A stretch of 48,730 bases of DNA from a virus, in the IMG/VR virus record IMGVR_UViG_3300005935_000024, positions 1 to 48,730 of that record. The stretch is one strand, 5' to 3'. Shown here piece after piece: positions 1-48,730 of the stretch (the stretch's first letter is position 1; the number at the start of each line of letters is the position of its first letter). The position numbers and the translations under genes were made by a program. Below the pieces are notes generated by a model. That model was not told the DNA's origin and ran no database searches. It saw nothing but the letters and a program-made list of their open reading frames with translations.

Positions 1-2612
1 CCAATTTTTCCACCTGTAAATAGTACTTGTGAACCAGTAATGTCACCTGACGCTTTTACATTGAAAACGCCACTCCCACTTGTTGATAACGAGCTCGCCC
101 CCGCAAAAAATCGCGTATTTCCTACAGTTGACATTCCTGTAAAATCTGTGCCCGTTTGATTGTACAATGCTCCCGGTATAATTTGCCACCCACCAATATA
201 TCCAGAGCCAGCTGTGATTGAACCTGACAAGAAAACATTACCATCGGGAGTTAACCAAAATGCGGATGAACTTATTTCTATCTGCCCACCCGAACCACTA
301 ATAAACTGGCTTGTTGGTGAACCTACATAAAATGATTCGGCAATAACTTCAAATCTACTTGGGTTTGTACTGAATCGTAACGACCCACTACCACCTGGGG
401 ACACCAATTCGAGACCAACACCATCATAATTATCCCCACTGTTTGGGAGAACCGAACCGGAATACATCAGGAATCCGGCCCAACCTGAACCCTGACTTGC
501 ACTCGCGAACCCCTCATATCCGATTGAACGGATATAACCAGAATTGTATCCAGCCATTTCAATACCGGCACCTACAGCGTTACCGATTACCATTGAACCT
601 GACAATACGTTATTATCACCAACTATATATTGATTTCCGCCATTAAATGTGGATGATGATGCATGCGCGATAGTCTCGGCAACATTATTATTAACATCGT
701 AAAATTCCGTTATAAATTCGTATTCATCTGGCCGTTCCATAGAAAATGGCGGGATGGGTGCAACGATTTTAATCCAATCTGGGCTAAAACCAGTATCCGT
801 AGCGGGCCGGATTGAAACATCCTGTACATGCCACTGTCCAGACCATACCGCAAATTGAATTGTAGCATTGCCACTCGGATTAGACTGAAATGCCTCTTCA
901 ACCACTCCAAAATCCAGTCTATTCAAACCATCAACGGCATAATACCCAAGTTCGCCGTCGGGTGTTTCCAGCTGCCAACCCAGTTCAGAACCAAGATCGT
1001 GATTTGATGGAAATCCAGAACCACTAATATGTATTGAAAGTCTGGCTTCTCCACCCGATTCAGTACCCGCGCCGATTCCAACCAAACGGGCCCTGAAATT
1101 ATATGTGGTATTTTCGACAAAATCTATTGAAGATGTATATTGTGCCAGTGCGTAAGATTTGGTGGCATAATTAGAACCCGAAATTAGCATTGAATCTATC
1201 ATCACACTTGAGTCACGAGTTAATGTGTCATTACTACCACTTGATCAGTATGTATCAATCATATTTTGGGTAATAAAATATCCAGTTCTTTGAGTAGCGG
1301 CCACTGAAAGTGGATCAAATAATAATTCTGGAGATTCCACTGGAGTATCAGCAATCATTTCAAAATCACCAAATGCATCTTTGTTACGAGAATACAACTT
1401 GACCCTACTGATATCTCCTGAAAAAGTTCTCAGGTTGGACACTCTAACATCGGCAAATGATCTAAAATTGACTTGACTTTCCGATTGAACTGGAGGCGGA
1501 GTATATTCGATTGTTATGTCAGATGATTTCACCTGCATTAATTCGTCCCTTTGAGTTTCCGTATTGAACACCACTACCGGATCGGCAATTTCCATAGTTT
1601 TTTCGTTTTGAACCCTGCGAACAGTTGTAGTATGTGTAGTTGGGATGGTGTATTTAGAATTCAGATATTTATCATCTTGTGGTACTATATTATTCATGGT
1701 TAAATTGGCACCAACATGCTCAAGTTTACCTTCTATGTCATCCGATGTTACAGTATAATTACTAATCTCGGGAGACGATCGTCTAACTGGCCTGCCCCTG
1801 CTACCAATTCCAGCATTTTTACCGCCGCCCCCATTTACTTTGGATTGATAATTATCCATTACACCAAGAAATTCCCTACCAACTGTGTCACTGTCAACCT
1901 CTGGAGTAGTTCCTTCAGTATCTTGAATTGGGTCACCCTTTGCAGAGCCGCTATCAATTACCGAACCACTTGTAACAACCTGAGTTACATACCCCTTAAT
2001 AATTTCACCAACCCAGATTTTAGGTTGCTTGTAAAAGAAAATTGGTTGGGTATTAATTGACGCCCCATTGACATATAAAGGCCGCGACCATCTCACGTTG
2101 TAATTATTCTGCCATTCCAATGGTATATCGGTTGCACCAGCTGGAGGTGGCGGATTGGCTAGAACTTCATTGGCATCATAAACATCCGTATTCCGGGATC
2201 CATCCTTGCCAACTCTAGTAGACAATATGCCATCATTTATAAATTCTATTACTTCATAATATGGAAACGAAATTGGTCGTAGTTCTGAGGCCATGTAGAC
2301 TGTGGCATCACCAAACGTGTCGGGGTCGGAATATACTTCCATTGACACCCTTCTATGTTGCCCTTCAAGATAATTCGACACGGCTTCAGTGTATATGGTT
2401 TTACCATTGGCGTTGTTGATTATTTCAACTTTAACTTCGACTTCTGGTTTAAGAAATGGAGAACCACCAATTAAAAATGAGCTCCTACCCTGAGATATAG
2501 AATCTGGGAATTCGGTCACATTAAAATATTCTGAATTTGTAGTTTTCTCATCTATCAGAACTTCAATTTTGTCCAAGCCTATGTACTTATTGTAACGTCT
2601 TATAACACCCAT
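1..2612 (-). CDS. Large tail/fibre-like structural protein (partial, one TGA-Trp)
   Basis: Starts at 2612 and runs open to the left edge, so at least 870 residues are seen and the C-terminus is missing. One in-frame TGA lies at 1245-1247 (residue 456, context DTY-W-SSGS); the following 414 codons contain no other stop, so TGA is read as Trp. The sequence is rich in Ser/Gly/Asn and beta-prone. The last visible part has repeated SGS motifs and a carbohydrate-binding-like texture (IHISGSG, GGWQI, SGDITGSQ), as in tail fibre or whisker proteins. It is the most downstream gene before the plus-strand regulator. No specific family recognised; the virion role is inferred from composition. Confidence 0.7.
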
Positions 2613-2680
2613 TTGAATCTCCGATATGTTGATTGTATTTACTATACATAAATATCAATATTTACAATAATATTAAAAAT

Positions 2681-2713
2681 TAGTACGAAAGTAGTACGAA
2701 AGTAGTACGGAAA
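2681..2713 (+). repeat. Three tandem 11-bp operator-like repeats
   Basis: TAGTACGAAAG is repeated at 2681-2691 and 2692-2702, followed by the variant TAGTACGGAAA at 2703-2713. The 11-bp period is one helical turn. The array lies 40 bp upstream of the RHH-protein start, where a -35 box would be, with a TATATT -10 candidate at 2726-2731. Spacing and position suit cooperative binding by the RHH protein to its own promoter (inference). Confidence 0.7.
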
Positions 2714-2752
2714 ATTTTAATATGCTATATTTATATTAAAGGAGAAAATATC

Positions 2753-2917
2753 ATGGATAAAGAAAAATTGGTAACCGTTAAAATACGTGACACGTATAGG
2801 AATATGGCAAAAGCCCACGCCGAATTAAATGGGGGCAAAATGTATAGATTGATAGAGCAAGCCATTGAAAATATGTGTGCAGAAACACTTAGATTGCCGA
2901 GTCAACATGTCAAATAA
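2753..2917 (+). CDS. Small ribbon-helix-helix (CopG/Arc-like) regulator
   Basis: A 54-residue protein starting with ATG 8 bp after AAAGGAG. Its N-terminus VTVKIRDTYRNMAKA, then a helix ending LNGGKMYRLIEQAIE, matches the strand-helix-helix pattern of RHH DNA-binding proteins. These bind DNA as dimers, usually at tandem operators. It is one of the few plus-strand genes and its end overlaps the start of the following zinc-finger/endonuclease reading frame by 11 bp, so both are probably on one transcript. The three 11-bp repeats just upstream suggest autoregulation. Family assignment is by pattern, not by search. Confidence 0.6.
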   Translation: MDKEKLVTVKIRDTYRNMAKAHAELNGGKMYRLIEQAIENMCAETLRLPSQHVK

Positions 2918-3065
2918 AAATCACATTATTTGTGAAATTTGTAATAAAAAATTTAAAATGATGACAGGATCACATCTGAAGAAATATCATGATATTACAT
3001 TAAAAGAATATATAATAAAATACCCGGGGCCAAGATTCGGCCACAATGGCATATTGATAAAATAA
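2907..3065 (+). CDS. Zinc-finger N-terminal part of a frameshifted homing endonuclease
   Basis: A 52-residue frame beginning MSNKN, with a CxxC zinc-binding knuckle (ICEICNKKF) and HLKKYH, followed by LKEYIIKYPG. This finger is common at the N-terminus of phage homing endonucleases. The frame stops at TAA 3063-3065. The sequence needed to continue lies in the -1 frame from about 3028 (KIRPQWHIDKIIAHNKIWKLGDNNPM), which joins directly to the downstream endonuclease. So this and the next entry look like one gene broken by a 1-nt deletion near the C/G run at 3022-3029. Confidence 0.6.
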   Translation: MSNKNHIICEICNKKFKMMTGSHLKKYHDITLKEYIIKYPGPRFGHNGILIK

Positions 3066-3088
3066 TTGCTCATAATAAAATTTGGAAA

Positions 3089-3637
3089 TTGGGGGATAAC
3101 AACCCGATGAAAAATCCAATACACTTGGCTACAATGAAAAGAAATCAATTAAAAGTAACTCAAACAGCCGAACATAGGAAAAAATGTAGTGATGCCCATT
3201 TAATTCCCGATTCACTTTTTCAAAAAGTAATGAAATCTAAAGAATATAGTAAAAAACTAAGTAAAGCATTACAAAATTGCGAATACAATACGAGTGGCAA
3301 ACATTCACATGACGCTAGAATGTGGGGTATAAAAAGGTCTGAGGCAAATGGGGGGAAATGGCACCCAAGTTTTAATAAATCGGCATGCAAAATTATAGAT
3401 GAATATGGTAAAAATCATGATTACAATTTTCAACATGCTTTAAATGGTGGAGAATACCACATTGAAGAATTGGGATATTGAGTTGATGGATACGACCGAG
3501 AGAAAAATGTAGTAATAGAATATGATGAGCCAAATCATTTCAAATCGGATGGTTCCTTAAAAGATAGGGATATCAGGCGGCAAAATGAAATTGAAATATA
3601 CTTAAAATGCAAGTTTATTAGAATTATTGGTAATTAA
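3089..3637 (+). CDS. Homing endonuclease, catalytic part (TGA-Trp, frameshifted from its N-terminus)
   Basis: Begins at TTG with GDNNPMKNP, the typical linker of phage homing endonucleases, and contains NGGEYHIEELGYW-VDGYDREKNVVIEYDEPNHF and a basic tail. The Trp before VDGYD is TGA at 3479-3481; the paralogue at 18638-18850 has Phe there (LGYFVDGY), so an aromatic residue fits. The core resembles a Vsr/PDDEXK-like nuclease fold. The frame is open upstream of the TTG to about 3028, so the real start is the zinc-finger frame plus a -1 shift. The 3' end overlaps the convergent Mre11-Rad50 gene by 14 bp. Confidence 0.6.
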
Positions 3638-6600
3638 TCTCACTATATTCACCAATTTTATTTATTTCCAACTGAGTATCGACTATATCTCGCATATTTT
3701 CCAAATGTGATACAAGTATAATAAATGGGAATGTATTTTTCAAATAATCAAACATCATGTGGATGGTATTAAGATTGTCAGCGTCTAGGCTACCGAATCC
3801 TTCATCCAAATATAGAGCATTATTTCGTGGTAAATTGCACACATTAATCAAACCAACTCTGATAGCCAATGAAGCTACAAATCGTTCCATACCACTACTC
3901 AGCTCGAGTGGCCACATATTATCATCGTCATAGACAATAAATGTGTTTATGTTTTTGCCGTCCATGTGAATAATTATATTGAAGTCCACCATTTGTGCCA
4001 AAATCTCATTTACGGCACCCTCAATGGTTGGAAGAGATTTCTTAATCAATTCATAAGGAATACCATCACGTTTTACAGCATCAAGATAATACTCATAAGC
4101 TTCAAACTCTTCTTCAAGAGATTTGATGTGTTCAATGTCGCTTAGAATCTGTTCAATCTTTGAATCTAAAACTACAACCTCACTATACTTGTCCTGAATC
4201 AGATTTGACAAACCAGAGAATTCCAGTTTTTTACTGTCCAACTCAGTTTGATTATTGTCGATATCGGAGTTTACCTTTTGGTTGCTTAGAATATCCTTTT
4301 CTTTAAGGTAGTATTGTTTTATTTTTTCATCAACCAACAATATACTTTTAATAGCGTTCTTTTTACGCTCATTATGAATTTCAATATTAGCGTAAGTATG
4401 ATCCTTTTCATGACCCAAACTGGTAAGGAGTTCCAATACACGATCAAACTTTATTTTATCACTTTCCACATCTCCCAAATCAACGATTTTAGCTTCGATG
4501 GAATTCAATCTAGAAATATAATCTCCTGCCAAAACTTTATCATCCTGAATGGACTTTTTAGTTTCAATGGCGTCTAGTGTAAAGGGGTTGGCCATACAGA
4601 ATGTACAGTTTGGGTCATATTGTAAATTACCCAGTTTTTCAACCTTGTCCAATTTGTACCGAACTTCAATTTTGAGCTTATCTATATCACTCTGTGCCAA
4701 GTCTCTTTCGTCACTATATGCTTTTAGTTTTCTATATTGATTTCCAATATCGGCCGTTGATAATTTTGCTTGAACTTCGTGGAGTTTTTCAACCTTTTCA
4801 ACCAATCCATCATGGTGTGATGTCGAGTTGGTTATTTCAGTTTCAATAACTTCCTGTTTTGCTTCCAAATCAGACTTTTCGGTATTTAGAGCGTCAATAT
4901 CAATGATAGACTTGTCCACACTTTTCAGTTTTTTGTGCAATTTCAAGATTTTCTCTTGAGCGGTTTCAATTTCCTGCTCCACAATGGAACTACTTTTGGT
5001 GAGCTCGGCATGCTCCTTTTCCATGTTGGTTTTCAGTTTTTCCATTGTCACCAATTCAGTACCATAATCACGTTTTTTGAAATCCTTTAACACAACCTTT
5101 ACTTCGGAAATATTCTCTGAAGCCAATGTATATAGTTGGTCGAATACACCAATGCCCATAAATTGTGCAAGAACTTCCTTGCGTTCCCTCTGACCCTTAT
5201 CCATAAATACGGAAAAATTATTCTGTAGTTGCATTGAAGTTAGGATAAAATCTTCATAACTACCAATAACGCGGCGGATATTAGCATTTGTTGGATATCT
5301 GGAATCTCCGTTTAATGACACCTTTTCGTTAGAATCGTCTATCATCCAAAAATCAACATCCAATTTCGCTTTACCATTTTTCATTCGTTTGGCGTTTCTG
5401 GTTATTCCATATTCCAACCCATTAATCGTTAATCCGATCTCACAGGAAAAATAATCCTTTTTGTTATTCATGACATTGATAGCTTTAAATGCTCTAGAGG
5501 ATGTGTCAAATAAACAGAATGCCATCGCGTCTAACAATGCAGATTTACCACCAGCATTTGCGGCAAACATTCCAACAATTCCTTCCAGCTTGGAAAAATC
5601 AACCACATTATCTTCACCGTATGAAAACATATTTGAAAATTTGAATGTATTTATAGACCAGAAAATATTTCTAACCACTTCTTCTTCCGGCAAGTCACCA
5701 TTCAAATTGGTATTTATGTCCACAACCTTTGACATCATATCTCCACTAAGAATATAGTTCCGAGCCAAATAATCCCGAATTAAACCATTCTGAAATGTGA
5801 CATCGGATACATCACCCACCATTATTCTATCTGTCCTATCCCATTTCTTTTGCATGGAAAGGGCATCCACCCTATTAACTGATATATCCTTTAATCCGTA
5901 TTTTTTATGTATTTCAGCCAGTACCATTTTCATCTGTGATTCATCGGTATCGGATACCCTCAGACGCAAACGAGCTTTTTTGGGCATATCCTTTACAGAA
6001 GGGACTTTACCATCAGAAATATCCAATGTGTAGTACCCATAATCATTTTCAATTTGGATAAATTCGGCTTTAAGAGTATGTATGTCCCATTTCAGAAAAC
6101 CCTTGTCCCTATTTTCACCATGATTCTGGCAAATCATACTGCCACAATACGCTACCGTGTCTTTTTTGTTCCTGAATTGAAATTTATGAATATCACCCAA
6201 TAATCCCAAATCATACCCTGTAAATTTATTAATTTTGATTTTACTCTGCAATTTGAATCCAAAATCGGTTTCGGCATTAGCCACCGTCCCGTGAAAAAGT
6301 GCTATTTTGATATCGGCATCAAAATCCTTCGCTTTTATGTAATCCTTTGGTTCGTCAAATATTGACATTACACCGAATCCAATATCAGCAATATGATATA
6401 CCCCAGAATCTTTTAGATAATGCAATTGGTCATGATCGAGATTTGCAATAATTGGGGAAAGCACATCCAACCGGCTTGGATTGTTAAGATTACAATCATG
6501 ATTACCGGGGATGACTATGGTATGTGCTATATCCGCACAATTCCTGAAAAATTTAGAAATTTGGAAAACGAGTTCCGGGGACATTTGTGTTTTGGCGTGA

Positions 6601-6779
6601 GCGATATCACCGCCTATATAGATTATTCCGTTGCCCGAGTATGTTCTTAATTCTTTATAGAATTTTTCAAATACTTCTTCATACTCTTTGTGACGTTTCA
6701 AATTGCGAATATGGATATCTGCTGTATGAGCTATCCAATCGACTTTTTTGAATGGAACCTTAATTGTGTTTTCTTGCAT
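3624..6779 (-). CDS. Fused Mre11-Rad50 (T4 gp47-gp46, SbcD-SbcC) recombination nuclease
   Basis: A 1,051-residue protein combining two enzymes that are separate genes in T4 and bacteria. Residues about 10-350 are the Mre11/SbcD phosphoesterase: HTADIHI, GGDIAH, GNHD, FHGT and GDIHK metal motifs. From about 370 on is the Rad50/SbcC ATPase: Walker A AANAGGKS, coiled coil, a CTFC zinc hook near residue 725, a second coiled coil, signature LSSGMERF, Walker B ALYLDEGFGSLD. The complex resects DNA ends for recombination-dependent replication. ATG follows AAAAGG. All six Trp codons are TGG. The fusion itself is unusual; the function is firmly supported. Confidence 0.93.
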   Translation of the reverse strand: MQENTIKVPFKKVDWIAHTADIHIRNLKRHKEYEEVFEKFYKELRTYSGNGIIYIGGDIAHAKTQMSPELVFQISKFFRNCADIAHTIVIPGNHDCNLNNPSRLDVLSPIIANLDHDQLHYLKDSGVYHIADIGFGVMSIFDEPKDYIKAKDFDADIKIALFHGTVANAETDFGFKLQSKIKINKFTGYDLGLLGDIHKFQFRNKKDTVAYCGSMICQNHGENRDKGFLKWDIHTLKAEFIQIENDYGYYTLDISDGKVPSVKDMPKKARLRLRVSDTDESQMKMVLAEIHKKYGLKDISVNRVDALSMQKKWDRTDRIMVGDVSDVTFQNGLIRDYLARNYILSGDMMSKVVDINTNLNGDLPEEEVVRNIFWSINTFKFSNMFSYGEDNVVDFSKLEGIVGMFAANAGGKSALLDAMAFCLFDTSSRAFKAINVMNNKKDYFSCEIGLTINGLEYGITRNAKRMKNGKAKLDVDFWMIDDSNEKVSLNGDSRYPTNANIRRVIGSYEDFILTSMQLQNNFSVFMDKGQRERKEVLAQFMGIGVFDQLYTLASENISEVKVVLKDFKKRDYGTELVTMEKLKTNMEKEHAELTKSSSIVEQEIETAQEKILKLHKKLKSVDKSIIDIDALNTEKSDLEAKQEVIETEITNSTSHHDGLVEKVEKLHEVQAKLSTADIGNQYRKLKAYSDERDLAQSDIDKLKIEVRYKLDKVEKLGNLQYDPNCTFCMANPFTLDAIETKKSIQDDKVLAGDYISRLNSIEAKIVDLGDVESDKIKFDRVLELLTSLGHEKDHTYANIEIHNERKKNAIKSILLVDEKIKQYYLKEKDILSNQKVNSDIDNNQTELDSKKLEFSGLSNLIQDKYSEVVVLDSKIEQILSDIEHIKSLEEEFEAYEYYLDAVKRDGIPYELIKKSLPTIEGAVNEILAQMVDFNIIIHMDGKNINTFIVYDDDNMWPLELSSGMERFVASLAIRVGLINVCNLPRNNALYLDEGFGSLDADNLNTIHMMFDYLKNTFPFIILVSHLENMRDIVDTQLEINKIGEYSEINYQ

Positions 6780-6782
6780 GTA

Positions 6783-6983
6783 TTAACCTTTTATTATTTT
6801 TCTCACGGAGGCGATTGATTCGGCATCTACTTCGACATCCCAACCTATGACCTTACCTCTTTTACTGTACTCGGAAACTATTGTTCCGTCCGTAATTTTT
6901 AAAACCCGATTTAACAGGCGCTTGCCCTCAACATGTACACGCCAAGAATTAAAAAATTTCCATATTTTTCTTTGTTGTGCCAT
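6783..6983 (-). CDS. Small basic hypothetical protein
   Basis: A 66-residue, lysine/arginine-rich protein (MAQQRKIWKFFNSWRVHVEGKR...). It overlaps the last 35 bp of the primase gene and ends 3 bp before the Mre11-Rad50 start, so it is co-translated within the replication operon. No family recognised. The position suggests a replication or recombination accessory role, but the sequence does not show one. Confidence 0.6.
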   Translation of the reverse strand: MAQQRKIWKFFNSWRVHVEGKRLLNRVLKITDGTIVSEYSKRGKVIGWDVEVDAESIASVRKIIKG

Positions 6984-7893
6984 TTAACTTATACCTTATT
7001 AGTTTTGAGAATGTCATCTTTTCGGTATGACCCATTAATTCAACCATTCCTTCAAATCCCACGTCGGATGGGTCTTTGTCAGTTAAATCAACATTATACA
7101 CTTCGATTCCATAATTCATTAATTCTTCAATTATACCAACCGATTTGGAAAATGCATCCTCGTCCAATGATAAGTATATAGTTTTTACATTTTTCTCAAT
7201 TATTTTTTTCTTGAGTGTCGGCAAAATAACCGTTCCGAATAAGGGAATAGCGTTTCTTTTGATTGCAATAGCGTCAAATGACCCTTCAACCAGAATAATC
7301 GGTTCATCCCAATTTATAAATAAATCGAATCCAACAACATCTTTTGGAGTTGGGCTGTTCCTATATTTAGCAAATCCTTCAAATATATCCCTACCCACGA
7401 AAAAGTTCAATTTACCGAATTCATCGTATGATGGAATGATGATTCTATTTGCAAAGGTGCCTGTGTTGCAATAACCGATGTTATACCGAAGTATGTCTGC
7501 CGCCGTAATCCCTCTACCTCGCAAGAACTTTATAGCGTGTTTAAATGTAACCTCAGGGCTTTTATCCCACATTGGAATGAATTCCGTTGGAAGTGAAACG
7601 ACATTTTCAGTCTTATCAGATTGCCCAGTGTATTTTGGAGTATATTTTACAAACTCCGATAAATGGTCAAAAGCCTCTTTTGAAGCTTCCAACTTTTTAA
7701 ATAATTGGTAGAAATTTCTACCTTTTTTATCGCACACCCAACAATGCCAGAAATTGGTTTCGACATTAACCTGTAATTTCCTTTTGTAATGATGGCAGAA
7801 TGGACAATAATAGGCATACTCATTCTCTTTACTGAGCTTGATTCCACTATTCCCTATTGTGTTGTTTAGTAATGAAACCAATGATCCGGACAT
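6949..7893 (-). CDS. DnaG-type primase (T4 gp61 role)
   Basis: A 314-residue primase that would make RNA primers for lagging-strand synthesis. A CPFCHHYKRKL...HCWVC zinc ribbon sits at about residues 30-55. A Toprim domain follows from about 165: FANRIIIPSYDEFGKLNFFVGRD, then the catalytic Glu in ILVEGSFDAIAIK and the acidic YLSLDEDA. It is shorter than bacterial DnaG and lacks an obvious helicase-binding C-terminal domain, as in phage primases. It lies 1 bp after the PDDEXK nuclease stop and overlaps the next small gene. Confidence 0.85.
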   Translation of the reverse strand: MSGSLVSLLNNTIGNSGIKLSKENEYAYYCPFCHHYKRKLQVNVETNFWHCWVCDKKGRNFYQLFKKLEASKEAFDHLSEFVKYTPKYTGQSDKTENVVSLPTEFIPMWDKSPEVTFKHAIKFLRGRGITAADILRYNIGYCNTGTFANRIIIPSYDEFGKLNFFVGRDIFEGFAKYRNSPTPKDVVGFDLFINWDEPIILVEGSFDAIAIKRNAIPLFGTVILPTLKKKIIEKNVKTIYLSLDEDAFSKSVGIIEELMNYGIEVYNVDLTDKDPSDVGFEGMVELMGHTEKMTFSKLIRYKLNGTTKKNMEIF

Positions 7894-7894
7894 A

Positions 7895-8233
7895 TTACCT
7901 CTTTTTTAGTAATTCCAATAACTTATCAATTTCCAAGACAGCGTAAGTCTTGGACCTATTTCTTTTAAATATCACCATCGGAGCCCAAACGTCACTGTTT
8001 TCTTCAGCTTGTTTCAAAGCAGCTCAAATAGATAGTGCTTCTTGATTTTTACATTCAATGGAATAGGGAATTAATTTCCTAGCCGCTGGACTAAGGTGGA
8101 TATCTTCCCCAGATTCTCCCATTATTGCGGTTTTGATGTCATCATCTTCCAATTGTGGGAAATTCTCCAGTAATAATTTACGAACACTATCTTGGAGTCG
8201 TCGACCTTTTGCCTTCGCGCTTCTAGTTTTCAT
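7895..8233 (-). CDS. PDDEXK-like phage nuclease (TGA-Trp)
   Basis: A 112-residue protein with the pattern RRLQDSVR...DDIKTAIMGESGEDIHLSP...YSIECKNQEALSIW-AALKQAE...KRNRSKTYAVL. GxDI and IECKN are the acidic and E-x-K parts of a PDDEXK nuclease core. The Trp of IWAAL is TGA at 8024-8026 (residue 70); a Trp is usual at this place in the family as I recall it, and the frame then runs on sensibly to TAA. I chose ATG 8233 (after AAAGG) over an upstream in-frame ATG because the latter lies inside the overlapping small gene. Possible Holliday-junction or flap nuclease role (inference). Confidence 0.75.
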
Positions 8234-8321
8234 TTCTATAACCTTTCTTGAATGGTATATTAAATTGTGATCTGTCAATATGTTTCCAGCTTTCACCCTT
8301 TTTTTTCTTTTTAACGGCCAT
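8223..8321 (-). CDS. Tiny lysine-rich protein
   Basis: A 32-residue frame (MAVKKKKKGESWKHIDRSQ...) with a strong GAGGAG site 4 bp before ATG and a TAG stop that overlaps the next gene's start (ATGAAAACTAG). Its start also overlaps the upstream gene's end. The tight coupling on both sides supports translation. No function recognised; the basic run suggests nucleic-acid contact. Confidence 0.5.
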   Translation of the reverse strand: MAVKKKKKGESWKHIDRSQFNIPFKKGYRNEN

Positions 8322-8577
8322 TACTCCTCACTTCCCAATCTGGGTGCATATTGATTTCAAAATCCACCTCATTGTATAAATTCACTAAAATAGTCTCGTT
8401 ATCATAGGCAAAAGAAAAGGGCATAGTCATACCCTTATTATCAATCACCTGCTGGAACTTATTCTGAATTTTATTAATTGTTTCTGAATTTAATGGTTGG
8501 GTTCTAAAATCGTTCCCTACTATACCATTAATTGTATCTTTTGCTCAACGAACATTAAACATTTTCAATTGATCCAA
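8311..8577 (-). CDS. Hypothetical protein at head of the replication operon (TGA-Trp)
   Basis: An 88-residue protein beginning at TTG 8577, 7 bp after GGAG; reading MDQLKMFNVRW-AKDTINGIVGNDF. Residue 11 is TGA (8545-8547). Without Trp at TGA no start with a ribosome site remains, so the gene would be missed. It ends DWEVRSNGR and overlaps the next small gene by 11 bp. It is the first gene after the 300-bp spacer, so its promoter should lie in that spacer. Family not recognised. Confidence 0.6.
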
Positions 8578-8881
8578 TGTCTTTCTCCTATTAGGATGTA
8601 TATTACTATTGCTGATTGCTATTGCTATTGCTATTGCTGATTGCTATTGCTTATTGCTTATTCTATTCTTCAGAGACCTGTTAAATATAAGTCCGAGTGC
8701 AACGAGGACTTATCGCTTTTGCTTTTGCTCTCCAAATCTGTAAAATAAATTAAAATTATATATTACAGCTTGCGGCATTGCAGAAGCTTCTGGTCTTTTT
8801 GAAGGCCAGTGAGAAACAATTTAGTAATATTACATCGTACCTTAATATATAGTATGAAATTTATTAAAACCACGCTTTTTT
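8578..8881 (-). other. Intergenic spacer between virion and replication operons
   Basis: About 300 bp without a credible gene. It holds the AGCAAT-type repeat run (8607-8660), an 8-bp hairpin ATAAGTCC/GGACTTAT (8687-8694 with 8706-8713) and a hairpin with CTGGTCTT/AAGGCCAG arms near 8790-8810. On the minus strand it must contain the end of virion transcription and the start for the replication genes, but I see no match to the conserved TTGACT-17-TATCTT promoter here. Confidence 0.5.
8607..8660. repeat. Short tandem repeat, CTATTG/CTGATTG units
   Basis: About eight imperfect units of 6-7 bp (CTATTG, CTGATTG, CTTATTG) in 54 bp, reading AGCAAT on the coding strand, 30 bp upstream of the TTG start at 8577. 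Such runs slip during replication and can vary in length between isolates, changing spacing to a promoter or leader hairpin. No protein reading frame uses it. Confidence 0.7.
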
Positions 8882-9919
8882 TTACGCATCGAAGCGAATA
8901 ACATAACTATATGACAATTCTGGGTCTTTTTTGATTGGGTGAGACAATTTCGCTACGGCGAGCAGTTGATTTTGGTCATTGTACAACCCCACTGTGGTCA
9001 CATAGGGCGAAAATTCGGAATGTGTGACTTCTGGAATATATATATCGGTAGCTTTGTATGAATCGTTGAATGATCCGGACCCACCCGATGGATTATCTCC
9101 AGGTGGAAAAAATTTGTTAATAGAGAATGCCGAATTCGGCTCTATCGTAATGCTACCACTTCTCTGATATGATACACTAATGTTCATCGTACCATTGAAT
9201 TCATTTGGATTGACATTGCAGATATATTCATGTTCATAAATTGTGTATTCAGATTTGAAATCTATTTCTCATCCGTTTGATCCTGAATCCAACGCAACCC
9301 TGTTATACATTGACCCAGTATTTGTAATGGCTACTACGCCGTGTTGATAAAATACATTCCCAATAACACTGCCACTTTTGTTGGCGGTCAGATAGGATGC
9401 ATCCCAATCATTATTTTTATATTCAGCAAAACTTTCCGAATATTGAAAATCGTATAAATTGCCCGACCCATCGTCAACTATTGTTAATGTGGAATCGGTA
9501 CTATTATCTGTTATCTTAACTGAATTTGGATTGATTTGTTCTCCGTATATATCCCGTGGGACCGAGATTACATTGATAATATTGTGAAGTTCTCGTTTTT
9601 CTATTTGAGTATTATTGCCACCAAAAGAATTGAATGGTTGATCAAATTTATCATAATATAGGTGTTCCATTGAAAAGAATGTTGGGAGTTTATAAAACGT
9701 CCCCAAACTGTATGGTTGTTTTCCAACGCTCGCCGATGCGGCGTTGTATATTCCATAACTCTGTGAAGCGGCTGAACTAGAACTGTAGTTGTACAGGCTG
9801 CCACTAATGCCCTCTAGGGCATACACGCCACTCCCGCTATCCGCGGGAGTGAATGTGAATGACTTATATACTTTGAATGGCCTGATAGCTCTATCATTTG
9901 CGCCGAGACTTTTAAACAT
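8882..9919 (-). CDS. Virion structural protein, tandem paralogue A (TGA-Trp)
   Basis: A 345-residue protein read through TGA at 9269-9271 (residue 217, SGSNG-W-EIDFK). ATG 9919 follows GGAG. It is beta-rich, with many Ser/Tyr/Gly. The C-terminal block TTVGLYNDQNQLLAVAKLSHP is nearly the same as TTVGLYNDNNELLAVAKMSQP in the next gene upstream, so the two arose by duplication. The family is unknown; location within the baseplate/tail cluster suggests a virion component. It is the last structural gene before the 300-bp spacer. Confidence 0.7.
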
Positions 9920-9932
9920 TTATGGTCTCCAA

Positions 9933-10955
9933 TTAAAAATCCAATTTCACCTTGACAATACATTCTCGAGAAAAGTTCTTCAATAATGGCTGGCTCATTT
10001 TTGCAACGGCCAGTAATTCATTATTATCATTGTACAGACCTACTGTGGTGGGATATACTTGTGGATCATTTACAAATGAAGTATTTGTCATAGAACCGTC
10101 GGATGATGTAAAGAATGTCGGATTTGAACTAAAGTTGAATTCCTTGTTGTAAACCCTGCAGAAATAATGTGTAGATGAGATATTTTCTTCACGTCTGGCA
10201 TCAAAACTGGCACCAGTTTTAACTGCATCGTACAATTTCCCAGAATTATTCCCATTGGCATTTGATGTTAAAACGGTCCCAATATTTAAATCGGCCGCGA
10301 CATCCAATCTGTCTCCATTGAAAACCAAAATTCCCAAATCTGGATAAAACAATCCATACGCTCCATATGTAGTTTCGGCAGCTGCTGTGGTATTAACTAC
10401 CGCAGTTCCAGATGTAATTGAACCAGAAACAACATTATATACTCGGCCACCCTGATCAACTGTAGTAGCATTTGCACCACCACTGTCATCAATCAATTTG
10501 ATTTTTGTTGTACCCGCATCCAAATGGAGCTCCCAGTTACCTGGATCTAATTTTTCTCTCAATCTCGACCTATCGACTGTTACCACATAAATGCTATCAA
10601 CCGTTTTACTCGGTGTAAATATGAATTGGCTCTTACTGGGCCCCAATAGCAATTGTGCAAATTGAGAATACATAGCTTTAGAAGCACCATTGTCCGTACC
10701 ACTGTGGGTAAGGATTGAACCACTACCCAAGTAGTTTCCATAAGTCACATCAAATTGCTTTTCAGCGGCAGTATCAGAGGCTGGGTCGGTTTTATATAAA
10801 TCATAATAATATGCACCACTCGAGCCGCTCTGAACCGATGATGTGAAAAATGTGGTAAGGCTCCCAGCCCCGCTAGACCATAACCCCGAAGTTATGACTT
10901 GTTTTTGGTTCGCGACAATATCATTGTCGGTATCGAATATTTTAAAAATGGACAT
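9933..10955 (-). CDS. Virion structural protein, tandem paralogue B
   Basis: A 340-residue protein (MSIFKIFDTDNDIVANQKQVITSG...) with an extended Ser/Gly/Ala-rich body and the C-terminal TTVGLYNDNNELLAVAKMSQP shared with the adjacent paralogue. It has no TGA. ATG follows GAGGAG. No enzymatic motif is seen. A structural virion role is inferred from composition and from its place between other tail genes. Confidence 0.75.
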   Translation of the reverse strand: MSIFKIFDTDNDIVANQKQVITSGLWSSGAGSLTTFFTSSVQSGSSGAYYYDLYKTDPASDTAAEKQFDVTYGNYLGSGSILTHSGTDNGASKAMYSQFAQLLLGPSKSQFIFTPSKTVDSIYVVTVDRSRLREKLDPGNWELHLDAGTTKIKLIDDSGGANATTVDQGGRVYNVVSGSITSGTAVVNTTAAAETTYGAYGLFYPDLGILVFNGDRLDVAADLNIGTVLTSNANGNNSGKLYDAVKTGASFDARREENISSTHYFCRVYNKEFNFSSNPTFFTSSDGSMTNTSFVNDPQVYPTTVGLYNDNNELLAVAKMSQPLLKNFSRECIVKVKLDF

Positions 10956-10972
10956 TTAAATTCTCCTCTTAA

Positions 10973-11602
10973 TTACCCACCTATAACGGTTATTGACATT
11001 GAATAGGTGGCTCCAGTTTGATTCCCCACAACCGTTATTTGTGAAGTTTTTGTTGTTACTAACGAGTTTGAAATCAATCTAACCGATCTAGCGGTAACCA
11101 CTGTGGTACTTTGCATATCATAATCATTCAAAAATACTGGAATTGTTGCACCCTGATCAGGAACTGCCGCACCGGCCGCCACTGTCATAGTTGCTAACGA
11201 CGAATCATGCAATATAAATGTATATCCCAATGTATCATCTGATGCATTTCTTGTATTGGGTGTTATTTCGTGGACAACCCCTTCTTGTGGAAATGACAAA
11301 GTTGCCGAAGGTAATGCCAGGATTGGCATTTTAGTGGTAGCCTTTGGTAGTGTCACTAATTTGTATCTCATAATCTGATTCTCATCAGAAAATGCTTCCA
11401 GAACCGGCATATTTTGTATTACCGCTCCATAATAATTACTACCATTTGGATGTGTCACATCCCAAAGAGTGTAATCAATTTCGTCATCGGCGAGCGCGAA
11501 TTTTGTAATTTTGAATTCGTTCTCTCCTCTAGCTAACAATTCCCTACCTTTTTTTGTTAAGATGGCATCAATTGTTCGCGAAGTATTATTTAAAAATCCC
11601 AT
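10973..11602 (-). CDS. Virion structural protein
   Basis: A 209-residue protein beginning MGFLNNTSRTIDAILTKKGRELLARGENEFKITKFALADDEIDYTLWD. This start (LTKKGRELLA...ITKFALADDEIDY) recurs in structural proteins of large marine-type T4-like phages as I recall, but its exact place in the virion is not known to me. The C-terminal half is beta-rich (SVRLISNSLV, QITVVGNQTG). It has a good AAGGAG site and an 80-bp AT-rich gap upstream that could hold a late promoter. Confidence 0.7.
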   Translation of the reverse strand: MGFLNNTSRTIDAILTKKGRELLARGENEFKITKFALADDEIDYTLWDVTHPNGSNYYGAVIQNMPVLEAFSDENQIMRYKLVTLPKATTKMPILALPSATLSFPQEGVVHEITPNTRNASDDTLGYTFILHDSSLATMTVAAGAAVPDQGATIPVFLNDYDMQSTTVVTARSVRLISNSLVTTKTSQITVVGNQTGATYSMSITVIGG

Positions 11603-11682
11603 GTCTAATATCTCCTTATTTAATCTAATATAGATAGAATATAACTTTTATACCTATAAATATACATTTATCAAATTTTCGT

Positions 11683-14600
11683 TTATTTTACTTTCAATCT
11701 CGATTCACCCGGTTCTTTTGTAATCAATTCCGTTGGAGACGTAATGGTTACTTCAACTGGATTCTCGGAATTTGGTGTAGTGTCTATTGTTTGCAAACAC
11801 CCTTCATAATACAATCTTCGTATAGATGTGGAATATTCAATGGTATGATATCTAGCTCTATATAATGAAGATGAATAATGATTGTCAACCGATTGGCTGG
11901 CCTCTGTGGTGTAAAAATATTCTCTGATGAAATTATGGTTACTCATTCTAGATTGGCTCACGAATGGTTGCAAACCCTCAGAGAATACAAATTCTGGTCC
12001 ACCCACTTCAACTGAAGCTGTAGCGTATGTGTTACCCCAATAACTTGACCCAGTCAAATTGTATAAAGTCGGGCGCCTGAATATGTCAGAGCCAAACGAA
12101 GAAGAATGTTCAGAATCATATCCAATGACACCTTCCCAATATGGGAATGTTGCACTCATTGATACTTGGGCAACACCATTGTCGGAATCGGTCACATTGA
12201 TTTCTCCACTATAATATTCATTATCCCAATTGACGTCCCTATTAATTACAACTTTTGATCTTTCGAATATGTTGGATTCTATTACCAACCCAACTGTGGG
12301 GGCCGATCTACCGGGGATCAATTTCCTGATCTGATCATACAATGAATTGTCATAGTATTTCAGTAGACGAACATAATCCCAAAAATTATTTGGATTATTA
12401 TATTTCTGCCAGTATGTTGAAGCTATATGGTTCAAATCTTTATACATATCCTTGTCCCTATCTCTTGGGTCTCCTATGTATTTATTGAAATCCAAATCCG
12501 CTACCGACAATATAATATCTTCATTGATAACATCTGTTGGTGCAAAATAAATTCCAACTTTATTTGAATCCACTGGGGCCAGATCGTATGCACTTTCTTC
12601 TTTTCTGAGCTTAGGGCTCAAAGTTATGTTGCCATTATTATCTGGAGTGATCGTATTGGATTCGATCCTAACCTTACTTGACATTCTTCTGGTTGGGCTA
12701 ACATTTGGAACAAATGCCCTTTGTGTATCTTCCACGCTCGAATAATTAATTTCACTTGCAAAATTTACGGCCGTCCCCGCTTGTACATAAGATTGGTTCG
12801 CGCTGGTGTCACGAATTGTTGGAGTTGTGTTCAAATTTGTATTATCGTCAAATGAATATCTCAACACCAAATCGGTATATGATGCAGAAGCGTGATTTCC
12901 ATTATAAGCCTTTGGTGCCGTCACATGATTATCAAACGCACTTTCAAGTAACGGGCTATTCCAATATCTGAATTCCATCATAGAACCACTAAATTGTGAA
13001 CCAAATGGATTGCCGGATTCCCCCCCTATGTACATTGTTTCACTGCCAGTAAATGCCGAGTTATGTGAAGATTCATCTGCATTTAATGACCCAGTAATTA
13101 TTGTCGATGTGTACGATTCAACATAAATTTTATCAGTGGATTCATTATATTTTTTTACAAATAATTCATATTTTATATCTTGATTTGATGCATCCGAATT
13201 TAAAGCTATTACTGGTTTTACAATAACGCCGGATGATAGGCCGGACGTGGCTTTATTTAAATCGAATGATTTTGGTTGTCTCTTAGGCCAGCCAGTTACA
13301 CCCAATAATTTATTTGTATTGTCATTTTTTGATGCATATTTTAAAATTATATCTTCACCGGAATCAGATTGCACAGTAATTTCTCCAGTATTTGGGAAAT
13401 TCGAAGATTGGGACAATTGGATGTTCTCGGCCAAATAATCAACTGACGAACCAGAAATGGTTGTCGCGATGGCTGGGACCAATTGTCGTTTCAACATCAC
13501 CGAATAGAATTCACCATCATACACTGGAACCTGTGATGAACTAACTTGGTTATATCCAGCATATCCATTTAATGCAAAAACAACCGAACCATAATTATCA
13601 GTTGAACCATTGTCCTTCAAATAAATCCCCCAGTTATTTCCAGCATGTAATAACGATTGGTTTGACCCAGTGGAAGTTTTAAATCTAAATTCAACTGTAT
13701 CGGGTTTTCTACCACTATTTGTATCATCTGCTCATGTCGTTTGAACATACTGTGCTCCAGAAAAATCAATGGCTTTAGTAAATTTTTGTGTTAAATCATA
13801 TGAAGGGGCAGTTCCTGGTATATCCGGTCCCCCGAATTCTTTAACTTTTAATATGGTTGAAGGGATGCCATAGCAGTTTATTAAACCACGAATGGACCTT
13901 TCAGTGCCTTTTGTTTTTAAGAAATACGGCATATTGTTAATGATACGATTCCATATTTCTTTAGAAATGTCGCCCTCGGCTACAGTGGAATACGTTTCCC
14001 AATTGGAACCGGTTTCATACAATCCGAGTTTGTATTTTGGTAGGTCAACTAATGATTTGCCATTATTCATTTCCCAGCCCATAGATTTGGCTACATCGTA
14101 AATCAAATCTTTGGATATTCCCTCATCAAGCTTATCCCTGCGATCGTGAATGCTTGGAATATTTTTAATATATAGCCAAACGTTGTCAAAAAAGTGCCCT
14201 GTCATATCGACAAAATCTGTATAAGTGGAATTATCAGGATTGTTGGATATGTGCAATGGGGTCAGATTTATCAATCTATTTCCATTTCCATTGTCATAAG
14301 ATGACGCCGATATTATTTGATTGTTATACCAAGTTACGGCTTTTGAAGATGTAACTGGGGCCAGTGAATATGGTTTTGTACTGTTATCTTTGGGCCAAGA
14401 ATTATCATGATAAATATCCAGAGAATTCGATGCATAAGATGAGCTATTATAATACATATAATATTCAAATCCATCAAACTCATTTTGAAGCTTATATACA
14501 GTTTTTTGATAATCACGGATTTGATTAGTTAAACTACTTGTAGCTGGAGTGTTATTTGCGGTCAGAACGGCCATGGCCGCATTGGCCGTTTCAATATCCG

Positions 14601-17019
14601 AAAGTTTTGTTTTAAAATTTTGTATTCTTCTCTCGGCCGATCCAAAATGGATAAAATTTGCAAATTTGAAATAATCGACATTCAAGCTTACACTTGTGGA
14701 ACTCGCACTGACAATCATATTTTCCAACGCATCAGAAACTGTTTCGTCGGAAGTTACCAATGTGTCCCTATTGACAAATGAAGTTTCACCCCCGTTTTGT
14801 GGGGAATCCTCAAAGTCCACATTTGGTTGTCTAAGTACAGTGGCATCAATTTTATCTTCGACAAATGGAATCAATGAAACGATGTCTTTGTGGCTGGGGG
14901 CCATTTCTTTAACTACATAACATAAATCACCCTTTTCAATGATGTCTGAAAGGGGCTCGTATAATTTATAAATGATGGAATTGGGATAATCCTTAATAGT
15001 TTCAGCATCTTTTTCATAATTCACTGTAAGTGCTAGATTATTGTCCCCAAAATTCAATAGAGTGTTTAAGTTTTTATCGTCACCGGTTTTGTATGTGACA
15101 TACCAATCTGTAGTTGGGGTGAAATTTAACCCCCCACCAATATGTCCCTTTTCAATGGCCTGTGCGTCCCATGTGTCCTTAACTCAGGCGGAGTTGGAAT
15201 TGAGAAAACTATCAATTTCACTGACAAAATCACTATAAATGGGAGTAATAATTTCCGAGTCTGTAAATATATATTCAACGCGAAGATCGGATACCAATGT
15301 GGTTCTCTCACTTCCAGGGTTGGAATATAATGACAATCTCATAGTGCCATCCAAATCCATATTAGATGGAATAGTGGCAATATATTCAATATCTTTTCAT
15401 ACATTTTTGGCATTTGTAATGTTGTTCACATCGTTCATAGAAACATACGCAGTGGATTCTCTTTTTACCCACACGCATTTTGACATAACAATTTCAAAAG
15501 TTTGGGGGTTACTTAACTGAATTCCATCTTCGGTTATTTCCAACCATTCCCAAATGCCATCTTCAGAAACAGTGCCGGCTTGTGAAGCTGGATTTGAAGT
15601 GTCAAATCCATTTGGAGGAGTCGTTGGAGCTCCTGGGTCACCAACATATTTTCAATAATAAATGATATTGAGCTTCGGATCAACATCGGCCTCATAATTA
15701 TTTTTATCCAACCAAATTGTATTATCACCATCTATCATATTGTACCCATCGGCCGGTCCGTTTGTTCAACTCCACTGCCCCTGTGGAGAAAGTGTTGGAA
15801 TTTGGGTGTTTGATATTTCCCTATCAAATCCAGTGGGCACATTAATGGGCATGTCTTCTAATGGGGTATCATATTGAAATGCGACCCCGATTCCACTATC
15901 GTCAATATTTGATTTTTGTTTAAATGATACCTTGATTTTATCGTTAAGACTCACACCAGCAGATGCTGGCGTTTTAAGATAAACGTATAGTGCTAATGTC
16001 CTATCACCAACTCCAAATTGGTCATTTTGATTAATAAATTTTAATGCCCTTGACCCCCCAAATCCTTCATCTTCAACAATTTTGGCAAAATATCCGGCAA
16101 ATAGATTATCATTCCATCCCGTCATCCCATATGAAACAATTTCATTATTGGCACCAACTACGCGAGTGGCGTCGGAATGTAACGATTGATCCCATCTGGT
16201 TTCGTCAGAGGGGCCCCAAGATTGCCCATTATCCAAAAGGTAGGGATTCACATCATTGAACCTGAACGAATCTATGGTTTGACGTTCCACGGTTTCACCG
16301 ATTATATACATGTTCTTAACGGTCAATATTCCACCAATCATCAAATCTGTAAATCCACTGTCATTGCTGGATTGATTGAAAGTAATATAAGGTATGGTTG
16401 GGTTATCAAAAGTTAAAAATCCACTACCATCTTCCTTTAATGAAATATACGTTTCCTCATCAGTGTATAATTCCGCGAATTCGGTCTTATATTTTGATAA
16501 ATTGATATCAAGAGGCATTAATCTAATTTCAGTTTTATCAGAAGATATGGATTGAATGTAATATTTTAGCTCTTTGATTTCCAATTCTTCCACAAATTGG
16601 GTGTCACCTTCATTGCCAATATAAATTTTTCCATTGTCACTTACCCAATAAGGTTGTTCTGATCTTCCAGTGATCCAAGGTGCTCCAGTATAAATGTCAC
16701 CATTCCCCCCAACCAATACCGAACTGTCATATCCAGCAGCATATCTGAAGAAATTATATTCAACCTTAAATTCACCAGAAAGAAATCCCATGCGCCGTAA
16801 ATCGTCACCCGGTTTAATTGTAATTCCATTATTGGTTGAAAAATCGGAAATCTTGCCCGATTTGATCAAATTGTCGGACATATCATATACGTGAAGCTCA
16901 ATATGGTCTTTATTAGCAAGTGTGCCAAATATAGGGGAATCCCACCAATGGGTTTCACCTACTACATATTCTCCGGCTTTTAAGATTTTTAAATCTTTTT
17001 CTGTTAAACGATTTGACAT
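11683..17019 (-). CDS. Giant virion protein with LamG-like domain (five TGA-Trp)
   Basis: A single 1,778-residue gene that is cut into pieces if TGA is a stop. TGA codons encode Trp at residues 418, 456, 541, 612 and 1096 (15766-15768, 15652-15654, 15397-15399, 15184-15186, 13732-13734), and about 30 other Trp are TGG. The frame is continuous from ATG 17019 (AAGGAATTATA-ATG) to TAA 11683. Around residues 1330-1420 a concanavalin/laminin-G-like domain is suggested (ETMYIGGESGNPFGSQ, FSGSMMEFRYWNSPLLES, LVLRYSFDDNTN). A later NFWDYVRLLKYYDNSLYDQ segment resembles tail-associated proteins. Likely a host-recognition or baseplate periphery component; exact homology is unresolved. Confidence 0.8.
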
Positions 17020-17324
17020 TATAATTCCTTAATTTCCCTATCAATAATTACACCCAATGTTGCATCGGATTTAACTTTGATTGTTCGGTCTGGTACGATT
17101 ATTTCTTGCCAAGGACCCTGTTGTCCAAGTTGTGTTTCGGGATTTTCATACGAGATAAATGCCCCCGTTGAATCCCTAAGTTCCATACTCCCATTGGAGT
17201 TAGAGCCCGATATCAATAACGAAGTTCTATCCCGTTGTTGTTGGGCTTCATATTCGACATATTCGGCATTTTCCAATGCTTGGAAATAGTCATTGTTTAG
17301 TAATTCTTTTGCTGAATATGGCAT
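17019..17324 (-). CDS. Small virion-cluster protein
   Basis: A 101-residue protein (MPYSAKELLNNDYFQALENAEYVEYEAQQQRDRTS...). Both ends overlap neighbours through TAATG junctions, so it is translationally coupled between the 80-residue gene and the giant protein. The N-terminus is helical, the C-terminus beta-like (IKVKSDATLGVIIDREI). It may be a baseplate or fibre adaptor or chaperone by position only; no family recognised. Confidence 0.65.
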   Translation of the reverse strand: MPYSAKELLNNDYFQALENAEYVEYEAQQQRDRTSLLISGSNSNGSMELRDSTGAFISYENPETQLGQQGPWQEIIVPDRTIKVKSDATLGVIIDREIKEL

Positions 17325-17566
17325 TATATTTTCTCTATTTCATCAAATCTAAACGCGTTGGGCGTTTTGTCGCCAATTTGAACATACCAAGTATCACCCT
17401 TAATCATGCTATCCTTAGCAATCGTCCAAACATCTTCTCCTGCTCATCGGATAATCGCCCCCTTTTCACCAGATGTAAGTTTCACTGTCTGCCCCCTTTT
17501 AAATCGTTTTCGATTAACCACGACCGAGCGTTTCAATTCTGTTACTAAATTTGTTAATTTAATCAT
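17324..17566 (-). CDS. Small beta-barrel-like virion-cluster protein (TGA-Trp)
   Basis: An 80-residue protein, MIKLTNLVTELKRSVVVNRKR...GAIIRW-AGEDVWTIAKDSMIKGDTWYVQIGDK. Residue 41 is TGA (17444-17446). It overlaps both neighbours by TAATG. The GQTVKL...KGAIIRW...WYVQIGD pattern is like a small SH3/OB-type barrel (inference). It is missed entirely with the standard code because of the mid-gene TGA. Confidence 0.65.
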
Positions 17567-18636
17567 TATCTACTCACCTTAAAACTTCAATTTTCATCAA
17601 AGTATTGTTCTGTTCCATTATTGACTACTTTAATTATCACTCTGTAATATCGTTCGGGTTGTAATCCATCCATCCACAAGTTGAAGTAGTTACCTGTGCT
17701 ATCACAACTCACTTTGGAATAATTATCAAATGGGATAATAACTTCCTCGGTATATGAATCTCTAATGGAATAATATGTGCTGCCGCTTGGGAGTGTTTTA
17801 ACTACAGTTTGATCGGTTGATGATGTTGCCCACGTTCTTACTGGGAACCTCTCCCTACCAACCAACCTAATTTTAGTTTTACCAGTTTGTTTATATTCCG
17901 ATCTAAAACTCTTTAGATAAACCTTTGAATCTTCCAGCTCACCAGTTGTAAGCTGTGATAACGAGCCCGTCGACCAACTTGAATCGTCCCATACAACTTC
18001 AAGTTTTGGTGGGTATATGGTGTTAGTGTCTCTGGAAAAATACTTGAAATTTCCAAGTGAAATTGTACTAGTCTCATCTGCAGTGGCCCGCTTTACCATA
18101 ACTCCGGCATTTGGGATTGTACTGTCCAACCACTTTTCAACAATATCAGTTACTTCCATTCTTAAATCCGTAGTTTCCAGACTAAAACTCTGTGAGGCCT
18201 CATAACCACTACCGCTATACCACGTACCACCACTTGTTAAGGAGCCACTTATCCAGGTACTGGCGTTCGTTAAACCGTCAGTATAGGCTCAACTTGCACC
18301 TTCAGTTGTTATTGGTTCATCGCCGAGTGATCCCTGACCCATTGACCAACTTTGGCTGATTGGGTAACCCTTTAATGATTGTTCCACTTGTAATGCGGTT
18401 GGGTTCGAATCGAATAAATTCAAGTAAAATTTTCTATTTGAAGTTATTGTTCCATCGACTATTGACCCAGAAATATCGGTTAAATCAAACTGAATGATTG
18501 GTCTGGAAAGTTCTATTACTGTTCCGCTTGGATTCATATCTTTGCGTATTTCCAATACACTATCAAGTCCAGTATTCATACTAGCCGACGCTTCATATAG
18601 TGTCGTATCTTTTGTGCAAAATGTGAAAAAATGCAT
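17566..18636 (-). CDS. DNRLRE-like virion protein (two TGA-Trp)
   Basis: A 356-residue protein starting at ATG 18636 after GAGGAG (an in-frame ATG 15 bp upstream contains that ribosome site and is rejected). TGA at 18289-18291 (residue 116, EGAS-W-AYTDG) and 17587-17589 (residue 350, DEN-W-SFKVSR) are read as Trp; the frame then ends at a TAATG overlap with the next gene. DTTLYEASASMNTGLDSVLEIRKD and LSRPIIQFDLTDISG resemble DNRLRE-type beta domains of surface and virion proteins. Likely a tail-surface or adhesion component; family call tentative. Confidence 0.7.
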
Positions 18637-18637
18637 T

Positions 18638-18850
18638 CTAATTCTCCTCATTCAATTCTATAAATTCACAATTCAAATAATTCACGATTTCCTGTTTTCT
18701 TTGCTTATCACGGTTGGCTTGATATTTGTGATGTTTTTCATAATATTCTATTACCACATTTTTTTCTTTACTATAACCATCAACAAAATATCCCAATACT
18801 TTAAATTCCCCACCGTTTTCAGCGTGTTCTGGACAATTTCTGTAATACAT
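18638..18850 (-). CDS. Vsr-like homing endonuclease core, free-standing
   Basis: A 70-residue protein: NGGEFKVLGYFVDGYSKEKNVVIEYYEKHH...DKQRKQEIVNYLNCEFIEL. It is clearly related to the C-terminal nuclease part of the plus-strand endonuclease at 3089-3637, but lacks the N-terminal finger and linker. VDGY and IEYYEKHH supply the acidic residues expected of the nuclease core. It sits seamlessly between the gp6-like gene (1 bp gap) and the DNRLRE-like gene, as mobile endonuclease genes often do in T4-like phages. It may be a minimal active enzyme or a remnant. Confidence 0.6.
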   Translation of the reverse strand: MYYRNCPEHAENGGEFKVLGYFVDGYSKEKNVVIEYYEKHHKYQANRDKQRKQEIVNYLNCEFIELNEEN

Positions 18851-18851
18851 A

Positions 18852-20822
18852 TTAAATGCTCCCTACTACCCGACCAAGTATATCAGTGCTCGGGAATTTC
18901 AATTCAAAAATACTTGGGTCTAATGATGGATATACTACACCATTTTTTGTAGCCGAATCAATATCATAAATATTGCCAGAATAATTATTATCTTTTGACC
19001 ACTTATTTGTTATGACTATTGGAGACCCCTTGGCGTCATCTGGAGGAACAATTGAGGCCACTCCTTCTACCAATGACAATTTATATACTATGTCACCGAC
19101 CACAATTGGTTGATTTATTTGTCATTTGTCAACATTAAAATATTCCTTAATAACTTCAATACAATTTAGAAGTACTTCGTTCTTGTTATAATTTCTCTTG
19201 GTTATGATTGAAAATTGTACCCCTACATTGATCACTCACGCGTCTTTAATATTAACGGCATCAGTGACCATTCTGTATTGACCCAAATATGTTTTTAAAT
19301 TCTGTTTAACCGCCGCATTTAAATTGGCAAATCGTTTGGATGAATCATACCCCAAAACATACATATTTAATGCCAGTGGATTTGGGATTCTAGCTGGAAT
19401 TCTGCCCATCAAACTCATTATACTATTCCCAACGTCACTATCCTGAATCACGGCGTCTTCAGTAGTGCCATTCTGATTTAATTGATCATCCTGAACAATA
19501 TATGCCTTAGAAATATTGCCATATTTTGCCGGTAAGGAATATGCTCTAACAATATAATCTTCTTTAGTAACCGCCCTTTGTTGTGCTTGAAAATATGCCA
19601 ATGCATTTTGTCTAATTTCTTCAATACTTTCACCACTTTTCCCGCCTGTAGCTGGTTCTGGATTGATAGCCGATACCGAATTTTTAGATTCTTGAACCAA
19701 TGCTGAATCTAGATTTTCATCATCTATGGTGTAAGTAACCGCTGATATATTGTTAATATCATTGGCCACAACATTGTCATCGACTCCTCCACCGTGTGCA
19801 TATTTAACAGTAAGTGTCGTATTTGATGGTGACAATCCATAAGTTCTAGTTGATAGAAAATTGGATGGATCAAATGCCGTGTCTAAAAAACTAGGACTTC
19901 CAGGTAATGACGACCCCACATTTCCTGGATTCGGGATAATTTCTTCATCTGGATTATCCGATACCCCAGCTCCAAACCTAATTTCAGTTTTGTTATCGGC
20001 CCTAATAAATGTGGTATATCGTCTTGGAGTTTTTATTAATTTTAGTAAGTATGGGGCGTCATCACTATATTGTGATAATTCGGGGTCGTTCGCAGAATCG
20101 TTTTCCATTTCTTCAAATAGAGTATCTTGTGCCAAAAACGGAACCCCTTTCCATTCATTACCATCACTATCAGTCATGTTGATAATTTCGGTCACATTTA
20201 TATTTGAAAGAGATACTCTTGAATATTTCTCGGCGGCGTTGAATGTAAAATAATCCGTGGATACTGTTCCACTATAAATATTTTGTGTTTTTTTCAATAA
20301 ATATTTGGATGGTAAATTGGTGGCATTGTCAGTTTCAATTACAGATATGGCCATTGGGTCATAGGAACTGGAAAATTTGAAGTTGATATCACCTCCTGCC
20401 CTAAATGTAACCCCATTTTGGGATTTCATCTCAAGTCCATTTAATGTCAATGCATATCTCATATCCGGCCTCACATTGGATTGGTCGCCAATAGCGGGCA
20501 CAGTTTGAAATACGTTAATTTTAGTTGTTGCTGGTGCAGTAATTTTTGGTTTGTATCCCAATGATTGGACGGCTTCATATACCACTCGTTTTTCTTCAGC
20601 GTATGCCAATAATGATTCCTTAAATTGTGCGTCAATGTAATATGACAATACATCGCCTACATAGGACACCAATTCGATGAACATCATCCCAGGATCAGTC
20701 TCATTAAAATCCGTAAACGTGCTGGGGAAGTATATTTTTGCGAACTCGATGAGATCATTTCTGAATGCACTGAAATCTTTCGAAAGGTACTTCACATCTT
20801 TTGATACGTCTTTTTTAGCCAT
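18852..20822 (-). CDS. 6: Baseplate wedge protein, T4 gp6-like (two TGA-Trp)
   Basis: 656 residues against 660 in T4 gp6. N-terminal VKYLSKDFSAFRNDLIEFAKIYFPSTFTDFNETDPGMMFIELVSYVGDVLSYYIDAQFKESLLAYAEEKRVVYEAVQSLGY is the diagnostic gp6/baseplate-J start. Later SGESIEEIRQNALAYFQAQQRAVTKEDYIVRAYSLPAKYGNI is the conserved J-like region. TGA at 19236-19238 (residue 529, KDA-W-VINVG) and 19122-19124 (residue 567, VDK-W-QINQP) join what a standard reading splits into two. It forms the inner baseplate ring with gp7 and gp53-type partners; gp25 is the neighbour upstream, separated by an inserted HNH gene. Confidence 0.9.
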
Positions 20823-21441
20823 TAAATGTCTCCTTAAACTCTACAAAATTGGCATCTGTAAAAGTCGTTTTGCTATATTTCTTATGGAATAAATTGTGAA
20901 TATCCCTGCTAAGTGTAATGCCGTTTTTAATATCATATCTCAAATTTTTATATTTAGCATAAGATTTCAAATGATGTACCACCAAATCCCCACCATACTG
21001 GCCAGTCAATGCACAAGTATAATTATCACGTTCAAAACATTCCCGTACAAATTGTTTATATTCTGGTGCCGATCTGTCATCATTTCGTTCTTCATCCGTT
21101 TTATCTGAATGCCAATTTGGATTTAATTCTCCGATTTTATATTTTGATCCACAATGATAATCACTGCCCATATAACAATTCCAACACAAATCTTCACCCC
21201 TAATCCCTTTATTTTTATACTTACGATAATCAGCGGTTTTAATATCTCCACAATTATCGCACTTATATTGAATATTAGCCTCTTTGGCGTCCGCAATTTT
21301 AATTCGTATAATGGTTCCCCTAGGCACTACCATGCGCCGATTTGACTGACTCCATTTTTGTGGGAACACATATCCCAAATTTTCCAAATAATGCTTATTT
21401 GCCGATTCAATTCGAACATCCACATATTCAGTTAATAACAT
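20815..21441 (-). CDS. HNH homing endonuclease
   Basis: A 208-residue protein with a zinc region CDNCGDIKTA...CWNC, the linker KIGELNPNWHSDKTDEER, then an HNH core: FERDNYTCALTGQYGGDLVVHHLKSYAKYKNLRYDIKNGITLSRDIHNLFHKKY. It is placed exactly between gp25 and gp6, with TAATG at one end and ATGGCTAA at the other, so insertion left both virion genes intact. Such enzymes cut alleles that lack the insertion and spread by repair. No TGA is used. Confidence 0.85.
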   Translation of the reverse strand: MLLTEYVDVRIESANKHYLENLGYVFPQKWSQSNRRMVVPRGTIIRIKIADAKEANIQYKCDNCGDIKTADYRKYKNKGIRGEDLCWNCYMGSDYHCGSKYKIGELNPNWHSDKTDEERNDDRSAPEYKQFVRECFERDNYTCALTGQYGGDLVVHHLKSYAKYKNLRYDIKNGITLSRDIHNLFHKKYSKTTFTDANFVEFKETFNG

Positions 21442-21860
21442 TAATATTCTCCATTCTCAAATGTTAGAGCAATCTGCTCTTCAGAAGCCGGATTAAGTGT
21501 AATTGAAAATGTTATTTTCACCCCAATCGTGCTCTTATCTCTCGATCCAAAATCTACTTCCACATTTCGTATATTGATATACGGTAATCAGGTGCTTGTA
21601 GCATTCAAAATTTCTTCTTCAATTAAAGTTGACATTTCATCTTCATCAATGGGTTCAAATAACAATCTGTGCAAATTTGAACCTAAGAGTGGTTGATTGA
21701 CTCGCTCACCCTTCATAGTCAGCAGTAGATTCTGCAGATTGGATTTGGCCTGTTGCAAATTGGTTTTTGTACGCCTAAATATGCTTTGGGAATCCCTGCC
21801 CAATGGAAAGGATAATCCAATTCAAGTATCAGGATTTAAATCGTTTTCTCTAGCACCCAT
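21441..21860 (-). CDS. 25: Baseplate wedge protein, T4 gp25-like (two TGA-Trp)
   Basis: 139 residues (T4 gp25 is 132). Reads DLNPDTW-IGLSFPLGRDSQSIFRRTKTNLQQAKSNLQNLLLTMKGERVNQPLLGSNL...LNATSTW-LPYINIRNVEVDFG. The LLTxKGER block and the WLPYI motif are the gp25/lysozyme-like (PF04965 type) signature. Both Trp are TGA: residue 13 (21822-21824) and 91 (21588-21590). The Trp-x-Pro motif is conserved in the family, making this one of the clearest proofs that TGA means Trp. It helps trigger sheath contraction from the baseplate. Confidence 0.9.
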
Positions 21861-21869
21861 TTCTTTTTC

Positions 21870-22376
21870 CTATTTTTTCTTAAATTTTTTGACAAGACCG
21901 CTGTAATCTCTAGTCAATGCGTTTGTTAAAGCTTCTGGTACTTCTTCACTATTCGTACCCATTGCCTTTAATGTATGTGCCGCTGCAACATTCCTACGTG
22001 TTTCATCATCGCCACCAACTTGACCTGTCAAACCAGTCAACGCCGCCATTCTATCAGATGTGAATACGCCTCCTCCAAAGGTTTCATATTCATCTCCAGT
22101 ATCAGGCGGAAGCCCATTTGTTTCATTTAGAATCCTATTAAGCATAGGGTCTTGGACAAATTGTTGTGATTTTCTTCTTTTTTTGGATGGTTTAGGGGCT
22201 TCATAATTGTCTTCATTTAACGAAATATTTTCATCAGTGAAAGACTGTTGACCCTTATTAATAAATATCTCGGTAAGTTGTTTCTGGACAGCCAAATCAA
22301 CCTGTTTTTTAATATTTCCCTTAATTTCTTTCCTTACCACTTCCTTGATAATGGAAACTAATTCTGATTTTTTCAT
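21870..22376 (-). CDS. Hypothetical protein in baseplate cluster
   Basis: A 168-residue protein: a helical start (MKKSELVSIIKEVVRKEIKGNIKKQVDLAVQKQL), a disordered Lys/Pro/Glu-rich middle (PKPSKKRRKSQQF) and TRDYSGLVKKFKKK at the end. The pattern of helical head plus flexible tail is seen in small virion-assembly or scaffold-like proteins. No TGA. It begins 16 bp after its neighbour with AAGGAG. Function not recognised. Confidence 0.65.
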   Translation of the reverse strand: MKKSELVSIIKEVVRKEIKGNIKKQVDLAVQKQLTEIFINKGQQSFTDENISLNEDNYEAPKPSKKRRKSQQFVQDPMLNRILNETNGLPPDTGDEYETFGGGVFTSDRMAALTGLTGQVGGDDETRRNVAAAHTLKAMGTNSEEVPEALTNALTRDYSGLVKKFKKK

Positions 22377-22392
22377 AATATACTCCTTTGTG

Positions 22393-22845
22393 TTACGATC
22401 ATGGAAGCGGGACTGGGGTCACCGGAGTTCCTGATAAATAAATTCCTGTTCTAAATCAAACATCAATAATCGTTGCCATTGTGTTTGCAACTACTGGTGC
22501 CGGTGCACCTCCCATTCCAATCGGAATTATTGGTGCCAATATCAATGGGGTAACTGGTGGAATGTTTGGTCCCCCTGTTCCCGGTATTGACGACGCCACT
22601 ACGGCAAATTGTAAAAATGCCAATTGTAAAAGGGGCAATGCCCCAACTGGTGGAAAAGTGGGCCCAATCGTTGCAATAAATGCGGATTTGGCTCCGGCTA
22701 GATTCCCTCCGGCAATTGGAAATAATGATTGTTGGAAATAATCCCCAACTGCATCGGCCCAATCTTTGGGTGTCACATCTTTTCCCTCTTCCATTGTCAT
22801 TAAATCGCCCAAATTTTTCGCCAATATTGGTTGTAATAATGGCAT
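22393..22845 (-). CDS. Hydrophobic Pro/Gly-rich baseplate-cluster protein (two TGA-Trp)
   Basis: A 150-residue protein: MPLLQPILAKNLGDLM...GDYFQQSLFPIAGGNLAGAKSAF...GPTFPPVGALPLLQLAFLQFAVVAS and many Pro-Ile repeats. With TGA at 22456-22458 (residue 130) and 22399-22401 (residue 149) read as Trp it ends MATIIDVW-FRTGIYLSGTPVTPVPLPW-S and TAA, directly before the next gene's AAGGAG. With TGA as stop there would be an 80-bp gap. Family not identified; a membrane-interacting or spike-associated role is possible. Confidence 0.65.
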
Positions 22846-22847
22846 GA

Positions 22848-23924
22848 TTAAAGCGTCTTATTTTGGGGACTTAACATTTGTCCCAATTTTGTTTTTATAG
22901 CCGCAAACTGTGCCGCATTAACTGGTGGCCCGCTTGGGCCTACTCCAGTTGGAACGGATATCGAATTTATAGCGTCTATCAATTCCCCCAATAATCCTTG
23001 CAACACTTCCCCCAATACTAGTGGCTCTGTAGCGTCATCCGAACCAAATTTGATTTCCGGAGATTCAACCACCACCTTAGCAGTAGCCCCCAGAACAATA
23101 TTGTTACTTGACAACATCCCAATGTCACCGCCGTTCTTAGTATTAAATATCAACTTATCAGAATTTAATATAATTTGCTTACCTTCATTTAATGATGGTA
23201 TTAAGGCACTTAGATACCCCTGAACGATGGATACTTCCTCATTGGATACCATCCATATTGAGGATGCGTCTTCATCCAAACTTTCATCGGCGGGTTTATG
23301 TAAAACAGTGTTATCAAAATCGGCATGACCAACTGAAATTTTTATATTTGGAGGTAGCGTATCATCCAGATCATTTTTACCAAATCGTATCCCCTGACCA
23401 AAGCGGCCATTAAATATGATATCACCCTCATGTGGTCATAGTTGTCTAATATCCGTATTGATTGTGAAAATGTCCCCAATCTCAAATTCCGAATCATCAC
23501 CCGCATTATTACTTATACCGGGGATGGAATTGGAATTAACTGAAGCTAATAAATTCACTTTTTGACCATAAAATTGTTGGCCCAAATAACTTTGTACTAT
23601 AACATATTCACCCTTTAATGGATATTCCTTTAAATTTGTATCCATTGGATAAGTCCAACTCAACTCGGATTCATTTTTGCCATGCTCACTATATACCATT
23701 CTTAACTTGGCGGCCCCTATAAGTGAGTAATCAACCGTACCATCTTCCATTTCTGGCAAATCATCCTGATCCAGCATTATTTCAATGACTTCGGCAATTT
23801 CCAATTCATAAAATTCTTCGCTATTCTCTCTGGTTTTTTGCAACCTGTAAACGTCTCCAAGAGAAGTAACTCCATTGTTAAATGAAGGTAAATTTGATAT
23901 GTTATTACTTTTTTTCCACGCCAT
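22848..23924 (-). CDS. Baseplate hub/spike-like protein (TGA-Trp)
   Basis: 358 residues, read through TGA at 23436-23438 (residue 163, DIRQLW-PHEGD). The N-terminal half has small beta-barrel character (YELEIAEVIEIMLDQDDLP, LKEYPLKGEYVIVQSYLGQQFYG); after it comes WPHEGDIIFNGRFGQGIRFG, then a region with IILNSDKLIFNTKNGGDIGMLSSNNIVLGATAKVVVESPEIKFG that reads like a beta-helical spike. This order (OB domain then beta-helix) is that of gp5-type baseplate spikes without the lysozyme domain. Assignment is by pattern and position only. Confidence 0.65.
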
Positions 23925-24324
23925 CTATAAATTCCTTTGGGATTATTTTTCCAATTTCATCGGTTACCGTTGTGGTTTTCTTTTTCAATTTGTCTATTTC
24001 ATTGGTAGCATCATCTAGAAGTCGGGCCTTTTCATCATCAGACATTCCGAACTCCCTTTCCGATCCACCCTTACCCTCTGCAGAGATTAATTTCTGAATG
24101 ATTCCAGCGAGCTTAATAAGGTTCTCATCGTTTTTAACTTTGATATCAAAAAATTCTTTGACTACTGGAACAATTGTAGCGGCTGAAGATGTATTCGTAA
24201 TCAGCAATGCTACTTTTTCAATCAATAATTCCAGCTGTGCCTTATTATCGGTTGAATTGACATATATATCCTCGAATAGTGAAGATAGTGTCTTATCTTT
24301 GAAAATTTCATATTCTGTGTTCAT
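23905..24324 (-). CDS. Helical hypothetical protein, first gene of virion operon
   Basis: A 139-residue, acidic, largely helical protein (MNTEYEIFKDKTLSSLFEDIYVNSTDNKAQLELLIEKVALLI...). It overlaps the spike-like gene by 20 bp and is the first gene downstream of the terminator/promoter gap, so it heads the structural operon. No TGA and no Trp. Possibly a baseplate hub or tape-measure partner by position; no family recognised. Confidence 0.6.
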   Translation of the reverse strand: MNTEYEIFKDKTLSSLFEDIYVNSTDNKAQLELLIEKVALLITNTSSAATIVPVVKEFFDIKVKNDENLIKLAGIIQKLISAEGKGGSEREFGMSDDEKARLLDDATNEIDKLKKKTTTVTDEIGKIIPKEFIDGVEKK

Positions 24325-24349
24325 TTTTTTATTTCCTCTAAGGTGTGAT

Positions 24350-24355
24350 ATTATA
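24350..24355 (-). promoter_or_regulatory. Possible promoter of the virion operon (TATAAT)
   Basis: TATAAT on the minus strand, 26 bp upstream of the first structural gene start and just downstream of the gp55 terminator. No -35 box is clear, which fits a late promoter read with the gp55-like sigma factor (T4 late promoters have only a TATAAATA-like element). Assigned by position only. Confidence 0.35.
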
Positions 24356-24378
24356 ACTCACTAATAAATATGAATAAA

Positions 24379-24408
24379 CAAAAAAAGGGCACTAAATAAA
24401 TAGTGCCC
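24379..24408 (-). terminator. Rho-independent terminator after gp55
   Basis: On the minus strand GGGCACTA-(6 nt)-TAGTGCCC forms a perfect 8-bp stem (24387-24394 with 24401-24408) followed by TTTTTTT. It lies 30 bp past the gp55 stop and separates the NAD/tmRNA/gp55 operon from the virion operon. It is the best terminator in the window. Confidence 0.9.
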
Positions 24409-24437
24409 TGTTGTAGTCTCCAAAATGTGTTAATTTT

Positions 24438-25325
24438 TTACAAGAATGAACCCGTACAAGCAGTATCCACATATCCAGTAGAATTAAATTGCTTCAATAG
24501 TTTCTCATTGTGTTTTTTCATAATGTTGATAATCCGAGTGATATGCTGGGTTTTGGAACCATTCAATTCTCTGATTAATACATACAAATATTTCTTGTTG
24601 AAGTTTTCAATCTCATCACAGGTTCTTAATAGATGCACTACTGAATCGGCTACCCCAATATCCTTCTTGCGCTTGAATACTGTGGTTAAATTGTTCTCCC
24701 AATATTCTATGAGATAATGGATAAATTCGGCCTTGTCCTCTTTGAGATGGGCTTGCTTTTGTTCTGTGGTAATGTTCCTGACAAAATCAATAGTATCGAC
24801 GCTGTCATGGATTTTCTTCTTTGCATAATTTCTATTGTTGTGCAATATCAAATAATTCTTAACAACAATACTGAAATAGGAAAACGCTTTCCCTTTACAT
24901 GGTTTGTATTTGTGGATGTTCATTATCAAAAATGACACCACTTCGGCCATGACATCTTCCACTGGAATATCAAAATAATAAAATTTGAAAGTGTGGATAA
25001 TATTCTCAGCCAATTTATCAAATGCGAATTGTATCTCATTTCTGTAAATAATATTCCTCTCAGAATGAGTCCTTGCAAAATCATATTCAGCTATGCTATA
25101 GCATTCTCCACATACATCTTCCACTTTAACCGCTTTGATTTCCTTACTTTTTTCGGCAATTTGATCTGGGGTATATCCCAATTTTGCCAATATCTCGGAA
25201 TTGGAAATTACCCAATCCGCTGGATGATGATTACAACATCTGCTCAATCTCTCATTATACCGGTTAATCGCGTCTTGGGTTTCCATTGTGAAATACATGT
25301 TGCTCTTTTTCTTTTTTCTCGCCAT
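24438..25325 (-). CDS. 55: Late-transcription sigma factor, T4 gp55-like
   Basis: A 295-residue protein with a sigma-70 region-2-like core: RNEIQFAFDKLAENIIHTFKFYYFDIPVEDVMAEVVSFLIMNIHKYKPCKGKAFSYFSIVVKNYLILHNNRNYAKKK. The KGKAFSYFSIVVKNYL stretch corresponds to the conserved gp55 segment that contacts core polymerase and the late TATA element. A CNHH...CGEC N-terminal Cys/His cluster may bind zinc. T4 gp55 is 185 residues, so this one carries extra N- and C-terminal parts. It ends the operon just before a strong terminator and the virion genes it should activate. Confidence 0.8.
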   Translation of the reverse strand: MARKKKKSNMYFTMETQDAINRYNERLSRCCNHHPADWVISNSEILAKLGYTPDQIAEKSKEIKAVKVEDVCGECYSIAEYDFARTHSERNIIYRNEIQFAFDKLAENIIHTFKFYYFDIPVEDVMAEVVSFLIMNIHKYKPCKGKAFSYFSIVVKNYLILHNNRNYAKKKIHDSVDTIDFVRNITTEQKQAHLKEDKAEFIHYLIEYWENNLTTVFKRKKDIGVADSVVHLLRTCDEIENFNKKYLYVLIRELNGSKTQHITRIINIMKKHNEKLLKQFNSTGYVDTACTGSFL

Positions 25326-25326
25326 T

Positions 25327-25668
25327 TTATTCCTCTACTAATTCGGATAGCATCGCTACTACTTCCTTAATTTCTGTGAAGACGAATCCAACCTCATCAT
25401 CTGCTTTGAAGACTCCAGTCGAATCAATCCTATCTAATTCTTCATTCACGTGAATGATTTTTACAGTGAATGCTTCCACCCACTGTTCTAGAAATATATT
25501 TTTCTGGAATTGATTATATATGACATATCCCATAGATGCCATTAATAATAGCACACCGAATAATCCAATAGATAACCACCCTATCCCAAAATATACATTT
25601 ATGACTAATAAATTAACCGCTAAAAATCACACACTCCCAATCCCAATAAGGATGTTTTTTAAATTCAT
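25327..25668 (-). CDS. Small two-helix membrane protein (TGA-Trp)
   Basis: A 113-residue protein starting at ATG 25668 after GGAG. Two hydrophobic segments (about residues 6-24 and 28-48) precede a soluble acidic C-terminus (ELDRIDSTGVFKADDEVGFVFTEIKEVV). Residue 14 is TGA (25627-25629, IGSVW-FLAV) inside the first membrane helix. No family recognised. The C-terminal part could be the cytoplasmic functional domain; placement between an HD hydrolase and gp55 gives no clear role. Confidence 0.65.
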
Positions 25669-25669
25669 A

Positions 25670-26455
25670 CTATTTCTCCATTTCATCGAAAAATTTACTA
25701 AAAGTGGCCATTGGGTCAACCTTAGACGTAACCTTCTCAGGTTTTGCTTTGGGTTTAATCAATGAATCTTTTATATTATTTATCGCTTTTTTCTCTTGTT
25801 TAGTTTCCAGATTTACAACATTCATCCGAGTGTCGTATTCCATTCTAGTAGACATCCAATCGGCCCAATGAATGATAAACGGCAGATGATTCTTCATTTG
25901 CATGTCATCACTATATGTATTGAAATATGACTTGTTCAATTCCTTGAACATTCCATCGGCTAGTCTGATGCCGTACATTTCATTATCTGTAATTTTGATA
26001 TCGAATTGTTGCAATAAAAATAGAGACCTATCAGTAACATCCATAAAATTCAAATTTGAATTATATTCGTATCTGATGCCCCTTTTAATTTGCCAGTCGT
26101 TTGTAGCTGGAACATAGTAATCATTATCAATATCTCCAAGCTTCCCTAGATCGTGGTGCATAGCCGCAAAGATTCTCTCTTCGTCAGTGAAGTCCGTTGT
26201 ACCACCAATGTGCCTATACATTTTAGCCATCATCTCTGATACTTCAATTATATTCAAAACGTGTTTGAGATACCCACCCGGTACTGCTAAGTGAAAATGA
26301 TCTTTTCCACTAGCCGGTGCCAATAATAATCTGTCACCGAAATGCTCATACATCTTAATCAAATTATCACGACGTTCACCTTCAAAAGTGCTGTCAATGA
26401 TATCAATCAATTTTTCATAAGATTCTGTAATTTCTTCTGCTGTTAATTTAAACAT
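25670..26455 (-). CDS. HD-domain phosphohydrolase
   Basis: A 261-residue protein with the HD signature: an N-terminal His region (HFHLAVPGGYLKHVLNIIEV), then FAAMHHDLGKLGD with the HD pair, and a later WADWMSTRMEYD that supplies the last Asp. Such proteins hydrolyse nucleotides or cyclic nucleotides, and HD proteins of this kind occur in large T4-like phages. The C-terminal 60 residues are Lys-rich (KPKAKPEKVTSK). It is in the macrodomain/NAD operon, so a nucleotide or ADP-ribose-related substrate is possible but not shown. Confidence 0.8.
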   Translation of the reverse strand: MFKLTAEEITESYEKLIDIIDSTFEGERRDNLIKMYEHFGDRLLLAPASGKDHFHLAVPGGYLKHVLNIIEVSEMMAKMYRHIGGTTDFTDEERIFAAMHHDLGKLGDIDNDYYVPATNDWQIKRGIRYEYNSNLNFMDVTDRSLFLLQQFDIKITDNEMYGIRLADGMFKELNKSYFNTYSDDMQMKNHLPFIIHWADWMSTRMEYDTRMNVVNLETKQEKKAINNIKDSLIKPKAKPEKVTSKVDPMATFSKFFDEMEK

Positions 26456-26458
26456 AAC

Positions 26459-27019
26459 CTAACCTTCCTGTGATACTTTCCAAGTACCATTTTTAAAATT
26501 CTTTTCTACGCGATCCCATTCATCACCCGATAATATCCAATCTGGGTTTTTCCAATCATACACATAAATTGTTCTATTTGCAAACACCTCATCCAAAATA
26601 CCTTCTACAATATTCCAATCTCCCCCAGCAAGTCCACATCCAATACGTGGCATGCCCAATTGAATACTCTTGTATTCCTCATCTCCCTCTTCCCACATAT
26701 TTTCTTCTTTTTGTAGAAGCAATTCAATCTTTTCCATGACTGTGCGCACCGCGTCATAATCGACATCGAGCTTGTCCGTTGAATAGTTGAATTGAGTATA
26801 TGCGTTTATAATGACTTTTCCATGTTGATATGCTTCTGTGAATGTCCCCATTTTTGCGGGGTCGCCCCATAGGGTTTCTAGATCAGCCTTGTGAGCCTTT
26901 GGGAATTGGTGTCTGATTTGTTGTGCTATTCCGGCACCCATTGATAATTTACAGTTGCACCCATGTGCAATGTATTTAATATCAGATTGTAATAAATCGC
27001 CCTTACAATATTCTATCAT
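26459..27019 (-). CDS. Macrodomain protein (ADP-ribose-1''-phosphatase-like)
   Basis: A 186-residue macrodomain: MIEYCKGDLLQSDIKYIAHGCNCKLSMGAGIAQQIRHQFP, ending with PRIGCGLAGGDWNIVEGILDEVF. These are the ADP-ribose-binding loops; the HGCNxxxxMGxGIA form matches Poa1p-type Appr-1''-phosphatases and ADP-ribose glycohydrolases. In this phage it can be linked to KptA (46.0 kb) and the cREC domain (41.2 kb), whose products are ADP-ribose phosphates, and to the Nudix ADP-ribose hydrolase in the same operon. Alternative: removal of host or toxin ADP-ribosylation. All seven Trp are TGG. Confidence 0.88.
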   Translation of the reverse strand: MIEYCKGDLLQSDIKYIAHGCNCKLSMGAGIAQQIRHQFPKAHKADLETLWGDPAKMGTFTEAYQHGKVIINAYTQFNYSTDKLDVDYDAVRTVMEKIELLLQKEENMWEEGDEEYKSIQLGMPRIGCGLAGGDWNIVEGILDEVFANRTIYVYDWKNPDWILSGDEWDRVEKNFKNGTWKVSQEG

Positions 27020-27105
27020 ATAACCTCCATTTTTAATTGAAATATCATCGCATCTGAGCCCTTCTCATACGAGTTAGGAACCCAGAACGCTCGATAATAA
27101 TGTTG

Positions 27106-27486
27106 TGGAGCGATAGGGATTTGAACCCTAGTCCGCAATGTATTCACCAATCGGTCGTTACAAGTTTAGCATCCTTTTATGTTTGATGTCGGATTTCTCA
27201 AAAAGTTACAAAAAATATCCCGTCATCCTATTTCAGTTATCGTACTCCCCGAATTGATCTGGAACGCCGGTTCTGGATTTATTCGTCCCACATCGGTTGG
27301 ACAAATCTAATTAATGACGAATCGTTATCTTATTAGAATCGGATAGGATTCGGAAGTCCGCTTATTAAGCTGCGACTGCGTATTGTACTTGTGTGCCAAT
27401 TACTTGGTCTTTTGGCTTTTTAAAGTGTACCATCACTACTTGCACCAATTGTCAAAAATCATCCCGTCGAAACCAAATTTCGCCCC
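27106..27486 (-). ncRNA. ssrA: Transfer-messenger RNA (tmRNA)
   Basis: 381 nt. The 5' end GGGGCGA pairs with 3' TCGCTCC, including the G3-U70 pair that marks alanine tRNAs. The 5' side has TTTGGTTTCGACGGGAT, the hallmark tmRNA start; the 3' side has TAGGG-TTCAAAT-CCCTA, the T arm. The tag frame (27368-27397) is GTQVQYAVAA followed by TAA TAA, in the same place and with the same AAAAAGCC lead-in as the E. coli tag ANDENYALAA. No CCA is encoded. It rescues stalled ribosomes and tags products for proteolysis; a ClpP gene is also in the window. Confidence 0.93.
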
Positions 27487-27628
27487 GAGTTAATGGGTAG
27501 TGACCCCGCTAAATTGTTCACTACGTTGACCACAACCCCATTAATTGTAGCCACTATTGGTTTTCCTAAGTATGGTGAGTTTCCAATAGTAGGGCACCTT
27601 GAACGCCTCGGCTCTTAGGTGGTGCTCC
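27487..27628 (-). ncRNA. Structured RNA upstream of tmRNA, unknown class
   Basis: Between the small acidic gene and tmRNA the minus strand folds into three nested elements: GGAGCACC with GGTGCCC (27592-27628), an 8-bp stem ACTATTGG/CCAATAGT (27553-27590), and a TTAATGG/CCATTAA closing stem (27490-27544) that encloses a GTTG-TGGT-CAAC hairpin and a 7-bp GTAGTGA/TCACTAC stem, like a three-way junction. It is GC-richer than surrounding genes. It may be a separate ncRNA or a tmRNA leader. A 29-codon frame starting at 27631 lies across it but has no ribosome site. Confidence 0.5.
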
Positions 27629-27649
27629 ATCTGTATATATAAGTATTAC

Positions 27650-27826
27650 CTAGTCGTCTCAAACATCAGAATTATCTGACGTATTGCCGATATCATCTAA
27701 ATTGTATTCACTATATGGGTCTTCATATTGTGCAATCAGAATGCTATGAGCTTCACCAACTTTTTCCCAATCGGCATCTTCCAATGCTTCTTCAAGTAGA
27801 CTTAAAATAATGTCTAATTTGTCCAT
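27650..27826 (-). CDS. Small acidic protein (TGA-Trp near end)
   Basis: 58 residues: MDKLDIILSLLEEALEDADWEKVGEAHSILIAQYED...NSDVW-DD. It has a strong AGGAGG site. TGA at 27659-27661 (residue 56) is followed by GAC GAC TAG, so the last three residues depend on the code; with TGA as stop it would be 55 residues. It is strongly acidic, so could mimic DNA or bind basic partners (inference). The ribosome site lies in a hairpin (see separate entry). Confidence 0.6.
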
Positions 27827-27831
27827 GATAA

Positions 27832-27878
27832 TTTCCTCCTATGATTAATTAGTCTTGTCATTAATTAAATAGAGGAAA
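27832..27878 (-). promoter_or_regulatory. Hairpin sequestering the ribosome site of the acidic gene
   Basis: On the minus strand TTTCCTC (27872-27878) pairs with GAGGAAA (27832-27838), which is part of the AGGAGGAAA ribosome site, and TTAATTA pairs with TAATTAA inside it, leaving a loop of about 10 nt. The ATG lies 6 bp downstream. This would block translation until opened by a protein, RNA or temperature. Confidence 0.6.
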
Positions 27879-27919
27879 CTTTAATTTTTAACGCATTTAT
27901 TTTAAAATACTTTAAATTT

Positions 27920-29035
27920 TTAAGTCATCAAATGGGGTTTTGCTTCTACTTGACCAGCAGGTGTCACCCCCACAAAATCACAATTCGCTTGAAAGGTTTC
28001 AATGTCAACCGCACCACAATAACTCATGGCAGATTTCAGACCCTCAACCTGTTCCTTTAGAATTCTTTTGGCAGAACCCTTGAATAGTACACGCACACTA
28101 TTTCCTTCAATATGTGTTGATTCTCCACGATCCAATTTGGAAGATAATGACGCCGAACCCCTATATTCTTTATATAGTTGTTCATTGGGATATTTCCCTT
28201 CTCTTTTGAATGCACCGGGGGTCTCTTTTGTTCCTGCTAGGAGTGAACCAATCGTAACCGTACTTGCACCAGCACCAATTGCTTTAGCCATATCTCCGGG
28301 AGTAGTGATGCCACCATTTGATGAAATTGGAACATGTTTGCCTACACGTAATTTTTTGGGTTCTCCCATTTCACATAAGTATGACATTGCTTCTACGCAT
28401 TCCTGAACGGATGAAATCATTGGGATTCCAACGCCGGCTCTAATACGAGTTTCACATAATGAACCGCCGCCTACACCGACATGAATTCCATCTGCTCCCC
28501 ATTTAATTAAATCGTGGGTAGCTTCGGCGGTTGCAACCGTTCCAACAAATAAATCGGTTTTTGGATGGTTCTTTTTGAGCCATCCCAACATGCGTTTAAC
28601 CCCCACATGATGAGCATGTGCTACATCAATCATAAGAATATCCACCCCAGCTTCAATCAATTTTGCAGCGCGTTGTTTCTCTTCCTCTTTAATGCCGATA
28701 GCGGCACCAATTGGATATTTCAAATCAACATCATTGTGGACATCCCAGCCCTCATAAATTTTTACACTATTTAATGTTTTTTCGACCTCTTCAACCTGCT
28801 TATCAATAGACATAAATCTATGGATGAACCCAATACCACCATACTTATACATCAAAATTGCCATACGAGATTCACATACGGAATCCATCGCTGTGGCGAT
28901 AATCGGAATATCCAATACCCAATTGCTTGTAATGTGCGTTGACACGTCACATTCTGATCTAGATTCTACTTCCGAATATTTTGGGATAATCGTTACATCA
29001 TCGAAGGTTAGAGCCTTTTGCATCTTATAATCCAT
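27920..29035 (-). CDS. IMP dehydrogenase / GMP reductase family enzyme
   Basis: A 371-residue single-barrel enzyme without CBS domains. Motifs: [69 protein letters not shown] (catalytic Cys loop), [46 protein letters not shown] converts IMP to XMP with NAD+; GMPR does the reverse-type reaction with NADPH. The C-terminal [14 protein letters not shown]...EAKPH looks more IMPDH-like. It overlaps pncA by 11 bp and belongs to the NAD operon, so a link between purine and NAD+ use is natural. Which activity is not settled. Confidence 0.85.
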
Positions 29036-29657
29036 ATTTCAAAAGAGTTTCAGAAAGCGTAACTTCTCCACCCATTTTGAAAAATTCATCAATAGCGGCC
29101 TCAGAATCACCGGGATTCTGTTCAACACCCCTTACGGCATCGAGCACCATAATGGTATCATAACCACGACTTAAAGAATCTAAGGCAGTAAATTTGACAC
29201 AATAATCGGTAGCCAATCCAACCACATAAACAGTTTCAATGGCATGGTCTTGTAGGAATTTATTTAAATCCGTTTCTGTTCCATCTGCATCAGCGAATCC
29301 ACTATAGGAATCTGCATCAGGATTAAACCCTTTGTGTACAATGTATTCCAAGTCGCCCTGATTAAGCTGTTTATGATAACGAGCGCCATCTGTTCCCTGT
29401 ATCGCGTGATCGGGCCACATTACCTGTGGGTTTCCACCAAGCTCACCCATGCTAAATACTTCGGCCCCATGAGTCGATGCAAAACTACCATGACCTTTAG
29501 GATGAAAATCCATAGTACCCACTATCAAATCAAAACTGACCTTTTCCATCAATTCATTGATAATTGGTACAACCATCTCCGCTTCTGGAACGGCCAATGG
29601 GCCACCTTCACAAAAATCTTTTTGTACATCCACTACTAATAACGCTGTTTTTCCCAT
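29025..29657 (-). CDS. pncA: Nicotinamidase (PncA)
   Basis: A 210-residue enzyme that deamidates nicotinamide to nicotinate. The catalytic triad is visible: Asp in VVDVQKDFCEGG, Lys in YIVHKGFNPDADSYSGF, Cys in VGLATDYCVKFTALDS. Metal ligands are in TMDFHPKGHGSFA. The length and motifs match E. coli PncA. It feeds PncB (32.7 kb) in NAD+ salvage and can remove nicotinamide released by NAD+-using enzymes such as KptA. One TGG Trp, no TGA. Confidence 0.93.
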   Translation of the reverse strand: MGKTALLVVDVQKDFCEGGPLAVPEAEMVVPIINELMEKVSFDLIVGTMDFHPKGHGSFASTHGAEVFSMGELGGNPQVMWPDHAIQGTDGARYHKQLNQGDLEYIVHKGFNPDADSYSGFADADGTETDLNKFLQDHAIETVYVVGLATDYCVKFTALDSLSRGYDTIMVLDAVRGVEQNPGDSEAAIDEFFKMGGEVTLSETLLKYGL

Positions 29658-29658
29658 G

Positions 29659-30174
29659 CTACTCTCCTTTACCTATCATGTAGGCGATTACTCTTGAACT
29701 TATTTTAAATCCCAAATCACGGTACCCCATTATTGTCGAAATCAGATCATATTCTGGGATTATCAACACCTCAATATTTTCACCGTCATCCAATTGTTGT
29801 TCACTAATTTTCTTGCAACCCTTCATTCTAGCGGCCCAAACTTCTTCATCCGATCCCCCAGAGTTGCTCATCCCCAATGGGTGCATTATAACCACATTGG
29901 CTTCATATCCAGTTTCTTCAAGAAGTTCCCTGTTGGCCGTATGGAATGGTTCTTCACCTTCATCCATAAGCCCAGCTGGAAATTCCAATACTTTTTTATT
30001 AACTGAATACCTATGATTCAAAATCATAATCAATTCATTATTTTCAGTTGTTGGAATCATATAAACGGCTTCTCGGCCACCCGCTCTGTGGGTGAATTCA
30101 TAATCATCATGACCATCAACTTCACGGCCATGCATTTCCATCCACTTACCTTTGTATAATACTTTTACTGCCAT
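29659..30174 (-). CDS. Nudix hydrolase, ADP-ribose pyrophosphatase type
   Basis: A 171-residue Nudix enzyme: the box GLMDEGEEPFHTANRELLEETGYEA has the pattern Gx5Ex7REUxEExGU. Upstream VYMIPTTENNELIMILNHRYSVNKKVLEFPAG is the typical lead-in of ADP-ribose pyrophosphatases, which split ADP-ribose into AMP and ribose-5-phosphate. Placed between NadE and PncA with 1-bp junctions, it suits clearing of ADP-ribose from NAD+-consuming reactions. Substrate not proven by sequence. Confidence 0.88.
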   Translation of the reverse strand: MAVKVLYKGKWMEMHGREVDGHDDYEFTHRAGGREAVYMIPTTENNELIMILNHRYSVNKKVLEFPAGLMDEGEEPFHTANRELLEETGYEANVVIMHPLGMSNSGGSDEEVWAARMKGCKKISEQQLDDGENIEVLIIPEYDLISTIMGYRDLGFKISSRVIAYMIGKGE

Positions 30175-30977
30175 TATTCTGACCTTTCAAATGTTGGTGG
30201 CATTTTATTCTTATGATTAGCTGCCCCCATTAATTTAACAACTATTTTTTGTTTCTCAGGGCTGAGTGGGCAATTTTTCCCATTCTCCTCATCAAATTCA
30301 AAAAGGGAATTTTGAAACTCATCCCATCTCAAATAAGAATCAAGTTCATCATAACTCATACCGATTTCATTTTCATCAGTTTGACCTTCCCATAACCCAG
30401 CAGAAGGAGCGGCGTTTAGAATCCAACCTGGTACATATAATGCTCTACCAAGTTCATAAACTTCGTCTTTGTAATATGCTCCAAGTGGTTCAAAGTCAAC
30501 TCCACCGTCACCCCATTTTGTAAAATAACCAATTTTGTGTTCTGATTTATTACCAGTTCCGATAACAAGATAATCCAATTCGGATGCGAAAGCGTAAAGA
30601 ACATTCATACGTTCCCTAGCTTGAATATTGGCATAAGTCAGGTTATTTTTCAATTTGTGACCCAATGCCTTTTCAACGGCAGATGTCGTTGCTATGACTG
30701 GTGAACTAGCGTGAGCGGTTACATGCCGTACTCCACGCTTTTCCCAAACATATCCCCACATGTCACTCGCGGATGAAAACTCTTCACCTGTATTAGCTAA
30801 AATAGGGATACTAACAGCGAATACGTTGTCAGCCCCTAATGCCTTAATGGCGAGTTCAAATGAGACAGCAGAATCAATTCCACCACTCATTCCAATTACC
30901 ACACCTTTTTTACCTGCCCCATGAACATAATCTTTGATTTGTTTTGTCAAACCATCAATTTGTTTTTGTACATCCAT
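30174..30977 (-). CDS. nadE: NH3-dependent NAD+ synthetase (NadE)
   Basis: A 267-residue enzyme that amidates nicotinate adenine dinucleotide to NAD+. ATP-PPase loop GMSGGIDSAVSFELA, then ARERMNVLYAFASELDYLVIGTGNKSEHKIGYFTKWGDGGVDFEPLGAYYKDEVYELGRAL and APSAGLWEGQTDENEIGMSYDELD, which are characteristic NadE blocks. No glutaminase domain, so it uses ammonia. First gene after the palindrome-bearing promoter at 31003-31031; ATG follows GGAG. The later overlap with the Nudix gene shows co-translation. Confidence 0.93.
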   Translation of the reverse strand: MDVQKQIDGLTKQIKDYVHGAGKKGVVIGMSGGIDSAVSFELAIKALGADNVFAVSIPILANTGEEFSSASDMWGYVWEKRGVRHVTAHASSPVIATTSAVEKALGHKLKNNLTYANIQARERMNVLYAFASELDYLVIGTGNKSEHKIGYFTKWGDGGVDFEPLGAYYKDEVYELGRALYVPGWILNAAPSAGLWEGQTDENEIGMSYDELDSYLRWDEFQNSLFEFDEENGKNCPLSPEKQKIVVKLMGAANHKNKMPPTFERSE

Positions 30978-30996
30978 ATAATCTCCTTTTTCCTTA

Positions 30997-31023
30997 CACC
31001 TGAATATACAAGATATTCAGGTG
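30997..31023. promoter_or_regulatory. Perfect 11-bp inverted repeat (operator) over the nadE promoter
   Basis: CACCTGAATAT-ACAAG-ATATTCAGGTG, perfect arms. It covers the -10 box and most of the spacer of the nadE promoter. No other copy of this promoter has the palindrome, so it is a likely repressor site specific to the NAD operon. As RNA it would also form a hairpin, but no T run follows, so a terminator is less likely. Confidence 0.7.
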
Positions 31024-31031
31024 AAAGTCAA
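31003..31031 (-). promoter_or_regulatory. Sigma-70-type promoter A (nadE operon)
   Basis: -35 TTGACT at 31026-31031, 17-bp spacer, -10 TATATT at 31003-31008, preceded by AAAATAACGG like copies D and E. Drives nadE and, with no terminator seen before 24.4 kb, probably the whole set to gp55. Confidence 0.85.
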
Positions 31032-31041
31032 CCGTTATTTT

Positions 31042-32676
<1,635 letters not shown>

Positions 32677-32682
32677 TCATTT

Positions 32683-33840
32683 TTATTGTAATCCCAAGCT
32701 GAATTTGCAATTCTCAATTGCTTCCACTGAATCACTTGTATTTTTCTCTTTATCATCTGATAATTTTACTGCGTGGATTAATTCACCATTCTGATCATAA
32801 ATCCCACTCAATTTAATAACCATGTTCATGGGTGTTACACCGACATCATTACTGAAATGTGTGCCGACTCCATACCCATCTTTAATTTTGCCTCTGAAAT
32901 GGTCGTTGATTGTGACACATTTCTTGATTGTTAGAGCATTTGAAAAGATAACAGCTTTGGTAGCCGGATCAATTCCCATACTCTCATAATGATTAATAAA
33001 CTTTTCACCAAATTCTATTTCGTCACCGCTGTCTTGCCTGACACCATCAAATAATTTGGCGAAATACATATCAAAATCACGTAAAAATACGTCTGTAGTA
33101 TATGTATCTGTTAATGCTATTCCAAGGTTGCCCCTGTAGACATTACTCCATTTCTCTAAGGATTTGTAGGTTGCGGAACGATAACCATATTTGGCCCCGT
33201 GGAACATAAACCATTCATGAGCGTGTGTCCCAATTGGTATTAGATTGAAAAGGAAAGCTAGATACACATTACTTGTACCAACCAACACGTCTTTCAAAGT
33301 TTCCACCACCAGCTGGTGAATCATCAATGAGAATCGGCGTCTAGTACCAAAATCTGAAACATTAATTTCAGCTCCTTCAATCATGTGTTTTTTTGATATG
33401 ATATTATTCAATACCAAATCCATATCCAGCTCAGTTCCTTCGAAATAAATCTCAGAAATGAGAGCCATAAGTGGAACTTCCCAGAGAATGGTTCTATACC
33501 ATAATCCGTAAATGGTTAGTTCAATTTCACTTCCAACCAGATTTACAGTTACTTCACTTGGGTCATAACGATATCCACTCAGGAAATCCAAAAACATTGG
33601 CCCCAGATAGGATGATTTTTTTGCCAAAAATTCTTTTTCAGCACCTGTTAATGCCAGATGCTTCATTTCTTCAATTTCATATTTAAGTCTATCAACATGA
33701 TCTTGAGTAAAGATTTGATTTTTTGGTGATCGGTTTTTGTATTTGTACTTTACAATTGTATTTGGATACTCAGAGATTGCAGCTTTCATCATTGACAGCT
33801 TATACTGATCGTTGTCCAAAATACTTTTAATAATGCCCAT
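32683..33840 (-). CDS. pncB: Nicotinate phosphoribosyltransferase (PncB)
   Basis: A 385-residue enzyme making nicotinate mononucleotide from nicotinate and PRPP. Motifs: DNDQYKLSMMKA at the start, DFGTRRRFS, GTHAHEWFM, DTYTTDVFLRDF, FDGVRQDSGD, FSNALTIKK, GVGTHFSND, all typical of PncB. It takes the product of PncA and supplies the precursor of NadE's substrate, via a NadD-type adenylyltransferase not seen here. Lies between def and groEL in the same direction. All Trp are TGG. Confidence 0.93.
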   Translation of the reverse strand: MGIIKSILDNDQYKLSMMKAAISEYPNTIVKYKYKNRSPKNQIFTQDHVDRLKYEIEEMKHLALTGAEKEFLAKKSSYLGPMFLDFLSGYRYDPSEVTVNLVGSEIELTIYGLWYRTILWEVPLMALISEIYFEGTELDMDLVLNNIISKKHMIEGAEINVSDFGTRRRFSLMIHQLVVETLKDVLVGTSNVYLAFLFNLIPIGTHAHEWFMFHGAKYGYRSATYKSLEKWSNVYRGNLGIALTDTYTTDVFLRDFDMYFAKLFDGVRQDSGDEIEFGEKFINHYESMGIDPATKAVIFSNALTIKKCVTINDHFRGKIKDGYGVGTHFSNDVGVTPMNMVIKLSGIYDQNGELIHAVKLSDDKEKNTSDSVEAIENCKFSLGLQ

Positions 33841-33855
33841 AACCTTTTCCTTTAT

Positions 33856-34437
33856 TTATCCATCTATAAGTAGTTTCCAGCCTTCGGTTTCTATCAACTT
33901 TTCTGCCTTTTTCCACTTTATTTCACGTTTTTCTTCATCTTTAGAAATGGTAACCTTTTCATTCCTACCAAAATTGTGCTCAGCTTTGATTGGAGTTGGT
34001 TTATATTCCCTATCAAACATGACAACACCATTCAGATGGTCGATTTCATGTTGTGCGGCGACACATTCCAATGTATCAATTTCATTTTTACCCAATGCGG
34101 TAAAACATACACCGGCCGGGTAATTATCTGATACTACTTCTATTGTGTCAAATCTTTTTGTTTTTACGGATTGTCCTGGGAATGATAAACACCCCTCGTC
34201 ATAATAGACTTCACCGGACTGTGATGTGATAATTGGATTAATAAGATAGATGGGTTCTTTTACATTGATAACCACCACATTCTTGTTAATCCCCACCTGA
34301 TTAGCGGCCAATGCCACTCCAGATTCAGTAGCGGTTAGTATCTCAAATAATTGTGCAGCAATAGTCTCACCCTCTTCAAGTGAGACATTTTCACATTTAT
34401 TCCTTAGAAGTTTTTCGTCTGTAATAATTTTATTCAT
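33856..34437 (-). CDS. def: Peptide deformylase
   Basis: A 193-residue enzyme with the three deformylase motifs: GVALAANQVG (GxxLAAxQ), EGCLSFPG and QHEIDHLNG (HExxH), which bind iron and remove the formyl group from new proteins. A C-terminal Lys-rich extension (ISKDEEKREIKWKKAEKL) follows. It abuts the acidic 122-residue gene with a 1-bp overlap. Phage deformylases are known in marine phages. Confidence 0.93.
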   Translation of the reverse strand: MNKIITDEKLLRNKCENVSLEEGETIAAQLFEILTATESGVALAANQVGINKNVVVINVKEPIYLINPIITSQSGEVYYDEGCLSFPGQSVKTKRFDTIEVVSDNYPAGVCFTALGKNEIDTLECVAAQHEIDHLNGVVMFDREYKPTPIKAEHNFGRNEKVTISKDEEKREIKWKKAEKLIETEGWKLLIDG

Positions 34438-34805
34438 TAGAAGTCCAATCTCACATTTATTTCTTCTTCATCTTCATCTTCCAATTCATATTGATGATCT
34501 TCAATTCTTTCATAGGAATATCCGGATTCATCAAGCCATCTTAAAATTTCAGTTTGAACGGTGTCCCAGCTCCCAAATTCGGAAACTTCACTGGAGCTCC
34601 AACCCATAACCCAAACGTCATTTTCATCGAAATTGTCAAGGGAACCACTAAAATACATAGTTCCATTTTGAGATTCAAGCTTGTTCCAATCATCTTGATA
34701 TTTATCCCACAATTCATTAAATTGAACATCATTGATATCGGAATTCCACCTGCGTGCCACCCCAGTATTCTCATCCCAAAGTTCTAAAATCATGTTAGTT
34801 TTCAT
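34437..34805 (-). CDS. Acidic hypothetical protein
   Basis: A 122-residue protein rich in Asp, Glu and Trp: MKTNMILELWDENTGVARRWNSDIND...DVWVMGWSSSEVSEFGSWDTV...ELEDEDEEEINVRLDF. I start at ATG 34805 because it overlaps the previous stop as TAATG; an earlier in-frame codon has no such support. All six Trp are TGG. No family recognised. The strong negative charge next to a very basic protein gene is suggestive of a partner pair (speculative). Confidence 0.6.
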   Translation of the reverse strand: MKTNMILELWDENTGVARRWNSDINDVQFNELWDKYQDDWNKLESQNGTMYFSGSLDNFDENDVWVMGWSSSEVSEFGSWDTVQTEILRWLDESGYSYERIEDHQYELEDEDEEEINVRLDF

Positions 34806-35512
34806 TATTTCCAAGCCCTACCGTCTTTGGATACCAATACAATGCCCTTGACATTGTCCTTACCATGTTCACGATTGAACTTAGTCTTAGCTTTTCGGGC
34901 TTCAGCCATGGTATCAAATTTACCCCACGCCCGATTATTATCACTGGCGACAAAATACTTTTTGTTTTTTAATTTGTATGGAATTTTCAAATCCCCAAAT
35001 TTGGTCTGGACTTTAACAGTCTTTTTGACTGCTTTTTTCTTAGTCTTAGGGCGACCAGGTTTTGCCTTACCGGCATCTTTTCTTCGGGCCTCTTGAGCCT
35101 TTTCGTGCCGTTTGATTAACCGATCTGTCTTACGGGCTTTCTTTTCCTTAGCAGACTGCTTCTGATCGGCTTTGATTTTAACGACATCTGATACAGGAAG
35201 TGTACCCTTTAATTCGGGTTGTTCTACACCCCGATGAAATACTGTTTTGTCACTATCGACAAATTCATTCATAAACTGCCAACCGCGTGGGCGACCAGTG
35301 GATTTCTTTTTACGTGATGCAGGTTCGATAAATGGAACCCTACCCATTGTATGTTTGTAACAAATTGCACTAATGCTCGCGAAGTCGATCTTAACTTCTT
35401 CGATGCAACCATCAATAGTACATACCACCCATTTGAATGCCTGTGAACTGGTATCGAAAGTTTTCCCCTTTGATTTTGATGCAGTTCTTTTTGCTAATTT
35501 TTTACGAGCCAT
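34805..35512 (-). CDS. Basic DNA-binding-like protein with AT-hook motifs
   Basis: A 235-residue Lys/Arg-rich protein starting at ATG 35512 (MARKKLAKRTASKSKGK). It contains GRPRGW and GRPKTKKK, which look like AT-hooks, long basic linkers, and a C-terminal globular part VASDNNRAWGKFDTMAEARKAKTKFNREHGKDNVKGIVLVSKDGRAWK. A start far upstream in the same frame would run into the SWIM gene and is rejected. Likely nucleoid- or DNA-associated; no specific family. Confidence 0.65.
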   Translation of the reverse strand: MARKKLAKRTASKSKGKTFDTSSQAFKWVVCTIDGCIEEVKIDFASISAICYKHTMGRVPFIEPASRKKKSTGRPRGWQFMNEFVDSDKTVFHRGVEQPELKGTLPVSDVVKIKADQKQSAKEKKARKTDRLIKRHEKAQEARRKDAGKAKPGRPKTKKKAVKKTVKVQTKFGDLKIPYKLKNKKYFVASDNNRAWGKFDTMAEARKAKTKFNREHGKDNVKGIVLVSKDGRAWK

Positions 35513-35513
35513 T

Positions 35514-35849
35514 TTATTCCCTTTCAGAGACGAAATTAGTAAGGTGTTTACACTTAGAATTAAATGTGTACCCCTTACAATTACAATTATATTTTCCGTT
35601 ATTTTCTTTAATTTTGTATGTGTCACCTTTGGAACCGATGATGGTTGCAACGACATTGCCGCCTGAAACCATTGCCAAAGTTCTGGAGACATAAGTATCA
35701 TTCAATCTAAAACCGATTGGATACTGGCGTTCCCATTCTATATTTTCCATTGTGATATGTGGTTCAATTTCTACCAATTTATTGCCACATACATATCGTT
35801 TTCCACCCAATGTGGCGATAATAGGTTTGTATAAACTTTTAATTTTCAA
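35514..35849 (-). CDS. SWIM zinc-finger protein
   Basis: A protein of about 111 residues ending in a SWIM motif: NGKYNCNCKGYTFNSKCKHLTNF (CxC...CxH). SWIM fingers bind DNA or protein in recombination and other contexts. An ATG at 35867 lies about 6 bp after the -10 box of promoter B, so it would be leaderless; I prefer TTG 35849, preceded by AAAAGGA. If TGA 35898-35900 is fully Trp, the upstream gene would fuse in frame to this one as a 253-residue protein, though promoter B argues for separate expression. Confidence 0.7.
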   Translation of the reverse strand: MKIKSLYKPIIATLGGKRYVCGNKLVEIEPHITMENIEWERQYPIGFRLNDTYVSRTLAMVSGGNVVATIIGSKGDTYKIKENNGKYNCNCKGYTFNSKCKHLTNFVSERE

Positions 35850-35872
35850 TGTCTTATCCTTTTTCATACTTG

Positions 35873-35901
35873 AAGATACAAGATTATACTGACAAAGTCA
35901 A
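35873..35901 (-). promoter_or_regulatory. Sigma-70-type promoter B (SWIM to groEL genes)
   Basis: -35 TTGACT at 35896-35901, 17-bp spacer, -10 TATCTT at 35873-35878. The stretch AAAACGCTTGAC through AAGTATGAAAA is nearly identical to promoter C 800 bp away. The TGA in TTGACT is also the apparent stop of the preceding gene. Confidence 0.85.
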
Positions 35902-36275
35902 GCGTTTTCTTGCTCGACTATGCATAAAACTTCTTTTATTTCCAACACCATTGCAGTGAGATTGTCAACTTTTTCTTCAAGTGTGAGCGTTGGCTCCGCG
36001 GGAACAACAGGGATTTCCTCTTTAGCTTTGTGATCACTTGTCAACCATTCCATTACCTCTCGGATTTCATCATTTCGTGAATCTAGATGATTATCTTCCT
36101 CGAGTTCGAAAATATTCCCAAATTTGTCGGGGCACATTCCCTTAGCATATATACATCCCACGCATGACAATCCTTCACAAAAATTCCCACGCCACCATTC
36201 ATTGAATGTGCTTTTTTCATTTAAAATTTCCCCGAATGTGGTCAAATGGCCATGGATATCAATTCTATTACTCAT
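35898..36275 (-). CDS. Cys-rich hypothetical protein (apparent TGA stop)
   Basis: 125 residues with a Cys cluster FCEGLSCVGCIYAKGMC that could bind zinc or an iron-sulfur cluster, and a C-terminal helix (LTLEEKVDNLTAMVLEIKEVL). ATG 36275 overlaps the previous gene's TGA as ATGAG. It ends at TGA 35898-35900, which is part of promoter B's -35 box; if TGA is always Trp, it continues in frame into the SWIM protein. Its last residues (QENA) are encoded by the duplicated promoter segment. Confidence 0.6.
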   Translation of the reverse strand: MSNRIDIHGHLTTFGEILNEKSTFNEWWRGNFCEGLSCVGCIYAKGMCPDKFGNIFELEEDNHLDSRNDEIREVMEWLTSDHKAKEEIPVVPAEPTLTLEEKVDNLTAMVLEIKEVLCIVEQENA

Positions 36276-36640
36276 CTGTCCTCATCACAAATGGCAATCA
36301 ATGCTGACGGTGTTGAAATTTCCCCATTAGATATTTTCCACTTTTTTTCCTCATTAGCGTTAGCTTCATCGGCCAACTGTCTAGCGTATTTGACAATAAT
36401 CTTCCGAGCGATATTGGTCTGCTTGGGAGATAGGAATTTGTGTTGTTTGTAGAACTTCGCGAATGAAGTCATAATTTCAGCGTGAGCTCCAGAGTACCCA
36501 ATCCCATTCGCATGAGTGGTAATCTCCGAATTTTTCTCATCTTCGGTTTGCCTATCGTATATAACCAACAAACCCCGAATGACAGCGTCCTTCCGGGTTT
36601 CCAATAATACTTTAATTTCCTCTTTTTTCCAAACTTTCAA
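36272..36640 (-). CDS. Hypothetical phage protein (apparent TGA stop)
   Basis: About 122 residues: MKVWKKEEIKVLLETRKDAVIRGLLVIYDRQTEDEKNSEITTHANGIGYSGAHAEIMTSFAKFYKQHKFLSPKQTNIARKIIVKYARQLADEA. The GIGYSGAHAEIMTSFA and LSPKQTNIARK blocks recur in phage proteins of unknown function as I recall. TTG 36640 is preferred over ATG 36661 because promoter C would make the ATG leaderless and AGAGAGG precedes the TTG. It ends at TGA 36272; with TGA as Trp it would extend 17 codons to TAA at 36221. Confidence 0.6.
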   Translation of the reverse strand: MKVWKKEEIKVLLETRKDAVIRGLLVIYDRQTEDEKNSEITTHANGIGYSGAHAEIMTSFAKFYKQHKFLSPKQTNIARKIIVKYARQLADEANANEEKKWKISNGEISTPSALIAICDEDR

Positions 36641-36666
36641 AACATTTTCCTCTCTTTTCATACTTG

Positions 36667-36695
36667 AAGATACAAGATTATACTGACAAAGTCAA
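36667..36695 (-). promoter_or_regulatory. Sigma-70-type promoter C
   Basis: -35 TTGACT at 36690-36695, 17-bp spacer, -10 TATCTT at 36667-36672. Nearly identical to promoter B over more than 40 bp. Confidence 0.85.
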
Positions 36696-36710
36696 GCGTT
36701 TTCTTTATTT

Positions 36711-36854
36711 TTAATTCACTTTTAAATCCCAAAACATCACACCGAGCTGTAATACCAGTAGTGCCACTCCGGTTGGCCAATAAATAAATGCCGTTGGAAT
36801 CACCCATAGTGGTGACCACGTAACAAAATTGAGCCTTAATTCATGTAAATCCAT
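36711..36854 (-). CDS. Small membrane protein
   Basis: 47 residues (MDLHELRLNFVTWSPLWVIPTAFIYWPTGVALLVLQLGVMFWDLKVN), almost wholly hydrophobic with one or two membrane segments and ribosome site AAAGGAACTAGG. It is the first of two small membrane proteins near the metallopeptidase. Could be a lysis or superinfection-exclusion factor, but nothing specific is visible. Confidence 0.5.
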   Translation of the reverse strand: MDLHELRLNFVTWSPLWVIPTAFIYWPTGVALLVLQLGVMFWDLKVN

Positions 36855-36866
36855 AACCTAGTTCCT

Positions 36867-37238
36867 TTATTTTATAAATAAATCCCTATAACATTTCATT
36901 CAATCCCTCTCCGCGAGGGCATCCGCCTCTATTTCATACGGACATTCGGGATTATTGTTGTACATAGTGATATACCGAGTCAATCAAGTTGGTGATTGGT
37001 GATAATGCTTAAATTCGTGAATCATCACAAATATAGTCCTTTGGATATCCATTCCACCTGATTTTGGGTATATATAGATATCATTATCATCCGAGTAAAA
37101 TTCCCCATTGCTTGGGTAATCCTTTGTATTGTCAATTATTAGGTGGGGTTCTCACCCTTGATATTCACTGATTCCATATTCAGTTAAACATCAGTTGAAT
37201 ATGTCTTTAATAACCTTTTTTGTAACCTTTGTTGCCAT
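36867..37238 (-). CDS. Zinc metallopeptidase-like protein (all four Trp are TGA)
   Basis: A 123-residue protein that a standard-code reading does not show. HEFKH at residues 74-78 (MIHEFKHYHQ) is an HExxH zinc site, and EIEADALAERD at 102-112 supplies a downstream Glu, as in SprT/ImmA-like or other small gluzincin-type proteins. Trp residues 16, 29, 85 and 113 are all TGA and no TGG is used. ATG 37238 has only a weak ribosome site (AAAAG). Such proteins cleave repressors or handle cell-wall or toxin partners; the substrate is unknown. The motif makes a real gene likely. Confidence 0.75.
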
Positions 37239-37241
37239 CTT

Positions 37242-37412
37242 TTAATTCTCATATATCAATTTTATACCATAAATGAAAAGGAAAGCCAACGTTCCCGCCG
37301 ATCCCCATAGGATTAATGCATTAAGCAATCCCATGACCAATACAGCTCCCCCGAATAATAATGCCACGAAAGTTCCAATCATGATCCAACCTATTAATTT
37401 TTTATTTGTCAT
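37242..37412 (-). CDS. Small two-helix membrane protein
   Basis: 56 residues: MTNKKLIGWIMIGTFVALLFGGAVLVMGLLNALILWGSAGTLAFLFIYGIKLIYEN, with two hydrophobic spans and a weak GAGG site. It lies between the deoxyribosyltransferase-like gene (1 bp away) and the metallopeptidase (3 bp away). Holin-like size, but no dual-start or charged-tail evidence. Confidence 0.55.
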   Translation of the reverse strand: MTNKKLIGWIMIGTFVALLFGGAVLVMGLLNALILWGSAGTLAFLFIYGIKLIYEN

Positions 37413-37413
37413 A

Positions 37414-37893
37414 TTAACCTCTAAAACTTTTCCCTAATTCTTCAATGTAATCCAACGCGTCTTCTCTATTTGGGAATACAATATCAGATTCCATTAAGAC
37501 AAACGCGTGTCTATGGATATTGCCCTGTTCCATAGCTACCACAACGTGTTTATTGTGCAAATATGCAGCGGTAATTTCACATACCGATCCAATTGATACT
37601 ATCTTGGAACCCACCAAATCCACAAATACAATATCAGATTGTTCCACCATCCAGTGATCACGACCTACAATTGCCCTATCAGTAGTGATTGGGGACAGAT
37701 ATTTCATCCCTTGACCTTCTGAAGCTTCACACTGCATTTCCGGTCGAATATATTTGGATTTGCCAAATAATGGTGATAGTATAGTATAGTGTTTTTTTAA
37801 CCGTTTTATAGTGCCGGCCCACTTTTTTTCTACATCTTCAAATGTTCCACCTGTAATGGGACCCGCGATGTATAATTTCATTTTATTCGTCAT
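37414..37893 (-). CDS. Nucleoside 2-deoxyribosyltransferase-like protein
   Basis: A 159-residue protein: MKLYIAGPITGGTFEDVEKKWAGTIKRLK..., then VEQSDIVFVDLVGSKIVSIGSVCEITAAYLHNKHVVVAMEQGN. The GPITG start and the SDIVFVDL...SIGSVCEITAAYLHNKHVV block define the nucleoside deoxyribosyltransferase/DUF4406 family, which splits or exchanges N-glycosidic bonds of nucleosides. In phages it can salvage bases. A fold related to TIR-type NAD+ glycohydrolases makes another glycosidic substrate conceivable. Confidence 0.75.
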   Translation of the reverse strand: MTNKMKLYIAGPITGGTFEDVEKKWAGTIKRLKKHYTILSPLFGKSKYIRPEMQCEASEGQGMKYLSPITTDRAIVGRDHWMVEQSDIVFVDLVGSKIVSIGSVCEITAAYLHNKHVVVAMEQGNIHRHAFVLMESDIVFPNREDALDYIEELGKSFRG

Positions 37894-37898
37894 AAATT

Positions 37899-38081
37899 TT
37901 ATAACTCCAATTTTGCTTTAAATTTTCTCCACCATGAAAGCGTCATCCACGCTTCAGTAGCCTTACAATATCGGCAAGTACAATCAATATGAAATGTCCG
38001 ATTTTCCTCTTCCCACAATTTAACGAAGAAACATTCAGCCTCAATATATTTGAGAAATTTTGTCACGTCTTTATTTTCCAT
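37899..38081 (-). CDS. Small Cys-containing hypothetical protein
   Basis: 60 residues: MENKDVTKFLKYIEAECFFVKLWEEENRTFHIDCTCRYCKATEAWMTLSWWRKFKAKLEL, with CTCRYC that could bind a metal. ATG overlaps the last bases of the preceding GIY-YIG gene (ATAAATG spacing), with AAGGAAA as ribosome site. Function unknown. Confidence 0.55.
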   Translation of the reverse strand: MENKDVTKFLKYIEAECFFVKLWEEENRTFHIDCTCRYCKATEAWMTLSWWRKFKAKLEL

Positions 38082-38777
38082 TTATTTCCTTCTACTTTCC
38101 CACATCATTTTATCCGCACATGGCTTTGAACAAGTTTTCTTATACCTACCATTTTTGTATCATAATGGGTATGTATAAATTTCATATTCCTGCCCACAAA
38201 CTGGACATTCTAATTGGAAATGTTCTTGAATGGTTTTACCCTTATTCCAAGTATTTGTCAATTCCCCACTTGCAAATTTTTTCTTTTTTGTAACCTTTTG
38301 TTTCTCTGCACCAGCTAGGATTCTCGGATCATCATTGGTTAAACCTTCGTTTCACGGTTTTTGTCCTATGTGAGAATCACTATTCTTTTTCCTAGTTTCG
38401 GCCGTTTGTTTATGACCAGTTAAAGCGATAGAAACTTTTCGATTGCGTTCAGCTGAATGCCATGGTTGCCCGTTGTTATGCCTCGCCTCAACTATTTTCT
38501 TGGAAGCTTCAGGTGTGCATCCACCTTCACCACCCGGATATAAATTATACCCAATATTAATGGCATCAGTTTTTTTAATTCAATATATTTCCCTGATATT
38601 CAATTGTGTTTCATCCTCACATCGTTCTATAACTTCCTTGACAAAATTTTCCTTGCCGTATTTTTGTATTGCTTTTTTCAATATGGACCCCGAACCAATA
38701 TAGTCGGGGTTATCATATTTAGATTTCCCTATGTAGAATTTGCCGTTTAAGGCGTTTGTAGTTTTGTATATAATCAT
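38082..38777 (-). CDS. GIY-YIG homing endonuclease (three TGA-Trp)
   Basis: A 231-residue protein: MIIYKTTNALNGKFYIGKSKYDN...IGSGSILKKAIQKYGKENFVKEVIE is the GIY-YIG nuclease; then YNLYPGGEGGCTPEASKK, a NUMOD-like GHKQTAETRKKNSDSHIGQKPW-NEGLT, and a C-terminal CPVCGQEYE...CSKPCADK zinc finger. TGA codes Trp at residues 66 (38580-38582), 142 (38352-38354) and 206 (38160-38162). KPWNxG is the well-known NUMOD3 motif, so TGA must be Trp there. Start ATG 38777 follows GGAG. Confidence 0.85.
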
Positions 38778-38839
38778 TGTTTTCTCCTTCAATAATAAGT
38801 ATCATCGAGATGGGGAAAACACGCTATTACTTTAGCAAC

Positions 38840-39316
38840 CTATTTACTGAAGCGGTCAGCAATTTCCATGGCTGCCCAGGAGTCGGGTTTTCCAACTGCT
38901 GCGAAACCAGAACCTCTAATGTACCCAAGACACTCATTCATTACAGCGTTACTTGCATTGATTGGGTCGTCACTTACATCAGCGTGAATAGCCTCTACAC
39001 AGTAATTCATCTTCTCCAATATTGGATTTAACCAAATTGCAGTTTCCACTGACATGTGCGTTTCCTGGAAAATCTTTTGTCTAATGGAAATCTTGTAACT
39101 CAATTTTTCCGTGACTTCCTTGTAGTAACCCCGTCCACCCTTACCGTCAAACAGTATAACGATAGCGGTAATGTACTTGATTTTACCATGTTTTACTTGG
39201 CTGTCACTTCCAATGTACCAAGTCAATTCCTTTGTTGGTGCATTCGCGATATCAATCATCATAGTCTTTTCCAAGTCTTCGATTTCTTCGTGTGTGAATC
39301 TTTGCCATTGTGTCAT
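38840..39316 (-). CDS. RNase H-like protein, YkuK family
   Basis: A 158-residue protein: LTWYIGSDSQVKHGKIKYITAIVILFDGKGGRGYYKEVTEKLSYKISIRQKIFQE, then NYCVEAIHADVSDDPINASNAVMNECLGYIRGSGFAAVGKPDSWAAMEIADRF. This is the DUF458/YkuK family, which has an RNase H-like fold with acidic residues (GSDSQ, HADV). It may act on RNA or DNA; biological role unproven. Follows the GIY-YIG gene in transcription order reversed, i.e. upstream of it. Confidence 0.8.
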   Translation of the reverse strand: MTQWQRFTHEEIEDLEKTMMIDIANAPTKELTWYIGSDSQVKHGKIKYITAIVILFDGKGGRGYYKEVTEKLSYKISIRQKIFQETHMSVETAIWLNPILEKMNYCVEAIHADVSDDPINASNAVMNECLGYIRGSGFAAVGKPDSWAAMEIADRFSK

Positions 39317-39356
39317 TTTGTAACCCCTTTTTTTAGTTTAATTGGGTATAATAATG

Positions 39357-39439
39357 CGGAAGTACTAGGAATCGAACCTAGAACCCGTTTCCGAGCCACA
39401 CCTTAGCAGGGTGCTTGACGTGCCTATGTCGATACTTCC
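39357..39439 (-). tRNA. tRNA-Ser (GCU)
   Basis: Acceptor GGAAGTA/TACTTCC, anticodon stem GCACC/GGTGT, loop CTGCTAA (anticodon GCT), long variable arm, T arm CTAGG-TTCGATT-CCTAG. No CCA is encoded. Confidence 0.92.
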
Positions 39440-39479
39440 TTGTTAATAAATAGTTATTAGTGTATCCAAATACAATTAT

Positions 39480-40145
39480 TTATGCATCAATTGGATGTAA
39501 TTCTGGAATGAATACTTTTGTGATTGTAACATTCTCTGCAAATTCAAGTGGCGAATTCACATTTGTAAGGCGGTCAATTGCCATTCTATGTCGTGAATTC
39601 ATCGTATCTGTAATCTGATAAATTCCATCAACCGAATTCCCATACCCAGTAAGTTCAACATAATCACCCATTTCAAATTGACCCTTTCCATACGCTGGGT
39701 CATCCTTTGGAATTTGTGTACTGAGCCATTTGTGTAAATCCCAACTAATTGCAATCCATCTATGATTCGTAGCATCATCTGGGATAATTACTTTCATACT
39801 GGCCGTAGTAAGTGGGTCAGCGTCACATTGTTCTTCAACTGGATAGTAATTTGTCATCCGAACACTAAATGAAGTCGGTTTTACCAATTCGGATACCCTC
39901 TCTTCCAATTGTAATATGAGCAGATGTGCATCGAACAAATCCACCGTATTTCTAAATGTTTCTAAGTTGCCATGATTTATTTGTTTCTGCATTTCCCAAT
40001 TAGCAGGTTCCACCCATTTTTCATGATAGGTAAACAGTGATAACGAGGTTACTATCAAAGCCACCAATATTATTGTGATAATAAATTTCTTGGCGGTCAT
40101 GATAAGCATTGTTGGTATTTTAATTGGTACATCTTCGGTTCGCAT
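39480..40145 (-). CDS. Membrane-anchored 3D-domain protein
   Basis: A 221-residue protein starting at ATG 40145 (AAAGGAG; an in-frame ATG 30 bp upstream lacks one). A membrane segment (FIITIILVALIVTSLSLF, about residues 20-38) precedes a domain with the 3D pattern: VRMTNYYPVEEQCDADPLTTA, WIAISWDLHKWLS, GDYVELTGYGNSVDGIYQITDTMNSRHRMAIDRL. The 3D (MltA-like) fold carries three conserved Asp and is found in cell-wall lytic transglycosylases. A role in cell-wall opening from inside is possible; catalytic activity not proven. Confidence 0.75.
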   Translation of the reverse strand: MRTEDVPIKIPTMLIMTAKKFIITIILVALIVTSLSLFTYHEKWVEPANWEMQKQINHGNLETFRNTVDLFDAHLLILQLEERVSELVKPTSFSVRMTNYYPVEEQCDADPLTTASMKVIIPDDATNHRWIAISWDLHKWLSTQIPKDDPAYGKGQFEMGDYVELTGYGNSVDGIYQITDTMNSRHRMAIDRLTNVNSPLEFAENVTITKVFIPELHPIDA

Positions 40146-40202
40146 TGGAACTCCTTTATTGGTTAATGTGGACATAAATAGTCTTAATATTTATTTCCAG
40201 TG

Positions 40203-40274
40203 TAATCTCGGAAGGAGTCGAACCTTCATTTCGGGTTTAGGAAACCCACGCACTTTCCATTGTACTACGAGATC
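40203..40274 (-). tRNA. tRNA-Arg (CCU)
   Basis: Acceptor GATCTCG/CGAGATT, anticodon stem TGGGT/ACCCG, loop TTCCTAA (anticodon CCT), T arm GAAGG-TTCGACT-CCTTC. 72 nt, no CCA. Confidence 0.92.
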
Positions 40275-40303
40275 ATGTGTCCCCATTTAAGGGGACTAGT
40301 TGT

Positions 40304-41134
40304 TTATTTCTGGTACATCGGTTGAATTTCTCTGTTCCCTACATTGATAAGTAGGTCAACATTATCCTTTTCCTTAGCCATTTCGACGATTTCTCTCTGA
40401 ATTTCCAAACCACGTAGTTCAATATATTGTGCGTTTGACATTCCAAATTCATCACGGTATGCTTTATCGGCAATAGCTTTATTTGTTTCACGATCTTCTC
40501 GAGCAAGCTCAGCTTGAGCCCCAGCTTCTTCAGTCATAAATCGTTGTTTCTGTGCGGCCGTTTTAATAGTTTCATCAATAACAGCTTGTGGTGGTGTTAC
40601 TTTACCAACTGATACACGGTTGACATCAATCGGCACACCTTCGGTTGCTATATGATTTACAAGACCATCAAATGCAACTTGTTGCATTTCAAGAGCTATA
40701 ATTTCATTTGTGGTAAGATCAAACATTGTTTGCCCACGACCAAAATTACGAACGAATTCACGACCCTTTTTAGCTATTTTTTGCTTGTACCAATCTTTTC
40801 CAAAATTTTCAACAAGCTCTGCAGATTTACCCTTTTGAATCTGTAATTCAATATATACATCGAAATCTACTGGGTTATTGTCTTGTGTAATAAGATCAGT
40901 GAAAGTCTCTTTGTATTCCTGCGGATATACATTAAAAAATTCAGCATAACTCGTTAAAGCGTACCATTGTGTATCCCCAGCTGGAAATGATACGGGATGA
41001 ACTCCACCACTGCCAAAGAAAATTGGTTGCTTTATAATCACCAATTCCTGACCAGCATCCGCCGAATCAATACTACAGTTCATTACTGAAAACACCATCA
41101 TGAACATTAACAACACCAACATAAATTTTCTCAT
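40304..41134 (-). CDS. SPFH/prohibitin-like lipoprotein
   Basis: A 276-residue protein with an N-terminal hydrophobic signal and a Cys (LMFMMVFSVMNCS) that looks like a lipobox, then an SPFH/band-7 body: GQELVIIKQPIFFGSGGVHPVSFPAGDTQWY, VDFDVYIELQIQKG, and a C-terminal coiled-coil (AAQKQRFMTEEAGAQAELAREDRETNKAIADKAYRDEFG). SPFH proteins scaffold membrane microdomains and control FtsH-type proteases. A phage copy may protect phage membrane proteins or dampen host responses (inference). Confidence 0.75.
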   Translation of the reverse strand: MRKFMLVLLMFMMVFSVMNCSIDSADAGQELVIIKQPIFFGSGGVHPVSFPAGDTQWYALTSYAEFFNVYPQEYKETFTDLITQDNNPVDFDVYIELQIQKGKSAELVENFGKDWYKQKIAKKGREFVRNFGRGQTMFDLTTNEIIALEMQQVAFDGLVNHIATEGVPIDVNRVSVGKVTPPQAVIDETIKTAAQKQRFMTEEAGAQAELAREDRETNKAIADKAYRDEFGMSNAQYIELRGLEIQREIVEMAKEKDNVDLLINVGNREIQPMYQK

Positions 41135-41159
41135 TTTTTCTCCTTTGAGTTTTATGTGT

Positions 41160-41552
41160 TTATAACTTATCCAAGCCCGTTACCAACCAAGTAAACGGCG
41201 CTCGAATTGATTTGTCAAAATTGGCCATAATATTTATAGCCCCTGCAGGATTAAGGGAGTGGACATATATTGTCTCTTTATTACCCTTGACACCCTGTTC
41301 AACCAACCACTTTGCAAATTCAGAACCAGTATTTGGTTCCTGAATACTTACCATCTGTTCACCACCCAGATCATGGTCTAGAAAATACATTCCGAATTCT
41401 CCATTCCACACTTCAAATAATTTCTTGGCGGTGGCCACATCTTCTGCAGCAATAATATTGTAATCGTATGAGTCCAACAATCTTGACATATTGTTATGGA
41501 ACCATTCCATTCTATTCATATCATCTTCTAGTATAAAAACATTCATTGTCAT
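41160..41552 (-). CDS. Cyclic-phosphate-processing receiver-like domain (cREC)
   Basis: A 130-residue protein: MNVFILEDDMNRMEWF, then MYFLDHDLGGEQ, TGSEFAKWLVEQ, IYVHSLNPAGAINIMANFD. This is the stand-alone cREC family (receiver-like fold), which comparative-genomics work has proposed to process ADP-ribose cyclic phosphate made by KptA/Tpt1. The DD, LDHDLG and HSxNPAG motifs are clear. With KptA at 46.0 kb and the macrodomain at 26.5 kb the chain is complete. Enzymatic role is predicted from the literature, not proven here. Confidence 0.8.
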   Translation of the reverse strand: MTMNVFILEDDMNRMEWFHNNMSRLLDSYDYNIIAAEDVATAKKLFEVWNGEFGMYFLDHDLGGEQMVSIQEPNTGSEFAKWLVEQGVKGNKETIYVHSLNPAGAINIMANFDKSIRAPFTWLVTGLDKL

Positions 41553-41568
41553 AATTTTTCCTTTATTG

Positions 41569-41639
41569 TGGGCCCGTGGAGAATCGAACTCCCGTCGGAG
41601 GATTATGAGTCCCCTGCTCTGCCACTAAGCTACAAGCCC
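41569..41639 (-). tRNA. tRNA-Met/Ile (CAU)
   Basis: Acceptor GGGCTTG/CGGGCCC, anticodon stem GGGGA/TCCTC, loop CTCATAA (anticodon CAT). Elongator Met or lysidine-modified Ile cannot be told apart here. No CCA. Confidence 0.9.
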
Positions 41640-41652
41640 TGGGGTTATACCC

Positions 41653-42255
41653 TTATTTGGATTTCCCACCGATGATTGAATCAATTATTCCATATTCTAA
41701 GGCTTCTTCAGCCGACATGAAAAAATTACGATCCGCGTCTTTTTCAACCTTATTTAGTCTTTGACCACAAAATTTGGCGAGCATCTGATTCATTTTCTTT
41801 TTGGTTTTCATAATTTCCTCAGCCGCGATAATCATATCTGAAGCTTGTCCGTATGTTCCACCGCTTGGTTGGTGAATCATGACTTTGGAATTTGGTAATG
41901 CAAACCGTTTACCCTTTTCTCCAGCCGCTAATAGGAAAGCTCCCATGCTATACGCTTGCCCAACAACAATTGTGGATACATCAGGCTTGATGAAATTCAT
42001 CGTATCCATAATGGCCATACCAGATGTAATAATTCCACCGGGGCTGTTTATATAGATGTTGATATCTTTTTCACTATCTTCTGATGTCAGAAAAAGCAAT
42101 TGAGCAATTACCAATGATGCAACATTGTCATCAATCGGTGTACTCATAAAAATAATTCGGTCTTTTAAGAGCCGACTGTAAATATCATAAGATCGTTCAT
42201 TTCTACCATTCTGCTCAACCACCATCGGGATAAGCTGATTTGTCTCGTTTCCCAT
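41653..42255 (-). CDS. clpP: ClpP-type serine protease subunit
   Basis: A 200-residue ClpP with the catalytic Ser in [16 protein letters not shown], His in MIHQPSGG and Asp in [25 protein letters not shown]. The usual ASSMG is AYSMG, but the Ser and Met remain. ClpP degrades proteins with a Clp ATPase; no ClpX/ClpA is seen here, so it would use the host's or replace host subunits. It could also degrade proteins tagged by the phage tmRNA, which ends VAA. Confidence 0.93.
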
Positions 42256-42861
42256 TTAATCCTCCATTTCCAAAATCGGAAGTGCCATATTGACACCGTT
42301 CGTATTGGATTGTTCTGCTTGTTCAATATCAAATAATTCTACTGTCTTTAGTGGAAATTCCCCAATCAGGTTTACCCCACCATAACCTTGTTCCGTTCTT
42401 TTAACATCCGCATACCTGCCATTCAACTCACCCTTTTCAAATCCCACATAGAATTCCAATTGGCTAGTATCCAAATTTACAATATATGCATATTCACAAA
42501 ATAACGAATCTTCTAAAAACGACCTACCTTCTGCCATAAAACCGACTTCAGAATACGCTCCTAAAAGACCTTGTGCTTTTCTCAGTAAACAATACCAATC
42601 TTCATCAGATTGAGTTGCCACATTCCCATCATACCACCCAGCGTCCTTGCATAACTGCTTTTGAACTGTTGTGGGTTTATCATTTTCATCCACCATTTGA
42701 ATGGCGTCGAAATCTGCATTCAATAGAGCCGAATCTCGGTTTCTATTCTCCAAATATTCAATAACATTTTTACCCAATTCACTTGGATAAGAATCGAAAT
42801 GATTATATGTTACTTTGTGTTGTCCATTTCTAATGAATCCGAGCGATCCTCGTGTTCCCAT
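42256..42861 (-). CDS. Conserved hypothetical protein (MGTRG family)
   Basis: A 201-residue protein beginning MGTRGSLGFIRNGQHKVTYNHFDSYPSELGKNVIEYL, a start that recurs in a conserved family of phage and bacterial proteins of unknown function. Its start lies 52 bp inside the preceding gene, yet the conserved N-terminus supports it. It ends 1 bp before clpP. Role unknown. Confidence 0.75.
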   Translation of the reverse strand: MGTRGSLGFIRNGQHKVTYNHFDSYPSELGKNVIEYLENRNRDSALLNADFDAIQMVDENDKPTTVQKQLCKDAGWYDGNVATQSDEDWYCLLRKAQGLLGAYSEVGFMAEGRSFLEDSLFCEYAYIVNLDTSQLEFYVGFEKGELNGRYADVKRTEQGYGGVNLIGEFPLKTVELFDIEQAEQSNTNGVNMALPILEMED

Positions 42862-43157
42862 ATACCTACTCCATTTTTGTAATAATCAGGCATGTCATCG
42901 TATTCCAGATTAGTCTGACCATTTTCATGTTTGTCCATTAACTCTTTTAATTGTTCTGGGGTAACTTCTTCTACACTATATGCAAATGAGGCTCCGCCCA
43001 ATCTTGACCCATCTCTTGCGGCATGGCTAGCATCGTATGGGTAATTCATAAACCATTCACCAGCGATTCGTTTCAAATCTTCTTCAGAATGGTAACCATC
43101 AATTACATAGTGATGCACAGCATGTACCCGCAAATACGAGTATTGTTTTTTAGACAC
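42810..43157 (-). CDS. Hypothetical protein behind promoter D
   Basis: 115 residues starting at GTG 43157 after AAGGAGA: MSKKQYSYLRVHAVHHYVIDGYHSEEDLKRIAGEWFMNYPYDASHAARDG. First gene behind promoter D. It overlaps the next gene by 52 bp in another frame. No family recognised. Confidence 0.65.
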   Translation of the reverse strand: MSKKQYSYLRVHAVHHYVIDGYHSEEDLKRIAGEWFMNYPYDASHAARDGSRLGGASFAYSVEEVTPEQLKELMDKHENGQTNLEYDDMPDYYKNGVGIWEHEDRSDSLEMDNTK

Positions 43158-43183
43158 TTAATGTCTCCTTTTTATCGTACCAC

Positions 43184-43212
43184 AAGATACAAGATAAAAA
43201 CGACAAAGTCAA
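43184..43212 (-). promoter_or_regulatory. Sigma-70-type promoter D
   Basis: -35 TTGACT at 43207-43212, 17-bp spacer, -10 TATCTT at 43184-43189, upstream AAAATAACAG. Part of the five-copy promoter family. Confidence 0.85.
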
Positions 43213-43215
43213 CTG

Positions 43216-43818
43216 TTATTTTATAAATTGTCTATTTAATTCGGTGATTTTCTCACGATTTGCACCAGGAACCCAAGGGCTTTCAGCCTCAAGTCGTGCT
43301 TTCATTTCGGCTCTGATAGCCTCTTTATGTTTCATTTTCTTTACAACTGTGCTCCAATGAATTGGAGTGTAATTCCAAAGGTCGGTCCCAACATCAAAAG
43401 ATAGCTTATCTTCCCATTCAGTCGCGTTACCATGTGAGTGACCATATAGATGCCACGCACCATGAAACGACTTATTCCATTCATTCATTTGATAATGGCA
43501 CATTGTAACCGATTGTCTTTCGATCCTTGTGTCATATAGTGGCTTGATGAACTCAAACCTTTTCTTAGCAATACTGTTAAGGGTATCGTGATTCCCTATG
43601 ATCAATATCTTATTTCCGTTTAGTCTATCCATCCAATAATCTGGACGCGTCCATGCAAAATCCCCTAGGACATATACAAGGTCACCATCCGATACAACCG
43701 AATTCCAATTTCTAACCAACACTTCGTTCATCTCATTAACATTTTCAAACGGCCTATCACAGTGCCGTATGATGCTCTGATGAGCGAAGTGGAGATCAGC
43801 TGTAACAAATCGTTCCAT
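43216..43818 (-). CDS. Calcineurin-like metallophosphoesterase
   Basis: A 200-residue protein: FVTADLHFAHQSIIRHCDRPF, VYVLGDFAW, ILIIGNHD, TMCHYQM, WHLYGHSHGN are the metal-binding motifs (DxH, GDxxx, GNHD, H, GHxH). The family includes phosphodiesterases and phosphatases of nucleotides or cyclic phosphates. It starts within a TAATG overlap with the 51-residue gene. Substrate unknown; in this neighbourhood a cyclic-phosphate or RNA-end substrate is possible. Confidence 0.87.
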   Translation of the reverse strand: MERFVTADLHFAHQSIIRHCDRPFENVNEMNEVLVRNWNSVVSDGDLVYVLGDFAWTRPDYWMDRLNGNKILIIGNHDTLNSIAKKRFEFIKPLYDTRIERQSVTMCHYQMNEWNKSFHGAWHLYGHSHGNATEWEDKLSFDVGTDLWNYTPIHWSTVVKKMKHKEAIRAEMKARLEAESPWVPGANREKITELNRQFIK

Positions 43819-43973
43819 TATTTTCCCTTATAGTGGATGTATTCCTTGGGAACCATACATTCAGTTCCATTGTAGTTTACAACTACCACTTCTTCATTTG
43901 GGGCCATATCTCTCCCTGTAATTGGGTTGACGCCATTTTCAATCCTACTCAAAATCAGTTCATTCAGATTCAT
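43818..43973 (-). CDS. Small hypothetical protein
   Basis: 51 residues: MNLNELILSRIENGVNPITGRDMAPNEEVVVVNYNGTECMVPKEYIHYKGK, with AAGG upstream of ATG and TAATG overlap with the phosphoesterase. Its start overlaps the end of the DUF4326 gene. The GVNPITGRD motif suggests a small ligand-binding or single-strand nucleic-acid-like fold but is not identifiable. Confidence 0.6.
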   Translation of the reverse strand: MNLNELILSRIENGVNPITGRDMAPNEEVVVVNYNGTECMVPKEYIHYKGK

Positions 43974-44262
43974 CTGCATTTTCCTTTTTTTCCAAATTAT
44001 TTACCAGTTCTATTAATATTTCACCATGACATGCTTTTGGTTTACACCAACACCCCAATGTTTTTCCTTTTAATTCGTGCAATGTACTCATTAGATGTGG
44101 TTGTCTAACCACCCACCATTTGTACATTTCAATTGCTTCTTCTCGAGTATCCACTTTGTACCGAGCCTGTGCTTCACCATCATGGGTAAATGGGTTTCCC
44201 CACTTTGTAGGTCGGCCGATGTAAATATCAAACGGAGATTTTTTACAATGCACAACTTTCAT
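43960..44262 (-). CDS. DUF4326 protein (apparent TGA stop)
   Basis: 100 residues from ATG 44262 (after GGGG): MKVVHCKKSPFDIYIGRPTKWGNPFTHDGEAQARYKVDTREEAIEMYKWWVVRQ...LKGKTLGCWCKPKACHGEILIELVNN. IGRPxxWGNPF and CWCxPxxCHGE are the DUF4326 signature. It ends ADESE-TGA; with TGA as Trp five more residues follow to TAG at 43945. The overlap with the next gene works either way. Function of DUF4326 is not established. Confidence 0.8.
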   Translation of the reverse strand: MKVVHCKKSPFDIYIGRPTKWGNPFTHDGEAQARYKVDTREEAIEMYKWWVVRQPHLMSTLHELKGKTLGCWCKPKACHGEILIELVNNLEKKENADESE

Positions 44263-44423
44263 TATATCCCCAACTCTTTCTCTGACCAAATTTGAAAATT
44301 CCAATCATTCTTTTTTGCAAATTTTTTCATTGCAGTTATTTTTATCGGGTTATTCCACATGTTTATGGTCGCTTCCGGCTTAACTTCAATTAATTTTGGT
44401 TTGTCATTTTTATAATAAACCAA
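44262..44423 (-). pseudogene. C-terminal fragment of a TnsA/head-completion-type nuclease
   Basis: A 53-residue frame from TTG 44423: LVYYKNDKPKLIEVKPEATINMWNNPIKITAMKKFAKKNDWNFQIWSEKELGI. The KPKLIEVKPE and FQIWSEKEL pattern is the C-terminal half of the nuclease fold of TnsA-like phage enzymes, where a D/E-VKP active site follows an N-terminal domain. Here only 19 bp separate the frame from the tRNA-Gly gene and a TAA blocks extension, so the N-terminus is missing. It ends TAATG onto DUF4326. Confidence 0.5.
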
Positions 44424-44441
44424 TTTTTTACATTATTCAAG

Positions 44442-44513
44442 TGTGGTATGGGAGAATCGAACTCCCGTCTAATGATCGGCAATCACTCATAATAACCACT
44501 ATACGAATACCAC
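44442..44513 (-). tRNA. tRNA-Gly (GCC)
   Basis: Acceptor GTGGTAT/ATACCAC, anticodon stem AGTGA/TCATT, loop TTGCCGA (anticodon GCC), T arm CGGGAG-TTCGATT-CTCCC. 72 nt. Confidence 0.92.
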
Positions 44514-44518
44514 TGTTG

Positions 44519-44601
44519 CGGAGAATGCAGGAATTGAACCTACAACCCGTTTCCGAGCCACACCTTTCCAAGATGCTTGACTTTCCAATGTCGAATTCTC
44601 C
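44519..44601 (-). tRNA. tRNA-Ser (GGA)
   Basis: Acceptor GGAGAAT/ATTCTCC, anticodon stem GCATC/GGTGT, loop TTGGAAA (anticodon GGA), long variable arm GGCTCGGAAACGGGTT, identical to that of tRNA-Ser (GCU). 83 nt. Confidence 0.92.
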
Positions 44602-44674
44602 ATTAAAATTTCTATTTCACGACCTTCTATAAAGTCCCCGATTGTACACATTAACGGGTGTTTTCCCCTCTAAT

Positions 44675-44690
44675 GTCCCTAACGAGGGAC
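44675..44690. other. Short hairpin after the 44.7-kb gene
   Basis: GTCCCT-AACG-AGGGAC is a 6-bp stem with tetraloop, 4 bp past the stop of the 116-residue gene and before tRNA-Ser. No T run follows, so it may be an RNA-processing or stability element rather than a terminator. The rest of 44602-44693 shows no gene. Confidence 0.5.
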
Positions 44691-44693
44691 TTA

Positions 44694-45044
44694 CTACCCT
44701 ATACCAAATCCCATAACACGTTCATAGAATTTAGGTTTATCCGTCGGACTCCACTTCTCAGTTTCATTGTCATACGAAAACCATTGTTCACCATCATCTC
44801 CAGGATATGGATAAATACCGGGGCCAATTTCTTCAATTACTGCCAAATTGTAATATCCATCTTCGGATAAGAATGTCCCACCACCCATTACACATGCGAT
44901 GGCATTGGATTCTTCTGGATACCAAGCTACACATCTTGTTTTGGTTTTTGGGTAATCTTCAACCTTAAAATCTTTTGACCATGTATCTAAACCTTGAGAT
45001 TCCACTGGTACAAAGATTGTTGTTACTACATAAATTTTTTCCAT
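44694..45044 (-). CDS. Hypothetical protein
   Basis: 116 residues from ATG 45044 (MEKIYVVTTIFVPVESQGLDTWSKDFKVEDYPKTKTRCVAWYPEESNAIACVMGGGTFLSEDGYYNLAVIEEIGPGIYPY). The start is chosen because the preceding gene ends 2 bp upstream and the longer frame would run through it. Mixed alpha/beta, several Trp and Tyr. Family unknown. Confidence 0.6.
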   Translation of the reverse strand: MEKIYVVTTIFVPVESQGLDTWSKDFKVEDYPKTKTRCVAWYPEESNAIACVMGGGTFLSEDGYYNLAVIEEIGPGIYPYPGDDGEQWFSYDNETEKWSPTDKPKFYERVMGFGIG

Positions 45045-45045
45045 C

Positions 45046-45576
45046 TTAATCCCAAAGAGCGTGGAAATGTTCCTTGAACAAATCGAACGCCCTATCCCTT
45101 TTTTCTTTACTGATAATTTCACAGTGTGGTTTCTGATATACTTTTTTCATGTGGTCGGGCAATTTGTCAAAATCCTCTTGGAAAATTGCAAATCCATCAG
45201 TCATTTTATCGGCCAATTCGAAGCCCTCAATCATCTCATCTAATATTTTTTTCCATTCATCGAATGAATCAATTGTGGATGGGTGCCCATGAGTTTTCTC
45301 ACGTAGTTCCTTTAGTGGAGGTAGAATAACTTTACAAAAATGATAATCCAAGCTCCAATGTGCTGATTCATCATATCCCCTAATGGCTCTCTGAAGAGGC
45401 CGTTTGATGTATGTTCTGTATGGTGCATTGTTGAAAAATCTATAAACTGGCCAATATGTATGGTCAGTAATGGCATCCCATATTTTTACTAACATTGTTC
45501 TATCCGCCTTTTCTTGTGCCCATCGGGCTTCCATTTGTTCCCACGTTTCGGCTTTATTTAATTTTCTTTTAGTCAC
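45046..45576 (-). CDS. Conserved phage hypothetical protein
   Basis: A 176-residue, Trp-rich, helical protein: MTKRKLNKAETWEQMEARWAQEKAD...TYIKRPLQRAIRGYDESAHWSLDYHFCKVILPPLKELREKTHG. The RGYDxxxxWxLDxHFxxxxxPxLKxLRE pattern occurs in many phage proteins of unknown role. All Trp are TGG. Upstream are two tRNA genes. Confidence 0.7.
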   Translation of the reverse strand: MTKRKLNKAETWEQMEARWAQEKADRTMLVKIWDAITDHTYWPVYRFFNNAPYRTYIKRPLQRAIRGYDESAHWSLDYHFCKVILPPLKELREKTHGHPSTIDSFDEWKKILDEMIEGFELADKMTDGFAIFQEDFDKLPDHMKKVYQKPHCEIISKEKRDRAFDLFKEHFHALWD

Positions 45577-45589
45577 ATTTTTCTCCTTG

Positions 45590-45663
45590 AGCTCTTAAAC
45601 GGTTTCGAACCGATGCTTGGACATTACGAAAGTCCTGTACTAATCCAATTATACTATAAGAGC
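45590..45663 (-). tRNA. tRNA-Thr (CGU)
   Basis: Acceptor GCTCTTA/TAAGAGC, loop TTCGTAA (anticodon CGT), anticodon stem GGACT/TGTCC with one T:T mismatch, T arm with one mismatch. The discriminator is T. Reasonable but not perfect. Confidence 0.8.
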
Positions 45664-45670
45664 AATTGTC

Positions 45671-45740
45671 CTGCCACGTGGAATCGAACCACGATCTCAT
45701 GAATACCACACACGAATTCTACCATTAAACTATAGCAGGA
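45671..45740 (-). tRNA. tRNA, probably Thr (GGU)
   Basis: Acceptor CCTGCTA/TGGCAGG, T arm CGTGG-TTCGATT-CCACG, anticodon stem CGTGT/TCATG (31:39 T:T mismatch), loop GTGGTAT. With U33 the anticodon reads GGT (Thr). The C1-G72 pair is atypical for Thr, so identity is uncertain. Confidence 0.65.
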
Positions 45741-45745
45741 TTATA

Positions 45746-45988
45746 CTAGCCAACTTTCATATCAAAATTGGCAATTAAATTTTTAACTTTATGGGGTTCT
45801 TCATGTGCCCCGCCCAAAATATAAAATTTATTCAGGGTAGCTTTCTCACCCATCATTTTCTGAAGTTTAACAGCTATCTCAAATAGCGTTTCGTCATCGA
45901 CTTCGAAATCCGCATTAATATCAACACAATATGTAAACAGAAGTGCCTCAATTATTGCATTCATTTCAACTTTACTTAACTTATCCAT
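45746..45988 (-). CDS. Small hypothetical protein
   Basis: 80 residues from ATG 45988, which follows GGAGG by 5 bp: MDKLSKVEMNAIIEALLFTYCVDINADFEVDDETLFEIAVKLQKMMGEKATLNKFYILGGAHEEPHKVKNLIANFDMKVG. Helical. It starts 12 bp after the KptA stop. No family recognised. Confidence 0.6.
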   Translation of the reverse strand: MDKLSKVEMNAIIEALLFTYCVDINADFEVDDETLFEIAVKLQKMMGEKATLNKFYILGGAHEEPHKVKNLIANFDMKVG

Positions 45989-45999
45989 AGTAACCTCCA

Positions 46000-46533
46000 T
46001 TACCAAATAATTCTATGTACCCATTGTGAATCAAAATTGTCTGTTAGCCAAACCCCATTTTCTGCTAAATAGAATGGATGCCCATCTTTGTGCAATTTTA
46101 ATGCATCTATTACTAAGATGGCGGGGTCATGATCCCTCCTCATTCCAACCACACCTGCAGTAAATTCATCTTCTGATAGATGAACATATTGTCGATTGCC
46201 CCTATTTAATCCATTTTTCATGATCGGATCAATATTTTTAGTGGGGGTCCCATGATATAAAAATTTTGGAGGTTCAACTGATTCCAATTTCAAATCAACT
46301 TCAATGGAATGTCCCTGCATTGCCCTAACCTTTTCACCAGTGATGTCAAATGCATATCTGATTTTCGGTCCGGTATTTACGATTCCTTCCAATTCATCCA
46401 TAGTAAATTTGCCAGTATCCAGTAGTTCCGATACATCAGCATAACCTTCAGAATCCAATGTAATATTGAATTGTTCCGGCTTGTGTCTCAAAATGAGAGC
46501 CAATAATTTACTTTTTTTAGTTAGATTAACCAC
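46000..46533 (-). CDS. kptA: RNA 2'-phosphotransferase (KptA/Tpt1)
   Basis: About 177 residues: SKLLALILRHKPEQFNITLDSEGYADVSELL (N-terminal winged helix with Arg-His), KIRYAFDITGEKVRAMQGHSIEVDL, PPKFLYHGTPTKNIDPIMKNGLNRGNRQYVHLSEDEFTAGVVGMRRDHDPAILVIDA, FYLAENGVWLTD. These are the KptA/Tpt1 motifs (R-H...R...GHS...HGT...VHLS). The enzyme moves an RNA 2'-phosphate onto NAD+, giving repaired RNA, nicotinamide and ADP-ribose 1'',2''-cyclic phosphate. GTG 46533 (with GGAG) is preferred; an earlier GTG at 46548 lacks spacing. Confidence 0.92.
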   Translation of the reverse strand: MVNLTKKSKLLALILRHKPEQFNITLDSEGYADVSELLDTGKFTMDELEGIVNTGPKIRYAFDITGEKVRAMQGHSIEVDLKLESVEPPKFLYHGTPTKNIDPIMKNGLNRGNRQYVHLSEDEFTAGVVGMRRDHDPAILVIDALKLHKDGHPFYLAENGVWLTDNFDSQWVHRIIW

Positions 46534-46654
46534 GCAATATTTCTCCACATCTTGGGCATACTATATTCCACGTTGCCCTATTTTCCTGCCATGGTTGTGA
46601 TACCATTGTATATTCTTTATGACCAAATATCCGGCACCACAATTTTTTAAGCAT
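46526..46654 (-). CDS. Small zinc-ribbon protein (DUF1660-like)
   Basis: 42 residues from ATG 46654: MLKKLWCRIFGHKEYTMVSQPWQENRATWNIVCPRCGEILRG. FGHK with a C-terminal CPRCG is the layout of small phage zinc proteins of the DUF1660 type. The ATG overlaps the previous gene's end. Role unknown. Confidence 0.6.
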   Translation of the reverse strand: MLKKLWCRIFGHKEYTMVSQPWQENRATWNIVCPRCGEILRG

Positions 46655-46850
46655 TATTCTCTTTGTGCTCCTGCCTCTGGATTTTCTTTTTCTCTTCAGC
46701 TTCACGCTCTTTGGCAATCCGAGTGTATTCCTTCATGGAAAAACGGGCAACCCAATTTCCTCGGTCATCCTTTTCCTGATGAATCGTAACCCCATCTTTA
46801 ATAATTTCCCTGAATCGTTTACCTTCACTAACAATTTTAACTTCTGACAT
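46647..46850 (-). CDS. Small charged hypothetical protein
   Basis: 67 residues: MSEVKIVSEGKRFREIIKDGVTIHQEKDDRGNWVARFSMKEYTRIAKEREAEEKKKIQRQEHKENNA. Beta-rich N-terminal half, charged coiled tail. Overlaps the zinc-ribbon gene by 8 bp. AAGG-type ribosome site. Function unknown. Confidence 0.6.
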   Translation of the reverse strand: MSEVKIVSEGKRFREIIKDGVTIHQEKDDRGNWVARFSMKEYTRIAKEREAEEKKKIQRQEHKENNA

Positions 46851-46877
46851 TGATATTCCTTTTAATTTAATGTTTTG

Positions 46878-46952
46878 TACGAGTGGCAGGATTCGAACCG
46901 ACGCTTGCCCAGGATGTCGCCCTGGAGCTCTACCAGACTGAGCTACACCCGC
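46878..46952 (-). tRNA. tRNA-Val (GAC), unusual loop
   Basis: Acceptor GCGGGTG/CACTCGT, perfect anticodon stem CCAGG/CCTGG, loop GCGACAT (anticodon GAC). Position 33 is C instead of the near-universal U, and the T stem GTCGG/CCTGC has one mismatch. 75 nt. Confidence 0.8.
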
Positions 46953-46958
46953 ATTTTG

Positions 46959-47186
46959 TTATTCTTGACCGATTGGCCCGTCATATAATATTTTACTGTC
47001 ACCCTGTCCACGCCAAGTAGTCTTTTCAACCCTGACCATGTCGGTATCAGTTTCCTTGTCATAGTATGCGTAACATCTGATTGCTCCGCTCCATGATGCT
47101 GTATATGTTTCTAACCCTGAATTCTTAGACCCACCACGACTGGTTTGTCCTCTATTACCTTGAACTGTGCCATAAAATTGTGACAT
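46959..47186 (-). CDS. Conserved small protein (GTVQGNRG family)
   Basis: 75 residues from ATG 47186 (GGAGG upstream): MSQFYGTVQGNRGQTSRGGSKNSGLETYTASWSGAIRCYAYYDKETDTDMVRVEKTTWRGQGDSKILYDGPIGQE. The start GxVQGxRGxxSRxGxKxSG is a recurrent small-protein family in phages and plasmids as I recall. The longer frame that covers the tRNA-Gln gene is rejected. Function unknown. Confidence 0.7.
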   Translation of the reverse strand: MSQFYGTVQGNRGQTSRGGSKNSGLETYTASWSGAIRCYAYYDKETDTDMVRVEKTTWRGQGDSKILYDGPIGQE

Positions 47187-47206
47187 ATAACCTCCATTTT
47201 GTTTTG

Positions 47207-47278
47207 CTGATTCACAGGGATTTGAACCCCGACCTGACAGGCTCAGAACCTGCGATGCTACCGTTACACCATGAATCA
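47207..47278 (-). tRNA. tRNA-Gln (CUG)
   Basis: Acceptor TGATTCA/TGAATCA, anticodon stem GCAGG/CCTGT, loop TTCTGAG (anticodon CTG), T arm CGGGG-TTCAAAT-CCCTG. 72 nt. Confidence 0.92.
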
Positions 47279-47284
47279 ATTTGT

Positions 47285-47354
47285 GGGGATATCCAGAATC
47301 GAACTGGAATTTAAGGGTTCAAAACCCCGCGTAATTGCCGTTATACCATATCCC
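47285..47354 (-). tRNA. tRNA-Gln (UUG)
   Basis: Acceptor GGGATAT/ATATCCC, loop TTTTGAA (anticodon TTG), T arm TCCAG-TTCGATT-CTGGA. The outermost anticodon-stem pair is a mismatch. A second Gln acceptor next to the CUG one. Confidence 0.82.
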
Positions 47355-47374
47355 TATTTATTATAAGTATCGTC

Positions 47375-47695
47375 TTAATCTTCCAAACCACTTATTTTTT
47401 CTTCTATCCATTTAAACATTTCTTTGCGTTGGGTATCATAGTTATATGGACAAGCTTCTATAAATTCCAACGGTTTGGCTGTACCATAATGATCGTCTTC
47501 ATCCCAATGTAATTCCTTGGCCAAAAATTCACCACCGAACTTAGTTCTTATTCCGATGAACGCATTATTATGTGCTTCCTGATTATTTACAAAAACCCCA
47601 TAACCAAAGTTACGAGCTTCGATTTTATAGAATCCACAATGGGTACATTCATTGATTGGAATCCATTTTTCTATATGCTCGGTTCTCATTTTCAT
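47375..47695 (-). CDS. Hypothetical protein with zinc-knuckle start
   Basis: 106 residues: MKMRTEHIEKWIPINECTHCGFYKIEARNFGYGVFVNNQEAHNNAFIGIRTKFGGEFLAKELHWDEDDHYGTAKPLEFIEACPYNYDTQRKEMFKWIEEKISGLED. CTHCG may bind zinc with a later Cys or His. Two close ATGs (47695, 47689) follow AAGG. Family unknown. Confidence 0.6.
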   Translation of the reverse strand: MKMRTEHIEKWIPINECTHCGFYKIEARNFGYGVFVNNQEAHNNAFIGIRTKFGGEFLAKELHWDEDDHYGTAKPLEFIEACPYNYDTQRKEMFKWIEEKISGLED

Positions 47696-47708
47696 TTCCT
47701 TATTTTAG

Positions 47709-47782
47709 TAGGCCCACGGGGTATCGAACCCGACGTTCTCTCGCTTAAAAGGCGAGTGCTTCACCATTAAAGCTTTAGGCCC
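47709..47782 (-). tRNA. tRNA-Lys (UUU)
   Basis: Acceptor GGGCCTA/TGGGCCT, anticodon stem CTCGC/GCGAG, loop CTTTTAA (anticodon TTT), T arm CGGGG/CCCCG region with TTCGATA. 74 nt. Confidence 0.92.
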
Positions 47783-47802
47783 ATATTGATTAGTAGAGCT
47801 AC

Positions 47803-47841
47803 CTAATCGGTTTCGATAAAATCTGGGGCTCTATCTCCCAT
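47803..47841 (-). CDS. Possible 12-residue leader peptide
   Basis: MGDRAPDFIETD and TAG, with an excellent AAGGTGGAG site 4 bp before ATG, directly downstream of promoter E and upstream of tRNA-Lys. Too short to judge by composition; may be a leader peptide or a relic. Confidence 0.35.
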   Translation of the reverse strand: MGDRAPDFIETD

Positions 47842-47863
47842 AATCTCCACCTTATCATACTAC

Positions 47864-47892
47864 AAGATACAAGATAAAATCCACAAAGTCAA
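47864..47892 (-). promoter_or_regulatory. Sigma-70-type promoter E (tRNA cluster)
   Basis: -35 TTGACT at 47887-47892, 17-bp spacer, -10 TATCTT at 47864-47869, upstream AAAATAACGG. Reads towards the tRNA-rich stretch. Confidence 0.85.
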
Positions 47893-47900
47893 CCGTTATT

Positions 47901-48245
47901 TTACAATAATTTCAGATTTCCTGTAATTTTATCAATTTCTTCTATTGGTCCGGGACCAACTGCAATTGAGGTTATGGTTGCAACCCCATTGAATTCAGTT
48001 CTCCCAGCGTCAGTTACCAATGAACATGGTAATTTAGCTTCTTTAGCTTTTTCGTACAATTCCAAAAGTTCATCTTCTGAATCCACACTTACTGCTATTT
48101 TCGTAAATTGTCCAGATAACCATTCCTGAACAAATTCATGCTTTGGATAATCCAATAATACTATCATTGAAGCGTGTGCTCCTTGAGCAATCATTTTACC
48201 CTTACGCATTTTCAAATCTTTTCTCAATACTATCACTTGTTTCAT
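47901..48245 (-). CDS. pth2: Peptidyl-tRNA hydrolase, Pth2 type
   Basis: 114 residues from ATG 48245: MKQVIVLRKDLKMRKGKMIAQGAHASMIVLL...EAKLPCSLVTDAGRTEFNGVATITSIAVGPGPIEEIDKITGNLKLL. RKDLKMRKGKxxAQxxHA and TEFxGxxTxTxIAVGP are the Pth2 motifs, the form typical of archaea and eukaryotes and unlike bacterial Pth1. It frees tRNAs from stalled peptides, fitting the phage's tmRNA and tRNA set. A longer frame upstream overlaps the preceding genes and is rejected. Confidence 0.92.
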   Translation of the reverse strand: MKQVIVLRKDLKMRKGKMIAQGAHASMIVLLDYPKHEFVQEWLSGQFTKIAVSVDSEDELLELYEKAKEAKLPCSLVTDAGRTEFNGVATITSIAVGPGPIEEIDKITGNLKLL

Positions 48246-48246
48246 A

Positions 48247-48432
48247 TTAACACCTATCTTTGCATTGGTATTTCCTGTATTCCTTCCAACTGCGTTCATC
48301 ACCCCAATCACCATAACTTCCATTGCACCCACTGTGGGGTCCACAGAACCAGCATTTGCTTTCACTCTGTTCCAATTTAAGTATGTATAATTTGTGGTAT
48401 TGTTGGCTATTGGTTGTCCAAATATTAAGAAT
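48247..48432 (-). CDS. Small Cys-rich protein with uncertain start
   Basis: A 61-codon frame between dUTPase and Pth2: ILNIWTTNSQQYHKLYILKLEQSESKCWFCGPHSGC...GDWGDERSWKEYRKYQCKDRC. CWFCG with later Cys suggests a zinc site. AAAGG precedes an ATT codon at 48432; no ATG, GTG or TTG is available in frame, so initiation would be at ATT or this is a remnant. It ends TAATATG into pth2. Confidence 0.45.
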   Translation of the reverse strand: MLNIWTTNSQQYHKLYILKLEQSESKCWFCGPHSGCNGSYGDWGDERSWKEYRKYQCKDRC

Positions 48433-48441
48433 ACAACACCT

Positions 48442-48730
48442 TTATATAGTATTTCCAGTCGAGCCGAAACCGCTTTTACCGCGCTTAGTTCCAGAAAACT
48501 TACTAACAAGTTGTACATCGCAATGCTCTCCTACTATTAATTGAAACAGTGAAGTTCCAGCCTTAATCATTTTTTCTGTGCCTAGATTGTCAACTTTAGA
48601 AATCAAGTCGCCTCTATATCCTGAGTCGATAACTCCAACACTATTAGCTAAACGTAGTGAGGTTTTGGAGATACTTGAACGTGGAGTCATTAGTATATAG
48701 GAAGGTCTTAGCTTATCAAGATTTCCATGT
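48442..48730 (-). CDS. dut: dUTPase (5' end beyond window)
   Basis: The C-terminal 95 residues of a trimeric dUTP diphosphatase: TPRSSISKTSLRLANSVGVIDSGYRGDLISKVDNLG (motifs 2-3), AGTSLFQLIV (motif 4) and SGTKRGKSGFGSTG (motif 5, the P-loop-like tail). It keeps uracil out of phage DNA and makes dUMP for dTMP synthesis. Frame is open through the right edge. Confidence 0.93.
   Translation of the reverse strand, partial: HGNLDKLRPSYILMTPRSSISKTSLRLANSVGVIDSGYRGDLISKVDNLGTEKMIKAGTSLFQLIVGEHCDVQLVSKFSGTKRGKSGFGSTGNTI

Follow-up and report, generated by a model that had tools for sequence, protein, structure and literature searches.

The window, as we call the whole stretch of DNA analysed here (a linear virus record of 48.7 kb), carries a complete one-piece tmRNA gene, which very probably yields a working phage tmRNA that performs trans-translation, supplements host rescue and is inherited at its locus. 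Its allele is common only to phages that recode TGA, in which it occurs on two backbones; many relatives without recoding also hold a tmRNA at this locus, and marine non-recoding relatives have versions with far longer tags, whose first part is under purifying selection as a peptide. Since phage tmRNAs are already known (PMC4131195, PMC9004378, PMC7162821, PMC8928761), the window gene is one more member of an established class, found in 402 of 18,146 phage genomes (about 2.3%; PMC9004378) and represented in mycobacteriophage Wildcat by the most highly expressed lytic gene (PMC7474061). The elements of the gene are:

27105..27486, minus strand: one-piece tmRNA gene (ssrA), CCA not encoded (ARAGORN, Rfam RF00023; allele conserved in relatives L157 and G107)
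27480..27486, minus strand: GGGGCGA, 5' half of the acceptor stem (all seven positions pair with UCGCUCC, G3-U70 among them)
27107..27113, minus strand: UCGCUCC, 3' half of the acceptor stem, with the discriminator A at 27106 (direct stem check)
27405..27437, minus strand: likely pseudoknot 1, an AGUG-CACU stem whose loop UGGU pairs with a downstream ACCA (read from the sequence)
27398..27402, minus strand: element upstream of the resume codon, UAAUU, with A at -4 (UAACU at the equivalent place in L005 and G107)
27362..27397, minus strand: reading frame of the tag GTQVQYAVAA, opening with the resume codon GGC (27395-27397) and ending in UAA UAA (ARAGORN, sequence)
27355..27377, minus strand: likely helix 5, AGUC...GACU, which closes the frame of the tag and has the stop codons in its loop (read from the sequence)

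ARAGORN calls the gene at 27105-27486 with the tag GTQVQYAVAA and two stops, and Rfam RF00023 matches 27103-27486 over the full length of the model (1-374 of 374) with 110.1 bits (E 2.9e-42), against a gathering score of 47 bits. The complete tmRNA proposed by the first-pass annotation, which had also called for this covariance search, is thus borne out; its boundaries of 27106-27486 are correct as far as the discriminator base, and the strand, which it left unstated, is minus. Both programs give a one-piece gene order, not the permuted two-piece order of the Melnitz type. The gene is followed by ACAACA and encodes no CCA, so that the RNA relies on CCA addition. A blastn search of the phage collection gave no DNA-level match to it. 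The region upstream (27487-27660) holds no clear gene but several inverted repeats recognized by eye; immediately upstream of the tmRNA no promoter-like site rises above chance.

The tRNA-like domain is intact, with all seven acceptor pairs, the G3-U70 pair that had marked it as alanine-type, and a T stem paired 5/5. Acceptor positions 5-7 covary in relatives L005, G107 and L007, as seen by direct stem check, and both the acceptor and T stems of these three use pairs other than those of the window, while G3-U70 is invariant across the four alleles. The stem of pseudoknot 1 becomes GGAC-GUCC in L005 and AGAC-GUCU in G107, compensating changes identified by eye in these two relatives; likewise by eye, helix 5 has a counterpart in L005, CUGUAGC/GCUAUAG. 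The region of pseudoknots 2 to 4 aligns poorly to the Rfam model.

The tag is encoded as GGC ACA CAA GUA CAA UAC GCA GUC GCA GCU UAA UAA, and its first codon is GGC, as annotated, directly after UAAUU; the resume point of tmRNAs is determined by positions -6 to +1 (PMC3985003). The end in VAA supports the reading as a degradation tag. The tag is not, as had been claimed, unusual: ten residues is the commonest length of tmRNA tags (PMC11915505) and, together with the VAA end, makes it an ordinary one, and glycine also comes first in tags of other tmRNAs, such as GNQNLALAA and GENNYALAA. Between GTQVQYAVAA, GTNYAYPVAA and GTNYAIAA, the initial GT and final AA are kept and the middle varies.

From these features, the window RNA, once expressed, would receive alanine from the host enzyme, be loaded by host SmpB, and enter ribosomes stalled during infection, where translation would switch to the GGC resume codon; Ala-GTQVQYAVAA would be appended, translation would end at UAAUAA and the ribosome would be freed, leaving a partial protein marked for ClpXP-like AAA+ proteases. 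The tmRNA would most likely add to the rescue capacity of the host in infection. SmpB is not encoded in any of the 46 tmRNA-bearing records, all of them fragments and one of 165 kb, and could therefore sit elsewhere in the genome of the window phage. The accessory genes named in the first-pass annotation are all recovered by Pfam, ClpP as PF00574, PTH2 as PF01981 and peptide deformylase as PF01327; whether the phage ClpP might take part in degrading the tagged proteins is a guess. The genes that bear on the locus and on the arguments below are:

26459..27019, minus strand: macro-domain protein, downstream neighbour of the tmRNA (PF01661, 31.6 bits)
25670..26455, minus strand: second of the downstream genes, read as 'HD' from its sequence and without a Pfam match; syntenic marker
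27920..29035, minus strand: IMP dehydrogenase (IMPDH)-like gene, adjoining the tmRNA upstream (name read from the sequence)
41653..42255, minus strand: phage ClpP peptidase (PF00574, 271.8 bits)
18852..20822, minus strand: gp6-like baseplate gene with two in-frame TGA codons; basis of the backbone tree
11683..17019, minus strand: late structural gene with five in-frame TGA codons

The tmRNA sits between NAD genes on one side and the macro, HD and gp55 genes on the other, in agreement with its proposed place inside an NAD/gp55 operon; the names IMPDH, NAMPT, NADS, nicotinamidase, GroEL, HD and gp55 come from reading the sequences, not from a family search. This order is identical in L005, and in L158, L160, L281, L202, L203 and L274 the tmRNA is flanked by some of the same neighbours: the HD gene adjoins it in L160, L158, L276, L274 and L281, and the IMPDH-like gene in L158 and L160, the latter gene being 77% identical and syntenic in L276. 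Among further relatives (45 in one count, 79 when all other records with a gp6 relative are included), most of them contigs too short to judge, seven carry a tmRNA above the gathering score, and that of L170 passes once its cut 5' end is allowed for. Pattern searches find many more in relatives, usually between the IMPDH/PDF and HD/gp55 genes. Contigs of some relatives have no tmRNA, which is thus not essential to the family. Most likely the family inherited the tmRNA at this locus, and some lineages have replaced or exchanged the allele. Among isolates, the window gp6-like gene is closest to those of Microcystis phage Mel-JY01 (46%) and the Flavobacterium immuto phages (40%).

That the phage recodes TGA, as the first-pass annotation held, is confirmed by alignment of in-frame TGA codons in its late genes with TGG-Trp of relatives: this is the residue in 78 of 82 relatives at codon 567 of gp6, in 70 of 75 at codon 121 of p17566, and in 25 of 25 at codon 1096 of the frame 11683-17019; the remaining sites align with mixed residues, for example F or Y. 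The late structural genes that read TGA as Trp are 1-2612, 11683-17019, 17566-18651 and 18852-20822 of the window, with 14 in-frame TGA in late genes and none in the early genes tested. Of the first set of relatives, only L004 (near-identical to the window), L005 and L006 have in-frame TGA. A second, distant recoding lineage consists of G107 and the near-identical G088, G090 and G094, with 10 TGA to 10 TGG in late genes. A UCA suppressor tRNA is found neither in the window, nor in the near-identical contigs (all fragments), nor in G107; the G107 lineage does carry a tRNA-Trp(CCA) with C at position 9 (L275:15726-15798, minus strand), a change reported to promote UGA readthrough (PMC13092985).

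The tmRNA and the backbone give conflicting trees. That of the tmRNA unites the window, L005 and G107 in a single clade with support of 100/100, whereas that of gp6 puts the window and L005 among non-recoding phages near L007. For groups chosen after the trees were seen, the gp6 data reject a clade of window, L005 and G107 (p-AU 0.005), and the tmRNA data disfavour grouping the window with its gp6 neighbour L007 (p-AU 0.013). The exact place of G107 is unsure, owing to its long branch.

This pattern could well, though not with the better part of the probability, have arisen in a common host, in which two distant phages acquired or swapped the same allele independently of their genetic code. 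In favour of this, the tmRNAs of L005 and G107 are 63-67% identical despite about 40-43% identity in gp6, and the position at the locus is maintained; a host tmRNA of the window type was, however, not found in the one genome scanned. The competing account, compatible like the shared host with a working tmRNA and concerned with why it is kept, is tentatively that recoding itself retains it: while the phage suppresses UGA, ribosomes would run past the UGA stops of host messages as far as the 3' ends, where the tmRNA would clear them. Here the precedents are that nonsense suppressor tRNAs create tmRNA substrates (Ueda et al. 2002, as cited in PMC3985003) and that in recoded E. coli, ribosomes at unassigned stop codons are rescued mainly by tmRNA (PMC6207430). 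In keeping with it, all three recoding lineages checked (window, L005 and G107) share the tmRNA clade that gp6 rejects, and the stops of the window tag are UAA UAA, not UGA. However, the independent backbones number only two, a shared host accounts for the pattern equally well, and the tmRNA of recoded E. coli hinders viruses with the reassigned codon (PMC6207430). Many relatives that do not recode also have a tmRNA at this locus, and its presence can thus be explained without recoding. The proposal of the first-pass annotation that recoding explains the phage's own tmRNA is weakened to this extent; an allele common only to recoding phages across two backbones leaves it some probability. The family is in any case a natural comparison of tmRNA with and without TGA reassignment, in which the way recoding phages cope with readthrough becomes testable.

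It is very unlikely that the window RNA is instead a decoy, titrating SmpB and blocking host trans-translation like the truncated tmRNA of mycobacteriophage DS6A: a phage RNA that extends barely beyond the tRNA-like domain does inhibit tmRNA (PMC4131195; PMC11915505), but the window RNA has the full messenger part, intact tag frame, resume element and stops that DS6A lacks. Least credible of all is an origin from host ssrA, captured or broken, such as a remnant of integration; ssrA often serves as an integration site (PMC9004378), but this reading is contradicted by the completeness of the gene, its constant position throughout a large phage family and the covariation of its stems.

As a working tmRNA of a phage, the window RNA can be compared with several known ones. 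The tag of the Bxz1 tmRNA is longer than that of the window. Mycobacteriophages Bxz1 and Wildcat and Bacillus phage G also have a complete phage tmRNA, presumably using host SmpB (PMC4131195), but belong to other phage families, and the window tag is short and ALAA-like. Methylophage Melnitz and the pelagimyophages (PMC9004378) are, like the window phage, marine T4-like phages with a tmRNA, but theirs is a permuted two-piece molecule under a glutamine riboswitch, whereas that of the window is one-piece, with no riboswitch found in the window by Rfam scan. The Stenotrophomonas myophages Marzo, Mendera and Moby (PMC8928761) are large, with many tRNAs and one tmRNA, whose DNA similarity is confined to the 3' tRNA-like end of the tmRNA of a relative.

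Read from the resume codon, the tags of non-recoding relatives far exceed those given by ARAGORN, as in GDESLDGLVIDWHLAEYDVPSEPIGDYQPTYAYAA. A pattern based on the motif and a tag-blind one built on the tmRNA 5' end together yield 57 distinct tags of 34-43 residues with the consensus G[DE]xSLxGLxIDW[HQ][LMF]A...QPTYAYAA (records L155, L156, L158, L161, L188-L234 and L237-L271); the tag-blind pattern also yields tags that differ within the motif, IDWQFANSERMFDNYV and VVDWHLANSEMGF. The first part of these tags is under purifying selection at the peptide level, as follows from four results. Over codons 2-16, the entropy by codon position is 0.27/0.13/0.81; over codons 4-15, pN/pS is 0.19 (in the 36-residue tags, codons 17-26 give 0.73 and the last ten codons 0.58); equal-length stretches 5' and 3' of the tag do not have this periodicity; and the observed value is reached by 4 of 100,000 column permutations, a figure that serves as a guide and not a probability, since the sequences are related. 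The set was partly fetched by its motif; certain residues are thereby fixed, but not the choice among synonymous codons. Constraint by RNA structure alone is rejected because variation is concentrated at third codon positions; the near or complete lack of synonymous change at a few codons (GGG in 57/57, TCG in 53/57) suggests RNA pairing as well.

The last part of the long tags resembles ordinary degradation ends, so that a conserved peptide stands beside a degradation end, which suggests a function of the tag beyond that of a C-terminal degron. The nearest precedent for the first part would be a binding site for an adaptor or protease, by analogy with SspB recognition (PMC3985003) and with Mycoplasma, where Lon reads an extended tmRNA tag that is long and has several sites of contact (Ge and Karzai 2009, as cited in PMC11986505). 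The Mycoplasma tag is cellular and unrelated in sequence, and the window tag is short. Searches with the long tag gave no convincing match in isolates of the phage collection, and comparison of its peptide with solved structures and Pfam gave nothing meaningful; nor was a published maximum tag length found in the literature for comparison. These alleles look like a new tmRNA variant. Taken jointly, the data allow the speculative picture of a tmRNA that is a diversifying phage module, not a host copy, in an uncultivated T4-like family, where SLxGLxIDW[HQ]xA might steer trapped proteins to a protease, adaptor or other partner, and where the short-tag allele of the recoders might have passed from one backbone to another along with the altered code.

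Among the huge phages, for which tmRNA and SmpB are described (PMC7162821), the uncultured 484-kb LR756508.1 has a tmRNA 12 kb upstream of a gp6-like gene. Its tag (L182:1501-1947 = LR756508.1:92434-92880) reads as 36 residues, GVNNADYESAGFTAEDFAQMDGESLYHGSERKPAAV, unlike the other long tags. A second tmRNA-like match in this genome (LR756508.1:414804-414915, L184:1501-1612) spans only 112 nt with 58.2 bits; it consists of the tRNA-like domain and little else, and recalls the DS6A inhibitor RNA.

A search of genome contigs for hosts with the long-tag motif gave one match, on a phage-like 7.5-kb contig of MAG TMED198; this contig (L234, NHIV01000037.1) is binned into that MAG, bacterium TMED198. 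The MAG's own tmRNA has the tag ADYGYAAAA, and tags of its phylum include ADNYAYAA and ANNYAYAA, with the end YAYAA in common with the long tags; TMED198 is thus a weak lead to the host phylum of the long-tag phages.
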